NCBI GenBank assembly: GCA_963971285.1
Contig: OZ020259.1
Location: 3,224,001 to 3,288,000 of the forward strand
DNA length: 64,000 nt
DNA from: Astropecten irregularis
Taxonomy: Eukaryota; Echinodermata; Asteroidea; Paxillosida; Astropectinidae
Direction: 5' to 3'
Below are positions 1 to 64,000 of the stretch, one piece after another; the stretch's first letter is position 1, and the number at the start of each line of letters is the position of its first letter. Below the pieces are notes generated by a model that was not told where the DNA came from, ran no database searches, and worked only from the letters and a program-made list of their open reading frames with translations. Position numbers and translations under genes: made by a program.

Positions 1-1520
1 ATGGATTGTGAATTCTAATTTATAGCTTGAACCTCGATATGCAATGCTCTAGACTTCTACCTCTTCTGACAATCTTAATCAAGACGATGTGAATCGAATT
101 TACAATTCCTGCAATCTGGGGCTTTTGTATAAGTGCTGGAGGAGAGAATTGGGAGACATAAGGCGAAGAGTGCTGAGATTTGATTTCGATGTTTCTTTTT
201 TAAAGGACTGAGTGTTGTGCTCTTCTCGGTTTTTTGCTTGATGGGCTGATGACAATGCAAATAGTGGCCATGATGTTTTTCCTGTTTGGTACAGAACTAA
301 GAATCTGTATGAATCAGACTTGAAATGCACGTTGTTAAAGGTTTACTGTAATCAAATTTAGGAAAGGTATGAAAGTGCTGTAAAATTATTGCTAATACAT
401 ATTGACTATATGAATTTATAATTTTTATGCAAGTGCTTAATTTTGATCGAAACGTTTTTTTTTTACAAAATCAGCACATGTTTGCCTTGCCCCCCAAAAA
501 AAGTTCCCACTTGGAACCGATCCACGCAACAATGCGTGTGACGTCATTTACATAACAAGAGTGTAGGCTCGCGCCACATGGTAACCTTTGAAATGTTTTA
601 ACTTCCGTCGAGAGACGTGAGAATGTGGGATTGAAATTACTGACAGTCATTGGGTGCATGAAATAAGCCGGAGTGTCGAGTTAGGATCCGGTTCTTTTCC
701 GAACCCAACAATCCGGTTTTAAAACCGGGTGTCACTGCATACTAGTTATTTGTATACGTGTACAGTGAACATATTGATATTCGTTCTTTCGCACAGAATG
801 TCCCAACAAGAAATTGAAGAAAAAAAACCGAACTGAGTCAGTCAGTTTTTTTTTAGATTGAATATGATATTTCAAGCGCCTTATACATCGATCCGACGAC
901 ACGAAATACCATCCGCCATTACTGCGGTGTCCCCGCCCGCGTTTTGTCCGGCAACAAAAGAATTTTCGCTCTGCCACACTCTATAGTACCGGGTGTACGT
1001 CCCATGATTAGGGGACGTTCAAAGCATGGGACGTATAGCTTCTATAGCTTCAGTTTCTGCAACCAAGCTAACTTGGTAGTTCCACTGAGTCTCTACTATG
1101 GATATCACGGACTGTACTCCCGATCACCTTCTTCAGATTGTCCCCATTACCGGTCATTTAGTCGCTCTGCTTGCTTATTCATCTGTCATTCTCTCCAAAT
1201 CGACGCCTTTAGGGTCACTCTATACTCATCTAGTTTCTTCCCACGCACTACGTACCTCACTCAAGATTTCCCTCCAAATTATTCGTCCTGTTTTCCTACC
1301 GGCTATAACCTGTCTGTCACAGTCTTAACGGAAGGGCAACAGCTTTCTCTCGATTAGATTTTCTTCAAAGCATTCTCTTTCTTGTTATTATGCCTTCTTT
1401 AGCCTTCGACGTAAATGGCCCTCTATAAAGGGACCTTTGATAGCCGATTCTCAAAAATGATAAAAAAGGGGGTAAGGTGACAGTTAGTATGTTAAGTGTT
1501 CCTTTGCCTCTTTGACCTGA
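1..1520. other. No gene recognised
   Basis: This is mixed-composition noncoding sequence. Open frames of up to 137 codons occur, for example 944-1357 on the plus strand, but they lack recognisable domains, a splice context or protein-like composition. A small palindromic stretch around 680-730 has paired copies of an ATCCGGTT-like motif. Nothing else could be supported. Confidence 0.5.
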
Positions 1521-1827
1521 GGCCAATTTCACAGCCCTGCTTAGCACAAAAAAAGTTGCTTACCATGAAATGTCTGTCTTCATAAAACAGGATTAACAAC
1601 CAAATGTCGATGTGTTGTGTATCACTTGTGATTTTGGCTGTTGTTCACTGACAATGCATATAAAATGGAATTCTAATGGTGGTTTCCTTTAGTGAGCTAA
1701 ACATTTTTGTGCTAAGCATTTTGTTTGTGTTAATAATAGAAATTTGGTTGTTAATCCTGTTTTTATTAAGACAGAAATTTCATGGTTAGCAAATTTGTTT
1801 GCTATAAGCAGGGCCGTGAAGTTGGCC
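1521..1827. mobile_element. MITE-like element, GGCCAATTTCA family, copy 1
   Basis: The left end reads GGCCAATTTCACAGCCCTGCT and the right end is its imperfect reverse complement (GCAGGGCCGTGAAGTTGGCC). The internal sequence, with TTAGCACAAA, GATTAACAACCAAAT and TTTTTATTAAGACAGAAAT, recurs in the copies at 8841, 23208 and 31659. There is no coding capacity, so it is a non-autonomous inverted-repeat element of unknown superfamily. Confidence 0.7.
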
Positions 1828-3362
1828 GCTGTTCAACTGCAATCGTAAAAATGGCAGTAAAGGCCGACGGAGACAATCGGTTCGTGACGACGGTATCAGC
1901 GGACTACAAAGAGTTCCCTGCGGCAAGACGTGCCCATTTATTATTTGACAATAAGTCAGCAAACACAATGAAATTCTCACGTCCATACAGAACTTACAAC
2001 CCATCCTATGATATGACGAAACGGGAGAGTAAAAGAAGTATCAACCAAATACCCCCACAATATTTTCACAGCACATTATGAATACTTTCAAAATACTTTC
2101 AAATAGGTTCACATTATTTTAACAGTGCATTTTTCAATGCTTTTGCAATAACCTCCACAATATCATCAACATATACAGAAACTTAAGACACGGATGATGT
2201 ACGAGAAAAAAAAGTCAGTAATGGCGTATTGTGACAATCCTCATGACAATGCAAATTTAAGAAATGATTTGTCGCTTTTACTTTTATTGGGGAGTTAAAT
2301 TATTTTTTTGAAAGCTCGTGAAATGTTTCCTTTGAAGGGTCATACACGTCAGACTACCATACTATTTTCCGAATGCCTTATTTTTGTATGTCGGGCGTTC
2401 ATCAGCAGTTTTGTGCACATATTCAGCAGTCGCATAGTCTTGACATCTCTAAAGCCAAACCCTACGAACAACTGGCATTTGTACCCGACTACAGTAATGA
2501 TAACGCAGTTTATTATTAAACTTAACCTATTCTGCTACAGGCAATGAAGTGTGAAACCGTTGCAAGGCAGACGAGTTTGCGATTTTGATTTGTTTCTTAA
2601 TTTGCGCGGGAAACTCCACAGTCATTCGCACTCATTCCACAGCTTTGACCTATTCTCACCCAGCTGAAAGGAAGATTCTATAAAGACGTTCGTTCCTGTA
2701 TCCTTCATTTTTTAATCTCGCCATCAGAGGATACGATCGATAGACGTCTTTTTAGCAACACCTTCTCAGTTCACTGTCTCGGTGGTATACGAGTATACTG
2801 GAAATGCTAGCGGCGTTTGAGAATACGACGGGGGAAATCCCCAACGGTGCCTTTCTACGGCTGGAAATAAAACTAATCAACTTCTGCCCGCAGGTCTCTG
2901 ATTGGCTGTATAGATTATATAGGGAGGGCACGTCATCGATGATATTTGCATATTACAAGCAGAATTCGGGATGTCGTCTGACAAGAAAGTTGTTGCAACA
3001 TGATTCTGTATCATGCACGACCTATACAGGGTATAGTTGGTTACCATCTGACAGAACCGCATTTTAATTTTGACTAATTCTTCGAAACTCGGTGAAATAC
3101 CAGTCCACTGGGCCGTAACCGCTGCGGAGGTTGCGCAGGGCAGCGGTTCGTTCAACCGTTAAGGGACCACTTCCCCCACAATGCACACAGTAAGACCGCC
3201 TATCCATTGAAGCTCTGAGTCCATGATACACATATTAATGTCAATTTCTATGAAATAATCAAATAGGCCACAAGGGAAACTGATTAGATTACTTTTAAGC
3301 CAATCAACGATTGACGAAGAAAACTGACTGGAGTGGAATACCGTTAACCGGCGCTATACCAA
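1828..3362. other. No gene recognised
   Basis: This is noncoding sequence. A 99-codon open frame starting at 1782 runs through to 2081; it begins inside the neighbouring MITE and matches nothing I know. No repeats with clear ends were found. Confidence 0.45.
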
Positions 3363-3584
3363 GGGCCTTTCTCAAAGCTCGGCTCCGGCTCTATTTTCAT
3401 ACGCTGAAAATATAGGTTGTGGTTTGCCATTGAAGCTGAAGCTCTGTTGTCCTTTGCAAACCAGAGAATCTACTTCCTAACTGCCGCCAAAAGCCTCTAT
3501 TTTGATACCCGTCATTTTGAAATGGATTCACGAAATGGAGGCGGAGCCGGAGCCGAGCCGGAGCCGAGCTTTGAGAAAGGCCCC
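3363..3584. mobile_element. Inverted-repeat element, GGGCCTTTCTCAAAGC family, copy 1
   Basis: The ends are reverse complements for about 28 bp: the left starts GGGCCTTTCTCAAAGCTCGG and the right ends GAGCTTTGAGAAAGGCCCC. The interior (GAAGCTGAAGCTCTGTT, AACCAGAGAAT, AAAAGCCTCTATTTTGATAC) recurs at 45625-45854, which confirms a mobile family. It is non-coding and about 220 bp long. Confidence 0.8.
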
Positions 3585-5198
3585 AATTGAGCCATCCAAC
3601 CTTAGTACATAATTATGTACATTTGCTCGTCCTGAGCCATGACACCACACACATTGAAGATGCAGGCAACATTAGCAATGCTACGCAGACCTTAGAAACG
3701 GGACATTGATGATCACATTAACAGCTAGGATACAATTCTTACGGTAACGAAACCTAAATATTTCTCTAAATGTCCGGGTTGCTCTTGGGTCAGACTCGTG
3801 TGAAAAGAGACTGCTCCGTTCACACTGCATGATTTGAACACGGCGTCGAGCTGTATTGATCTAGATTGTTTCAATAGTGGAAATTATAAACTCATAACAT
3901 ACAGAATGTTGGCTTTGAGGGAAGACTAATTATGTTATCAGGTTACAAACTGACTCACATTATCGGGTTTGTTTGCCTGTTTGAGGCGCTGTACCGTTGA
4001 CGCAAATCGAGTCGTTTTTTGTCTGTTATTTTGCCGGTAGGGAAATCGACAAACACGGCGTGTTAAAAATCGATGCCAATGCATAGTAACGACTCGTTCC
4101 GAGGGTGATGTATGCATGTCGCCTCTACGAGTGCATTCTCACCGTGCGTTGGCTCTTTTGGGAACGAGTTTGCCCGCAAGCCAGAGCAGATGTGCCGAAG
4201 ATTTCTTGTTTTCATCTGAGTCAATACGAATGACGTTAATTTGTTACATTTTGACTTTATTTGGATTTTTCAGAACTTTTTGGTTACGTTTTAATTTTTT
4301 AAATGAATTCAATTTACACATCTGATTTTTGATTAATTTCCAACGTCTATTCTGTTCTTATTTTTATCAAGAAAATAATATGATTTCAATTAAAATGACA
4401 TTTATTATTATTCATTTATTATAATTCGAGCAAAAATATTCATCTGCGGTTTTTCTATCACCTCCACGACAATTTCTTGTCCGTCTCCTCACATAGTTAG
4501 TATAGGGACGTTTAAATACTGGGTAAATAATTACCAGAAAATAATTACTTGTAATAATTTATAGTCATATTACTCTCAAATTACATTTTAATACGCAGTA
4601 TTCTAATATAAAAAAAAGTGATGGAGAAAAATGTAAAAATAGAGGTGGTAATAATAAAAATTAAAAAAATTAAAAAAATTAATAAATAAAGAAATAATGA
4701 AAATTGGACAAAAGTGTACCAGCCTTGTCAATAAGGAACATGCTGGTAACCATAATAACTGCCTCCATTGCGTGGCTTTTAGGCAGGAGAAGTGATACGT
4801 CATTAATCGACACACATAGCAACAAAAACAAATGATAGCTTCTATTCCTTACATGCAACAGAAAATAGCCAGCATTTAGGAATGCTTTAGCATATGGAGA
4901 ACCTGCCAAGAAAACAAGATATCTATCTTCAAAATTCTAGAAGGGAAATAACCCTTTAAAGGCGGACTCTGCCTGTGTGTGAACGTCAGACCCATATTTT
5001 CGTTGGAATTTAAAAAGATCAATTTATTTGAAATCGTGTACACAGCTGTGACGTGTGGCGAGCGGTTGATCAAGCGTGTCGGTATTAACTCTGTGTAGAG
5101 CTTCACGTCAGAGGTATGACGACTTGTAGGCCAAACCAAAAAGAAAAACAGTTCATCGCCTTCACTCAACATGAAATTTAATTTCAGTTCATCCTTAA
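3585..5198. other. No gene recognised; AT-rich
   Basis: This is noncoding sequence, strongly AT-rich from about 4210 to 4720 with long A runs and (AAATT)-like stretches near 4650-4690. No exon-like open frame with splice sites was found. Confidence 0.45.
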
Positions 5199-5395
5199 AG
5201 GTAGTATCATACTTTGGTTTTCGTCAAAGAAATACAGATTCGTGTGCGAAAATGTCAAGGAAGATACAGCAACAGTCATCTGTGAAAATTTCAGTCCCAT
5301 ACGGTGCCCACTTTTTGAGGAAACAGTCAAAAACGGCCACAGTATTTATTAAGTCTTTTCGCTTTTATTTTTGATATTTAAAAGATCAAAAGTTA
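5199..5395. mobile_element. TTAA-flanked MITE (family A), 5' part only
   Basis: The copy starts after TTAA at 5195-5198 with AGGTAGTATCATACTTTGG, the terminal repeat of family A. It continues through the characteristic AACAGTCATCTGTGAAAATT and CCCATACGGTGCCCACTTTTT blocks and stops at about 5395, where a different hairpin element begins. The 3' half is missing. Full copies lie at 19589, 29716, 32453 and 56819. Confidence 0.85.
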
Positions 5396-5398
5396 CGA

Positions 5399-5564
5399 GG
5401 AGTTATGAGAGCCTGACGCGTATTGATCCTAGCAGGATCTCTATCGATGGCTAAATGACAAGACAAACATAAGTACTTAAATATATCCTGATATGTTTGT
5501 CATAGCACTTAGCCTTCGATAAAAATCCTGGTAGGATCGAAACGCGTCAGGCCCTCCTAACTCC
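5399..5564. mobile_element. Near-perfect hairpin element with GATCCT..AGGATCGAAACG core
   Basis: The left arm GGAGTTATGAGAGCCTGACG is matched by the right arm ending CGTCAGGCCCTCCTAACTCC. Pairing continues inward through GATCCTAGCAGGAT and ATCCTGGTAGGAT and the TATCGATGGCTAA / TTAGCCTTCGATA blocks, so the element is close to a full-length palindrome. Related half-copies end in GGATCGAAACGTCAGGCCC near 49510-49540. It directly abuts the truncated family A copy. Confidence 0.75.
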
Positions 5565-6459
5565 AAGCATTTTTTTAATTCACGCACAATTAACTATTTT
5601 TCTTATTTATATGGCTTTATCCTTCTTTGAGTATTTCCAGTCAAATGCCAGTCCTTCCAGAACAAACATCCATTTGCCGTAAGCGATTTATTCCTCTTTT
5701 CGATGTCACGTACTCGTCATGTTATTTCCGATCGACGTCAATGTAAAAAAATAATGCTCAAATCATGTCTGTCTTTATTAATGTTTTCGTCATCTGTAGG
5801 CGATGATCCGGTCCGTTAATCTAGGTCTGTTTGTATGTCTGTCTGTGTGGGCTGTCTGAATCACGCCCCTGTCTGCTAGTAAAGATTCCCATCAGAATGA
5901 CACAGAGTATGAAAATCCCATGCACACTATCATCACGAATGACGTGAAATGAAATGAGGATGGTATTTATTTCGTATTTTGGACTTTTTCTTTGAAGATT
6001 ATTAAGCACGGTGGGGTGGCTGTTTCCAATCAGTCATTGCGCAGCAAAATACGCACATATGACGGCAATGCGGTTAAGACTATAATACCTAGACGTAGAT
6101 GCAAATATCGGTTTGACGTTGGCAAAACAAAAACATATCTGAGTATGATACTCATACATCTTTATAAAAACATTTCTGAAAATAACGGATTAGAATGGGA
6201 ATTTCAAATATATTTTCAAATTATATATTTGAGCGGTTTAAAGCAACCGTGCTGTATAACAATTGGGGATATCCACGCAACAGTTCGCAGGAACTGCGTG
6301 TCTATTGGGCCGAGAATCGCATCTATATTCAGAAAAACTCCCTCCAATGTTTTATATTGAAATAAGAAACATTCACGTGGTTTGTCTTAAGCCTAGTAAC
6401 TGAATGTTCTGCATATTAGAACTTAGCTCACATTAATTTGGTAGCAGTGACTTGTGTTG
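5565..6459. other. No gene recognised
   Basis: This is AT-rich noncoding sequence. An open frame of 122 codons at 5992-6360 has no recognisable domain and no supporting splice sites or Kozak context, and it is not called. Confidence 0.4.
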
Positions 6460-6870
6460 ATAAGGTAGTCATTTCCCCGGGTGACCCCGGGTTGACTCGA
6501 ATCGTTTGTTCACACTGAACCGGGTCGATGTAGCTCAAAGTGAGTCAAAGTGGGTCGAGTCATCAACTTGCAGGGGCTGTATTTTAATCCGTTCATTTGC
6601 TATAGTAATGACACCAATCACCCTGCGACTGTGACTCGGGTCGAGTTATGAGCTATCAGTTGAGTCAAGTCGTTTGTTAATTGAACTGAGTAAATTTTGC
6701 TCGTTGTGGGTCAAGTCATCAACTGTCAGGGACATGATTCTAGTCTGCTCCTTGCTGGTAGTGACACCAGTCATGTATAGGGCTACGGCTACTCTGGTCG
6801 AGCCAGTGACCCGAGTCGAGTCGGGTCGAGTCGATTCTTTTGCTTGTGCTCGTTCGTTCTCAAAGTGACG
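6460..6870. repeat. Degenerate GAGTC/GGGTCGAGTC-rich tandem repeat
   Basis: Irregular repeats of GTCGAGTCA, GGGTCGAGTC, TGAGTCAA and CAACTTGCAGGG / CAACTGTCAGGG units fill this stretch; the two GTCATCAACT..CAGGG blocks near 6560 and 6715 suggest a roughly 155-bp higher-order unit. The motif resembles the large minisatellite at 15070-16330, but the array is far more diverged. Confidence 0.6.
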
Positions 6871-6962
6871 AGTCAAATTCAGAAAAGTAAGGTTTAACGG
6901 CAACACTGCAGTACATTACGTTTTGAATAGTCTATGTGATAGGCGTACTCGTTCGTACGTAG

Positions 6963-7275
6963 TAGGGAGTTTAAGATTTCACAACGCGCCACCACGACGC
7001 GGACGTGATGGTGGCGCGTCGCGCAAGGCCGCGTACCACCGCACGAATTAGTTAAGATTGGTATGCAGCTACAACGCAGCATCACTGTAGTGCTTGTGTA
7101 CATGTACGTGTTACATGGGCTTTGCATGTGTAATACACGACGACGTGAAATGGCCAAAATGCCGTCGTCGCGTTCAGGACGACGCGCTTGCAACAAGTTC
7201 TGAGCAGGCGCACTAAGGAAATAACGCCTGCTCGGCCGCGTCGTGGTGGCGCGTCGTGAAATCTTAAACTCCCTA
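6963..7275. mobile_element. CpG-rich MITE with about 40-bp terminal inverted repeats
   Basis: The left end TAGGGAGTTTAAGATTTCAC and the right end GTGAAATCTTAAACTCCCTA are exact reverse complements. Pairing continues through the ACGCGCCACCACGACGCGG block on both sides. The interior is CpG-rich, unlike the surrounding DNA. There is no coding capacity. A target duplication could be only TA or TTA. Confidence 0.85.
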
Positions 7276-8840
7276 ATGTGGCACGGAGTAGAACGGGTGA
7301 TACTCAGACTAACCAAAATAATGTACGTGCGGCTACGGTCGGGGTGAACAATTTGTAACGGAACCCATACATAAAACCCAAGTATACTAACGGACAGTTA
7401 TTTTTTAACCATACACGCTGGAGCATAGTTTACGAGAAGGCTGAAGACAAATGAGATTTAAAAGGTTAATACATCAACTTCATATTGCATGAAATGGCAC
7501 ACGGTTAATAATAAATCACAACACATCTGCATGATACATTGGGTATGCGCTAGGTTTATTGTGTCAAATATGGAATAATTTCGCAACATTACTCGAGAGA
7601 GATAATAGGCCTCATTGACGGTTTATCCATCCTGCTTTCGAAGCAGTGCAATCAAACCGAGGCTTGGATTCAAAATAGCCTGGTACCCGTTTTCATTTTA
7701 TAATTGGTGTTATCTTTTCTGAAGGGTATACAATGAATCTGACGAAATGGATGCGCTATGAATAAGGCCTATAAGATTGTTGATTACAAAACTGATATAC
7801 AAGAATGGGATTTCTAAAAAAAGGAATCGTGGTTTGAAACGAAGCCCTACTTTTTAGCCATCAAACCTCGAGGCATAGTACTGATGACTAAAACGTTCAA
7901 ATACCAAGAAACGTGATATTTGAGAAGTGCATGTAGGCGTAATGAGTGAATCACACACAAAAACGCTATACCACACAGCACAGCGCATGGCCACTAACAA
8001 ATGCCTCATGCAAATTAACGCCATACATACGTGTATAAAGTAGTGTAGCGGGTACAGTGATATAAGACTCTATTTATAGCACACGTGCAATGGAGGTAGT
8101 GGCGTTATTTATTTGAGTTCGTATATTCGCCCTCGGTGTACGGGGCTGAGATTTATAAGAGTGCCGGTGAGGATTGTGGCATTGCGTCAATGAGACGTGT
8201 TCTGTCAAGACTTCTGATAGTCTTCTACTCGCTATGCTTCGTACACAAGACTGAGAAACGTTTTTGAAATTGGTAAGATCATGTTTTTTCATTCTTTGAT
8301 TTGAGATTCGAACATAAGGAATTGATATCCATCACGTGTGGCCAATGCATGTTGAATTGTATTTCATGTGATCGGCGAAGGTAATTATGTAGCTTTTTGA
8401 TGTGTGTTTGAAGGCAGTAAGTCAAACTTCTATCAGTAATTAACCGTATTGTTTTCCAGCCATATAAGATTGACTGTGATGATATCGATAGCCGAAATGA
8501 GTCTTTCGTAAGCTTAATGCAGAATCAACGCGACAACAGGCAGGCCTATGCGTCACAATAATATAGATTGAGCAGCGCATATAATATTGACAGTCGCGTC
8601 AACCGAATAGAATTTGCAGGAAGTATGGACTGGGCTTAAAGGCGTTTTAAGACCCTCGGAGTTAAGATAGCCTGACACGCTGATCCTTTCTTCAAAGGAT
8701 CTTTCTCGAAGGTGGTAGAAAGAATATTCGCGAGACATTGGACAGTTGAAAGCGAAAATTGTTTGTTTCATGTGTATACAATATATACAAGTGCAGAAGT
8801 TTTAAACAAAACTGATACGTCTCAATATAGAGATGTGTCT
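7276..8840. other. No gene recognised
   Basis: This is noncoding sequence of average composition. No exon-like frames, tandem arrays or clear inverted repeats were seen. Confidence 0.4.
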
Positions 8841-9082
8841 GGGCCAATTTCATAGAGCTGATTAAGCACAAAATTTGCTTAAGCACGAAATGTCTTCCTC
8901 CATTAGACAAGATTACCAACCAAATTTCCATGTGATGTTTACTGCTTTTGACTTGTATTCGGCCATTGTTTGCTGACTATAACATTCACAAGGTGTTTCG
9001 GCTGGCATACTGATTTTATTTACCAAGGTTTTTGCTGCTTAAGCAAATTTTGGAGCTTAAGCAGCTCTAATAAATTGGCCCG
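8841..9082. mobile_element. MITE-like element, GGCCAATTTCA family, copy 2
   Basis: The left end is GGGCCAATTTCATAGAGCTG and the right end is its complement, CAGCTCTAATAAATTGGCCCG. Subterminal GCTTAAGCA palindromes lie on both sides. It shares interior sequence (GATTACCAACCAAATTTCCAT) with copies 1, 3 and 4. Confidence 0.85.
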
Positions 9083-9482
9083 TAATTTTAGGTTGGGCAT
9101 GATGTATACGGAATGCATCGAGTAGTTGAAATAAACGCTGCAAAGTCTGTTAACACGTGGAGATTTACGTTCTTATTCCTTCATGGTTATAGCATAATAG
9201 TACAATATTGTATGACGGTTCCCCTGATCCCAACCAGTTGCAGGTGTCTCTCAGCGGGATATGAAGATGTGATCAATTAGGCTTCGTGGAAGAATCCTCA
9301 CTCGATGAGCGAGGGAGATTTATTGCAGATACTGGACGCAAACTGGCATAGCTTTTGTACTTTAACCTTAACCCACCTGCATACCAAAGTACATGTATAC
9401 CGCACATGTTTTTTTTTTCCTGTGGTACATTAAGTGCCAGTGGGATCCTGAATAATACGATACAATACACCATGGTTTGTGT
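9083..9482. other. No gene recognised
   Basis: This is noncoding sequence between a MITE and a minisatellite. A 90-codon minus-strand frame at 9273-9545 runs into the repeat and is not credible as a gene. Confidence 0.4.
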
Positions 9483-10247
9483 GGTAACGCGTGGTATATG
9501 ATCCAGCCCCCTGTGGATACCATGGTAAATTATGGTAAGCAGCAATTGTCTTGTGTGGTAGGTGAAGAGGGTTAGGGTTAATATCCAGTTCCCCTATGGA
9601 GACTGTGGTAATGTGTGGTAAGCAGCTCTTGTCTTGTGTGATATTTGCAGAGGGTTAGGGTTAATATCCATCCCCCCTGTGGATACTGTGGTAATGTGTG
9701 GTAAGCAGCTCTTGTCTTGTGTGATATTTGCAGAGGGTTAGGGTTAATATCCATCCCCCCTGTGGAGACTGTGGTAATGTGTGGTAAGCAGCTCTTGTCT
9801 TGTGTGATAACGTGCTGAGGGTTAGGTTTAAAATCCAGTCCCCTTGTGGAGAATATGATAGCGTGTGGTAAGCAGCTCTTGTCTTGTGTGGTAGGTGCAG
9901 AGAGTTAGGGTTAATATCTAGTCCCCCTGTGGAGACAATGATAGCATGTGGTAAGCAGCTCTTGTATTGGGTGATATGTGCAGAGGATGAGGGTTAATAT
10001 CTAGTCCCCCTGTGGAGACAATGGTAGCATGTGGTAAGCAGCTCTTGTATTGGGTGATATGTGCAGAGGATGAGGGTTAATATCTAGTCCCCCTGTGGAG
10101 ACAATGGTAGCATGTGGTAAGCAGCTCTTGTATTGGGTGATATGTGCAGAGGATGAGGGTTAATATCTAGTCCCCCTGTGGAGACAATGGTAGCATGTGG
10201 TAAGCAGCTCTTGTATTGGGTGATATGTGCAGAGAGTAAGGGTTAAT
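9483..10247. repeat. 83-bp minisatellite, about 9 copies, with telomere-like motif
   Basis: The unit recurs every 82-84 bp, with phase-matched starts near 9571, 9654, 9737, 9821, 9904, 9986, 10069, 10152 and 10235. Each unit contains GGTAAGCAGCTCTTGT, CCCCCTGTGGAGAC and, in the first copies, GGGTTAGGGTTAATATCC. The last four copies are nearly identical, which suggests recent expansion at the right end. There is no open frame across it. Confidence 0.95.
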
Positions 10248-10861
10248 GATTGGTATAGATACTTGTTTCTGTGGACTTTAAGCACGGCCTCGGAGACTTT
10301 CACGTTTCCATGTGCCTATTAGACTAGACATGTGGATGTCTCGTATGATCATTTACAGACATAGCATTTGAGTGTTCATCTGTCATCGAATCAGCCTGTT
10401 TGTTTACGGAGGAAGCCCAGGATCGAACCCTTCTTCTCAGAAACTGCCACTTTCCTTTGGCCTTGGAAATTAATTTTGTCTACACTCTCTCGCCGTTGGA
10501 TTTATTTCATTTGTGCTAATTTGTCACTGCCGGAAATTGCCGGAATGACTGGGCGTGTGGTACTTAGTCAAATGGCCTTACAGCTCGCGTTACTGCTAAA
10601 CCAACGGGTGTTTCTTCATTAATTAAGTACAGCACAGTGTCTCAGCGCCACTTGTCAATGGATGTGATAACTCGGAGTACATCAATTCTATCCAGTCTGG
10701 TAACACCTTGTGAGATTTATTATTTTTAGCCCCTGGGTAGGTTATCTTCCCGTGTTAGCACTGAGGTCCTTGATGGAAATCAAAGACGCTGAATTTGTTT
10801 CTGGATTATAATACGGTCCCTATTGCTAAGAGCTTGTCTGGGTATCTTATTATGAAATCAC
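10248..10861. other. No gene recognised
   Basis: This is noncoding sequence upstream of the coiled-coil gene exon; an 84-codon frame at 10368-10622 has no recognisable features. An earlier 5' exon of the downstream gene could lie here or further left, but I could not identify one. Confidence 0.35.
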
Positions 10862-10862
10862 G

Positions 10863-11025
10863 CTCTCTCTCTCTCTCTGCAGTGCGGGGTGGGAGGAAGC
10901 CAGACGCAATGGAAGGCTTTTGAGACGTTGGCGGCAGCAGACTGATGTCTCTTTTTGCTATTTCTGAGCATGCGCGCACTATGTGCGCGTGTGCGTGTGC
11001 GTGTGCGTGTGCGTGCGCGTGCGCA
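10863..11025. repeat. (CT)n and (GTGTGC)n microsatellites
   Basis: A CT dinucleotide run occupies 10863-10878. An alternating purine-pyrimidine (GTGTGC)n/(GCGT)n tract occupies about 10982-11025. The second tract ends roughly 75 bp upstream of the splice acceptor at 11098 and is of a type that can adopt Z-DNA. Confidence 0.9.
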
Positions 11026-11064
11026 ATCAACTTGAAGACCCAGCTCCAAAGTCTCCAAATGACT

Positions 11065-11098
11065 TAAATGTTTTCATTTTTTTCTTTTTCTGTTGCAG
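11065..11098 (+). promoter_or_regulatory. 3' splice acceptor of the coiled-coil gene
   Basis: A long polypyrimidine tract, TTTTTTTCTTTTTCTG with flanking T runs, leads into TTGCAG ending at 11098. This is a strong consensus acceptor on the plus strand. It places the exon start at 11099, within the 5'UTR, and implies at least one noncoding exon upstream. Confidence 0.75.
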
Positions 11099-11110
11099 AG
11101 GGCAGCTCTT

Positions 11111-11134
11111 ATGGGTTCTTCTATACCGGTGTGA
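11111..11134 (+). promoter_or_regulatory. Short upstream ORF in the 5'UTR
   Basis: An ATG at 11111 opens a seven-codon frame ending in TGA at 11132-11134, 55 nt before the main start. It lies between the splice acceptor and the main ATG, so it would be present in the spliced mRNA and could lower translation of the main frame. Confidence 0.5.
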
Positions 11135-11189
11135 CTAACCGTGAGAGGGCACTGACTGAACACAAACCTATAATTAAGGCGATAGAACC

Positions 11190-12017
11190 ATGAAACTTCA
11201 TCATTTGATGGATAACAAAATCGGTCGAGCAATCTGCGGAGAGTTTCGTCTGCGGCATGACGACGTCTCGCGCGCCTGCGCGGCAGACGCGGGGCTGGAA
11301 ATGGCGGGAAAACTCGACCACCACCATCAACTGGAGGTGAACGCAAACAAGACGTACGGTGCATCACACGGATCGCAGACGTCACCCGTTTCGCCGTACA
11401 ACAACGATGATGACGGATTCAACGACAACAACGCTGAGGATCTGAAAGGCTCCGCGGATCTGCTGGATGTGTGCGGGCTGGTGACCGAGGACTCGGGCAT
11501 CTCGGAGAACTCTCTCTGTCTGACGGAGGAGCTGGAAGCGGAGAAGATCCTTGATGACATCACGGAGAGGGATGAGTCTATCGATGATGTCACAGACTCC
11601 GAGGAGTCAAGCGCGGCTTCGACTAACGGGGCTCGAGACCGGGCCACCAGCCTGTGCTGCGCCGGCGACAGCTCGCGGACTATCGGTCAGATCAGGGAGA
11701 GTTTAGAGCAGAAGGTCCGGCGGCTGCGGGACGAAAAAGCTGCAGTGGACGAGAAGATTCGATTAGCCCAGGAAGAGGAGGACCTCCGCATGCGCGAGAA
11801 GAACAAGCTGAAGCAACAGCTCGTGGTGCACCGGAGAGACCGCCTGAAAAAGGTGATCGCCGAATTGAAACGGAAACTGGAAGACCAAAGCATTCGACTG
11901 CAGGTGACATACAGTACTCTCATCTCGCTGCAGAGAAACATTTTTCGGCACAGGAGCTTCAGCCACCCTAAGCCATCGCACAATCCAAGAGACTCGTCGT
12001 TGGAGGCGCCCTTCTGA
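11190..12017 (+). CDS. Unrecognised coiled-coil protein (275 aa)
   Basis: I do not recognise this family. The start has A at -3 (AACCATG), and the same frame carries a TAA a short way upstream, so translation most likely begins here within a spliced exon starting at 11099. Residues 1-70 are low-complexity with a His-rich patch. Residues 75-155 are strongly acidic and Ser-rich (ILDDITERDESIDD, DSEESS), as in regulated scaffold proteins. Residues ~162-245 form a charged heptad-like helix (IRESLEQKVRRLRDEKAAVDE ... LKKVIAELKRKLEDQ), predicted to be a coiled coil. The tail is basic and Ser/Pro-rich (RHRSFSHPKP). There is no signal peptide or membrane segment, so the protein is likely cytoplasmic or nuclear. 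Codon usage is GC-rich relative to the flanks, and antisense frames over the same bases are shadows. CAG|GTGACA near 11903 could be an alternative donor, but the frame stays protein-like beyond it. Confidence 0.8.
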   Translation: MKLHHLMDNKIGRAICGEFRLRHDDVSRACAADAGLEMAGKLDHHHQLEVNANKTYGASHGSQTSPVSPYNNDDDGFNDNNAEDLKGSADLLDVCGLVTEDSGISENSLCLTEELEAEKILDDITERDESIDDVTDSEESSAASTNGARDRATSLCCAGDSSRTIGQIRESLEQKVRRLRDEKAAVDEKIRLAQEEEDLRMREKNKLKQQLVVHRRDRLKKVIAELKRKLEDQSIRLQVTYSTLISLQRNIFRHRSFSHPKPSHNPRDSSLEAPF

Positions 12018-12280
12018 GTCCAATGGCTGATAGAGGGCGCCATTGTTTAAGACATAGAGTGGATAGCGCCGAGGGCGCTTGAACGAATGCAATGAATTTT
12101 GACTACGGTATATTAATGTATAAAGGTGCTGCACATTGCGGCAGTATACTTAGGTCTTCACTGGATGGCTGGAAGAATGTTGGTCTTCCTATGAATTATT
12201 CATGAAGCGAAAGCCTGTTACTGGAGGTTACAACAAGTAGCGAGGTGCCGACTGTTTACTGCGGCATGCAGAAATAAAAG
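12018..12280 (+). terminator. 3'UTR and poly(A) signal of the coiled-coil gene
   Basis: A canonical AATAAA lies at 12273-12278, about 255 nt downstream of the stop at 12015-12017, and gives a plausible short 3'UTR. The next element, an inverted-repeat MITE, starts at 12281, so the signal lies directly against, or possibly derives from, the insertion boundary. A TAGAGGGCGC motif lies at 12031-12040. Confidence 0.6.
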
Positions 12281-12518
12281 TTAGGGCCTTTAGGAAACCA
12301 GGCTTGAGGCTAGGCTTGGAAATTATTTCACTAACACCATTTGAGGCCAACAAAACGAAATGAGGGGATAAGGCCACATGACGAAGCCGAAGAAAGGCTC
12401 CAGCTTCGCCGCCATGTTATATCTCACACCCTTCGTCTCATTTAGGACACAAAATGGCATGCAGTAGTAAAATAAATCCCAAGCCTAGCACCAGACCTCA
12501 TTTTGTAAAGACCCTAAG
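12281..12518. mobile_element. Inverted-repeat element, AGGCTTGAGGCTAGGCTTGG family, copy 1
   Basis: The left end reads TTAGGGCCTTTAGGAAACCA. The right end, read in reverse, is ACTTAGGGTCTTTACAAAAT followed by GCTAGGCTTGGG, giving imperfect inverted ends. The interior (AAACGAAATGAGGGG, CCGAAGAAAGG) recurs in inverted order at about 50491-50720. Confidence 0.65.
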
Positions 12519-13479
12519 TATTTTAATTGGCGCCTAATTCGTATTTGGGCCCTCGGTTGCTATCCACGTCCACCGCACTGTCAATGAATACTGTAGGTAT
12601 GCATCAACGGACCGTCGTGTTACAAATCGTCGCGATTTCCTAACGTGTTACCGCCCCAAAAAAGTATTTTGGTACCCAAGTTGTATAACCACGTGTCGGA
12701 AAAAAATCTCGAATTTGCGATCAAAATAAAAACCCTCATTGTTTTAGAATGTTAGATAAACAATGGAAATACTCCCGATTTGGCTATACATACAGCAAGA
12801 GTGAAATTGGTGACGCTTTTTGTACGTTTTGAGAGCGAGCAATAACTTTAAAATGATTTATTGCTATCGTTTGCGCGATATTTGAACTTGTGGGTAATTT
12901 CTGAAAATTCATGAGGTTGATAATCCTAGACCCATTTTATTTGCAGTCATCTGCACAATTAGTTTTGTTTTGTTGATGTTATTTTCCAAATAAAATGCAC
13001 TCCTAAAATAATTTGTTCGACATGGCAATACGGAAGATTCACAATAGTGCGCCACCATGAGTTTGCAACGCGTTGGCCAATCACATCTAGACTTCGGTGA
13101 AATTACCACAACTTTGCACATGGCCTGCCGTCATCACTGCATGCATGGTGGCCACAGATACAAAAACAGACTATCGGGAAATGTGATTAAGTAAAAGACC
13201 TTTTCAAGAAGTTTGTATGTATTTTTAACAGAACAACCAAAGTTTAAATTATAATTACTGCTGAGAATCGATTTATGCTGTTCCTTACCTGAGTTACGGT
13301 GGCCAGTGGCCAGCCCTTCACCAATTTAGTATTTGTGTTTCCTTTCATGCTCCGAGAACCATCTTCCTCAGCTTTCTGTAATCTATAAGGCCAAGGTAGA
13401 CGATGTTTGGTGTTAAAGCACAATAGTGAAGTAATTGGAATATCATACTTAAGTTGTCTCTGCTGGAATAACCCTATAA
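12519..13479. other. No gene recognised
   Basis: This is AT-rich noncoding sequence. No exon-like frame or clear repeat was found. Confidence 0.4.
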
Positions 13480-13783
13480 TAAGGCCAAGGCTATACGCCG
13501 TGCTACTGCCGGGCCGAACTAAAAAAAATCAAGTTTGGCACGGCAATGAGCATGGCGTTTACCGTGAATTGGACTCGGCAAATTGAGTTCGGCACGGCAA
13601 GCTCTTTTGCTAGACAAGGTCTGCCGCGCTATCGGTATTCGGAACAGCAGTGGTGCGACACTTTCAATTAAGCTCGGCGTTTAGCGCAACTGCCGCGATA
13701 CTGCTGTGCTATTGCTGCACTCATTTGATTTAAGTTCGGCACGGCATGCCGTGGCAGTAGCACGGCGTATAGTCTTGGTCTTA
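13480..13783. mobile_element. MITE with ACTATACGCCGTGCTACTGCC ends
   Basis: The left end TAAGGCCAAGGCTATACGCC continues as GTGCTACTGCCG. The right end is its complement (GGCAGTAGCACGGCGTATAG then TCTTGGTCTTA), giving about 32-bp inverted ends. The interior repeats GGCACGGCA several times and is GC-richer than the surroundings. A TAA/TTA target duplication is possible. Confidence 0.85.
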
Positions 13784-14204
13784 GTGGTTTCGTTGTTTTT
13801 TGGTCTATGCAAGTTCTGTGGAATGCAAATCCAGCTCACGGTGTTGAGAACATCAATAGTTTTTGTGGTTGTAGATTAGTGTTCTAATTCCCTTGTGTGT
13901 ATACATAGGGCCAGTCGGTTTCTCCGTAGGCCTATAGTAGTTAGAACTGAAAAGTGGTAATTAATAACTGTGAAGAATAGAATCCCCATTGCAACTACGG
14001 TGTTAAATGTAACTTTGATAATTATACGCACAATTTCCTTTGGTTTGTCTGTGAATGTACTTAAAAACATTGTCCTAATAAATGGGATCAATTTCACGGA
14101 AATTGTTAACAGAGTCACAACTTGAGGACACGTGCCAATAATAATATTATGGTTAAGCAATCGCAGGTTTTTTAACCAAGCAATATGCATTATGGGTGGT
14201 AATA
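13784..14204. other. No gene recognised
   Basis: This is noncoding sequence. A 118-codon minus-strand frame (13876-14232) encodes a hydrophobic peptide, but it overlaps the adjacent repeat and matches no family I know. Confidence 0.35.
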
Positions 14205-14466
14205 GGCTCAATTTCATGGTTTTGCTTACCACATAAAAAATGCGCTTATAATCCTCATTCTCATGCAGTTTATAGTTTGCACCGATTTTCTTTGCTAGCA
14301 GAGTAAGCGGGAATTGTCATTAACTACGTGAACTGTGCACAGGCACAGTTGAAATGTTCTCCCTAATCCATGAAATAAATATAATTTCGTAAGCACAGAA
14401 TTAGTGTATGCTCCCGTAAGCGCCGATTCTACGCGTACGGTAAGCAGAACCGGGAAATTGGGCCCT
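14205..14466. mobile_element. Diverged MITE of the GGCCAATTTCA group
   Basis: The left side reads GGCTCAATTTCATGGTTTTG with a CTTACCA subterminal block. The right side reads GGTAAGCAGAACCGGGAAATTGGGCCC. The ends are imperfect complements and resemble the better-preserved copies at 8841 and 31659. Confidence 0.5.
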
Positions 14467-15069
14467 GTAATTGCTTAGCAATACATTAATGTAAAAAAAA
14501 TTGTGGAAACTTTAACTCTGTAAAAATTGCAAGATGGTACTTTTACGAAAATATAAAGCGAATTTTGACTTGGACAAATTCACATAGGACAAAAAATGTT
14601 GGTCCAAGTTGTTCGATTTCGCGGATGCCTATACTTAACGGTGCCAAAGATATGCCTAACTTTAGCATGATAAACGAACTGGAATTTTGACCAACTGAGA
14701 ATTTCAGGGATAATGAAAGTTTGTTATCTGAGAAAAAGGAAATCGGTCAAATTGTTGTCGGCATAAAACTTAACTTACTCTCCATAACTGGCCTAGTAAT
14801 TAATATTATAAATAATGGCTGGTGTTATTTTTAATGTACAGACTTCCTGATATGCATTACATCATCATTGGAATATTTTGTTTTGATTAAAGAATGTTGT
14901 ACATTAATGTTTATATACCAAAGTTACAACCAGTAAGCATTCAGTCATGCAGGTTTGCAAAAATTTTTTTAATTTGTTTCACTACAGTATTATCAGAGAA
15001 CAGTTACTTTACACATGGACTTTCTCGTAAAAGGGCGCCCTCTTGCGCTCAATCGAAAACTCATAACTT
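14467..15069. other. No gene recognised
   Basis: This is AT-rich noncoding sequence leading up to the large minisatellite. No supported features. Confidence 0.4.
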
Positions 15070-16330
15070 TCACTCATAATGACTGGAGTTGAGTTGAGTC
15101 ATTCTCACATAATGACTGGAGTCGAGTGAAGTCATTCTCTCATAATGACTGGAGTATAGTCTACTCATTCACTCATATGACTGGAGTCGAGTCGAGTCAA
15201 TCGCTTGACTGGAGTCAAGTCGAGTCAATCGATTATGACTGGAGTTGAGTTGAGTCAATCGATTATGACTGGAGTCGAGTTGAGTCATTTATTTATAATG
15301 ACCGGAGTTGAGTCGAGTCAATCACTTCTGACTGGAGTCGAGTCGAGTCATTTATTTATAATGACTGGAGTTGAGTCGAGTCAATCACTTCTGACTGGAG
15401 TCGAGTCGAGTAATTCATTTATAATGACCGGAGTTGAGTCGAGTCAATCACTTCTGACTGAAGTCAAGTCGAGTCATTTATTTATAATGACTGGAGTTGA
15501 GTCGAGTCAATCACTTCTGACTGGAGTCGAGTCGAGTCATTTATTTATAATGACTGGAGTTGAGTTGAGTCAATCACTTCTGACTGGAGTCGAGTCGAGT
15601 CATTTATTTATAATGACCGGAGTTGAGTCGAGTCAATCACTTCTGACTGGAGTCGAGTCGAGTCATTTATTTATAATGACTGGAGTTGAGTCGAGTCAAT
15701 CACTTCTGACTGGAGTCGAGTCGAGTAATTCATTTATAATGACTGGAGTTGAGTCGAGTCAATCGCTTATGACTGGAGTCGAGTTGAGTAATTCATTTAT
15801 AATGACTGGAGTCGAGTCGAGTCAATCGCTTATGACTGGAGTCGAGTCGAGTAATTCATTTATAATGACTGGAGTCGAGTCGAGTCAATCGCTTATGACT
15901 GGAGTCGAGTTGAGTAATTCATTTATAATGACTGGAGTTGAGTCGAGTCAATTGCTTACGACTGGAGTCGAGTCGAGTAATTCATTTATAATGACTGGAG
16001 TCGAGTCGAGTCAATCACTTATGACTGGAGTCAAGTCGAGTCAATCGCTTATGACTGAAGTCAAGTCGAGTCATTTATTTATGATGACTGGAGTCGAGTT
16101 GAGTCATTTATTTATAATGACTGGAGTTGAGTCGAGTCAATCGCTTATGACTGGAGTCGAGTCGAGTAATTCATTTATAATGACTGGAGTCGAGTTGACT
16201 AGTCAATCACTTATGACTGGAGTCAAGTCGAGTCATTTATTTATAACGACTGGGGTCAAGTCGAGTCAATTGCTTATGACTGGAGTCAAGTCGAGTCAGT
16301 CACTCATAATGACTGGAGTCGATTCCTGGC
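15070..16330 (+). repeat. 63-bp GAGTC-rich minisatellite with a 391-codon open frame
   Basis: About 40 subunits of the form ATGACTGGAGTCGAGTCGAG alternate as 30-bp (ending CAATCACTT or CAATCGCTT) and 33-bp (ending CATTTATTTATA) versions, giving a 63-bp higher-order period. Because 63 is a multiple of three, one plus-strand frame stays open from 15205 to 16380 and would encode a monotonous MTGVESSQSL / LTGVESSHLFI repeat. The first ~130 bp are less regular. I treat it as satellite DNA: the predicted peptide has no flanking unique domain, no splice context and no signal peptide. Expression has not been excluded. Confidence 0.9.
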
Positions 16331-16585
16331 GATTCAACTTTTTGCTCGCTGTGAGTCCATTATTGAGTCAAGTCTTTTAATTTCTCGGAGTGAGTGCAAG
16401 CCACCTGACTCCACAATTAGTCATGTAAATAAAGGAAACGTGTGTAAATTTGTAGAACAGTGTTTTTTTTTACACAAAGGGTTTCAAAATTATACGAGGA
16501 ATTCATTAATTGGAGAAGGTATGGTGTTTACTTTAATAAGTCGGTTTATAATTGCCCCTCCCCCTCCCCCTCCCCCTCCCCCAAG

Positions 16586-16632
<47 letters not shown>

Positions 16633-17262
16633 CCAACAACCAAACCGAGAAGTTCAATAGAAAAGGAAGTTAAAATGCCATGTTGAGTTTTCTTCTTGGC
16701 AAAAATTAAAGTTTGTCACATTTTTTTTTATGGATCGAGTAGGCCTCCGTACAGGTATTTTGTACAGTACAGTGGTCATGCAACCAGTTGTTCTTTACTA
16801 CATGCAGTGCAGACATAATTACTGTGATCAGTGTACACAGAAAGAACGCCTAAATTCGAAGTAATAATTTTGAAAAAATTGACCAGAAAATTACCTTGAG
16901 GTCAGCTGATCTAAGATATATCCACAAAAACAGACGTATATGCTCAAGAAATCCTTCCGCACTGTGTAAACTGGGCAAGTGTTCGAACATGTAAACACAC
17001 CAACTGCACGTTGTCTCCTTGCCGTGATAAACAGCGCCCTCATTCGGGCATCCTGATTTTATTCTTAAACAGTAACAGCAGCTGAGGAAATGATAGCGGA
17101 AAATGGACTTCCTCAATTCATTAAGCTGAAGTATGCCGGGGTTAAATGAATGTCAAACGGTCGAATGTGTTATTATTACTACTTGAGAAAAAAGAATACC
17201 AAGTCCCTATACTGTTTGTATTATTTTGTTCTTAGACAATACTTGATGTCAGTAAATTTTAA
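16331..17262. other. No gene; contains (CCCCCT)n and (AACAACATC)n microsatellites
   Basis: A pyrimidine run, CCCCTCCCCCT repeated, occupies about 16555-16582. It is followed by (AACAACATC)n/(CAA)n from about 16585 to 16645. The C-rich tract could form i-motif structure or, on the opposite strand, G-quadruplex structure. The remaining sequence shows no exon-like features. Confidence 0.7.
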
Positions 17263-17454
17263 AGGTAGTATCATACTTTGGTAACATACCGAAACAGAAT
17301 ACTTTGACCGTTTTTCGCTGTTTTCTCAAAACGTGGGTACCGCAATGGACTGAAAATGTTCACAGATGACTATAACTGAATGCATCATCCTTGATATTTT
17401 TTTCCGTGAATCTGTATTATTTTCTTTGATAAAAACCAAAGTATGATATAACCT
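17263..17454 (-). mobile_element. TTAA-flanked MITE (family A), internally shortened copy
   Basis: The copy is bounded by TTAA at 17259-17262 and 17455-17458. It begins AGGTAGTATCATACTTTGG and ends CCAAAGTATGATATAACCT. At 192 bp it has lost part of the middle compared with the 350-bp copies. Orientation is opposite to the copy at 19589. Confidence 0.85.
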
Positions 17455-17697
17455 TTAAGGGGCTGCTTTAACGCACAACTTGGATGGAGATCTACAAAAA
17501 ATATAAAAGTTTATATCGAAATGAAGAATGCCAAATTTCCCCAGCTTTATGTGTGATTATAAAGACAAACGGTGTGAATAAATGAATTATATCATAACGT
17601 CAGAACAGTGTACAGGTTGTCTTTGTTGGAAAATCATTTATTAATTTGGAATTAATTATGCATGTATAATTATGCGAGGCCGTGAAATTGGCACCCT

Positions 17698-17978
17698 GGG
17701 TCGATTTCACCAAACTCATCGTAACTTCCCATCAATCGTAAGTCATAATGATGCATTGCAGCCCTACGTAGGATACATTTGGTTATCCTTCGGAACTCGA
17801 GTTACGATTAATCGTTCGGGGTTCGATTTCACGAAGCCTTGCGATCGATTGTAACTCCAGTTACGAAGGATAAACCCATCCGGGGGCCTATCCCACGTAG
17901 GGTTTCAATGCATCATAAGTCCTACGATTCAGTTACGAGGACTTTGGTGAAATCGACCCCGGCTTCGTGAAATCGACC
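17698..17978. mobile_element. Two head-to-head hairpin elements, GGGTCGATTTCACCAAA family
   Basis: A first copy starts GGGTCGATTTCACCAAACTC at 17698. It merges near 17820 with a second copy starting GGTTCGATTTCACGAAGCC in opposite order, which ends TTTGGTGAAATCGACCCC at 17959; a further GGCTTCGTGAAATCGACC closes at 17978. Shared internal blocks are CCTACGTAGG, ATGCATTGCA or its complement, and GAGTTACGA. Another copy lies at 27800-27937 and a diverged one at 58721. Confidence 0.7.
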
Positions 17979-18274
17979 ACATTTTCATTGAATCATAATA
18001 GAAAATTCCATTCCATGGAGATTCCACTCCACACATTATCCATAAAGGAACTGTTTTCTCAAGGGAGGTCTAACGCCTACACATTGATTGCCTGTTCAAA
18101 CAACATTCACTCGGTAGTCATCGACTTGTGATGAGACGAGCTAACAATCACACAGGGGACGGAAATTGCCGACACTAGAAGGAATAAGGAAGAAAAACAC
18201 TTCCAATGCAAAATGTCACCTTATCTTATAAGGCGCTCTGATGTGTCTCACTCAGAAGATTTTTATTATAATGG

Positions 18275-18650
18275 GGTTGGAGTTCTACGGTGCTCCACCT
18301 GCCATATTACTACTAATAACTACATAATTAATGTCTCGACAAGTTGACTTATTAAGCCCTATAAAAGTCGACTTACCGAGATAATTTATCCGTGCAAGAT
18401 GACATGGTGAAAACTAAGAAGTCGACATTTCCCAGACGATCGACATGCTGAAAGAAAAAAGTCGACTTATCCTAACAGTTAACCTTGCAAAGACGACTTA
18501 CTAAAACTGAGGCTAATAGACGACTAGATTCGCTTCGTTAACTTGGCCAGTCAAAATTATCAAGATAATGTTTATGTCGACTTTTGGATTTCACTAAAAG
18601 TTATCTTCTTGACATAATTATTGAGACAAAACGATTTTTACCATTAACAA
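18275..18650. mobile_element. AGTCGACTTA-rich inverted-repeat element, left member of a pair
   Basis: The element starts near GGAGTTCTACGGTGCTCCAC, with GTCGACTTA and AAGTCGACA motifs on both strands, and contains TTCGTTAACTTGGCCAGTC and TATGTCGACTTTTGG. The adjacent element at 18651-19105 has the same order of blocks. It is non-coding. Confidence 0.7.
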
Positions 18651-19105
18651 GTACGGAGCTCCACGAGTGCCATTCCACTTATCCAGATAACCACATAATT
18701 TATCTCACCCAGTCGACTTATTAAGACCTAAAAGTCGACATATCAAGATAGATTTGTTCATACAAGATGACTTAGTGAAAACTATGAAGTCGACATATCC
18801 TGATAATTTATCTCGCCAAGACGACTTACTGAAAGAAGAAAATCTACTATACTCTACTTATCCAAAGACGACTTATACTCAAACAGTCTGATTATAAGAC
18901 GACAATTATTATTAGATTCACTTCGTTGACTTGGCCAGACAAAATTATCAAGTTGATTTGTATGTCGACTTTTGGGTTTCACTATAAGTCATCTTGAGAC
19001 AAGACGACTTTTACCACTAAAAAGGTCGACTTGGCGAGATAAATCACTGCGGTTATATCTGGATAAGTGGAATATGGCACTCGGTCGTGGAGAGCCGTGG
19101 AGTTT
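18651..19105. mobile_element. AGTCGACTTA-rich inverted-repeat element, right member of a pair
   Basis: The left end, GCTCCACGAGTGCCATTCCA followed by CTTATCCAGATAACC and TTTATCTC, is mirrored at the right by GATAAATCACTGCGGTTATA, TCTGGATAAGTGGAATATGG and CACTCGG. The inverted ends therefore exceed 50 bp with small gaps. The interior carries repeated GTCGACTT/AAGTCGAC sites and parallels the left member, implying tandem insertion or duplication of one family. Confidence 0.8.
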
Positions 19106-19446
19106 GGGATATACCCGCGTGATTCGGGCAGGATGGAGGATTATCTGAGGTCATGACCCAGCCCGGCCGGAAATACGTGATTTTGCGTGAACTGAACAAC
19201 TAATTAAGAGCGGCTGCGTATAGGGATTGGTTTAAATTAATGATGTTTCCTATTAAAATATGCTGAGCGGCCATTTTGTATCACTCCGCAAGGCACGAAA
19301 AGAAACGGCACATAATTAAAATGTGCGTGTGTTATTTTTATTTTATTATAATTTCGGTTTTTTAAGAGGCGAAATATTGGTAGTGTCCCCAAGAGTCAAT
19401 TATGTTTGTTCGTACAAACAATTTTAATTAGCTATTAGGGAATCCA

Positions 19447-19469
19447 AAGTATGATATTACCTTTAAGTT
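19447..19469. mobile_element. Fragment of TTAA MITE family A
   Basis: Only the terminal repeat remains: CCAAAGTATGATATTACCT followed by TTAA. This is a solo end, too short to be sure of its history. Confidence 0.6.
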
Positions 19470-19588
19470 TCGATAAATAAATTGATGGTTTGAGGTAAAA
19501 TTTTCACACACATGGGTTAAGTATAACATACATTAATTGGTCTGAACAAAATTATCAAAGCTGTTCTGTGATCTTACCATGGCCTTAA

Positions 19589-19934
19589 AGGTAATATACT
19601 TTGGTTTTTATCAAAGAAATACAGATTCATGGGCAAATATACCAAGACAGATACAGTAACAGTCATCTGTGAACATTGCAGTCCAATGTGGTGCCCACGT
19701 TTTCAGAAAATGGTGAAAAACGGCCACAGTATTTCTGAAGTCTTTTCTCTTTTATTTTTGATCAAAAAAATTTTCGGTCGTTGTTTTACTAATTTCTGGA
19801 TAAATACACCATTTCAGGTGAAAAATGTTAACGGTATGTTTCAACCACCACCACCGTCTCCATACCCTGTAAGTTATACGTATAAATCTGTGAACATTTC
19901 TGTTTTGGTTTCTTACCAAAGTATGATACTACCT
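19589..19934 (+). mobile_element. TTAA-flanked MITE (family A), full-length copy
   Basis: TTAA precedes the element at 19585-19588 and follows at 19935-19938. The element starts AGGTAATATACTTTGG and ends CCAAAGTATGATACTACCT. It is about 346 bp. The internal CAACAGTCATCTGTGAA-like, GTGCCCACGTTTT and TTTCTGGATAAATACACCATTT blocks are shared with the other copies. It has no transposase, so it would depend on a transposase supplied elsewhere. Confidence 0.9.
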
Positions 19935-20939
19935 TTAACTCTATGCGGTCAGTGTTCATTATATCCCCAGATGTGACTTCATCGCGTTACGCAGTCAAGA
20001 ATAGTTGGAGGTTGACCAGAAACAAAATCACCAGGTCACCGGGGAGGCTCCGTCTGAGGTCAGGGAACCACCCCGATGAGCTATTTTTGGAGGGTACCTC
20101 AAGGGAGGCCGGGGAGTTTGATGGATTCAAGATGGGACCTTTCCTCGACAGACGTCCCAGGATGAGGGGCAATTGATCGGATGCCAGCCCGAGTACGGGG
20201 ACAGAGCGCCGGAACGTTCCGTCTCCGAGTTCAATTTGGCTACTCTGATGCCGTGTTTAGGAATAAACAAAAAGCATGGGGCATTATGATAATGCGGGGA
20301 TGATTGCGGGCTTCGATTCCGCGGTCTCGCGATTATGTCGTTTCCGATTTTTTCGATAAATATTCGTTTCTCTTGTTCTCGATTATTCGTTTATTCTAGA
20401 ATTTATCCCTTTCTCTTCTGAGATCGGTATGGCCAATGTGAATTACCATGCATAATATTAATTGCGTAGGTCCATCGGAGCTGTGTCAGTGACAATCAAA
20501 GATATATAATTATAAATATTCAAAATTTCAGCTAGGTAAAAGAGATAGGCCTAGCTATGACGACAATTATCAACATTGACACAACGTACTGTACATCAGA
20601 ACTCAGTGAAAACAGCTCAGTGTAATATTGAACCTCCATGGGTACATGCACACCCACAAGAGAGGTAAAAAGTGAATCATTCAAACAGAATCATTCACAC
20701 AAGAAACCCATTAACTGAAGAAAAGTAAGTTTGCAAACCTAAACCAAATGTGATTGTTATTCTTAGCAAGCAATGCACAGCTATTATACAAATCGAATGC
20801 AATACACTGTATAGTTGGTGATCCTGTTTCAATCAAGACACTTTTCGTGCTAAGCAATTTAATAAATTATGTGCTTACAGCAGCCTTAAGTAAAAATTGT
20901 TTACTATTTTGCTTTATATAAAAATTGTGCCATTTCCCA
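19935..20939. other. No gene; moderately GC-rich unique stretch
   Basis: From about 19990 to 20340 the sequence is unlike the neighbouring AT-rich DNA and free of the repeats seen elsewhere. A 77-codon frame on the plus strand has no recognisable domain. It could be a conserved regulatory element or a decayed exon, and I cannot decide between these. The rest is AT-rich noncoding DNA. Confidence 0.35.
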
Positions 20940-21260
20940 GCGGCTGTGTATCTATAGGTTACCGCCAAACAGTGCGCTCATTGGGCGTTGCTGGCAGCGT
21001 GATATAGCCCCAGCATTTCCGGGGCGTGAATGAACACAAAATATCAACCACCTTGCAAAATAAGGGTCTCGTCTGCATGAGCCCAATGCATAAAAGCACG
21101 GGCAATGTCTAGACGCTACGCCAGGGCGTGGCCGTCCAGTGAGTGTCACCTGGGGCGTGGCCGGTGCTTTCCTGTCTCCTAGAGGCCACGCCTAAATTCA
21201 TTCGTTTATGCAGCACGTGCTAAGCGTGGAATTAGGACTTTTGTTGTAATAATTATAGAG
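20940..21260. other. GC-rich stretch with GGGCGTGGCC motifs
   Basis: Several Sp1/KLF-like motifs (GGCGTGGCC near 21126 and 21155; GGCCACGCC near 21184) cluster within 70 bp, together with a GAGTGTCACCTGGGG block. This could be a small regulatory region. No associated exon was identified. Confidence 0.3.
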
Positions 21261-23207
21261 GGCGTCGATCCTATACATGACGTCTCATTTGAAGGGAAGT
21301 TCGGATGTTTCTTTAGCGGTCAGCACTTTATACAAACATGCGAACAAAAAAAGGGATAATTGTTTCTCTGAGCGACTGACTTTCAGCCTTGACTAACCTG
21401 CCCCACCCAGAGGTGCTTGGGTACCTGGGAGGGAGGGTGGGGCCGCTGTCTATTGAACTAACCGAGTAACCGTACCCAGGTATACATCGGTATTGGGATT
21501 CTCCAGTCCGTATTGAGGTTGGGGTTATCCCAGGTATGTTCCAATGCTCAGTGATGATTCATGAAGCCGAACCTAGTTCAATCCTTGTTGTAGAGATACA
21601 TGTACTTTAGACATGTCAAAGGGTCATTCCACCAGGCAGTGGCGTGACTGGGTGGGAGGGGTAGGAGAGGCAAGGGGAACACGTGCCCAGGCCGCCACTT
21701 TTAAGGGGGCGCACTTGAAAAACCCACAGAAACTTATAGCTGTATTAAAAGTGAAGTTATTGGAAATCTAATCCAATGAAGAAACAAAGAAAGATTCCAA
21801 TTTCAAATTGTCTGACTTCTTTTTTCCTTGGCACCAGAAGTTGGAATTATAAGGGGCGCAATTTTAGCGCCTGTTCCGGGCGCCGTTATCCGAAGGCGCC
21901 GCTGAATGTATTGGACGCATGTTTACACAAATCAATGGACCACAAAGCAGGTATTTGCTACGAAAAACAAACAAACAACATCAACATCATCAACAACAAC
22001 AAAAACGACGACGATGACGTCAACAACAGTAAACAAGCAAACAAACAAATAAACAAACAAACCTTACCACCATAATCATTTTCAAATGTTACCGAATATT
22101 GTTAAAAAGAAGGGGATCACAGCGCCCTCATCGGCGAATATTGATGGAAAAGCACTTGTCACTGCTCGTTTTCAGAGGGAAAACAAACATAGCAGTTATT
22201 TTGTGTGCCGATTCCGATCCATTTTTGGTATCATAGTGTCAGGTCCCGGGGTGTATTTATACATCGTCATTCTTGGCTGCTCTCTCTCTCTCGCTCACCC
22301 CTCCACAAACAACCTGTTTACCTCGGACGTCAACAATTTAGCCTGACACATGCTTTCAATCGAAACGCACCAAGAAAAACCTGTTGACTGTAGGGGCTAG
22401 GGATGTTTGCATCCTGCAGATTAACAAGACAACTTCCTGTAAACACACCAGGTGAAAAGAAATGGTATTGGCTATGGATTGGGTGTTGTATGAGTATATG
22501 GCTGGGGGTAAAGAAAAGTGGGGGCGGGGCGTAAAGAATGCGTGGGCGGGAACTTTGAATCAGCAATAGACATTTCATGGTTTTTTTTCTGACGTTGAAC
22601 AGTCTTTTGGGTATATGTTAAAGGTTAAAGTAAGAACAGTTCCGTGGCGAATGGTTTATGTCAATGAGCAGATTGTGGGAACAGCAATTAGTGCACCAAA
22701 TTTGCCTGTAACTACGAGCACAAAATCGTCAACAAACAAGTTACATACAGACATGGGTTTCCCTGTCGCACTTCATAAAAATAAAATCATATAACGTACT
22801 ATGTGGGTTCCCTGACGAACGGTTATACACAAAACGTGTGGCTTTTGATAACCAGAAGGACCATGTCCTGTAAAACAAAATACACGGTGGCACAGTCTCT
22901 GAGCTTGGCAGAAGACCAAGCGTTTGACAATTTCTTGATGGGCTGATTTGATTGGTCGGATGTGGCTTGATGCATTGGCATTCTCGCAATCTGATTGGGC
23001 GTGGTGGACCGGGCAACTTTCCGAGAAAAATCTATTAAGTTCTTTATAACCTTTCGTTGTACTGAGACATAACAGGGATTTGTTCCCTGAACTGTAGGTC
23101 ACCATTGGTATGCTATTTGGTGTGTGTTATTTTGGACCGCTTGACGTCAGTCAATCTGAGGTTCAGTAAAAGTTGACTACACCTAAAAAGGTTCCTGGAA
23201 CCACCCT
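21261..23207. other. No gene; contains a CAA-type microsatellite
   Basis: (CAA)n/(AAAC)n repeats run from about 21965 to 22070. Open frames of up to 110 codons, such as the minus-strand frame at 22773-23105, show no domain or splice support. The remainder is unremarkable noncoding DNA. Confidence 0.4.
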
Positions 23208-23424
23208 GGGGCCAATTTCATAAAACTGTTAAGCACAATAAATTTGCTTAGCACAAAAATGTCTCGACCAATAAAACGAAAATTCCATTTGATATTCATG
23301 GTCAGCGAACACCAACCAAAGAACAATCACAAGTGATACAACACATGGAAATTTGGTTGTTAACCCAGGCCTGTTTTTATTAAGACAGAAATGTCATGCT
23401 TAACAGTTTTATGAAATTGGCCCC
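23208..23424. mobile_element. MITE-like element, GGCCAATTTCA family, copy 3
   Basis: The left end GGGGCCAATTTCATAAAACTG and the right end CAGTTTTATGAAATTGGCCCC are exact complements over about 21 bp. A subterminal TTAAGCA block is also mirrored. The element is 217 bp and non-coding. Confidence 0.9.
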
Positions 23425-23818
23425 TGGAAGAATACGACTGTCGTACATGGTGTACAAACATGACTAGAAAACGGAGCAGGTTTTTTTTACCAGTCATATG
23501 CACCTTCGACAAAACATACTAATTAATGCATGTTTGTAACAGTTTTGTTTCAATTGTGCTGTGCCATGCCGAGGTCAGGTGCCCAAAATAACTAATTACT
23601 CTGCGAAGAGAACTCCTACCCTTTAAAGGGATGCCAGTAAAATCTTCAATGGAATGTTTTTTTCAAAATCGAACTGGGTGCGAGTCAACGAACTGAATGT
23701 GGTTGCCACAGACTGTACATCGATGCAGCTTTTAAGTTTTCAATATGGACCCAGAGGCTAGGGTTTTCGACAACGGTTTGGAAATAGTCAGTTTTGAACA
23801 AGCGAGTTTCGACTTAAA

Positions 23819-24166
23819 GGTAATATCATACTTTGGATTTTGTCAAAGAAATGGAGATTAGTGGGCAATACAATCAAAACAGATGCAGTAACAGTCATCT
23901 GTGAAAATTTCAGTCCCATACGGTGCCCACTTTTTTTAGAAAACAGTGAAAACGCTCACTGTATTTTCAAATCTATTCACAGGAAATTGGATCACACCCC
24001 GAGATCAAAGCTGTTTTTTGTTGTCTTTGGTTGTACTTTGTCTGGAAATATACAGCATTTCAGGCCATTTTTTTTTTTACAATATGTTTCTACCATCATT
24101 GTTATATTGACCCTGTATGTAAGTTGAAGATAAATCTGTGAAAAATCCTGTTATTATTGCTACTTA
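23819..24166 (+). mobile_element. TTAA-flanked MITE (family A), copy with decayed right end
   Basis: TTAA at 23815-23818 precedes AGGTAATATCATACTTTGG. The shared AACAGTCATCTGTGAAAATT and CCCATACGGTGCCCAC blocks follow. The expected right terminal repeat is replaced by a degenerate CTACTTAAGACC near 24160. Confidence 0.8.
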
Positions 24167-25212
24167 AGACCGAAACGAAAACAAACAACAAAGTTGTTTT
24201 TAAGCAGTTTTAGATGACGAAACGGGAGCCAAAACAGACGTTGGGGGGAACTACCGAAGGATTTAAATGAGATTATCCTGACGAAAAACACAGTGTGCGC
24301 AACACGAACGCCGTCAAAACCATAATCATTCCAGCCCAATTCAGACAGTTTCCAACATTTGAACTGAGAATGACCAGACTATGCGTGGCTCATGAGGTAT
24401 TCCCTTGATTAAGACATGTCTCAGCTGCAAAACGAAGACGAAATCAGGTCATTCTCAAAGAAGTTTCACTGACGTCATCCCAGAGGGGAAGACTCGCCCA
24501 AGTCAGCGGTAAACCCCTCAAAAATAAGGAAGAAGCGAATGAGCGTACTCCTTCCGATGACGTCACGCGCAGGCGCAGGAGAGCCGGGGAGGGCTAAAGG
24601 AATCCCGGGAGTTCCCGGATGGCGGGAGTTGCTACGTCAACGGAAGGATTTGGGCATTAGGGGCCAATTTGCGGCGGCAAGTTAGTGATTAGCCGGGGCC
24701 AAGAGGCAAAAAAAGGTCAGCTACTGCAAGCTGTTATTCGGTTGGAGACTGCACGGGGAGTTGGTTGATTTCGAGTACTTGAACTCCTGGGTGAATTCGG
24801 ATGTTGACTTTTAGAGCACTGGAATGATTCCAAAAAACCCTGCTGAATCATAATTTGCAGCCAAACAAAATTATTGGAAATGGGTTGAAAAATTGTCAAC
24901 ATTCGGAATTTGGCGTAAGTGCCCAAAACATATACTGTTTTTCTCCAATGTCTTAAATTGGCAACTTTATGACGCTTAGAATAATTATGTATCATTTTTT
25001 AAATTTTTTTAAAAGTTAAATGAGGAGCCTCAAAGTCAAGACAAATACCGATGTTATAACTTGAAGACCTACTTCTAATCCCTTTCTTATAAGTTGCTTG
25101 CTGATGTTTGTTGTTCTGGATGTCCCTCTCTTTTGCTAATGCTTGCTCAAAGGGCATGCACAACACTTGTAACAAACACAACCAAATATGTTCACATAAT
25201 TTACATATAACT
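24167..25212. other. No gene; CpG-rich promoter-like island at 24480-24700
   Basis: Between 24480 and 24700 the sequence is GC- and CpG-rich. It contains GATGACGTCACGCGCAGGCG, a CRE-type palindrome next to an NRF1-like GCGCAGGCGC motif, as at many broad promoters. I found no exon that clearly starts from it on either strand. The remainder is noncoding. Confidence 0.35.
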
Positions 25213-25345
25213 TTACAGGGTACAAACTAAGATGGTGCTGGTAAAAACATACGATAAAATACTGACACCTGAAATTATGTGATTATTCAGAAATTAGTAA
25301 AACATAGACCGAAAACGGGTTTTTGATCTCGGGGTAAGATAAAAA
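25213..25345 (-). mobile_element. Internal fragment of TTAA MITE family A
   Basis: Sequence such as AAGATGGTGCTGGTAAAAAC and TTCAGAAATTAGTAAAACAT corresponds to the middle of the copy at 29716-30064. Both terminal repeats are missing. Confidence 0.6.
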
Positions 25346-26028
25346 CCTCCATTTCGAAAGGCACAATTGGCGTTTCCAATGATCAATTAAACTGAAAATT
25401 TCACATGTTTGTTTTTATTTTATGACAAATCAAATTTTGAGCAGCCTACAGCTGTTCTGTCATATCTTTTATCAACGTAGTGTACACGCTCTTTAAGCCG
25501 ATGTTCTTATGAATGATGCTTTTAATGTTCATGTTTTTCATTGTTGCGAAATACACTGTACGGTTTGCTGAAAGTTATGGACGTTTGAAATGTTCATTTG
25601 TGCTTATAAATTATCTTGCTGCTGTTGTTTGTTAACTTTTATGTTATTATCGATATATTATCTTACAGTAAAATGTTTTGGAACCGCGTTCCATACAGTC
25701 CAGAAATATGGAATAGTGATAAAACAAAATGTTCAAATGACAAAAAAAAAATCGATTTAACTAAAACAAATCTACAAAAGAAAAACTCAGAACAAGATAA
25801 AGCAAACTCAGACATTGATATTATATAGTTCGCAAATATCGCCAAATATATTTCTGTATAATGTTTGTACACACGATACGGGGTAAAGCTACCACCAATA
25901 TTCAAATAGAATACTAAATAGAAAATATGAAACATCTGATATAGCGGGCAAAAATCACATGATGAACACAATAAATCCCTATGTACATTCTGTCAAAGAC
26001 TGTATTTATGATACAAATAATATTATAC
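25346..26028. other. No gene recognised
   Basis: This is AT-rich noncoding sequence. Frames of 70 and 102 codons here are low-complexity Lys/Asn-rich or hydrophobic shadows of AT-rich DNA. Confidence 0.4.
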
Positions 26029-26101
26029 GGATATCGTAGTAATAGCTAAAGGATATCTTAGTAATAGCTAAAGGATATCGTAGTAATAGCTAAAGGATAT
26101 C
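26029..26101. repeat. 22-bp tandem repeat, three copies
   Basis: The unit GGATATCGTAGTAATAGCTAAA repeats at 26029, 26051 and 26073 with a single base change (CG to CT), followed by a partial fourth unit GGATATC. Confidence 0.9.
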
Positions 26102-26196
26102 TAAACACGAAGAAAAGAAGAACGTCATTTCAGCTGATGGATTTGAAAATGCAACGTAAAAAAAACTCGCCGCGAGAGGGCGGTTAGTATAATGAT

Positions 26197-26406
26197 ATCA
26201 ATACACGGGTTTACACTTCGAAAAAAGCGCATGCGTGATAGTGCCTCGTTTTGAAGTCGCATCAAAACCGCTGAAGTGTAAACCCGTGTATTGTCTTCGA
26301 CAATGGACGGGCTTACACTTAGAAAAGTGCGCACGCGTGGAAGTGCCTCGTTTTAAGGGTTGCGATCAAAATCTAAGATGGCCGCCATGGTGTAAACCCG
26401 TGTATG
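26197..26406. mobile_element. Palindromic element with ATACACGGGTTTACAC ends
   Basis: AATACACGGGTTTACACTTC at the left is mirrored by GAAGTGTAAACCCGTGTATT in the middle and again by GGTGTAAACCCGTGTATGG at the right. Two inner blocks (AGTGCCTCGTTTTGAAG and AGTGCCTCGTTTTAAGG) repeat in direct order. It looks like two overlapping or tandem copies of one hairpin element. Confidence 0.75.
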
Positions 26407-26416
26407 GTATAAAGTA

Positions 26417-26517
26417 GTCTGGTTCCCTGCCCAAAGGTTCCCTGACGACTCTCATTAAATTGACAGACGATTGACAGAGAATAGTCGGAGATTCTTGGTC
26501 TGGTAACCAGACTGTGG
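26417..26517. mobile_element. Short inverted-repeat element with AGTCTGGTT ends
   Basis: The left end TAGTCTGGTTCCCTGCCC and the right end TGGTCTGGTAACCAGACTG carry inverted AGTCTGGTT/AACCAGACT termini around an ~80-bp centre. It lies immediately beside the preceding palindrome. Confidence 0.55.
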
Positions 26518-26823
26518 TATAAGCAGAAGCAGATATCAATTCAAATGAAAAACAAAAAACACCAATATTCCCCAACTATATGCACACTTTGCATACATCT
26601 CATAAGTATGCCATTGTCATATTGCTTGATGTGGAAAGTTTGATCTCCTTCGACCATTTGCAAATTTTACTAAATTAGCAGTAAGATTTTGACGAGTGCA
26701 TATTGCGCATTCGCAGAGCAAGACTGATTGAGGATTTTGCATCTGAAAGTTCCCACTAACAAGGCGTTATTAAACACTCTCAATGGTGATACAACAAAAA
26801 TCTGTAAGCCTGTATAATGAGCC

Positions 26824-26945
26824 GTGTCTGAATAATATGGCTATGGCTTGCATTGTTTACACAATAGTAGGTCTAGTGGCTACATCGACCTCCCATAGAC
26901 CTGCGTGTGATCGCAAGCCATAGCCATGTTACTCAAACACAACCC
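26824..26945. mobile_element. Small MITE with ATGGCTATGGCTTGC ends
   Basis: The left end GTGTCTGAATAATATGGCTA followed by TGGCTTGC is mirrored by GCAAGCCATAGCCATGTTAC then TCAAACAC. The inner AGGTCTAGTGG / CCCATAGACCT is also inverted. The element is about 122 bp and non-coding. Confidence 0.75.
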
Positions 26946-27150
26946 AACTTCAACCAATAATTATACTACTATACACTGGCATTACTGAAATACGGACAAG
27001 GCAGTTTTCATGCTACTGATATTCATATAAACAATGCCACGTTGAAAGGAAATAAAACCTTAATTGAAGTTCCCTTACAGTTCAGTTCCCTTGTGAGAAG
27101 TTTGTTTCTGTGGAACACAACAGAATGAGTCTACTTCCATACACTATAAA

Positions 27151-27336
27151 GACCTTTTCACACGATGCTAAAAAAATTGCAAGTTTTTTTCATGCTTGAG
27201 AAATCTTACAAAAGTGTCATCGTGTGAAAGGACACCAATGCTTGAGAATGACCGACTTGTGAATCCTTGAGAAAATTCTCAAGCATGTGAAAAACTCACA
27301 AGCCTTGCGATTTTTTAGCATCGTATGAAAAGGCCT
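27151..27336. mobile_element. MITE with GGCCTTTTCACACGATGC ends, copy 1
   Basis: The left end GACCTTTTCACACGATGCTA and the right end TAGCATCGTATGAAAAGGCC are inverted over about 35 bp with few mismatches; the CTTGAGAA motif is also repeated in both orientations. The same terminus appears at 53156. Confidence 0.85.
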
Positions 27337-27799
27337 AAACCACTATTTCATTGCCTCGGTGCTAAAATTAACAAAAGACACCAAAGTAATTGCAGCGTTT
27401 TTCATAAAACAGCTTTTGTTTTAGCATTACCAGGTCGCTTTTACCAAAGTTCCCGGATGAATGTACAAAATGTATGGTGAAAAAAAAAAAGACAGCCCTT
27501 TTAAATACACTTATGCATGACGACTTTTTAGCAATGAGGCGGTGATGTGTTTTACCAATGATACAATTGATTTGCTATGGGATATCTCAAACTATGAAGC
27601 TTTGAATTACAACACCATACGAGCAACCAACAAAATGTCTACAAAGTAACTTAATTCCGATCGCTTCCCGCCAATTCCCCACATCACACCCTGAGGTTTC
27701 ATAGGACTTTGCTGGACCGAACCTCGGCCATTATTTTGTGTCAATGTCAATCTACCCAAAACACTACAAAAAATTAAAACAAAACAAACAATAGCCCAA
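27337..27799. other. No gene recognised
   Basis: This is AT-rich noncoding sequence between two inverted-repeat elements. Confidence 0.4.
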
Positions 27800-27937
27800 G
27801 GGTCGATTTCACAAAGTCCTACGATCGATCGTAACTCGAGTTACGAGGGATAACCCATCGTATCCTACGTAGGGCTGCAATGCATCATATGTCCTACGAT
27901 TGATAATAAGTTACGATGAGTTTGGTGAAATCGACCC
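27800..27937. mobile_element. Hairpin element, GGGTCGATTTCAC family, copy
   Basis: The left end GGGTCGATTTCACAAAGTCC and the right end GTTTGGTGAAATCGACCCC are complementary. Internal CCTACGTAGG and ATGCATCATATGTCCTACGAT blocks match the pair at 17698-17978. Confidence 0.85.
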
Positions 27938-29715
27938 CTATAATGGTTTCGGATGAAGTCAGCAATAGCTGGTAACCAACCGTCTATCGACTCGATTTGT
28001 GTACATAACTGGCTATAACTGGGCCACAGTTTGCTGGTATTCGGCGGCAACCATCACACGGCCACGCCGGAGCTCAAATGAGCTTAATTTTCAAGCCAAC
28101 GTGGCCGTGAATGTTGACGGTTCTGTCCGATCCATTTCTTGAGGTTGTGGCGTTTTGTTTCGAGGACGAAGGCCGGTAGTAGAGTACCAGCTGAACAGAA
28201 AAAAAACCCCGAGATATTTGGTTTGATTTTGGAGCAATGAAAACTCAAATTAAAACCGCTGGTTTTGGGTAGAAACCAAAAATATTGTGCATTTGGTGGA
28301 AACCTCTTCTTACTGCTGAGTGCTGACTAAAACTCACATTGTGCATTTGTCAAGCTACCAGAAACCCTCCAAAAAATTTAACAAAACCAAAAAATGCCCG
28401 GGGAGCTGGAAGCTTCACCTAAAAATACGAGTGTTTGTCGGCGTGAGGTATACCCTTCAGTTCACATTCTCACGAACAAAAAGAAACAAAACCAAAATAG
28501 CGTAAAAATTTGAACATGTATCAATTTTAAAAAGCATCTAACAATCGCACTATTACTATCACCACATGAATTGGAAAAGTTGCAAAATGGTTCTAAAAAA
28601 GGGACCACTAAATTCTAAATTCCCGCAATTTGTTATTTTCTTTGTGCTTCTTTTCAACAAGTACTTTTGTGATCTAGGCCTAATATCAATAAAACATCAG
28701 TCAACCGATAATGACATTTAAAAAAAAGAACACCCAGTTCTTTTTATCAGAAAAAAAACCCAAAACACACAACCATCTCAACTCCGAGCTGGTCATTTTT
28801 ACCTTCACAACCCCCAATTAATACAAATATAGGCGACATTTCCAAAGATGCTATTTAATTCACAGGGCAAGTCATTAAAATATGGAACCAAACCCCATAA
28901 ATGATATGAAGTTGCATTTTCTGCTGGCTGGCATAATAAAAACCAAAAATAACTCTTTCGTGTTTGGCTCCCTGCCACAAGTTTGAAGTCCACAAAAAAT
29001 TCAGACTGGGGTGTTACAAAACAAAAGAAAACCACAAACAACGAAAATTAATGTTGATATTTCACCGATTATTGCTGTCAGAGCATTCATGTAGTTTACC
29101 AGAATGCCACAGGTAGAATGCCAGTATTATGCCACACGAACAACGTGTTTTTCCCGTTTAAATTCCGTTTCTGAGTTCGAAGTGAACTTTGGCTAAATGT
29201 CCAATGTAACACCGATATTGTCACTTCGCAGCTCTCGAACTTAAATGTTTACTTTAATTATACACAGCCCTCTGCAAAGATAGTAGAACAAAATCCAAAT
29301 TACCAGTATTAGATTTTTGTCATTGTTGATTTTGCCCAATACACAAGTACATATACAAGCAATATACAAGTACATGTACAATACAACACTCTCAATATAT
29401 ATACTTTGGCTTGGTAGAAACATTATAATCATACCTTTATATTATATAACTTTTTTTCTCTCTTTTCTGTTCAAAACTGTATTCAAATTTACGCTTCATT
29501 TTTAAACAACTCTCTAGATTTTTTTTTTGTCATTACAAAAAATACACGTTATTTCAATATACATGTACAACAAACACAATTTGATTGCGTTTATATGAAG
29601 GATATGCATGCAAGCATAACTATCTCTCTAGTACAATAAATTGGACATTTTTTTTTTTACATTTTAATTTTGTCAATAAAACATTTCTTGTATTGATTTT
29701 TTTTGGGTCTTTTAA
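27938..29715. other. No gene recognised
   Basis: This is AT-rich noncoding sequence with A/T mononucleotide runs. Short frames here are not credible genes. Confidence 0.4.
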
Positions 29716-30064
29716 AGGTACGGTACAGGATTGGTAACATACCCAAACAGAAATGATCACAGATTTAAGTATAACTTTCAGGATATGAAGATGGTGCTGG
29801 TAGAAACATACTGTTAAGATATTTCCATCTGAAATGGCGTATTTATCCAGAAATTAGTAAAACAAAGACTGAAAACAGTTCTGATCTTGTGCATAGTGAT
29901 CAAAACTATTCTTTATGTCTTATATAAGAAAAATTTAGTCGGGCTTTCGCTATTTTCTCAGATAGCCCACTGAGCTCAAATGTTCATGTACATGTACAGT
30001 TCATGCTGGATTAGACAAAGTATGACTGCTATTCTGTGACCTTTACCAATCATGTACTATACCT
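29716..30064 (-). mobile_element. TTAA-flanked MITE (family A), diverged full-length copy
   Basis: The copy is bounded by TTAA at 29712-29715 and 30065-30068. The termini are diverged (AGGTACGGTACAGGATTGG and CCAATCATGTACTATACCT). The internal GAAGATGGTGCTGGTAGAAA and TATCCAGAAATTAGTAAAAC blocks are shared with other copies. Confidence 0.8.
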
Positions 30065-31658
30065 TTAAACCATTTCATTCATAGCACATCCGAGGCTGTT
30101 TGTTTAATACAATGAACACACTTTCCGCACTACCACACTCTAAAATTTTGGTTCCACTCAATCAATCAGAACTAAAAAGAAAACCCCGCTAAGAACTATA
30201 AATTACGTAGCTCTAACAATCTAAAGATCTGTAAAAGGAATTCCATACCACTTTTAATTTCACCAAAGAGGGAGTTTTTCTTATGGTTTGGGATTTCAAA
30301 TGTTCCACAAAGAAATGAATGTTTTTGGTAGGAGCAATCCAAATATACATTTTTCTCATACCAAAAAAATGCAATCCAATTCCAAGTTCCAAATGTGACC
30401 TGCTACATCAAAATGAGGAATAAGTAGGGTGTTTCTTTTGGGCAACTAGTTTGTCTCAGTTGTCTAAAAGTGGGGCGATAGCCCTAGCTATGCCCCAAAG
30501 TACAGAACCATTTGGAATCTTCACTACTTTATATAATTGCAAACAAACTTTTCTTTTCAGTGTTCATGCACAGCAGCAGTCCAACCAACTTACCCAAATC
30601 TCTCAACAAAAAAGCAATTTTTTTCCTGAAACAAATTACGCCTACTACTCCCCGAGTCTGATCCCCCACTTTCCTCACAAGGGTTCTGATGAGGTTTTGT
30701 TTGCAAGAGGATGGGAACTAGACATGGTCTGCTGTTTACACACACAAGGAAAAGCTGGCATACAGCCAATGTCTGGTGAGCCTCATCATGTCCAAGTGTT
30801 GGTCTGTTGATTTCTACAGATAGTGACAGGTCTAGAGTGCGGTTGCTGGATCAAACCCAAACGCCATTTTGACTCTTGGCATACAGAGATATCCGAGCGA
30901 GACAATTGACATTTTTTATATTGCCTCCGGTAAGTCTGGAGCCAAAAGTCACATCAGTATACAAATGCACAGACAATGAACCAACACAACTGTGTAGGCC
31001 TAATGATACTTTAAGAAAAAATGAGGGAATTTGATACAAATTGGTCTTATACTTTTTCTTCCAGGTAAAAAGCAGAACACGTAATAAGACAAGTAAAAAT
31101 GCAGGCCTTGAATTTGGTTCTGAAAAGGGCAAGGCCACTTTTCCATTGCAAGGGGCACTTCCATTGGAAAATCATAATGTCTATGGAAACATTTGAAGGG
31201 GCACCAAGGCCAAGAACCAGGGCAACGAAGGCCATGGCCTCCGTTAAATTCCAGGCTTGTAAGCCTTGATAAAAATATCATCTAATGTGTTTTCCCGTTC
31301 ATTTCCACCATTATAAACCCATTTTTTCCTTATCTTATTCCTCATTTTGATATGGCACTGGTTCAGAGGTAGACATTACTGCTTGAAAATCAGGACAAAC
31401 CGCTCCACCTATCAAAGTTTAGAGGCCAGCAGGAACAGCATTTGTCCAACAACAACTTGTAAAAACTCAACAGAGTTACTCCCTCCCCTGTTTTTGAAAA
31501 GGTCTGAACTTTTATAACAGAAAGAATTATCACCTTTTGGTTTCAAAAACAGCATTAAAACTCTTGTTTTGAATTGCAGAATTTGATCGATCAAGGGATT
31601 CACTTTTTTTGTCGTTTTAACACTGTTCCTACTGGATAACATCAGGCAAATGCAATCA
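30065..31658. other. No gene recognised; possible distal 3' flank of HIVEP
   Basis: This is noncoding sequence downstream of the HIVEP stop. A 119-codon plus frame (30451-30810) has no domain and no splice support. If the HIVEP transcript has a spliced 3'UTR, its terminal exon could lie in this region or nearer. Confidence 0.35.
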
Positions 31659-31902
31659 GGGGCCAATTTCATAGAGATGCTTAAGCGCAAAAATTAGCTT
31701 AAGCTCCAAAAACCTTGGTAAATAAAATCAGCATGCCAACCAAAACTCCTTGTGAATGTTATGCTCTGCAAACCATTGCCGAATACAAGTCAAAAGCTGC
31801 AAAGATCACATGAAAAGTTGGTTGGTAATCCTATTTAATCAAGGAAGACTTTTCATGCTTAAGCAAAATTTTCTGCTTAAGCAGCTCGATGAAATTGGCC
31901 CT
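31659..31902. mobile_element. MITE-like element, GGCCAATTTCA family, copy 4
   Basis: The left end GGGGCCAATTTCATAGAGAT followed by GCTTAAGC is mirrored by GCTTAAGCAGCTCGATGAAA then TTGGCCC. The element is about 244 bp. It shares GTTGGTTGGTAATCCTATTTA-type sequence in reverse with copy 2. Confidence 0.9.
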
Positions 31903-32452
31903 TGTAACCACCTTGTTAACTATTGGTGGCTTTGGCTGGTAACCTCTACACAATATAATGACTGGGTACCTGTGTTTCCCAAACACATGTCGGCCGTGAA
32001 TCAAACTTGCCCATCATGTATCAATTAGGACTGACCTCCTGCACATGTGCAATCACAAGCTGCAACTGGTGCTTAATAATTGCTGCCATGCCTTACTTCC
32101 TGATTTTGTTTTTCTCCTGCCAAGTGGAAAAGCCTGTTGTTATTGTTGTTGTTGTTTACCTCGATAGAAGGACGGCGTCAGTCACACCTCAAGTGGTTGA
32201 TGCTGAACATGTCTCCATGGCATCACGTACTTGTCTGAAACTGCAGTGTCAGAAGAAAAGGAAAGCAACACACGGAAGTGTATTAAAGCAATGCTTAGGT
32301 CAGGATGATTATCATCTTAATTAGTACAGTGTGCAAATTAAAAAGTGACCTTTAAATTCGATTGCTACACCACACTTGTTCCTATTCACTTTGTACATGT
32401 ATACAAAGTACAGTACTGTATACATGGTATATCATAAGTAGTACAGTATTAA
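31903..32452. other. No gene recognised
   Basis: This is noncoding sequence. A 105-codon plus frame (32007-32324) lacks recognisable features. Confidence 0.35.
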
Positions 32453-32833
32453 GGGTAATATCATACTTTGGTTTTTATAAAAAGAAATGCAGATTCATGG
32501 GCAAAAATACCAAGACAGATACAGTAACAGCCATCTGTGAAAATTTCAGTCCCATACATGCCATACGGTGCCCACTTTTTTAGGAAACAGTGAATAACGG
32601 CCAAAGTATTACTTAAATCTTTTCACTATTATTTTTGATTTTTAAAAGATCAAAATTGTTTTTGGTCATTGCTCATTGGTTTTACTCTTTTCTGGATAAA
32701 TACAGCATTTCAGGCAGAAAAAAATTTAACAGTGTGTTTCTACCATCACCATCTTTATACCTTGTAAGTTATAGGTAAATCTGTGAAAATTTCTGTTTCG
32801 GTATGCTACCAAAGTATGATAGTACCTGTACCT
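32453..32833 (+). mobile_element. TTAA-flanked MITE (family A), long copy
   Basis: TTAA at 32449-32452 and 32834-32837 flank GGGTAATATCATACTTTGG and the terminal block CCAAAGTATGATAGTACCT, followed by a short GTACCT duplication. All the shared internal blocks are present. The element is about 381 bp. Confidence 0.85.
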
Positions 32834-33125
32834 TTAAGCACCTGTGTGTCCTGTATTAGGATTGAGGACAAAAACATTAAATTTGCTGTACTGCGATTAA
32901 TTCACTATTTCAAACATACAGTAAGTAATCTATTTCACAAATCATCAGGCAGCTATGGAGATTAACATGTAGCTTCAGCAGAAGAAGTGTACACAGTTTA
33001 GAAACATCTTTTTGGAAAATTTGCAGTGACTCAAAAGGAAACCAAAACAAATGAATCTTATTACTAATCATCGAATAACCACAAGAGTCACTGAAAAGTC
33101 ATTGAAATGTGAACAAAGAAAAATT

Positions 33126-33165
33126 GACTAGAGCGGGATTCGAACCAGCGATCTCCGGAATACCA
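33126..33165 (-). pseudogene. tRNA-like 3' half, probably a SINE remnant
   Basis: On the minus strand the sequence contains GCTGGTTCGAATCCCGC, a textbook T-arm/B-box (GGTTCGAATCC) with one mismatch in the T stem, followed by TCTAGTCAATTTTT. No matching D-arm or A box lies at the right distance, so this is not an intact tRNA gene. A tRNA-derived SINE fragment is the simplest reading. Confidence 0.45.
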
Positions 33166-33297
33166 AACAAATTTTACTGTTTGTACTTCAGAAATTCACT
33201 CATCAAATGCAAACCTGCATGTAAGCCCAAGGTGCCTTCCACTTTATATACTGTAGCTCAATTTAAACAACATTTGAATTGAAATGAGACCTACCTT
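33166..33297 (-). other. HIVEP 3'UTR start with possible splice donor at the stop
   Basis: Immediately after the stop codon (33300-33298) the minus strand reads AAG|GTAGGT, with the GT at 33294-33293, a good donor consensus. If it is used, the 3'UTR is spliced. If not, the 3'UTR simply continues toward the tRNA-like fragment. No clear AATAAA was seen close by. Confidence 0.4.
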
Positions 33298-36200
33298 TTA
33301 AATAGTTGAAATCGCTTCCGCTGCATCCATATCTCCAGCCTCACTAGCACTGTCTGTCTTGTCTGATGACCCAGCAGGGCTGGATGGCTGATGAGAGTCA
33401 TCGATGACGAGGTCTCCTTGCTCCATGTCTGACATCTCCTGGCACAGAAGCTCCTCCTTCGGAACGGGCAGCTTACCCTCCCTCTCCAGGGTCATCCGGT
33501 GACCTCTTGACCTCAGGTGCTTCGCAAGATGACCGGGGATCCGGAAGGCGATCTGGCATTCCTTGCACTTGAAAGGCCGGGGGTCGCTCTCACCCGAAGC
33601 CGAAGGCAGTTCGACGGCATCAACCTTGGAGAGGTGCTCCTCCGATCGCTCGTGCTTGGCCAGTAAGATCCTCGTCGGGAAGGACAGCACACATTCTGGA
33701 CACAAGAAGGAGTTTTCTTCCAGATGGATGCGCATGTGTATCCGCAGCTGGCTTGGCTTCATGAATACCTTGTTGCAGCTTGAGCATTTGTGATTGCCTA
33801 GGTGGGTCGGCGAGGACACCAGTTCCTCAGAAACTTCAAGCGGTATCTGATCCCCTGATGCTTGCTGTCTATCAGCGATGGAGTGAGACTGAGGGAAGGT
33901 CCACTGAAACTGAGTCTTCGATCGAGCAACAGGTGGGACAAATGGTATCGGGGAGTCCCTATGTTCGTCCCTCAGAGAAAAACCTGATGACTGCACTGTA
34001 GGAGACCTGACTTGAGACAGAATCGTTGGAGGGAGTTGCATCATTTTTGATGGTACCATTGGAGAGACGAGTGGTGGCTGAAGAGAACTAGTCACAGACA
34101 CAGCCACACTGCTCTTGACTAGTTTAGGCGATACCAGGGACGGTGGCAGGAAAGGCGAGAAGAAAGAGGGCTTTGGACTTTCATGCGAAACAGGAAGGAC
34201 CGATGGCTTGGCTAACAGCAGCTGCTTAATAGCGCTTCCTGGTTTCGACATCCATGAAGGAACAGATGATGGAGAGTTCACCGATGGGTTGTTGATGCTT
34301 CCAGACACCATGATGCTATGCTCCTGCGGATTCAGTTTCTGCCTCTTCCTAGGGCTGTTTTGATCTTCTTCATCAGATATGGCTTCAACACAAATTGGCG
34401 GCGGAATAGGTTTCCCTGTCTCGCCAGCCACATACGAAGAAGCAGCTGGACTTGCATGAACCCTTGGGGAAAGCTGTGGCTTGATTTGGGAACTCGGCGA
34501 CACGGCCGGAATTGCACGACTGGCATTCAGACTGGATGCGACAGGGCGTGAGCTGTCTTGGTAAGCAGAGAGGAAAGGAGGGGACATCATTCTCTGCAAA
34601 TGTGGAGACACTCCAAAGCTGCCTTGGTAAGGCACTTGCTGGGCCCCCAAGGCAGCTCGTGCCTCACTGGACACTGGGTAGTTAGGAAACAGGTGCATAT
34701 CTCTGCTCGGAATGGCATGCATTGTGTTCACTCCAACAACTAGGTTTGCTGCTCCTGGTGGTATGCTTACACTTGAGACAGGTGTAGGCTCATGGTGGGA
34801 TGGATAGCCAGATGAACTGGTTGCTTTGGTATCAGTATGTAGAACACCAAGTGATGACAAACTGCTTGGAGCCTGTACAAGATTTGGCACGTGTTCTTTA
34901 GGGGATGATGTCCCTGAGGTAGTAACAGGAGAAGCAGCTAAGGTACATCCAAGCTTACTGTGAAGGAAGGGAGATCCCGCTGTGAGGAATTCAACATTAG
35001 GCTGAGGTTTCCTCGAGAGCTGCTTCTCTAAACTTGCCAGAGGTGGAACTGAGACTGGTGGAGTAATGCGGCTCTCGATGTTCCCGTTGCTGGGTCTGAG
35101 CTTATTCTGGGAGTGGGGGTTTTCCTGTACGGTGGTTGACAGACGATACTGGCTTGTCGATGAATTTGACGTTGTCAGTACGATGTGCCCGTACTTGTCC
35201 AGAAGTGGTGGCTTTGGAGGGAGTCCGTCAACTTTGCTACTAGGAAACGGTGAGACGTTTGTCAGTTTTGTTGGCTGAGGCAAAAGACCTGGATGAAAAG
35301 GTGGCAGTTGCGATAAGTCAAATAGCTTGCTGCTGTCATGGCCTTTGATTTCTCCAGGTTTTGCTGGGGTGGACACGCCAGCCTTCTGTGCTTTCTCAAG
35401 ACTCTGCTGATGCCTATTCGTCAAGTGACGACTCAGCTTTCCAACAACTTCAGACCGCGAGAGCTTGACTGGCTGCTTATCCTCGGCCATTTCTTTCGAA
35501 TTTCCACCACTCTTGGAGGAATCAAAGGCCGAGATGGAACCCGTTGAGTCCCTCCGGGGTCTGTCGTGGGTTTCACCGTGGCCTCTTTTCATGCGTGCTT
35601 GGTCGTACTGGTGCCAGACCAGAGGGCGTCCTTGAGCATCAACGCTTTCGGGCATGTCTTGGATGTTCGGGACAGAGCTGTACCGTTCCCGATGAGGAAC
35701 TACACCACTAACAGGAACTGCACTCTCAGAATGAGTTTCAGAGATGTCGTCATCCTCGTCTTCATCCTCATCTTCATCAGAGGTTTCACCATCTGCCGAG
35801 TCTGTGTCCTCATCATCTGCATCCGAAAACTGATGCTCCATGCACGATTCATCGGTGGCAGAGATCCCGTTCTTGGTGCATTTCTTGCTGTGCGCTTTGG
35901 ACTTCATGTGCTTCGTGAGGTTCCCTTTGGTCTTGAAGGCAAAGTTACAAATCTGACACTGGTACGGCCGCATGTCTGTGTGTGTCCGGATGTGTTTCTT
36001 CAGCATGCTCGGCTTCTTGCAACGGATCCCGCATTCTTCGCAGACATACTTCCCACGGCCTCGTCCACGGACGTAGACGTAGTTCTCATTAGACTTGTAG
36101 CCTCCGGAGAAAATGGGGATTCGGCTTGGCAAACTCTGGTCGGAAGCTTCTTTCGGCTTTTTCTCTTTGGCTTTGAATGCGTCAGTTTCAAGCGCGGATT

Positions 36201-39200
36201 TTTCAAGAGTGCACCCGGCATCCATTGATTTCATCGCGGATGTATCCATCATCTCAGTGTGTGGTCCTTGACCCTCTGAATGAGGCTGACTGTCGGCTGT
36301 TTTGGGGGCAGTTTCAGGTCTCCAACCAGCTGAATCCGTGACAACGCCACCTTGCGGAGGTGAGATACTCGTTGTCACATAGTAAAACTTTGGCTTCTTG
36401 TTCCTCCCTGTATCGTACAAAGCGAGATGGGCCTTCCAAGAGATGCCCAGAGGATGGGGGCAGTTTCCTCCAGGTCTCCAGTTAGAATACATCGAGATCT
36501 TCCTGTTACCTCCTTGCTGGACGTACATCGGCTGAGGACGTTTCACGCAGCAGAATGTGACCTGTGTGATTTTGGAATTGCGGGCCGTGCTTCGCGACAG
36601 TTTGGAGCATCTGATCTTATGCCTCAATGCCGAGTTTGTCTTGACGTGGTTCATTATGTGTGCCTCAAATATTCCTTGACAGTCAGGTTTCTGAGGTGGG
36701 ACACGTTTGAAGTGAGGAGCACAGTTGGTAGTGACAACCGCTTGATCTGTCTGAGGTTGGGAGGTTGCCAAGGGACTTCTCAAGGGCGAGACCAGAGATG
36801 ATGCTGTGGAGGCAGTGGGAGAAAATAAAGTATTTGGCCCTGGGAATCCAGTTGGAGCTTGTGATGAGGACGGTGATGGAATGATGAAATACTGCGTTGA
36901 GCCACTACCGGATCCTGGGGTAGGGGTAGCAATTGGACCTATCATCATCGTGCCTTGCGTGGAGGTTATCAGATTCTCCACTCTTCCACCTGCGTTGAGG
37001 TAAGCGTGTGCCATCAAACGTCCAAGCTCACGGGCTGACTCAACTGGAGTTATGGGAGTATTTGCTTTCATGGGAGAGGCAAGTTTCATCACCGACTCTG
37101 CAATTGACAGTGCTTCAGGCGTCAAGAGACTCTTAGGGTCGATCTGCAACAAAGACTTTGAAGCCTCGGAGGCCCCTGGTGATTTTACGCGTGATGTGAG
37201 GGGCGACTTGAGGTCTAAAGTTAGATGACGTCTGGAAGCCGGGATTCGAGGCAGACTAGTCGGACTCTGCCGATTGGCATCGCTTCTAGGGGATCTGGCA
37301 TCACTTCGAGGTGATTTGGGACTGACTGAGTTCCTTTCCATTTTTATTTTCTTCAGTTCTGGTGATCCGATTTCTCTGTGCTGCTTCAACTCCGGGATTG
37401 CTCGTGGGGACTGCATGGGAGATTCCACAGATAGACTTCCTGGAGGACTGCTCTTCCTCGGAAGATCTGGCAAAGACTGTGGGGTCACAACAGGTTCAAC
37501 TGTAGGTCGACTACTGTCCGTAACTCTTGGGCTGACTCCAGGAACATACGACGAACTGTGGGCAACAGCTGCAAGTAACTGCATAGCAATTGGGGCTGCA
37601 TTTTCACCCTCCTCAGTTGATTTTTTCTTTTCCGCCTTCAAGATAGGATCTTCTCTTGGCCACGGAGATGCTAATTGGGATTCCTGTTTCGGAGCTGTTG
37701 GTATTCCCTCTGTCAGTGAGAAACTGCGCTTCCTGTTAGCCATCTGGGTTTGAGGAGACACGTCTTGGCTTTTTGAAGCTACGGCCAACAGATGAAGACC
37801 TTGACTAGCAGGAGAACCAGCTCCTGGACTTTGCGCTGGGGCAGGAAATCGATACGGCCATGGGTAAGTAGCAGGGGGCACCTCTTTTGCTTGGCTTACT
37901 TCGAGCTTCAGCTCTTTGTTGGCTGGTTCACTTTTGCCCTGCATCCGGGTGTGTTGAATAACTGACACTTCAGACACAGATGGTAGTGGTTGGGTGTAGA
38001 CGCTTGACACATGAGTCGCTGGGATGGAGCTCGGGTGAAATGAGACGGCTGATGTTCCTTGACCTGGAAACGGCTTCTGGAGAACAGGAGGAGAGGTAAG
38101 CTGCCTGGTTTGTGATGACGCAAATCCTGGAACCGATGAGATGGGGGTTGGGTAAAGTGGAGTGTGACCTTGCATGGTAGCCACATTGCTTGTCAATGCT
38201 GTCATCACATTTGTCACCGATGTCACGCGGCTTTGCATTGATGCCATATGACTCTGCATTGATGTCAGATGACCATGTATTGAGGGCTCCTGACTCATGG
38301 TGGTCACAGTGTCGAGGCTTGTGTGCCGTGCCGGATAGCCTAACTTTGAATAAGCTGCAGTAAGATGAGTTGATGCAGTTGGTAGTGGACTTGACATAAA
38401 ATTACCATGAGGACTTGCGCCGCTCTTCAAAATAGCATCCTTCTGATGTTCTGTCGGAGTTCTTGATGAGGTAAAAGTGGCAGACTGATTCCTGACACTG
38501 CTAGTAGCAAGTGGGGACACAACAGAAGGAATGTCTTTAATTTTTCTGGCTCTTCTCTTGGGAGATGAAGGACCTGATGTCATGGATTCTCCTAAGGCAT
38601 CGCTCTCGGATTTATACTTCCTCCTCCGTCCAGCCCCTCTCAGCTCAGAGATCCTCTGGGATATGTTTACATCCTCTGTAGCATTATACAGGGCAGGGTA
38701 CATCTGATTGGGCGGAGCTTGCATGAAACGTCTTTGCTGCTGCAAAGTCCCTCTTAACTGACTCATAGCAGAGTCAGTGCCATGTGGGATAGGCCAAGGC
38801 GTTCCGGGAATAATGTTCATCCTAGGAGAACCTTGCCCCGCTGGGGACTCTCCAGAAATGAGAGCAGGTGTCTGTTGGGCTATCTGCGCTAGTCTATGCT
38901 GCCTGTCTTGCATTAAGAGGTCTTTTATCGAATTGCTGTTATCACTGGGATTTCCGGCTTGCTGGTTTGAAGTTTCCATCTTCACAGCTTGGTGGTCACT
39001 CATTGGAACCAGTATGTGTTTATCGGCTCCAGGAGTGCCAACCAAGGAGCTCTGTTGCTGGGATTTCAAGACTCTTTCTAGCAAGTTTGATTCTCCTGGC
39101 AGCACATATCCCCTTGGTGAATGGGACACCAAGGTAGGGGATTGAGCCTCTGACAAAGAACCTCTCCTGTAACGCAGTGATGGGTTAACAAACTCGGGGT

Positions 39201-41657
39201 AAGCTGAACTTTGAATGCTCCTTCCATCACTGGACCTCACATCACTCGCAGGGTCTAAAGAGGACTCTATCTTGGGAGAATTGTTTTCACTGTCTCGGCG
39301 TGAAGCACTGGTACGTCTTGGTTTGACAGATTCAAGCACAGTATCATCCACAATTGCTCGATTTTGAGAAATCAAAAGCTGGATTCTTTCCTGCAGACTC
39401 TCTTTGGAAACGCCTTTTGTCTGGTTGGAGATGCTTCCCGAACCCTCAACAGCAGGGCATGTTTCACCCTCAAGACTCATAGTCAGTGAATCTTCAGGGA
39501 TTCCTTGCACAGGAATCTGTACATGATACTGACCTCCAGACTTGACAATATTAAACCCTGTTAGAGGAATAAGAAGTTGTCCAGGGTTTGATGATGACTC
39601 TTCTCCAGACGGGTTTGAGGAGGGAGATCCTGGAGTTCCAAGCTGTGGATTTAGGACAGGGATGGCTCGTCTGGTTTCCATGTCGATCCGGAATCCAGCC
39701 AGTTCTCCAGGAAGGATGGATTTTAAGAGCTGGCTGGAAGAGGCTCCTGATGCTGACATTACCACCTCTTCATCATTTCGGTTCTCCGCTGCCTGATGTC
39801 TGTCTTGATAAGAGGAGTTAGTCTTTGGGATATCAACAACTGATGCAGATGGTGCTGAGGATGATCGGCCACCTGACGAAATATCAGATGATCTTGAGGA
39901 CTGGTTTGGGAGTAATGTACTCAGTAGTGGCATATCCCTTTGGATATTAGCTGTCGGTAGTACTGAATTTAGGGTGGGAACCCAGCTGCTGGAATGTCTC
40001 GAGATGGCTTTCTGGTTACTTTGGCTGTCTGCTTGCTGGCGGGGAATATTTGGTACTGCAGCAAGGCTACTAGTTACTTGCATCATGGGAATGTTAGATG
40101 ATTTGGCAGTTTTGCTCTCCGGTGAGATTCTCGTCACTGATTCAATCTCTGAATGGGGTATGGAGCCAACGTGAATGTGGGTGTCAGGGTGCGAACATTT
40201 TTCGGTTAGTTCTGTCTGGCAGGTTGTGGCATCGCACGTTGTAATCTCATCCTCACTCTCTGTCTCCTCAGAATCATCCTCATCAAGTTCCGCCAAAGCT
40301 AGCTTGGATAGATCTTCGGTGTTGGGTGTGAGCCCAGCCTTGATGGCATGAGCATGGGTCTTGCAGTGCTTGTACAGATTGCTTTTCGTCTTGAAGGAAA
40401 ATCCGCAGGGCAAGCAGGGGTAAGGACGCTCCCCAGTGTGGGACCGGATGTGTTTCTTTAAAACACTTGGTTTTGTACACCTACGTCCGCAGAACTGACA
40501 GACGTGGCGTCCGGGCTTCTTACAGCACTTCTGTGAATCTTTGGCAGTGGTAAGGTCTTCGGCAGAATCGGATGCATTGCTCTTGGTGCTATTTTTACGT
40601 GAGCGATTGTAAGCATTGTACTTGAGCTGTTCTTGGGTCGCATGACTGACACTTTGTGCTGTGTAGACCAGTTTCAATCCCTGCTCTTCCAGTGAGTCCG
40701 ACTGCAGGTGGTATTTCACGACTCCTTTGTCCGTCTCACTTATTTTGACCATGCCGCCTTTGTGCACACCAGAGAGTGAGGTTTGGGGGGCAATGTGCGT
40801 CGATGAAGTAGTCACTGTTGTTAACCTTACATTGGTATGTGGATCGGTTTGCGGTTTACATCGGTTTACATTGGTAGTTGGGGTTTGATCAGTGGTTGGG
40901 ACTTTGCTCATTGTGTGTAATTCAACGCCAGTTATCTGCAGCAAAGCCTCTAGCGCTTGCTGTTTGGACTCCTGGGATGTTGGAATTCCCTCAGACACGG
41001 AGCGCTGCCGGCCTTTGACTATGTTAGCAGTCCGACTGATCAAGTCCTGGTTGTTTAATTTCCCAATTTCCCTCTCCGATAGCTTTCTCTGAGCATAAGA
41101 CAGCTTCGGTTTGGGCGATAATGTCACGGGAGCTGGTTCAACCTTTGTAGGACTTCTCTGCAAGTGGATTTCTGGCTCCTTAACAGGTGAAACCGGGATC
41201 TTCTTTGGACTCTCCGAGCCTTTCTTAGGGCTGCTCTCAACGTCTTTAGCTTTGTCCTTGTCCTGGGTTGTCTTTTTGACTTTGGTTGCCCGTAGAAGGC
41301 TCCTCTCCTTGATCATATCATACTTGTCCTTAAAATCTGAAATGTCGAGGGCAGGTTCAGATCCCACCTCTGCCACCAAATTCGGGGAACTCAGCTCCTT
41401 AATCTCGGTGAGCGGCGTCTCGTTATTGTTTGAGTTTGGACTGAGATTCCTGTCCTTGACGGTGGAATCCTGGCTGACAGGGAATTCCGTCCCTGGAAGA
41501 AGAGCCTTGATCAGGCGATTGGTGCGTACCTTGTTGGCGATCTTCACTTTTGTGGCGTTCTTGTATCGGTGACGTTTCTTTCCCTTGGCACGTTTGGCCT
41601 TCTCCACGGCAGATGAGACATCAGGGTGCTTTGTCGATTTAGCAGATTGAGGTCCAT
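33298..41657 (-). CDS. Schnurri/HIVEP zinc-finger transcription factor, giant exon 3
   Basis: This exon carries codons 35-2820 of a predicted 2820-aa protein (numbering includes exons 1 and 2). It is a large nuclear DNA-binding protein of the ZAS family, which in other animals acts with SMADs in BMP/Dpp signalling. The acceptor TTTTTTTTCCCAG precedes 41657. In order: a basic N-terminal region (KAKRAKGKKRHRYKN); first ZAS finger pair, residues 421-471 (Cys421/424, 449/452), with an acidic tract after it; a conserved block ~785-825 (LQERIQLLISQN, ESVKPRRTSASRR); a long Ser/Pro-rich disordered middle; a conserved block ~1730-1780 (ITQVTFCCVKRPQP, HPLGISWKAHLAL); second ZAS pair, 1907-1957, preceded by YVYVRGRGRGKYVC and followed by a run of Asp/Glu; and a third group of three C2H2 fingers at 2659-2754. 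The GTG at 41607 is not the start, because the frame is open back to the acceptor. The stop is TAA. Confidence 0.97.
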
Positions 41658-43358
41658 CTGGGAAAAAAAAGAAGAAGATAAAAACGAGGATCAGACGTAG
41701 TTCAGTATGAATACATGTACATGTACAACAAATGTTTTCCGAAATGCATTGTACATGAAGCCGAAATCAGCACTATGTACAGTACGTAAATCGACACATT
41801 TGTGGACACTACAAGTGTGTACAACTGTACATACATGTACTTGTAAATTCATTCCCAAGTACATGCACACAGGCCTACATGTACAGGTATGTACAACAGT
41901 ATACTGTACAGTGTACATGTACAGTATGTAATAGGCCTATTCATTGTGTATGATTGTAGCACACATGTATGCAACATACTGTATGTACATGTACATGTAC
42001 AATGTATGTGTACGTTCATCCAACTTTTTTGACAAGCATGCAAATTTTGGATATTCTGAATAGAGTACAATAATTTGTAATAATCAGCAACGAAGACAGT
42101 GTGTACCCATAGGCGTTATGCATAATGTTCATTTGTAATGTATCACGTACATGCGTGTCCCAGTACATGGTGTATGTACTTCTTCCTTCCGTCATGTAAA
42201 CACACAGCAAAAAACACTGACTGTTTACTGTTTGCATAACAGTGTGACAAAGCAAGTATTCTACATCTACAGTATATTCAGGTTTTTTGCATCAGTTGGT
42301 CGGTCTACAGGAACAAAATGCATCACTCTTCCTGATATTCAGGAAGTTTGAAATTCCTTGTAAAGTACATGTTGTACATGTTCACCTGTTGCACTGTACA
42401 CTGTTTGGGAACATATGCAGGTGTACAAGAGATCTGGTCAGGTAGAATTCACAGGTCAAGTATTTCTGATTTTCAAATGACTATACACTTTTTTTGTATA
42501 ATGCCTGAATGCAGGAACGAAGTGCCTTTGCACATGGTTCATGTACATGTACATGAACACATTTTGTTCACTTGGCCAGTTGAATGATCTGCCAGTGCAT
42601 CAAGTTTAAAATCTCTGTGCATCAAACATTTACAAATTGTGCAGTAGTAGTAGTACTGCACTTGTGTCCTTGAGCAAGACATCTTGACATTAATTGATCC
42701 TCTCAGAACAAAACGTAATTTGATGTGCCTTTGTGCATGTACATTGATGGCTAAGGGTACACAAATCACTTCACTTGCAGTATATTAAAGTAAAGTTACA
42801 ATAGTTTCCGAAGATGTACGCACACATACAGTACAGCGCATGTTGGGACATGCCAAATAATTTATCTTCCGAAAAACCATGCCTAGTCATTGTTAGTTTA
42901 ACGGTCGATCATTTCAATAAATTGCACTTTGGCTCCAATGTACATGTATGATGTAGGAAGCATTTGGCAAGCACAAACAAATTTCAATCTGTCTTCTATG
43001 AAGTGCCATCTTTTTGGCTGGAGCAGCACAGCTTCAATGTAGAGCCAAAACAAAGTTTGAGTTTTCAAATGCTTTTAGGTTCCATCAAAGCCAAATATGA
43101 CATAAAGCATGCATCTATAGTTAAGCCTTGGAACAAACATTTTATCATAGAATTGGAAGGTCCAGTTTCAATGAGTTTTACTTTTTAATAAATTTTGTTT
43201 CAATTATTCAGTTTGACAAATTTTGCCCAGAGTTCGATTTTCGATTGTTCAAACATTAAAATGAGTAACAGGCGGCCCCAGCAATTACATGTATAATGCC
43301 CAGTGAACCGAAAAAATGACCTAAGAACGATTAAAAGAAATTTTCTTAAAGAACTTAC
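41658..43358 (-). other. HIVEP intron 2, TACATG-rich
   Basis: This is a GT-AG intron of 1701 bp between the donor AAACAAG|GTAAGT (43358 side) and the acceptor at 41658-41659. It is filled with TACATG/TGTACA short repeats, especially 41700-42020. No additional exon was seen. Short frames on either strand are repeat-derived. Confidence 0.85.
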
Positions 43359-43421
43359 CTTGTTTCTTGGTGTCAGATGTTCCACCGTCACGAATCAACT
43401 GTTCAACCTCCTCACGTTGTT
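43359..43421 (-). CDS. HIVEP exon 2 (63 bp)
   Basis: The acceptor CTGTAG ends at 43422 and the exon runs 43421-43359 to a consensus donor, CAAG|GTAAGT. It starts with the last two bases of a codon and ends with the first base of another. Exon 1 ends with one base and exon 3 begins with two, so the frame is preserved across both junctions. It encodes about 21 residues, including REEVEQLIRDGGTSDTKK. The acceptor's pyrimidine tract on the minus strand is an uninterrupted run of about 21 T (A on plus, 43428-43448). The whole exon is short and polar, as in the N-terminal linker of other HIVEP proteins. Confidence 0.9.
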
Positions 43422-43734
43422 CTACAGAAAAAAAAAAAAAAAAAAAAACCAAAATGATTAAAATGTTGATGAGAAAAAGAAAAGTACATACATGTTCATG
43501 GCATATGCTGTATCATTTCTGGTGAGCCACAATTTGTGTGTTTTCAATGTGTGTGTGTAGCAACCAGAAACAATACATGTACCATGACTCCATAATATAA
43601 CACTGTAGTACAGTGCGGGAGAATGCACACATTCAGTTTTTTTCCCAACATTTACTGTGTAATACATAAAATTTACGGATGTAGTCATATTTACATGTAC
43701 ACTAGAAAACAAGAAAGATTGATTTCACATACTG

Positions 43735-43935
43735 TGCATGTACAGTACAGTACATGTAACATGTACATGTATACGTGTACATGTATACGTGTACATGTAC
43801 TGTAGGTCTACATGTGGGCCTGTACATGTACATGTTACATGTACAGTACAGTACATGTAACATGTACATGTACATGTATACGTGTACATGTACTGTAGGT
43901 CTACATGTGGGCCTGTACATGTACATGTACTGTGA
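43735..43935. repeat. Tandem duplication (about 100 bp x 2) within the TACATG cluster
   Basis: The blocks ACAGTACAGTACATGTAACA and CTGTAGGTCTACATGTGGGC appear twice in the same order, near 43741/43842 and 43799/43892. The copies differ in the number of ATACGTGTACATGT subunits. Confidence 0.8.
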
Positions 43936-45189
43936 AAATTGGCAGACCACAAGTTCACGTACACGTATAAATTGTACGTGTATAAAGTGATATACATGTA
44001 CATGTACAACACCCGAGTCCTCACTTCTCGGGAGTCAAACTTGACAGAATGGTATACATGTACATGTACATCACAACACAAAATAAAGTGGATACAAAAT
44101 TTTACAAACACGTACGAACATACATGTACATGTACATGTACAGTAGTAATGTTCATTACCTAAGAAAAGTGAAAACATACAATTTACAGCATTTCGTTTT
44201 TAAAAGCAGAGCATTCAATATGCAACAAATAACACCCACTGTTAATACTCACATATGCTAAAATTCCATTAGAAACTAGTTGAATTAGTCACAACAAAAC
44301 TAAACATGTAAAATGTACACGTCAGGTATACATCAATGTTCATGTACAGGGATATCCCGAATACAACATGTGTATAATGAAGCATCACAGTAACCACTAC
44401 CAGTACATGTACCAGTCTCCATCCACTAACAATACACCAAACGTCCACAATTAGTAACCAGTCCAAAGTTGGATCCACTGAGTCACGCGGGCAAGCCAGA
44501 CAAACTCACAAGACATCCCCGTCTCGGAAAGTCGAGAGAAATTTAAAGGATCACGAGTCAAAGACCGATAGGCAACAAAAACAAAACTTGCCGCCTCTCA
44601 GCTGAAGCGGGCATCCAGCGCAGAGTCACTGGTGCAAGTGGAAAAGCTCACGTACTCTTACTCTAAAACACAGTCCACCCAATGAGGCATGCCTAGTTAT
44701 ACATGTAAAGAGTGACTTCCCTTCCTGTACTGCTGTACACAGTGCTCCCCAGCACACATTACACAGACAGTGCGGACTCACTCAGTAAGTTATGACTGGG
44801 ATGGCCTAGGCTAGGCTGGGTACTGCATGGATGGTAGGGGCAGCTCAAATGTCAAAGTGAGGGAAAGCCAGACATACAGGCTTCCCCTTCTGGGAAGTCA
44901 CCCAGTAGATTCATTACCAAACTGGGTTACATTTTAGTAATACGCAGCATGGGCGTCACAGCTGTTGTTATTACAGGGGAAGTCCACATCATACTGTATA
45001 TTAAAAAATGCAATGCAACTTGCACAGGATGTCCATGTACAGTGCACATGTGTAGGCCTACATGTCTACATTGTAGCTATACATGTACATGTACTGCGTT
45101 TTAACATTTAGGATGCACAAATGGCAACTTTTTAGACCCCCCTCCCCCTTCCCTCTGCAGTGCGCATGGTGTACATGCAGTGGTCACAA

Positions 45190-45211
45190 CCCCCCCCCCC
45201 CCCCCCCCCCC
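45190..45211. repeat. Poly-C run (22 bases)
   Basis: A pure C run within HIVEP intron 1, followed by TCCCTC. It is a potential i-motif/G-quadruplex site and a likely point of length variation or sequencing error. Confidence 0.9.
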
Positions 45212-45624
45212 TCCCTCATACACAATCCACATTGCTAAATAGCATCATTAAAATGTCACAGTAATCTGGGCCATTAGCGTTATAGCAGGGCTGTGATTGT
45301 TTAAGTTTGCATTTAAAAAAAAAAAAACTGAAAACATACAGGTGTAGCCAAACAAACTGAAAATCACACGTTTCCAATACTTTTGTAAAGTCTGAATGAG
45401 ACCAAAAAACATGAAATCAGGTGGTTTTTTTTCCAGAAAAATCACATCCCTGGTTATTGGGACGCCGCTTCAAAATTCTGAAATAAATGGCTGTGATTGG
45501 TCAGAATCAAATGGGGACTGGGGTGGCGCTTAATGGATCGGTCTGTTGTACATTTAAGCCTACAGTATGTACATGTACATGTACCAAGTTCAGAACCTCC
45601 ATCCATACACCCACTAAAGATTGT

Positions 45625-45854
45625 AGGGGCGTTTACAAAATGGAGACTTGGGCCATAAGCTGAAAATAAAGGTTGTAGTTTTTCACTGAAGCTGAAGCTC
45701 TGTTTTCCTTTTCAAACCAGAGAATATACAGATAATGTACATTCAGAACCGCAGCAAAAAGCCTCTATTTTGATACCAGTCATTTCAGAATGGATTCATG
45801 AAATGGAGCCGGAGCCTAAGACCGAGCCTGAGCCTCCGTTTTCGTAAACGCCCT
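45625..45854. mobile_element. Inverted-repeat element, GGGCCTTTCTCAAAGC family, copy 2
   Basis: The ends GGGGCGTTTACAAAATGGAG and CCTCCGTTTTCGTAAACGCCC are imperfect complements. The interior matches 3363-3584 closely (GAAGCTGAAGCTCTGTTTTC, AAAAGCCTCTATTTTGATAC, ATGGATTCATGAAATGGAG). Confidence 0.85.
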
Positions 45855-46637
45855 ATGAGTACATGTACATATAAGTATGGGACAAGGAAAAGTTCCCACA
45901 ACTCATCAACATTTTCCACACACAGACAGTTTCCCATGAATCATAAACACAGCCCGAAAACTTAGATAAAATTTATAAAAAAGTCTACAAAAATAAACTC
46001 CACACAAACCCCCTCTGGCAATTGCACAGCCAGGAATCCCCACAAGAACATCCCCACCCCCCTCCATAGGAAGCCCATGGGTCAGCCTGTGACAAGCCTG
46101 GTTTCCTATTGATAATCCAGAGGATTGTAGGCTATTTATAGCACCAGTCCAGTGCTTGGTAATTCCTCATCCTACTGTACATGTATGTATGATGTATGCG
46201 TGGACTTGCGACATAACACAACGCGTGGCATCTGCACAGTCTGCTATGTGTGGGCGAATTACTGTTTATTTTCCAACAGGCAGGGTTTAATTTCTGGGAG
46301 GGAATTTAGAAGGCTCTCTCTCTTTATAAAATAATAGACTGCTACACTTCAGTTGCAATGTTAAAAAAAAACTGCAAACTGTTTTGCTGCAAACATATTA
46401 GAGCACCAAATTTTAAAATATCGTGATGTTCTCAAATTTCTTTTACCAACAATGTATACGCCCTATAATTATGTATAAAATGTAAAAAAATATATTTGTA
46501 GTCACTACTTGGAACAAATTGACAAAAATTTACCACTTTGTCTTTGATGTCATTCATCCCATAATACTTATGCCCATGAATGTAACTTCACAATATTAAC
46601 ACATGCTGGCATGTAGTCATGTACAATTGTACATGTA

Positions 46638-46980
46638 CAGTGGAATGCCGCTATAACGAACACCGTTATGCCAAACATTTGGCTATACCGGACATCATCC
46701 TTGGCTCCCAATTTTTGTGTTTAATGAGTAGGCATGCTAGACATTGTTCACTATAACGAACGACCACTAACAGACAATAGCGCTCCGCACTAATGACGTC
46801 ACAAAATCCCTGGATGTCAGACAAACATTGTCTCACACACGTAGTGTACATGGATGCACGCGCACACCCACACACGTTTGCATGGTTGCAATGTTTGTCT
46901 GAGATCCGTTGTTATTTTTAGCGCAAGTGCGGAGCGATATTTGTGTACATCCCTCCATGTTTATTATAGTGGCATTCCAC
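46638..46980. mobile_element. Pogo/Tigger-like MITE carrying a nested insertion
   Basis: The left end CAGTGGAATGCCGCTATAAC (after TA) is mirrored by ATTATAGTGGCATTCCACTA. CAGT-type ends with TA target sites and a CTATAACGAAC subterminal motif resemble Tigger/pogo elements (family knowledge, not verified). A second MITE occupies 46776-46942. Confidence 0.65.
46776..46942. mobile_element. Nested MITE with AATAGCGCTCCGCAC ends, copy 1
   Basis: The left end AATAGCGCTCCGCACTAATG and the right end GCAAGTGCGGAGCGATATT are imperfect inverted repeats. CAGACAAACATTGTCTCAC and GTTGCAATGTTTGTCTGA are inverted internally. The same element recurs in opposite orientation at 52937-53099. Confidence 0.8.
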
Positions 46981-47909
46981 TAATTGTACTTACTGTACAT
47001 ATTGTACAATCACCATCCACTTTTTCTAAAAAATGTACATGTACATGTGTGTGCACAACATGTGTACAACAAATTCTATAGAAACTGCAGTGCTACATGG
47101 TAGTATTTCAACACAGTCCATCATTTGTCTACATATTAGGCCCTACAAAGTTCCTGCCTGGTCAAGTGATGTACATGTATTTGTACTCAATCTACATGTA
47201 AGAACAGTTATTACATATAAAAGTGGCATTAAAATGTACTTTTGTGAAGCACTTTTTATTAAATTAATCACATAATGTAAAAGATTCAAGTACAATTTAT
47301 GGGCATAACATTACAGAATTTCAGTTCTGATGCAAAAAAAAAAATAAAGACTTTCTGAAAAAGAACATGATACATGGGCATGATGGGCTACAAGTATAAT
47401 GTACAATGTGTGTATACATGAAGTACAACAATACACAGTACAATACAGTGCCAGGTACCTAAATTGAAAAGGAAACTGAAATGTGGTTCAGTAATATTAT
47501 TCTAGTGTACCGGTATGCCAAAAAGGGGAAATTGACTTACAGTAACGTATACATAATGCAAATAAATTTAAATTCCAACAAGTATAGAAAATTAACCTAA
47601 ACCATACATGTGTACTCACTTCATTTGGATGGGACAATTCTATTCACGGACGGGCGGACGTTGAAGATGAACGATGAAAGAGTAACATAATGAGCAAACC
47701 AGGAGGACAGATACTTGATATAAATTATGATGACCAAGCTGGCACTTTGTTTGTAAAAATGACTGCAGAAAGTTGGGGAACTCTTCTAAATGTCAGGAGG
47801 AAATGGAAACACTCCAAGGGGGATATTCCGTCACTTCCAGGTTTTGGGCCAGGGGGGAAAGCCTTGCCAGTCCTGGCCTGTATACTGTATCCTGTGCAGT
47901 AGAAGCAAC

Positions 47910-47951
47910 AAGCTCCCCCCCCCCCCCCTCCAAAAAAAAAAAAAAAAAAAG
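47910..47951. repeat. Poly-C / poly-A junction
   Basis: A run of about 14 C, then TCC, then about 18 A, in HIVEP intron 1. This is low-complexity sequence. Confidence 0.85.
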
Positions 47952-49499
47952 CAGGACTTGGCAGGACGTCAACAAAGCCAGGAAACTATATATACTATAC
48001 TATATAGTCAGGCTGGTGAGCTGTGATTGGTTGATCCTTCTCTGCCCCAGAGAGAGGAGGGAAAGGGGGAGGGGCAACCTGCAGACCGCAGATAAGATCT
48101 ACTCTCGTACAGGTTCAGTCAGGCTGTCTGACTCCGAGTCTGGGATGGGATGTATACAGTGGACAAGCGAGGGCGCTGTTTACAATTTTAACACAGGGAC
48201 TTTGACATCAAGGCACTAGTGTGGTCTATTTTTTATGCTGTGCTGGATTGAGTGACAACATTTGCTGTGTGATAGTACGTTACCAGTGGTCATGTAATGT
48301 TTATTGTGACCTCTCATTTGTCAAAAACGGGTTTCTTATAAAAGTTAAAACTCTTGTTTTCATTAGATGTTACACAATGGTAATGTCCCAACAAGTTGCT
48401 GTCAACCTGGAAATTGACATTTTATTGATATTTTATTTAATTGAAAAAAAATAATAAAGGTTTTGCGCCCCAAAGGCCAAATTACATTTGAATCCGACTT
48501 AAATATGAAATTATCACAAATTTATCAATATTATCGTGTAATACAAAATACAACTTACAAAAAATGATTGGACATCAAATAATTTATTATGAAAATTTAC
48601 AACATGATTTACTGCACGATTAGAAAAGAAAAAAAAGTTTGTAGGCTAAATCTTGCCTATTTATTAAAAAGGCACGCAAATGCTCAGACAGCAATTCTCA
48701 ATTCTGAATTAATACCCCAGTACATGGGCTTCACACAGAGTCTGCACCAATGGTGATGCTACATACCAACATGACCAAGTGTCAAGCTTATGTATACTAT
48801 TACTAACCATTGCTCTGTATTACATTTGCCAACACGTACACGCACATGAACAAGTACTGTACAATACATCATGACATGCTGTACGTACAGTAACAAAATG
48901 ATACTGTTAGAATAATGGTACAACTACAAGAGCCTCTTTCCAACATATAATGTAGATGCACCGAATTATCACGGCACTTTCATGAGTCATTGCGAATTGG
49001 CCTCACGCATTTTGAAAGAGATTGTTGTTGCCCTTAGTTACCGTTCATGTTGATGTTCTCACCCATACACAAACCACTACGCTACTGTATACATGTGCAT
49101 ACGTGTACATGTACGTACGTTTGTTGTACAGTATGTTTAGTAGATTGTGCACAGTAGAATGTGCACAGCAGTAATACTGGTAAGCCATTAGTGGTCAAAC
49201 ATTAACCCAACAAGTCACTGCACTGGCACTCATGAAGCCTCATTGGAAGCCCAGTGTTTTATTTCTTATCTGCGCGGAACAGGAAACCGAACGAGAGTCA
49301 ATATTGACAGCGTTTGGCGGAGCGGCCTTTGAAACGGAAGATCTGACATCATCATGACCTCAGCAAGAAACTAATTGAATAATATCAGATTAGGAGCATC
49401 AAGGGGCAAAATGTAAAGTTCAATACTACTGGTACCATTAAAATTGGGCGAGGATTCAATGGTTTATTCATAGAAAAGAAAAACGATAACAGAAGACAA

Positions 49500-49556
49500 G
49501 AAAGATCCTGAGTAAGGATCGAAACGTCAGGCCCTCCTAAGCCCTAACTCCAAGCA
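49500..49556. mobile_element. Half-copy of the GGATCGAAACGTCAGG hairpin element
   Basis: AAAGATCCTGAGTAAGGATC followed by GAAACGTCAGGCCCTCCTAA and CTCCAAGC matches the right arm of the hairpin at 5399-5564. The local stem GATCC..GGATC precedes GAAAC. Confidence 0.65.
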
Positions 49557-50338
49557 AAAAAGAACGGTTTTCTAACATCTAGGCCCACCTGTCATATATG
49601 CACATTTTACACTTGTACTATAAATCTAAAAATGTTATTATAGCCATAATTATAAAACTCACTGTATGGACTACACTGTACATTAAACAAATTTACTATA
49701 AAATTGTGTACACGTGTACAATGTACAGTACATGGAGGCTACATAAACAGTGTACATAACATGTACATCCAAAAAGGGTTAACATTTTATTGTGTAGTAT
49801 ACATGTAATTTTAAAACCTTTACTTGGCTTCTAAGATTTGTTTACATCCAGTATAACCATAGGCCTACTACTGCACTGTTTACAGTATGTACCTGTACAG
49901 GTAGGTCGAACAACATTGTACATGTATGACATACTGTACATGTACACTGTATGTCCAGTACATCCCGTATACTGTATGTACAGTATAAATAACCGCACAT
50001 GCATGCACTTGTCTACACGTCTTGTGTGTGCTAACAGGTAAGAGTGCCATTTGCGCATCATAATATCCACATTAGCCTCATCAGGTTCATATACATGTAA
50101 AGTGTATGGTAGACTTGGCAACCGTCCAAATCTCTGTATACCACATCTAGTACTGTATGTGTATACATGTACCGGTATTTTGTACATCAAATTTCAGTAC
50201 ATACACCGCGCATCATAGTATGTGTACATAGTACACATGTTCAACGCTCAGAGATGGCTCAAAGCGCCATATTTCAACCGGGGACGCTCGCCACGGGTAG
50301 CCTAAATGTAGAATTTCCTGCATTCAGGACACCATTCC

Positions 50339-50386
50339 AAACCCTGACGAAGACCCAGTAGGGTCGAAAATTTGGCCAACACTAAT
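50339..50386 (+). ncRNA. Hammerhead-ribozyme-like core motif (tentative)
   Basis: The sequence contains CCCTGACGAAGACCCAGTAG followed by GGTCGAAAAT. It has the two conserved hammerhead boxes (CTGANGA and GAAA) separated by a GACCC/GGGTC hairpin. An extra A between CTGACGA and the stem departs from the minimal hammerhead, and I could not verify stems I and III. Penelope-like elements are known to carry hammerhead motifs. This may be only a transposon end. Confidence 0.3.
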
Positions 50387-50490
50387 AATTGGTGAGCACT
50401 TATTTCTTATCTCTTACACTGTACTTACAGTGCTATGCACAGTTCATCCAGTTCCATTGTGTTTAGTACATGTACAGTACATCTAGTATT

Positions 50491-50720
50491 AGATATGAGG
50501 CTTGAACCTAGGCTTAGGATTATTGTTCTACTAAGCGCCATTTTGTGTCCTATAGAAATGAAACGAAGGGTTTGAAAAACACGGCGAAGCTGGACCTTTT
50601 CTTCGTCAACGTTATGTCATGAGGCCCAATCCCCTTCATTTCATTTTTGGGCCTCAAATGGCGGTCTAGCGAAATAATATACACATGTACGTCCCATGCC
50701 TAGCTTCAAGCCTGGTTTCG
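50491..50720. mobile_element. Inverted-repeat element, AGGCTTGAACCTAGGCTTAGG family, copy 2
   Basis: ATGAGGCTTGAACCTAGGCT at the left and CCTAGCTTCAAGCCTGG at the right are inverted. AAGCGCCATTTTGTGTCCTA and AATGAAACGAAGGG in the interior match the element at 12281-12518 in opposite orientation. Confidence 0.7.
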
Positions 50721-50847
50721 TCTCGGCCAATAAATCCTCTTGCATTTAAATTGTGTATGAACATCAAGTATCACAGCTCAATAGATTGAGATTGGACAAA
50801 TTTGATTGGTCAAAAGTTAAAAACCCAATCATGTGCTTGCATACGAT

Positions 50848-51056
50848 CAAAAGATCAAAAGATTAAAAGATCAAAAATAAAAGAGAAAAGACTTACAGTA
50901 AGCAATACTGTGGCTGTTTTCACTGTTTTCTCAAAAAGTGGGCACCGTATGGAACTGAAATTTTCACAGATGACTGTTACATGTACTGTATCTGTCTTGA
51001 TGTTTTGGCCCATGAATCTGTAATTTCTTTGATAAAAACCAAAGTATGAGATTACC
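50848..51056 (-). mobile_element. TTAA-flanked MITE (family A), truncated copy
   Basis: The right terminus AACCAAAGTATGAGATTACC is followed by TTAA at 51057-51060. AGTGGGCACCGTATGGAACT and TTTTCACAGATGACTGTTAC are the reverse complement of the plus-oriented copies. The left half is missing beyond an (A)GATCAAAAGAT repeat. Confidence 0.8.
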
Positions 51057-52936
51057 TTAAAGTTTCAAAAATTTGAAGAGGAAACTACATATTGTACATG
51101 TATAAGAAACACACCCCTCCACCCCCCCCCCCACCTCAACCTTTCCATTGCCTAAACACTCCCTCCAAAAGCCAGTACCAGGTATTGCATTGTATCCAAG
51201 ACCATGGTATTTGGCATTGAATGCCCGGCTGGGCCGCTTTGTGCACCCAGACTCCAAACGCAGAGTCATGTGAGTCTTAGTTCCACTAGAGCCAGTCAGT
51301 ATTTGCACAATACTTGCAACCCAGTGACACATCGCCTAAGTATTGGCATTGTAATACACGCAGGTATTACATGTGTGGTACAATGTACACGGATGCTATT
51401 GCTAGTTGCTACACCTCCTGTAGCTGTGTACAATTGAATTGTAATATATGGTACTGTTAGTCAGGTGACTCTGTTATGATGAATGAGGCAATATCTAAAA
51501 ATAATTTATGCAGACATACACTGAACACTGTACAAAGTTTTACACAGACATATGTAAATGGCCCTTCAATTAGTCCTCATTAATAATACATGTACATTTT
51601 ACATGTAGCAATAGTAGAGAAACAAAAATACGTATTGTACAGTATACTACACTACATGAAGGCCTAACGCTAATGTATGTGTTGTGTACATGTATGGACA
51701 TGTACATGTACGTTTATGTATGTGTACATGTACATGTGCACTTTACTGCACTGTACCCACTACTAGGGATGTTCCGTTTTAAACATTGTATATGCAGTAC
51801 CCTCATCAACAAAGTTCGTGAACTTAATGTTTTTATCACCAGCAAAATTCACCCAATTTCCAAAATTTGTGGAGAGAAAATTGTTTTTCTGTTGACCTAT
51901 CACATAAAAATTATGTGTGATGCAATAAATTCTGTAAAGTTGTTTCAGGCCAGATTTGACACGGACTGACGTGATTTCACAAAGGAGTTCTGCCGAGTTC
52001 AAGCCTAGCTGATGGGTCTTAAAATGAATTAATCTACATGTACTATGTACATGTAGGTCGACTTCATCAATAGTCATCAACAATGGGGAAACATATCAGC
52101 CATTTTTACGACGTTTGTAGTATGACAGTGCATTTTTCAGCGCACCACTATGCATTAAAATGGAAATTACATGTAGTACACCTGTACCCTGTATGACACG
52201 ACGTGTACGGGTAAAATTCCTACAGTACATCCGAATTTGTCAGCAAATAACTCAAGATGCACTGAATATTCCGGTGCGTGACATGGCCGCAACAGACAGC
52301 TCAGCAATATACTGTACTGGCATGATCTCAGGCAAAGCACCCCATTCAAAAACATACATTACTCTACATGGGTTGAATAGGGCCTATATGTAGGCCTACT
52401 ACATGTATGTACATTTATGCCCCCCTGCAAAAATGCATTGCCACATGAAAAATAGTGACAAAATAAAACAAATTAACAAAATGGGTAACCTATAGGGTGT
52501 AAATACTTCACACATGGCCTAGTACAATGTAAATATCTACCAAATCTGAATTGAGTAGAACCGTTTTGAAATAAAGACCCAAATGTCACACTTTGCACCC
52601 CTTTAATTAAAAGAAACACCCATTGAAATGACACATGGCAATACTGTAATATAAATACCACACAATAAACATAATAAGCACATCTTGAAGATGAGTCACT
52701 AACCACTACACTGGGTCACTATATATACAGCTCAGATTGTGTGATTATTTCTTGACCAGCCCATCGGGTTAGTCACTTGTCAGCTGGTTGTAATATTCTG
52801 ACTATAGGCGTCCAACCATTTGTGTACGTTAAATTGAAAATACTACGGTATGTACATGTGTACATGTAGGATGCCATTTACTGCACAGCTGAGACCAAAA
52901 TGAGTCAAGCACATGCTGTACTTGACTCATTTTGCA

Positions 52937-53099
52937 AATAGCACTCCGCACTGGCGCTAAAAATAGCACCGGATCTCAGACAAACATTGCAACCATGCAA
53001 ACGTGTTCGCGTGTGCACGTGCATACGTGCGTGACAGCGTGAGACAATGTTTGTCTGACATCCGGGGATTTTGTGACGTCATTAGTGCAGAGCGCTATT
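52937..53099. mobile_element. MITE with AATAGCGCTCCGCAC-type ends, copy 2
   Basis: The left end AATAGCACTCCGCACTGGCG and the right end GTGCAGAGCGCTATT are inverted. The interior CTCAGACAAACATTGCAACC and GAGACAATGTTTGTCTGACA matches the copy at 46776 in reverse. Confidence 0.85.
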
Positions 53100-53155
53100 G
53101 CAGAGATCTGACTAGGCTCTAGTCAGGCTTCCAAGCGGTAATTAATGTACATGTA

Positions 53156-53457
53156 GGCCTTTTCACACGGCAGCCCTTTTTTTCACTGTGAACATTTATA
53201 TGATCATGGTTAACTCTTCAGAATTTCAACATTCTACTCGTCAACCATGCTCTGCATTCACACTACTTCAAGGTACTGTATTGGGTTCCATGGTACATAG
53301 GCCTAATTCAAACTAACACTCTCAAAAACTCAAAATTTTCAATACGCGTCAACCACTCTCGAGTCTAGACCCACCTTGCAAGTAGGGTTTAGTTTCAGCA
53401 AGGATTGAGTAAGCTAACACAGGTCCACAACGTGTTAAAATCGCAGTGTGAAAAGGA
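53156..53457. mobile_element. Element with GGCCTTTTCACAC ends, copy 2
   Basis: GGCCTTTTCACACGGCAGCC at the left and CGCAGTGTGAAAAGGAC at the right are inverted termini shared with 27151-27336. A second GTGTGAAAACACCT at about 53858-53875 suggests that the original right end lies beyond the hAT-like element at 53487. Confidence 0.6.
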
Positions 53458-53486
53458 CAGTCACTTTACATGGGTCAGACCCGTGT

Positions 53487-53842
53487 TAGGGCTGTAAATT
53501 ACGGATGATTTTGTAACTGGTTACCCATCTGCAATTTGGTTACGGTTAAGGTTACCCGTATAACAATCTGACAAAGAAAAACAAAGAGTTTGGGTCTTTC
53601 AGAAAATTGGTTGACAACAACATTCTTCTGTCAAGACACAAACGACAGAAATCATTCACATATCGTGAATTTAGATGGTAATAGTAATACCAAAAATGGT
53701 TGGGCCTGCATCAATAACAGATGTTTCAAAAAGAAACTTAGGCCCGTAAAAACTACATTTCGGTTAACGGAAACTGGAAAATGTAACCGGGTAACTGTTA
53801 ACGGACGGTTAACTGGGGAACCAGTTACAAACTGCAGCCCTA
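53487..53842. mobile_element. hAT-like MITE with TAGGGCTG ends
   Basis: The left end TAGGGCTGTAAATTACGGAT and the right end ACAAACTGCAGCCCTA are inverted. Subterminal GTAACTGGTTACCC and GGGGAACCAGTTAC are also inverted. TAGGGCTG termini are typical of hAT MITEs (family knowledge). Flanking 8-bp sequences ACCCGTGT and ACCCAGGA match only in part. Confidence 0.65.
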
Positions 53843-55751
53843 ACCCAGGAGATGTTTGAAGTGTGAAAACACCTCAACGAGGATCACTCTTGAGCATTGA
53901 GTTGACTGACTAGTGTTTGCATACCGAGCTTATGGAGTACCCAAATAGGGCCCCCCGCAGGCACACTAGCCTGTAACCATGGTAACTCAAGGTTTGTTAT
54001 AGCCATTCAATTATTCCAGTTGGGCGTCCCGTTTGTGATGATTGATTTTGAAGTCCGATTATCTCTTCACAGAGCGGAAGCCGGAAATTTTTCAAGACTG
54101 ATGGAATACAACTGGTACTTAATTTGGCAGAGATCAAAAGATGTGCACAATATGTGTACATTTCACATGCACACATATCTGCACATGTATGGCAGTTTGC
54201 TACATGTACAGGTAGTTATTAAATTACATGTAAGTAATTTGCTGTTTAAAAATCTAATTAGAGAAGAATTTCTTATTTATTTATTTCTGGGCACACTGGG
54301 CTTGAGTCGCTTGACACTAAGGGTTGCCAGGGCCACCAAAAATACACCATTAAGAATGATAATCTTTTTGGTAGCCCAATCGGGCGTACATGTAGGTCAT
54401 ACATGTAAGTGAGGAAAAGGTTTCCATTTGTTTGGTTACAAAATTGTGCATTATGCACACTGTGCACACACACACATACACAAGCTGTTTAACAGTTAAT
54501 TGTATGGGTCATGAATTTCAATTATAGCTCATTAAACCATACGTGCAATTGCCAATGTACGTTCATCTACAGTGTATGCATTTTGAAATTAACACAGACA
54601 GCGTCTTTCAGTCTAGCTGCATTCATTAACAGTACATGATTGTACAGTAGATGTACATGTTTTATTGCAGTACTGAACTGATGTACATTGTACAGCAATA
54701 GCACCAACAGTGTGCATACTAGTACAGTATGTGTAAAGGTATTGTATGTACGGTGTGTATACGTGATGTGTTGCACGTGTGTGTACACATGTGGTTGAAC
54801 TTGCAGTGGAAAATGCCACCAAAAAATTTAGTACATGTACATGGGACTACTGAATGTACACAAACCAATATTATAATGCGCCTCAAACACAGTTACAGTT
54901 AGCAGTTTTTGTACACATACAAAACTGAATACATCATTGGTACAGTATACATCACACCTACTACAACTACATGTAAGTACACTGCATATTAATATGTTAA
55001 TAATATTAACAGCAGGCCAGTAGGCCTACACTACAACTACAACTTCAATACATCATTACATGTACAATGTAGATTTCTCTTTTTACATTAAACATTAAAG
55101 ATGATAACGTTAACTTAAACGTGGTCTAAATTTCAACTTCAGCTAGGAAAGGGGAACCATATTGTAACAAATCTTTGCACATAACATGACAGTAGTAAAC
55201 TAAGTAATACAGTTGAGGGAACTTGACCCTGTATGGCTCCAAATCCTAAACATCACGCGCTCAACTAGTCAATGAAACAGCATTCCAGATATGAGGCCCT
55301 AGTCATTGACAACCTACACCCTCTGACTTGTCGAACAAACACATCCCAAAACCGCCCCAAAATCCATGCAAAATGCCCGCATCTTCCCCAAAACCCTTCA
55401 CGTGAGCATGAACAACGATGACATCATGGAAATGGCAGGCATTCTGGGCGAGAAAACGCCACGTTTCACCGAAATACCGCTCGTGATTCACGGCTGTCTA
55501 ACGTGACCTCCAGAGGGATGATGCGTCATGAATGGAATGTCGGCAATAGCTAAATGAGGGAACCCCGTACCAAATGCGAGAGGTATTTCCCCGTGTACAC
55601 CCCCAGAATTCAACCGAAAACATCACACATTTCGGTCCATTACACGATCGTGACGCTCACAAAACATCCACAATGGATAGGCTGTGGCTCTACCAGAGGG
55701 ATCGAGAATAATCAAACCATTAAATGTCGAAAATAAAGCAGAGAAACTTAC

Positions 55752-55791
55752 GTTTGAGGGCTTTGGGTTTGGACTGTTTTTGACGTGGCAT
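55752..55791 (-). CDS. HIVEP exon 1, initiator exon (first 13 codons)
   Basis: On the minus strand an ATG at 55791-55789 (A at -3) opens MPRQKQSKPKALK and runs into a consensus donor, C|GTAAGT, after one extra base. The Met-Pro-Arg-x-Lys-Gln start is the conserved N-terminus of vertebrate HIVEP proteins. The one-base overhang completes a Gln codon with exon 2, so the three exons total 8463 nt in frame. The gap to exon 2 is 12.3 kb. Upstream of the ATG lies 5'UTR sequence whose extent I cannot fix. Confidence 0.9.
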
Positions 55792-55844
55792 GATGAAGTG
55801 TGTGTGTATCCGGCACGGTTGTACACACAACTACAGTCCCTTGC

Positions 55845-55862
55845 TCAATTCCTGTGCGCCAT
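55845..55862 (-). promoter_or_regulatory. Possible upstream ORF in HIVEP 5' leader
   Basis: A GCCATGG-context ATG at 55862-55860 opens a five-codon frame ending in TGA at 55847-55845, 53 nt before the HIVEP start. It matters only if the leader is unspliced here. A CTGTAG-type acceptor between it and the ATG is possible. Confidence 0.3.
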
Positions 55863-56099
55863 GGCTGACTCGACGTCGGGAATTCCCGTCAAAATCTCGA
55901 TTAATATTCACTCCCAGGACACGTCAACACAAGCAGAACGTCCGCAGATAAACATAAGGCATCGTAGTACTGAAATCAACTCCTGAAACGGTGCAGGATC
56001 GGTCAAACGGCAGTGTTTTCTTCGCGGTTTTTTTTTAATACGAGGTGAAAATCGGCGTCGTTCGTGTTTAGTTACTCGGGGTTTGTGTTCATGTTATGG

Positions 56100-56150
56100 G
56101 CTAGCGGTGACGTCATTGGGTCTCCACCAACGCCGCCACGCCCCAGAGCG
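56100..56150 (-). promoter_or_regulatory. Putative HIVEP promoter elements (CCAAT, CRE, GC box)
   Basis: TGACGTCA at 56108-56115 is a perfect CRE. It overlaps ATTGG (CCAAT on the minus strand) at 56115-56119. A CCACGCCCC KLF/Sp1-type box lies at 56136-56144. They sit about 310-355 bp upstream of the HIVEP start codon. No TATA box was seen, so this would be a CpG-type promoter. Confidence 0.45.
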
Positions 56151-56818
56151 AGGCTGTACATTGTTGGCGCGTTTTTTCCCATCATCACAGTTATAGTCTG
56201 CTCCACGAATAATATTCTCGCTTCTTCGTATCCAATACTTTAATCCATTGAGTCGGGGACTAGGCATGGAAAAATCGTGGCACCTTCAATAGGTTTTTCA
56301 TTTACTAGTACGGCGATTGACAGAGTTACATAGTAAAACCAGGGATCGACTCAGAATCGCTGTCTGATGAGAAAAAAGAAAAAGATTAGGGCAGGTAAAA
56401 ATATACTAGTGCAAAGTACACGTAGAATGTTGAGATAGTCCTACATGAAATCGTTAATATTTCATTCAGAAAATTAGTGCAAACTGGCGTTGAAAATGCC
56501 AATCTTACCTTTATACAGGTAAAGCTTGGGAAAACTCCCCTTGAAACACACACACACCCCAAATGACAGGTATTATGGGGGCCTTAATAATTTAGGACCC
56601 CAGGAATTTTTCTCGCGTCTGGGTCTATAAATAGACTGCCTAGTTCGTGTCACTTGTAGTATTGCTGCCTCCATGTACTGGACGAATGTTAAAGACAGCA
56701 GTGGTGCCATTATAGACCATCACAAATAATGATTAATGTTAATCGAGTTCAGTTAATGTTTTCTAAGGAGGGGCTGGGAGGGGATTGGCTATTTAATGCC
56801 TGCATTAAAGGTAATATC

Positions 56819-57168
56819 ATACTTTCGTAACATACCGAAATAAACAACTTCACAGATTTACCTATAACTTACAGGGTATACATGTAATTAGATGGCGATG
56901 ATAGAAATATGCCGTTACAATTGTTCTTCGTGAAATGCTGTAATTTATATCCAGGAAAGAGTAAAACATGTGACCAAAATTATTTTTGATGTTTTAAAGA
57001 TCAAAAATAAAAGAGAAAAGACTTACGAAATACTGGCCATTTTTCACTGTTTTCTAAAAAGTGGGCACCGTATGGGACTGAAATTTTCACAGTTACTTTT
57101 ACTGTATCTTGATATTTTTGCCCATGAATCTGTATTTCTTTGACAAAAACCAAAGTATGATACTTCCT
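56819..57168 (-). mobile_element. TTAA-flanked MITE (family A), full-length copy
   Basis: TTAA at 56815-56818 and 57169-57172 flank AGGTAATATCATACTTTCG and CCAAAGTATGATACTTCCT. The element is 350 bp. Internal blocks (ATCCAGGAAAGAGTAAAACA, AGTGGGCACCGTATGGGACT) are the reverse complement of the copy at 32453. Confidence 0.9.
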
Positions 57169-58568
57169 TTAATCTCTTGAATGTCATACTGTCGTGAACA
57201 CCCCATGGCTAGTCGTTCACCTGATTAGAGGGCGCGCTATACGGACGCCATGTTTGAGGAACAAGTAGCATTACTAATGTCAAAAATGAAACCGAAAGTT
57301 ACTCATTCTTGAGCAGTCGAATACATTAATTACTTTAAACTTATATTTCAATACATACGAATTAAATTTAGTTCATTTCTAATAATCAATTCCCAAATAC
57401 AATTATTAAAATGAAAATTTTGTTCCGACTCAAAGATGGCGTAAGTTCGAAGCGCCCTCACTAGACAAAAGGTCACTAGTGAGATGAAGAAGACCCATCG
57501 TCGAATTATCATGTGTGTAGCGGAGTTATGAGATAGCTGAACTTTTGAGTTGAACTATACGAAGCGTCACTGTCGAACTATGTCAGTCAGCTGCAAGCTA
57601 TGCAAGGGGGAATGGCCTTGGGTTTTCCCTAGGACATGTAAAACGACGATGACGTCGCCGGTTTTTGTGTACAACCACCAACCAACAGAGGGCGCTACGG
57701 CAGGGTACTTAAAGTCTGTGCTAAAAGTAGAAAGATATTATTGCAAAAAAATTTTAATTTATTTCCATCTGCGAACAAAAAAACGGTAAAGGGTAAAATA
57801 CTTTTATCGGATAATTCTCAACTTTACGACAAATGGATGAAAATGTGAAGTCTTAGTCCATGTCCTGTCAAATTTTGTTTAATTTTTAGAGGTCACCCCG
57901 CCCGATGACGAAAGTTTGTAAAAATAATAATAACCCCCCCTCCCCCAAATAAGAATCAAATTAGATGCCTGTTTTGGCAAAACCAACACGAGGGCAGTTT
58001 GAAAAAAGGTTTATAATTATTTAAAGAAACACATCACAACATGATGACTATACAAACACTACTCGCATACGTTTCATTCATATTTTATTTTCTTCATTTC
58101 GATAAAGAGTAAAATGGCATCTAATTGACGGACTAGATTTTTACCTATAAAATAGGCAGAGATAATACGAAGCCCGTAGAAGTTTAAGAGGTAAGAGGTA
58201 TAGCATGTTAGGTACAGGAACCGGCAACAGAAAATAATATAGAATCAAGAGAAAGGTGAAGAAAAGCAAGCATCAAAGAAGATTTATAGACAAAGAATAA
58301 GGTCAATGATGACAATGAAGATGATACTTAATTATAAAAGTAATTCGTCATTATCATTAAGTTAATTCAAAGCAGCATCAAAAATAAAATGAGAGAAAAA
58401 TTCAAAACGAACAAGATTTTTTGTTTCGTTTTGCTTTGTGTTTTGTGTTTTGTATCGTTACTTTATGAAGCTAAAGTAACGATGTAAAAAAGGCAAATTT
58501 TATGGTTGTAAAAAAAGATTGGGATCATCGCAATTCGCAAAAAAGAATGCAACCGAGATAAAATATTT
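57169..58568. other. No gene; contains CTCF-like AGAGGGCGC motifs
   Basis: TAGAGGGCGC at 57226-57235 and CCAACAGAGGGCGC at 57682-57695 resemble the CTCF core (the latter 13 of 14 positions). From about 57950 onward the sequence becomes A-rich with no exon-like features. Confidence 0.4.
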
Positions 58569-58629
58569 CGGGAATCTTTAAAATCAATAAATGATCATTG
58601 GAATCAACAAATGATTTTAAAGATTCCCG
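58569..58629. repeat. 18-bp perfect inverted repeat
   Basis: CGGGAATCTTTAAAATCA at 58569-58586 is repeated in reverse complement at 58612-58629, with a 25-bp loop. It could be a short MITE or a stable hairpin. No terminator or RNA function can be assigned. Confidence 0.85.
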
Positions 58630-58720
58630 GAAACAATTATAAAAATTTAGGTTGATAAAGATTATTGAGAAAAAGTATAATGAGCAAAGAAAAGATCCCC
58701 ATATCAATCCACACGATCAG

Positions 58721-58870
58721 TGGTCGACTTCACCAAACACTAAGATTAATCCTAACTATGAGTTATCAATATCACCATGGTGATTTGTCTTTTGTTACCT
58801 CACACTTTGTTTAGTGATTAAGATTGATAAACTATTTAAGATTGACCTTCGTGCATGGTGAAATCAACCA
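58721..58870. mobile_element. Diverged hairpin element, GGTCGATTTCACCAAA family
   Basis: TGGTCGACTTCACCAAACAC at the left and GTGCATGGTGAAATCAACCA at the right are inverted. AAGATTAATCCTAACTATGA resembles the interior of related copies only weakly. Confidence 0.6.
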
Positions 58871-61430
58871 GTGATCTGTGTATTAAAAAAGAAATCACTT
58901 TCTATGGTGAAAATAACCTTTATCATCAAATGAATTGTTAAAAATGAGTGTCAAATCTTTCCATAAGTCGAATGTTTTTTTTTCAAGAGTATGTTCCCCT
59001 TTTGTTCGACTCTTGTGTCAAAAGTAATCCATTTAGAAAAGGACGACCCGGTTAGTGTTTAGAGAACAACAAGAAAACTAAAGAAAAGAAATGTCATGAT
59101 TTTGAAAAATAAACAAAAGCATACAAACATAGAAATAATACAACGAAATTTGCAAATGAAAACAATTGCAAAAAAGAAGACCAAAGAAAACAAATGAAAT
59201 GATATCATAAATGAATAAATACATACATACATATAGAAACTAATAATTATATCCCAAAAAAATGAACATGAATATTAAAATGAAAAAAAAATATCGAAAT
59301 GAAAAAGAAGCACGTTAAAATTACACAGGAAAAACATTCCACGTAAAGATTACACAGGAAAACAACAAAATAGGAAACACAGAAATTGCAAGAAGAATAT
59401 TTCCATGGAAAATTCAAAGTACGAGTTTTGTACCCTTTGTATGGATTTTCTTTTTTGAAAAGCACAAAAGATGTTTGCCATTTCTGACCTTGTCAACATC
59501 ATAGCATTTTCAAAAAATAATGAAAATAAAGAAATGAAAAATAAGATAAGGATAAGAATTCAGAAGAGAAAGATAGAGTATGGTATTTCACTGAATTTTG
59601 GTTGAGTAACAAGTGAAACGAACATGGAATTGCTTTGACTATAGGAAGTCAATTATGTATCACAATTCGGTTTTGGTTTTGTTTGGTTTGGTTTTAGTTT
59701 TTGACAAACTAGGCCAATATTGGAAGTGTGGGCCTAATTGTTAAAAACAATCTTCCTTTGTTAAAGAACCCAGAAAAAATTACTAGTTTGCAATTCCATA
59801 GAATTTACAATTAGGATTGTGTTTTGTGTGTGTGGTGTGTGGTGTGTGTGTGTTTTTGTTGTTTGTTTGTTTTGTCATTTTTTGTTTGATTTGTCAATGT
59901 AGTTGTTCCAATTGTTGTCATCGTGTTGTTGTTTCTATTTTCGTTTAAAGAAGATCTTGGATAATGAGTTATATGCAGAATAAAAATCATTTGACTAAGA
60001 TAGAGGCAGAGTATATGTGAAGGATAATACTGTCACTTTAAGTATGAGATGAGCAAAATATTAATGTCACGATTGTGTCTTAGTGTCTTCAGAAAATTGA
60101 AAGCATCGACCTTCATCTTCGGCTATGGCTCGATTTCGTAGACATACCATCAAGTAACAGGCATCAAGAAGTTTTGGCTAGGGCCTGAATGTAGAATGAT
60201 AATTATTCTGTTATAAACAGGAAATGAAGCTTCAGCCTTAGCCTGATTTTTGGAGACGAAGCCAGAGCCAGAGACGAAGCCAAAGTTTCGATAAGGCCGA
60301 TCTTTGTATCCATACAAAATCACCGTTGAGCGTGATTTTCACTCCACCTTTCCGGGCCTGATTGTCGTGTAGCGCCCGTAGCTGTCTTACTGGCATCGCT
60401 CTCGAGGTCCGTGATGTCCCAATGGATGGTCAAAACAACTCTTGGGCTTGAAGAGTACAGAGGCAACAGAACCCGAGGAGGCTTCAAGATATGGGCTGTT
60501 CGACTTTGTCGCTTTCCTTGGCATCTTGAGTTCGTGGGTAGCTACAGCAAGCCAAGTCATGTTGTCGGAGGTGGAATTATTCGTGTCGGTGCAACAAAAT
60601 AGGCCTGCGGTTAACAAAGAGAGTAAAAGTTGTGTGATAATCTTAATCTGTGATTAGAATAAGAATTGCAACTGGTCATCCCTTTTTGATGTTTGGTTTA
60701 AGCAGTAATGTTGGCTGTTACTGGCCATGTACAAATCTGCCATGCATGTTTCTTGTGTGCATCCACTAAACGTAACTTTCCATAATAGTTAATATGGAAA
60801 TTTAAAGTGGACATAATTAAGTTATGTCGCAACTCTCTGTTCCCATCCCCAGGCCAACAGTCTTCAGCCATTGGATTGCATGACACGACAAAACAAAATT
60901 ACCGAACCCCTTTGCATACAATAACAGCTTTTCGAGGCAAAAAATATTCGCTGTTTGTCATAATTATTTCCAAGGTCAATGCTTGACTGAGAATTTCTTT
61001 CACTTTCGATTCGCGATCATTGCTTAAGGGTATTGAACTCACTGAATTTAGGCGATAGAGGGCGCTCGCACTGCAAAAATACTATTTTTTTGGTAATACG
61101 GTGGAGATGGATTTTACAGTGCAGCTGTAATCATACCTGATGTGCTAACCTGCAGTTTATGATGATGTTGATGGATAAGAGTCCTTTCACCAAGGGCGCC
61201 ACCTTGGGTCCTCGTTGATGTGTGTCTTGTTTCTACTCGTCCATCACAGTACAGTCGGGTACTAGGCGTGGTGTCGTGGGATGGAGGCATTGTCGGTTGC
61301 AGCCCTTCACGTCGGTGTTTGGAGTGGAGTGCACATCCCGAAGAAGCGGCTCACCTCACGAGGACCATGGGAGAGTGTCGAACCTTGGTCTTGGAAGCTT
61401 GAGCTGCTCTCACGGCATGGCAAGTAGGGC
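58871..61430. other. No gene; A-rich tract then 3' flank of the kinase gene
   Basis: 58880-59620 is A-rich on the plus strand. (GTGT)n/(GTTT)n runs lie at 59820-59880. A diverged inverted-repeat remnant (GGCTATGGCTCG ... CGAAGCCAGAGCCAGAGACG) lies at about 60116-60300. A 71-codon frame at 60442-60657 encodes a hydrophobic stretch (GLFDFVAFLGILSSW) but has no splice support. The kinase 3'UTR lies just below 61431; no clear AATAAA was found. Confidence 0.4.
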
Positions 61431-62369
61431 CTATGCACTGCCTGACCCCAGCGCCGTCAGCTCCTGTATCACCACCGAGAGCGCAGGGCGACTGCTGGGC
61501 CGCGACTTGTAGCAACGTGAGCCGAGATCCTTCAGCTGCTTCTTGAAGTGGCTCTCCTCGGCGATCTGCAACATGAGGAAGCCCAGCGCGTATATGTCGC
61601 CCTGCACGCTGTAGTTCCCGGTCCCGGTGATCACCTCGTAAGGAACGTGGGGGAAGGTCTTCAGGTTCTCCCGCTGCTCGGACTTGGTGAAATTCAACGG
61701 TCCCCTGGGTTCGGTCATCCGGCAGGCCATCCCCATGTCGATGATCTTGGCCCTCCACATGAGGTTGGCCTCCTGCACCAAGAGGATGTTGTTGGGCTTC
61801 AGGTCGCAGTGCAGGTAGTTCTTGGAGTGGATGTGGGCCAGTCCTTTGGCCACGTCGTTGGCGATCCACACCCAGTTGTTCTTGAAGGCCATGTGCTTGT
61901 TGACCCTGAGGGCTCCGGCCACGGTCAGGCTGAGCATGGACTTGGTGTTGCCGACGAATTCCTGGACGATGGCAGGCATTTCCCCGCCTCTGATGGCGCC
62001 GTAGAGCTTGGGGAAGGCCCAGTGGTCTTGGCACATCTGGATGATCTTCATCTCCTTCCAGACTTCCTCCTCCTTGACGTACACCGGGTTGCAGGTCTTG
62101 ACGGCCACCAGGGGTCTGGCAGGGCTTCGCAGTCGCATCAGGCGTACCTCGCCGAAGGATCCCTTGCCGAGGGTGATCGGCCGACCGCTGGTGGTTGGCT
62201 CCTCGAAATCAACCTCCTGATACATCCGGCAGGTCAGCGCCTGCATGACGATGTTGTTGCGGGTGATGGGCACCGTTGCTACCTTGCCTGGTTCTGGGTG
62301 CTGTGGCTTGGAGGGGCGGGGAACTTGCCGCAGTCTGTGACCTTGCTGTTGGTCTGTCGCGGCGTTCCC
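61431..62369 (-). CDS. Protein kinase, non-RD type: terminal kinase-domain exon
   Basis: This exon encodes 312 residues plus a TAG stop and begins in phase 0 after a TTTTTGTTACAG acceptor at 62370. The protein kinase fold is clear: glycine loop GKGSFGEV (62168-62145), VAVK with the ATP lysine, an alpha-C glutamate in EVWKEMKI, catalytic loop HCDLKPNN with Asp at 61805-61803, DMG in place of DFG (61739-61731), PYE in place of APE, GDIYALGF in subdomain IX, and the closing Arg in SRPALSVVIQEL. Catalytic Lys, both Asp and Asn are present, so activity is plausible. The HRD arginine is Cys, making it a non-RD kinase, a class often found in innate immune signalling. It resembles kinases of unknown role expanded in several invertebrates. 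Ser/Thr specificity is suggested by DLKPNN. There is no transmembrane segment in this exon. Confidence 0.92.
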   Translation of the reverse strand, partial: GNAATDQQQGHRLRQVPRPSKPQHPEPGKVATVPITRNNIVMQALTCRMYQEVDFEEPTTSGRPITLGKGSFGEVRLMRLRSPARPLVAVKTCNPVYVKEEEVWKEMKIIQMCQDHWAFPKLYGAIRGGEMPAIVQEFVGNTKSMLSLTVAGALRVNKHMAFKNNWVWIANDVAKGLAHIHSKNYLHCDLKPNNILLVQEANLMWRAKIIDMGMACRMTEPRGPLNFTKSEQRENLKTFPHVPYEVITGTGNYSVQGDIYALGFLMLQIAEESHFKKQLKDLGSRCYKSRPSSRPALSVVIQELTALGSGSA

Positions 62370-63044
62370 CTGTAACAAAAATATCATAGAAGGTTCGATA
62401 TGTATGCTCGCCCAAGGCCCGGAGCTGAGACAAGTGCCGCGAAAGGTTTGCTCCCACAAGGACCGAGCGGAGATCTGTACGCGAATGAGGACTGCTTGGC
62501 ATGGAGTACATCTCGCCGTTTACTCCCGACCAACGTTTCTCCAATTTTGTAGATATCTTTCAAAGATTTAGTTGTTCAACAATGCAGATGTAATCTTTTA
62601 TCTTTATCTTTTCATCTTTGAGCTTTGGAGAACCGAACATGGTCATAGTTTATCCAGTAGTGGCTTGTGAAGTATTTGACGTTCTGCAATCTGTCACCGT
62701 AAAGCCACGCGAATTATGTTGTAGGTCGACCAAATGTTTTAATGTTAGCTTACAGTAAGTTTGAACAAGTTTGTCAGCGTTTCAATATGGCAACTGGCGA
62801 TATCTTCTCACTATCAAACAATTCTGGAGGTCTGGATGTTCAAGACAAAAGCTTTTGATAAAATGTTGATGATATTATGTCATTGTCCTTTATAGACATG
62901 ATGAAAGGATTCGACGAGGATTGAATGCCATTAATCGAAGTCCATGGTTTTCACTTTTGAACAGCTGCATTGGCAAGTGATATCCTGTATTTAGCGTGAT
63001 TCTGAGTATTCCAGCTAAAAATTCATCTTGTCTTGACATTATAC
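62370..63044 (-). other. Kinase gene intron
   Basis: A GT-AG intron of 675 bp between the donor ACAAAG|GTATAA and the kinase-exon acceptor. No other feature was seen. Minus-strand frames read through the acceptor are artefacts. Confidence 0.75.
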
Positions 63045-63260
63045 CTTTGTGGCAAGCTGGGTCGTCGGGCTCGCCATTGGTTTTGGAGGAACCGGTAACG
63101 GTCGGAGAGTGTCCTGGGTCGGATTATTCTCGCACTGCCGGGGCCCACGCTGGTCCTTTGGTGGGAAGAAATGTGGCATTTGCTCGGTAGCTGGTTTGAC
63201 TGTCACCACAGCCCCTGGTCTCGGGCAGACATCTTTCTCGGAAGCTGGTGCTTTCTGAGT
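63045..63260 (-). CDS. Kinase gene, linker exon copy B (72 codons)
   Basis: The acceptor GGCTTCCTCAG ends at 63261 and the donor ACAAAG|GTATAA begins at 63044. The 216-bp exon is symmetric (phase 0 at both ends) and splices in frame to the kinase exon. The peptide is Pro/Lys/Thr-rich, starting TQKAPASEKDVCPRPG and containing VTVKPATEQMP, KDQRGPRQCE and RPLPVPPKP. It is predicted to be disordered, with PxxP motifs that could bind SH3 domains. It is a duplicate of the exon at 63534-63743. Confidence 0.7.
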
Positions 63261-63533
63261 CTGAGGAAGCCGAAGCGATGATAATCAGGAGAATCTCTTA
63301 AAAGTTCTTAAGGGTACAGAATCTCTTTATTTATTGCATTATTGTGGACTATAGTTGCACCTTGCTCCATAATGAGTATGAGTTACTCTTCTTTACGATA
63401 TCGTATTGGTGACTCGATGGTTGTTGCGATTGTACTTGATCACAGTTCTATTTCATGTTGCTTTAATGGTGAACGACACCCTGCGACTGTTTTGGTCACA
63501 ATTTAAGGTAAAGTCCTATAGGATTAGATGTAC

Positions 63534-63743
63534 CTTTGCAACATGTGTCTGCGGGTTGACCAGCGATCTTGGAGGCATCGGTAACGGTCGCGGAGTGTAC
63601 CGGGCGGTCTTCTCAACCTGCCGGGGCCCACGAGTCTCTTTTCGTGGGGAAGATTTCGGCAGTCGCTCGGTGGCTGGTTTGACCGTCGTGGTCACTCCAG
63701 GTTTCGAGAAGGCATTCTTCTCAGAAGCTGGAGCTTTCGAGGT
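63534..63743 (-). CDS. Kinase gene, linker exon copy A (70 codons)
   Basis: The acceptor CGCTCCTCCAG ends at 63744 and the donor GCAAAG|GTACAT begins at 63533. The 210-bp exon has phase 0 at both ends and aligns along its whole length with copy B: TSKAPASEKNAFSKPG, TTVKPATERLP, KETRGPRQVE and RPLPMPPRS. The two can be joined in series or skipped without a frameshift. Upstream exons, including the start codon, lie beyond 64000. Confidence 0.68.
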
Positions 63744-64000
63744 CTGGAGGAGCGATGACAATCAGGAAACCTTCATTAGCGATTGATCGGTTTAATTCGT
63801 TGCATTGTTTGGAGCTGCATACACACAAGACTTATCTGTAGATAACTTGTATTTCGGTTTGAGGAAACTGACTGCTTCTCTAAGCATTGACCCATAATAG
63901 GGCAATGTAGACCTCGCCTGGAGTAAGTTGAAAGCAACTCTATAGTTGATGTGCATGTCAAGTAAGTCATAACATCTTGCTCCATAGTGTCATCACTAAG
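63744..64000 (-). other. Kinase gene intron continuing past the window
   Basis: Sequence upstream of linker exon A. TTGCTCCATA at about 63975 matches TTGCTCCATA near 63363, between the two linker exons. The duplicated unit may therefore continue to the right, with further exon copies outside the window. Confidence 0.45.

Follow-up and report, generated by a model that had tools for sequence, protein, structure and literature searches.

A Schnurri/HIVEP gene with two ZAS zinc finger pairs and a C-terminal finger triplet in an invertebrate, probably a deuterostome

The 64-kb window, i.e. the whole stretch of DNA that was analysed, carries on its minus strand a large single coding exon of a Schnurri/HIVEP gene, in which a strict C2H2 pattern recognizes exactly seven zinc fingers, arranged as two ZAS pairs and a C-terminal triplet (Table 1). 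This arrangement agrees with the original prediction, in which the residue numbers were 2 too low and the window coordinates of the triplet (33490-33800) were correct, the triplet running from 33786 down to 33499. Considered as a whole, the layout is probably best explained if the triplet is the counterpart of fingers 6-8 of Drosophila Schnurri and of the triplet of C. elegans SMA-9, serves in Smad docking and was lost in vertebrates. A known family gains one member, and the implication for its evolution is useful, the mechanism itself not being new.

Table 1. Features of the Schnurri/HIVEP exon, with positions in the window
Feature	Residues	Position	Strand	Basis
Schnurri/HIVEP large single coding exon		33298..41657	-	ORF and splice consensus (the latter for the predicted exon start)
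Donor-like AAG/GTAGGT directly after the stop codon (GT starts 33294)		33289..33297	-	Consensus only
First ZAS finger pair	423-473	40348..40500	-	C2H2 pattern, Pfam zf-C2H2 (whole protein)
Acidic stretch after first pair, 32 percent D+E	474-520	40207..40347	-	Composition
Second ZAS finger pair	1909-1959	35890..36042	-	C2H2 pattern, alignment to 1bbo
Acidic stretch after second pair, 45 percent D+E	1960-2010	35737..35889	-	Composition
Triplet finger 1, H-x3-H	2661-2681	33724..33786	-	C2H2 pattern
Triplet finger 2, H-x5-H	2689-2711	33634..33702	-	C2H2 pattern
Triplet finger 3, H-x5-H	2734-2756	33499..33567	-	C2H2 pattern, Pfam

Structure of the coding exon

The open reading frame (ORF) extends from stop to stop over positions 33298-41766 (2822 amino acids) and is closed by a TAA codon at 33298-33300. 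Before base 41657 there is an acceptor site with phase-1 entry, TTTTTTTTCCCAG/AT (the slash marking the splice position), in which a long pyrimidine tract ends in CAG, and this splice consensus suggests that the exon starts at base 41657. From there the exon comprises 8360 bases, i.e. ~2785 uninterrupted codons, and the first ~36 codons of the 2822-codon ORF are probably intron. As the first Met of the ORF appears only at residue 151, the start codon is probably supplied by an upstream exon. A protein of 2820 amino acids had been predicted, which comes close to the length of the ORF, but the protein does not correspond to the bare ORF, as the exon is predicted to begin at 41657. At the other end, the donor-like sequence directly behind the stop codon may possibly mark an intron in the 3'-UTR.

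The triplet and the second pair share one open frame, and 863 stop-free codons would occur by chance with a probability of ~6e-20 if stops were as frequent as in the adjoining DNA (0.05). When the protein was shuffled (n=2000), the C2H2 motif was found 0.0025 times on average and once at most, as compared to the seven motifs observed. The single open frame and the protein shuffles together rule out that the arrangement is due to chance or to an assembly artefact, and the frame held in common with the second pair rules out that the triplet belongs to a neighbouring gene.

The ORF of SMA-9 is distributed over 25 exons according to the available excerpts of PMC2904332. In the primers for finger 5 of fly Schnurri, CAACTTCAG is followed by a donor and TTTTAAGACCAAGGGAAATCTG is preceded by an acceptor (available excerpts of PMC10853822), which we read as an intron of the fly gene within the CNFS-FKTKGNL segment of this finger. 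Unexpectedly, the homologous finger here (35890-35958, minus strand) is uninterrupted within the 8.4-kb exon, so that at least this intron was lost in this lineage, unless it was gained in the fly line. The unsplit finger would also be expected if the exon were a retrocopy or another intron-stripped copy, with the canonical, intron-bearing Schnurri located elsewhere in the genome. We regard such an origin as unlikely, since the exon has a good acceptor consensus at its 5' end and a donor-like site after its stop codon, its ~2785 codons are without frame damage, and the 5.3 kb downstream contain only two A-runs of at least nine bases, both lying over 3.6 kb away from the stop codon.

Zinc fingers and family membership

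In a query of solved-structure sequences with the whole protein, human HIVEP1/MBP-1 (PDB 1bbo) ranked first of 263 (E up to 1), the alignment covering all 57 residues of the chain from end to end; in the two alignments printed, 1bbo reached 100.2 bits, whereas the chain in second place had 40.6 bits in its best stretch. Residues 1906-1962 are identical to 1bbo at 50 of 57 positions, and one of the seven differences is C1916, where the chain has an A. Based on this rank, score and identity we take membership in the HIVEP/Schnurri family, which the original prediction had proposed, as settled. The protein exhibits two widely separated C2H2 pairs, as do human HIVEP1 (MBP-1/PRDII-BF1), HIVEP2 and HIVEP3, and next to each pair there is an acidic region, which is part of the definition of the ZAS type. 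The family may additionally contain a solitary medial finger, which is of the CCHC type in vertebrate HIVEPs. Both HIVEP1-3 and Drosophila Schnurri (finger 3) possess this medial finger, whereas strict and loose finger patterns revealed no convincing candidate beyond the seven fingers in the exon described here. According to the available part of a Daphnia survey, the family generally has two pairs and a solitary medial finger, the latter being missing in some homologues (PMC2889900).

The profile zf-C2H2 of Pfam matches the whole protein with an E-value of 2.7e-24, six stretches passing individually, and matches a 141-residue piece containing the triplet with 1.2e-14 and three stretches, while a scan of the whole protein against NCBIfam returned no family. 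Finger 1 of the triplet has KPS at the start of its helix, just like the first fingers of the ZAS pairs, and the H-x5-H ending of fingers 2 and 3 resembles that of the second fingers of the pairs. The linkers within the triplet are of unequal length, fingers 1 and 2 being 7 residues apart and fingers 2 and 3 being 22 residues apart.

Outside the ORF, the C2H2 pattern occurs twice in the six frames of the window. The occurrence at 35655-35723 (plus strand) contains an internal stop, and the one at 45511-45573 (minus strand) lies within GTACAT-rich repeat sequence and is taken as a chance match.

Origin and possible function of the triplet

Drosophila Schnurri contains, apart from pairs 1,2 and 4,5, the C-terminal fingers 6-8, which dock on Mad-Medea at silencer elements and are needed for Smad-dependent silencing, whereas vertebrate homologues are reported to be without counterparts of these C-terminal fingers (PMC10853822, Toraason et al., available excerpts). 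The original prediction had stated both points, and the excerpts bear them out. Unlike the vertebrate HIVEPs as reported there, the protein in the window has three C2H2 fingers C-terminal of both pairs, and in number and place its triplet equals that of the fly. SMA-9 also has a finger triplet among its seven fingers, and constructs without it fail to rescue the worm, the domain being called critical in Drosophila as well, but the order in SMA-9 is pair, triplet, pair instead of pair, pair, triplet, which counts against a shared origin (PMC2904332, available excerpts). In the part of PMC2889900 that was available, the extra C-terminal fingers of the worm protein are counted as a pair that bears little resemblance to the other members, and the fly triplet is not mentioned. 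Schnurri is named among the bilaterian-specific zinc finger proteins in the accessible text of PMC7535936, and the accessible portions of PMC3009687, PMC5892016 and PMC10847725 hold nothing on a triplet in deuterostomes. A full-text literature search, which covered few subscription papers, yielded no paper describing the triplet outside flies and nematodes, and peptide strings of the protein were found in 0 papers.

We consider it quite likely that the triplet is homologous to fly fingers 6-8, an assignment that is suggested by family membership and by the order, number and position of the fingers. Comparison with solved structures did not favour this assignment, as the triplet looks like a set of generic C2H2 fingers. 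Other C2H2 proteins, with ZNF568 in first place, score above the HIVEP1 pair, which is partly due to their many fingers. With the whole triplet as query, 1bbo came 41st among 257 matches (E up to 10), with fingers 1-2 it came 50th among 139 (E up to 0.01) and with finger 3 it came 16th among 215 (E up to 10). The original prediction had named a better alignment with an unrelated zinc-finger family as a refutation, and this ranking comes close to that case. It does not, however, decide on the homology, as C2H2 fingers match many proteins and the best 60 matches of each triplet search included no chain with the name Schnurri. In three scans of viral and two of prokaryotic contigs no relative was confirmed. 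An AlphaFold model of the triplet alone, predicted from the single sequence, had a mean pLDDT of 37.4 and was discarded without a fold search.

Alignments within the protein bear on a different origin. Triplet fingers 1-2 can be aligned without a gap to the protein's own second pair (20/58 identical residues, 34 percent, 40.0 bits), and the overlapping fingers 2-3 align to it with a 17-residue gap (21/78, 41.6 bits), which would fit a triplet derived from ancient duplicates of such a pair. This is how duplicated fingers would behave if a ZAS pair and one further finger had been duplicated independently in this lineage, in which case the likeness to fly and worm would be convergent, and the different order of the finger groups in SMA-9 (PMC2904332, in excerpt) points in the same direction. 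Nevertheless, such an independent gain appears unlikely, as the number and the C-terminal place of the fingers equal those of fly fingers 6-8; moreover, in a pairwise comparison of the fingers the ZAS pairs share 12/17 and 11/17 core positions with each other, and the 34 percent found for fingers 1-2 suggests, by comparison, that any duplication is old.

Assuming homology to fly fingers 6-8, the following scheme may be envisaged, by analogy with the known family members. The gene would encode the Schnurri/HIVEP protein of an invertebrate, probably a deuterostome, the two ZAS pairs of which may bind κB-like DNA. The C-terminal triplet, as the putative counterpart of fly fingers 6-8 and of the SMA-9 triplet, would dock the protein on phosphorylated R-Smad/Smad4 at a correctly spaced silencer-type element, and other parts of the protein may recruit co-repressors, so that BMP signalling would turn the target gene off. 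We infer DNA binding by the pairs, Smad docking and repression in this animal from this analogy. A search of the protein for the co-repressor patterns PxDLS (CtBP-type), WRPW and EH1-like gave no match. With the helix positions numbered by the usual convention, finger 2 of the triplet has I-L at positions 2-3 and finger 3 has I at position -1. Such residues might suit a surface for docking better than one for reading bases, but this argument is weak, as position 3 is occupied by V or M in the first fingers of the ZAS pairs, too.

As a triplet is found in fly, worm and this animal and none is reported in vertebrates, it is most simply regarded as ancestral, with a single loss, and the step that places the loss in vertebrates requires this animal to be a deuterostome. 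The bilaterian ancestor would then have possessed the triplet, and it would have disappeared on the way to vertebrates, where the HIVEP proteins would act without it. It is less likely that the animal is a protostome, e.g. a lophotrochozoan, in which case the triplet would extend a protostome feature and would have no bearing on a loss in vertebrates. The excess of the palindrome TAGGCCTA in the window (see below) is a lead towards a deuterostome. Of the original proposal that an ancestral triplet was lost in vertebrates, the gene and its triplet layout are thus established, and ancestry and loss are favoured rather than demonstrated. In flies, BMP signalling silences genes via Smad-Schnurri complexes on silencer elements, for which the form GNCGNC-N5-GNCTG with a 5-bp spacing is given, whereas in vertebrates the BMP targets that carry elements of this kind are said to respond by activation. 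As a cause, it has been suggested that the Shn proteins of vertebrates may no longer repress, owing to changes in their sequence and/or to missing downstream components (PMC4161316, available excerpts). It is plausible, and in our view somewhat favoured, that the gene described here is a deuterostome Schnurri with the full Smad-docking triplet of the protostome type, which would make BMP-dependent silencing via Schnurri ancestral to bilaterians. If true, vertebrates would have lost the docking module before or as the three HIVEP paralogues arose, and a BMP repressor would have turned into κB-type regulators and activators. An invertebrate deuterostome with a docking triplet would help to date the loss and would offer a species for testing the ancestral mode.

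Other features of the window

Searches of the 64-kb window with Rfam (gathering thresholds) and ARAGORN returned 0 matches and 0 genes, respectively, and Pfam was run on 10 of the 527 listed frames. Upstream of the Schnurri exon and on the same strand, a 362-residue frame at 61434-62519 (minus) matches Pkinase with 2.8e-27. A frame of 279 residues at 11178-12014 (plus), the C-terminus of which looks coiled-coil-like by eye, matches DUF4653 with 4.6e-05 and 23.6 bits, i.e. below the 27-bit cut-off. Three tandem arrays are present, with units of 83 bases (9501-10247, 9 copies), 63 bases (15079-16319, 19.7 copies) and 93 bases (43733-43928, 2.1 copies, GTACAT-rich). The second of these is overlapped by a frame of 399 codons with TGVESSQSLL-like repeats (15181-16380, plus), which is probably no gene. 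The palindrome TAGGCCTA, which is common in echinoderm and hemichordate DNA, has 10 matches in the window vs 0.44 expected from shuffles, and GTACATGTACATGTAC occurs four times vs 0 expected.
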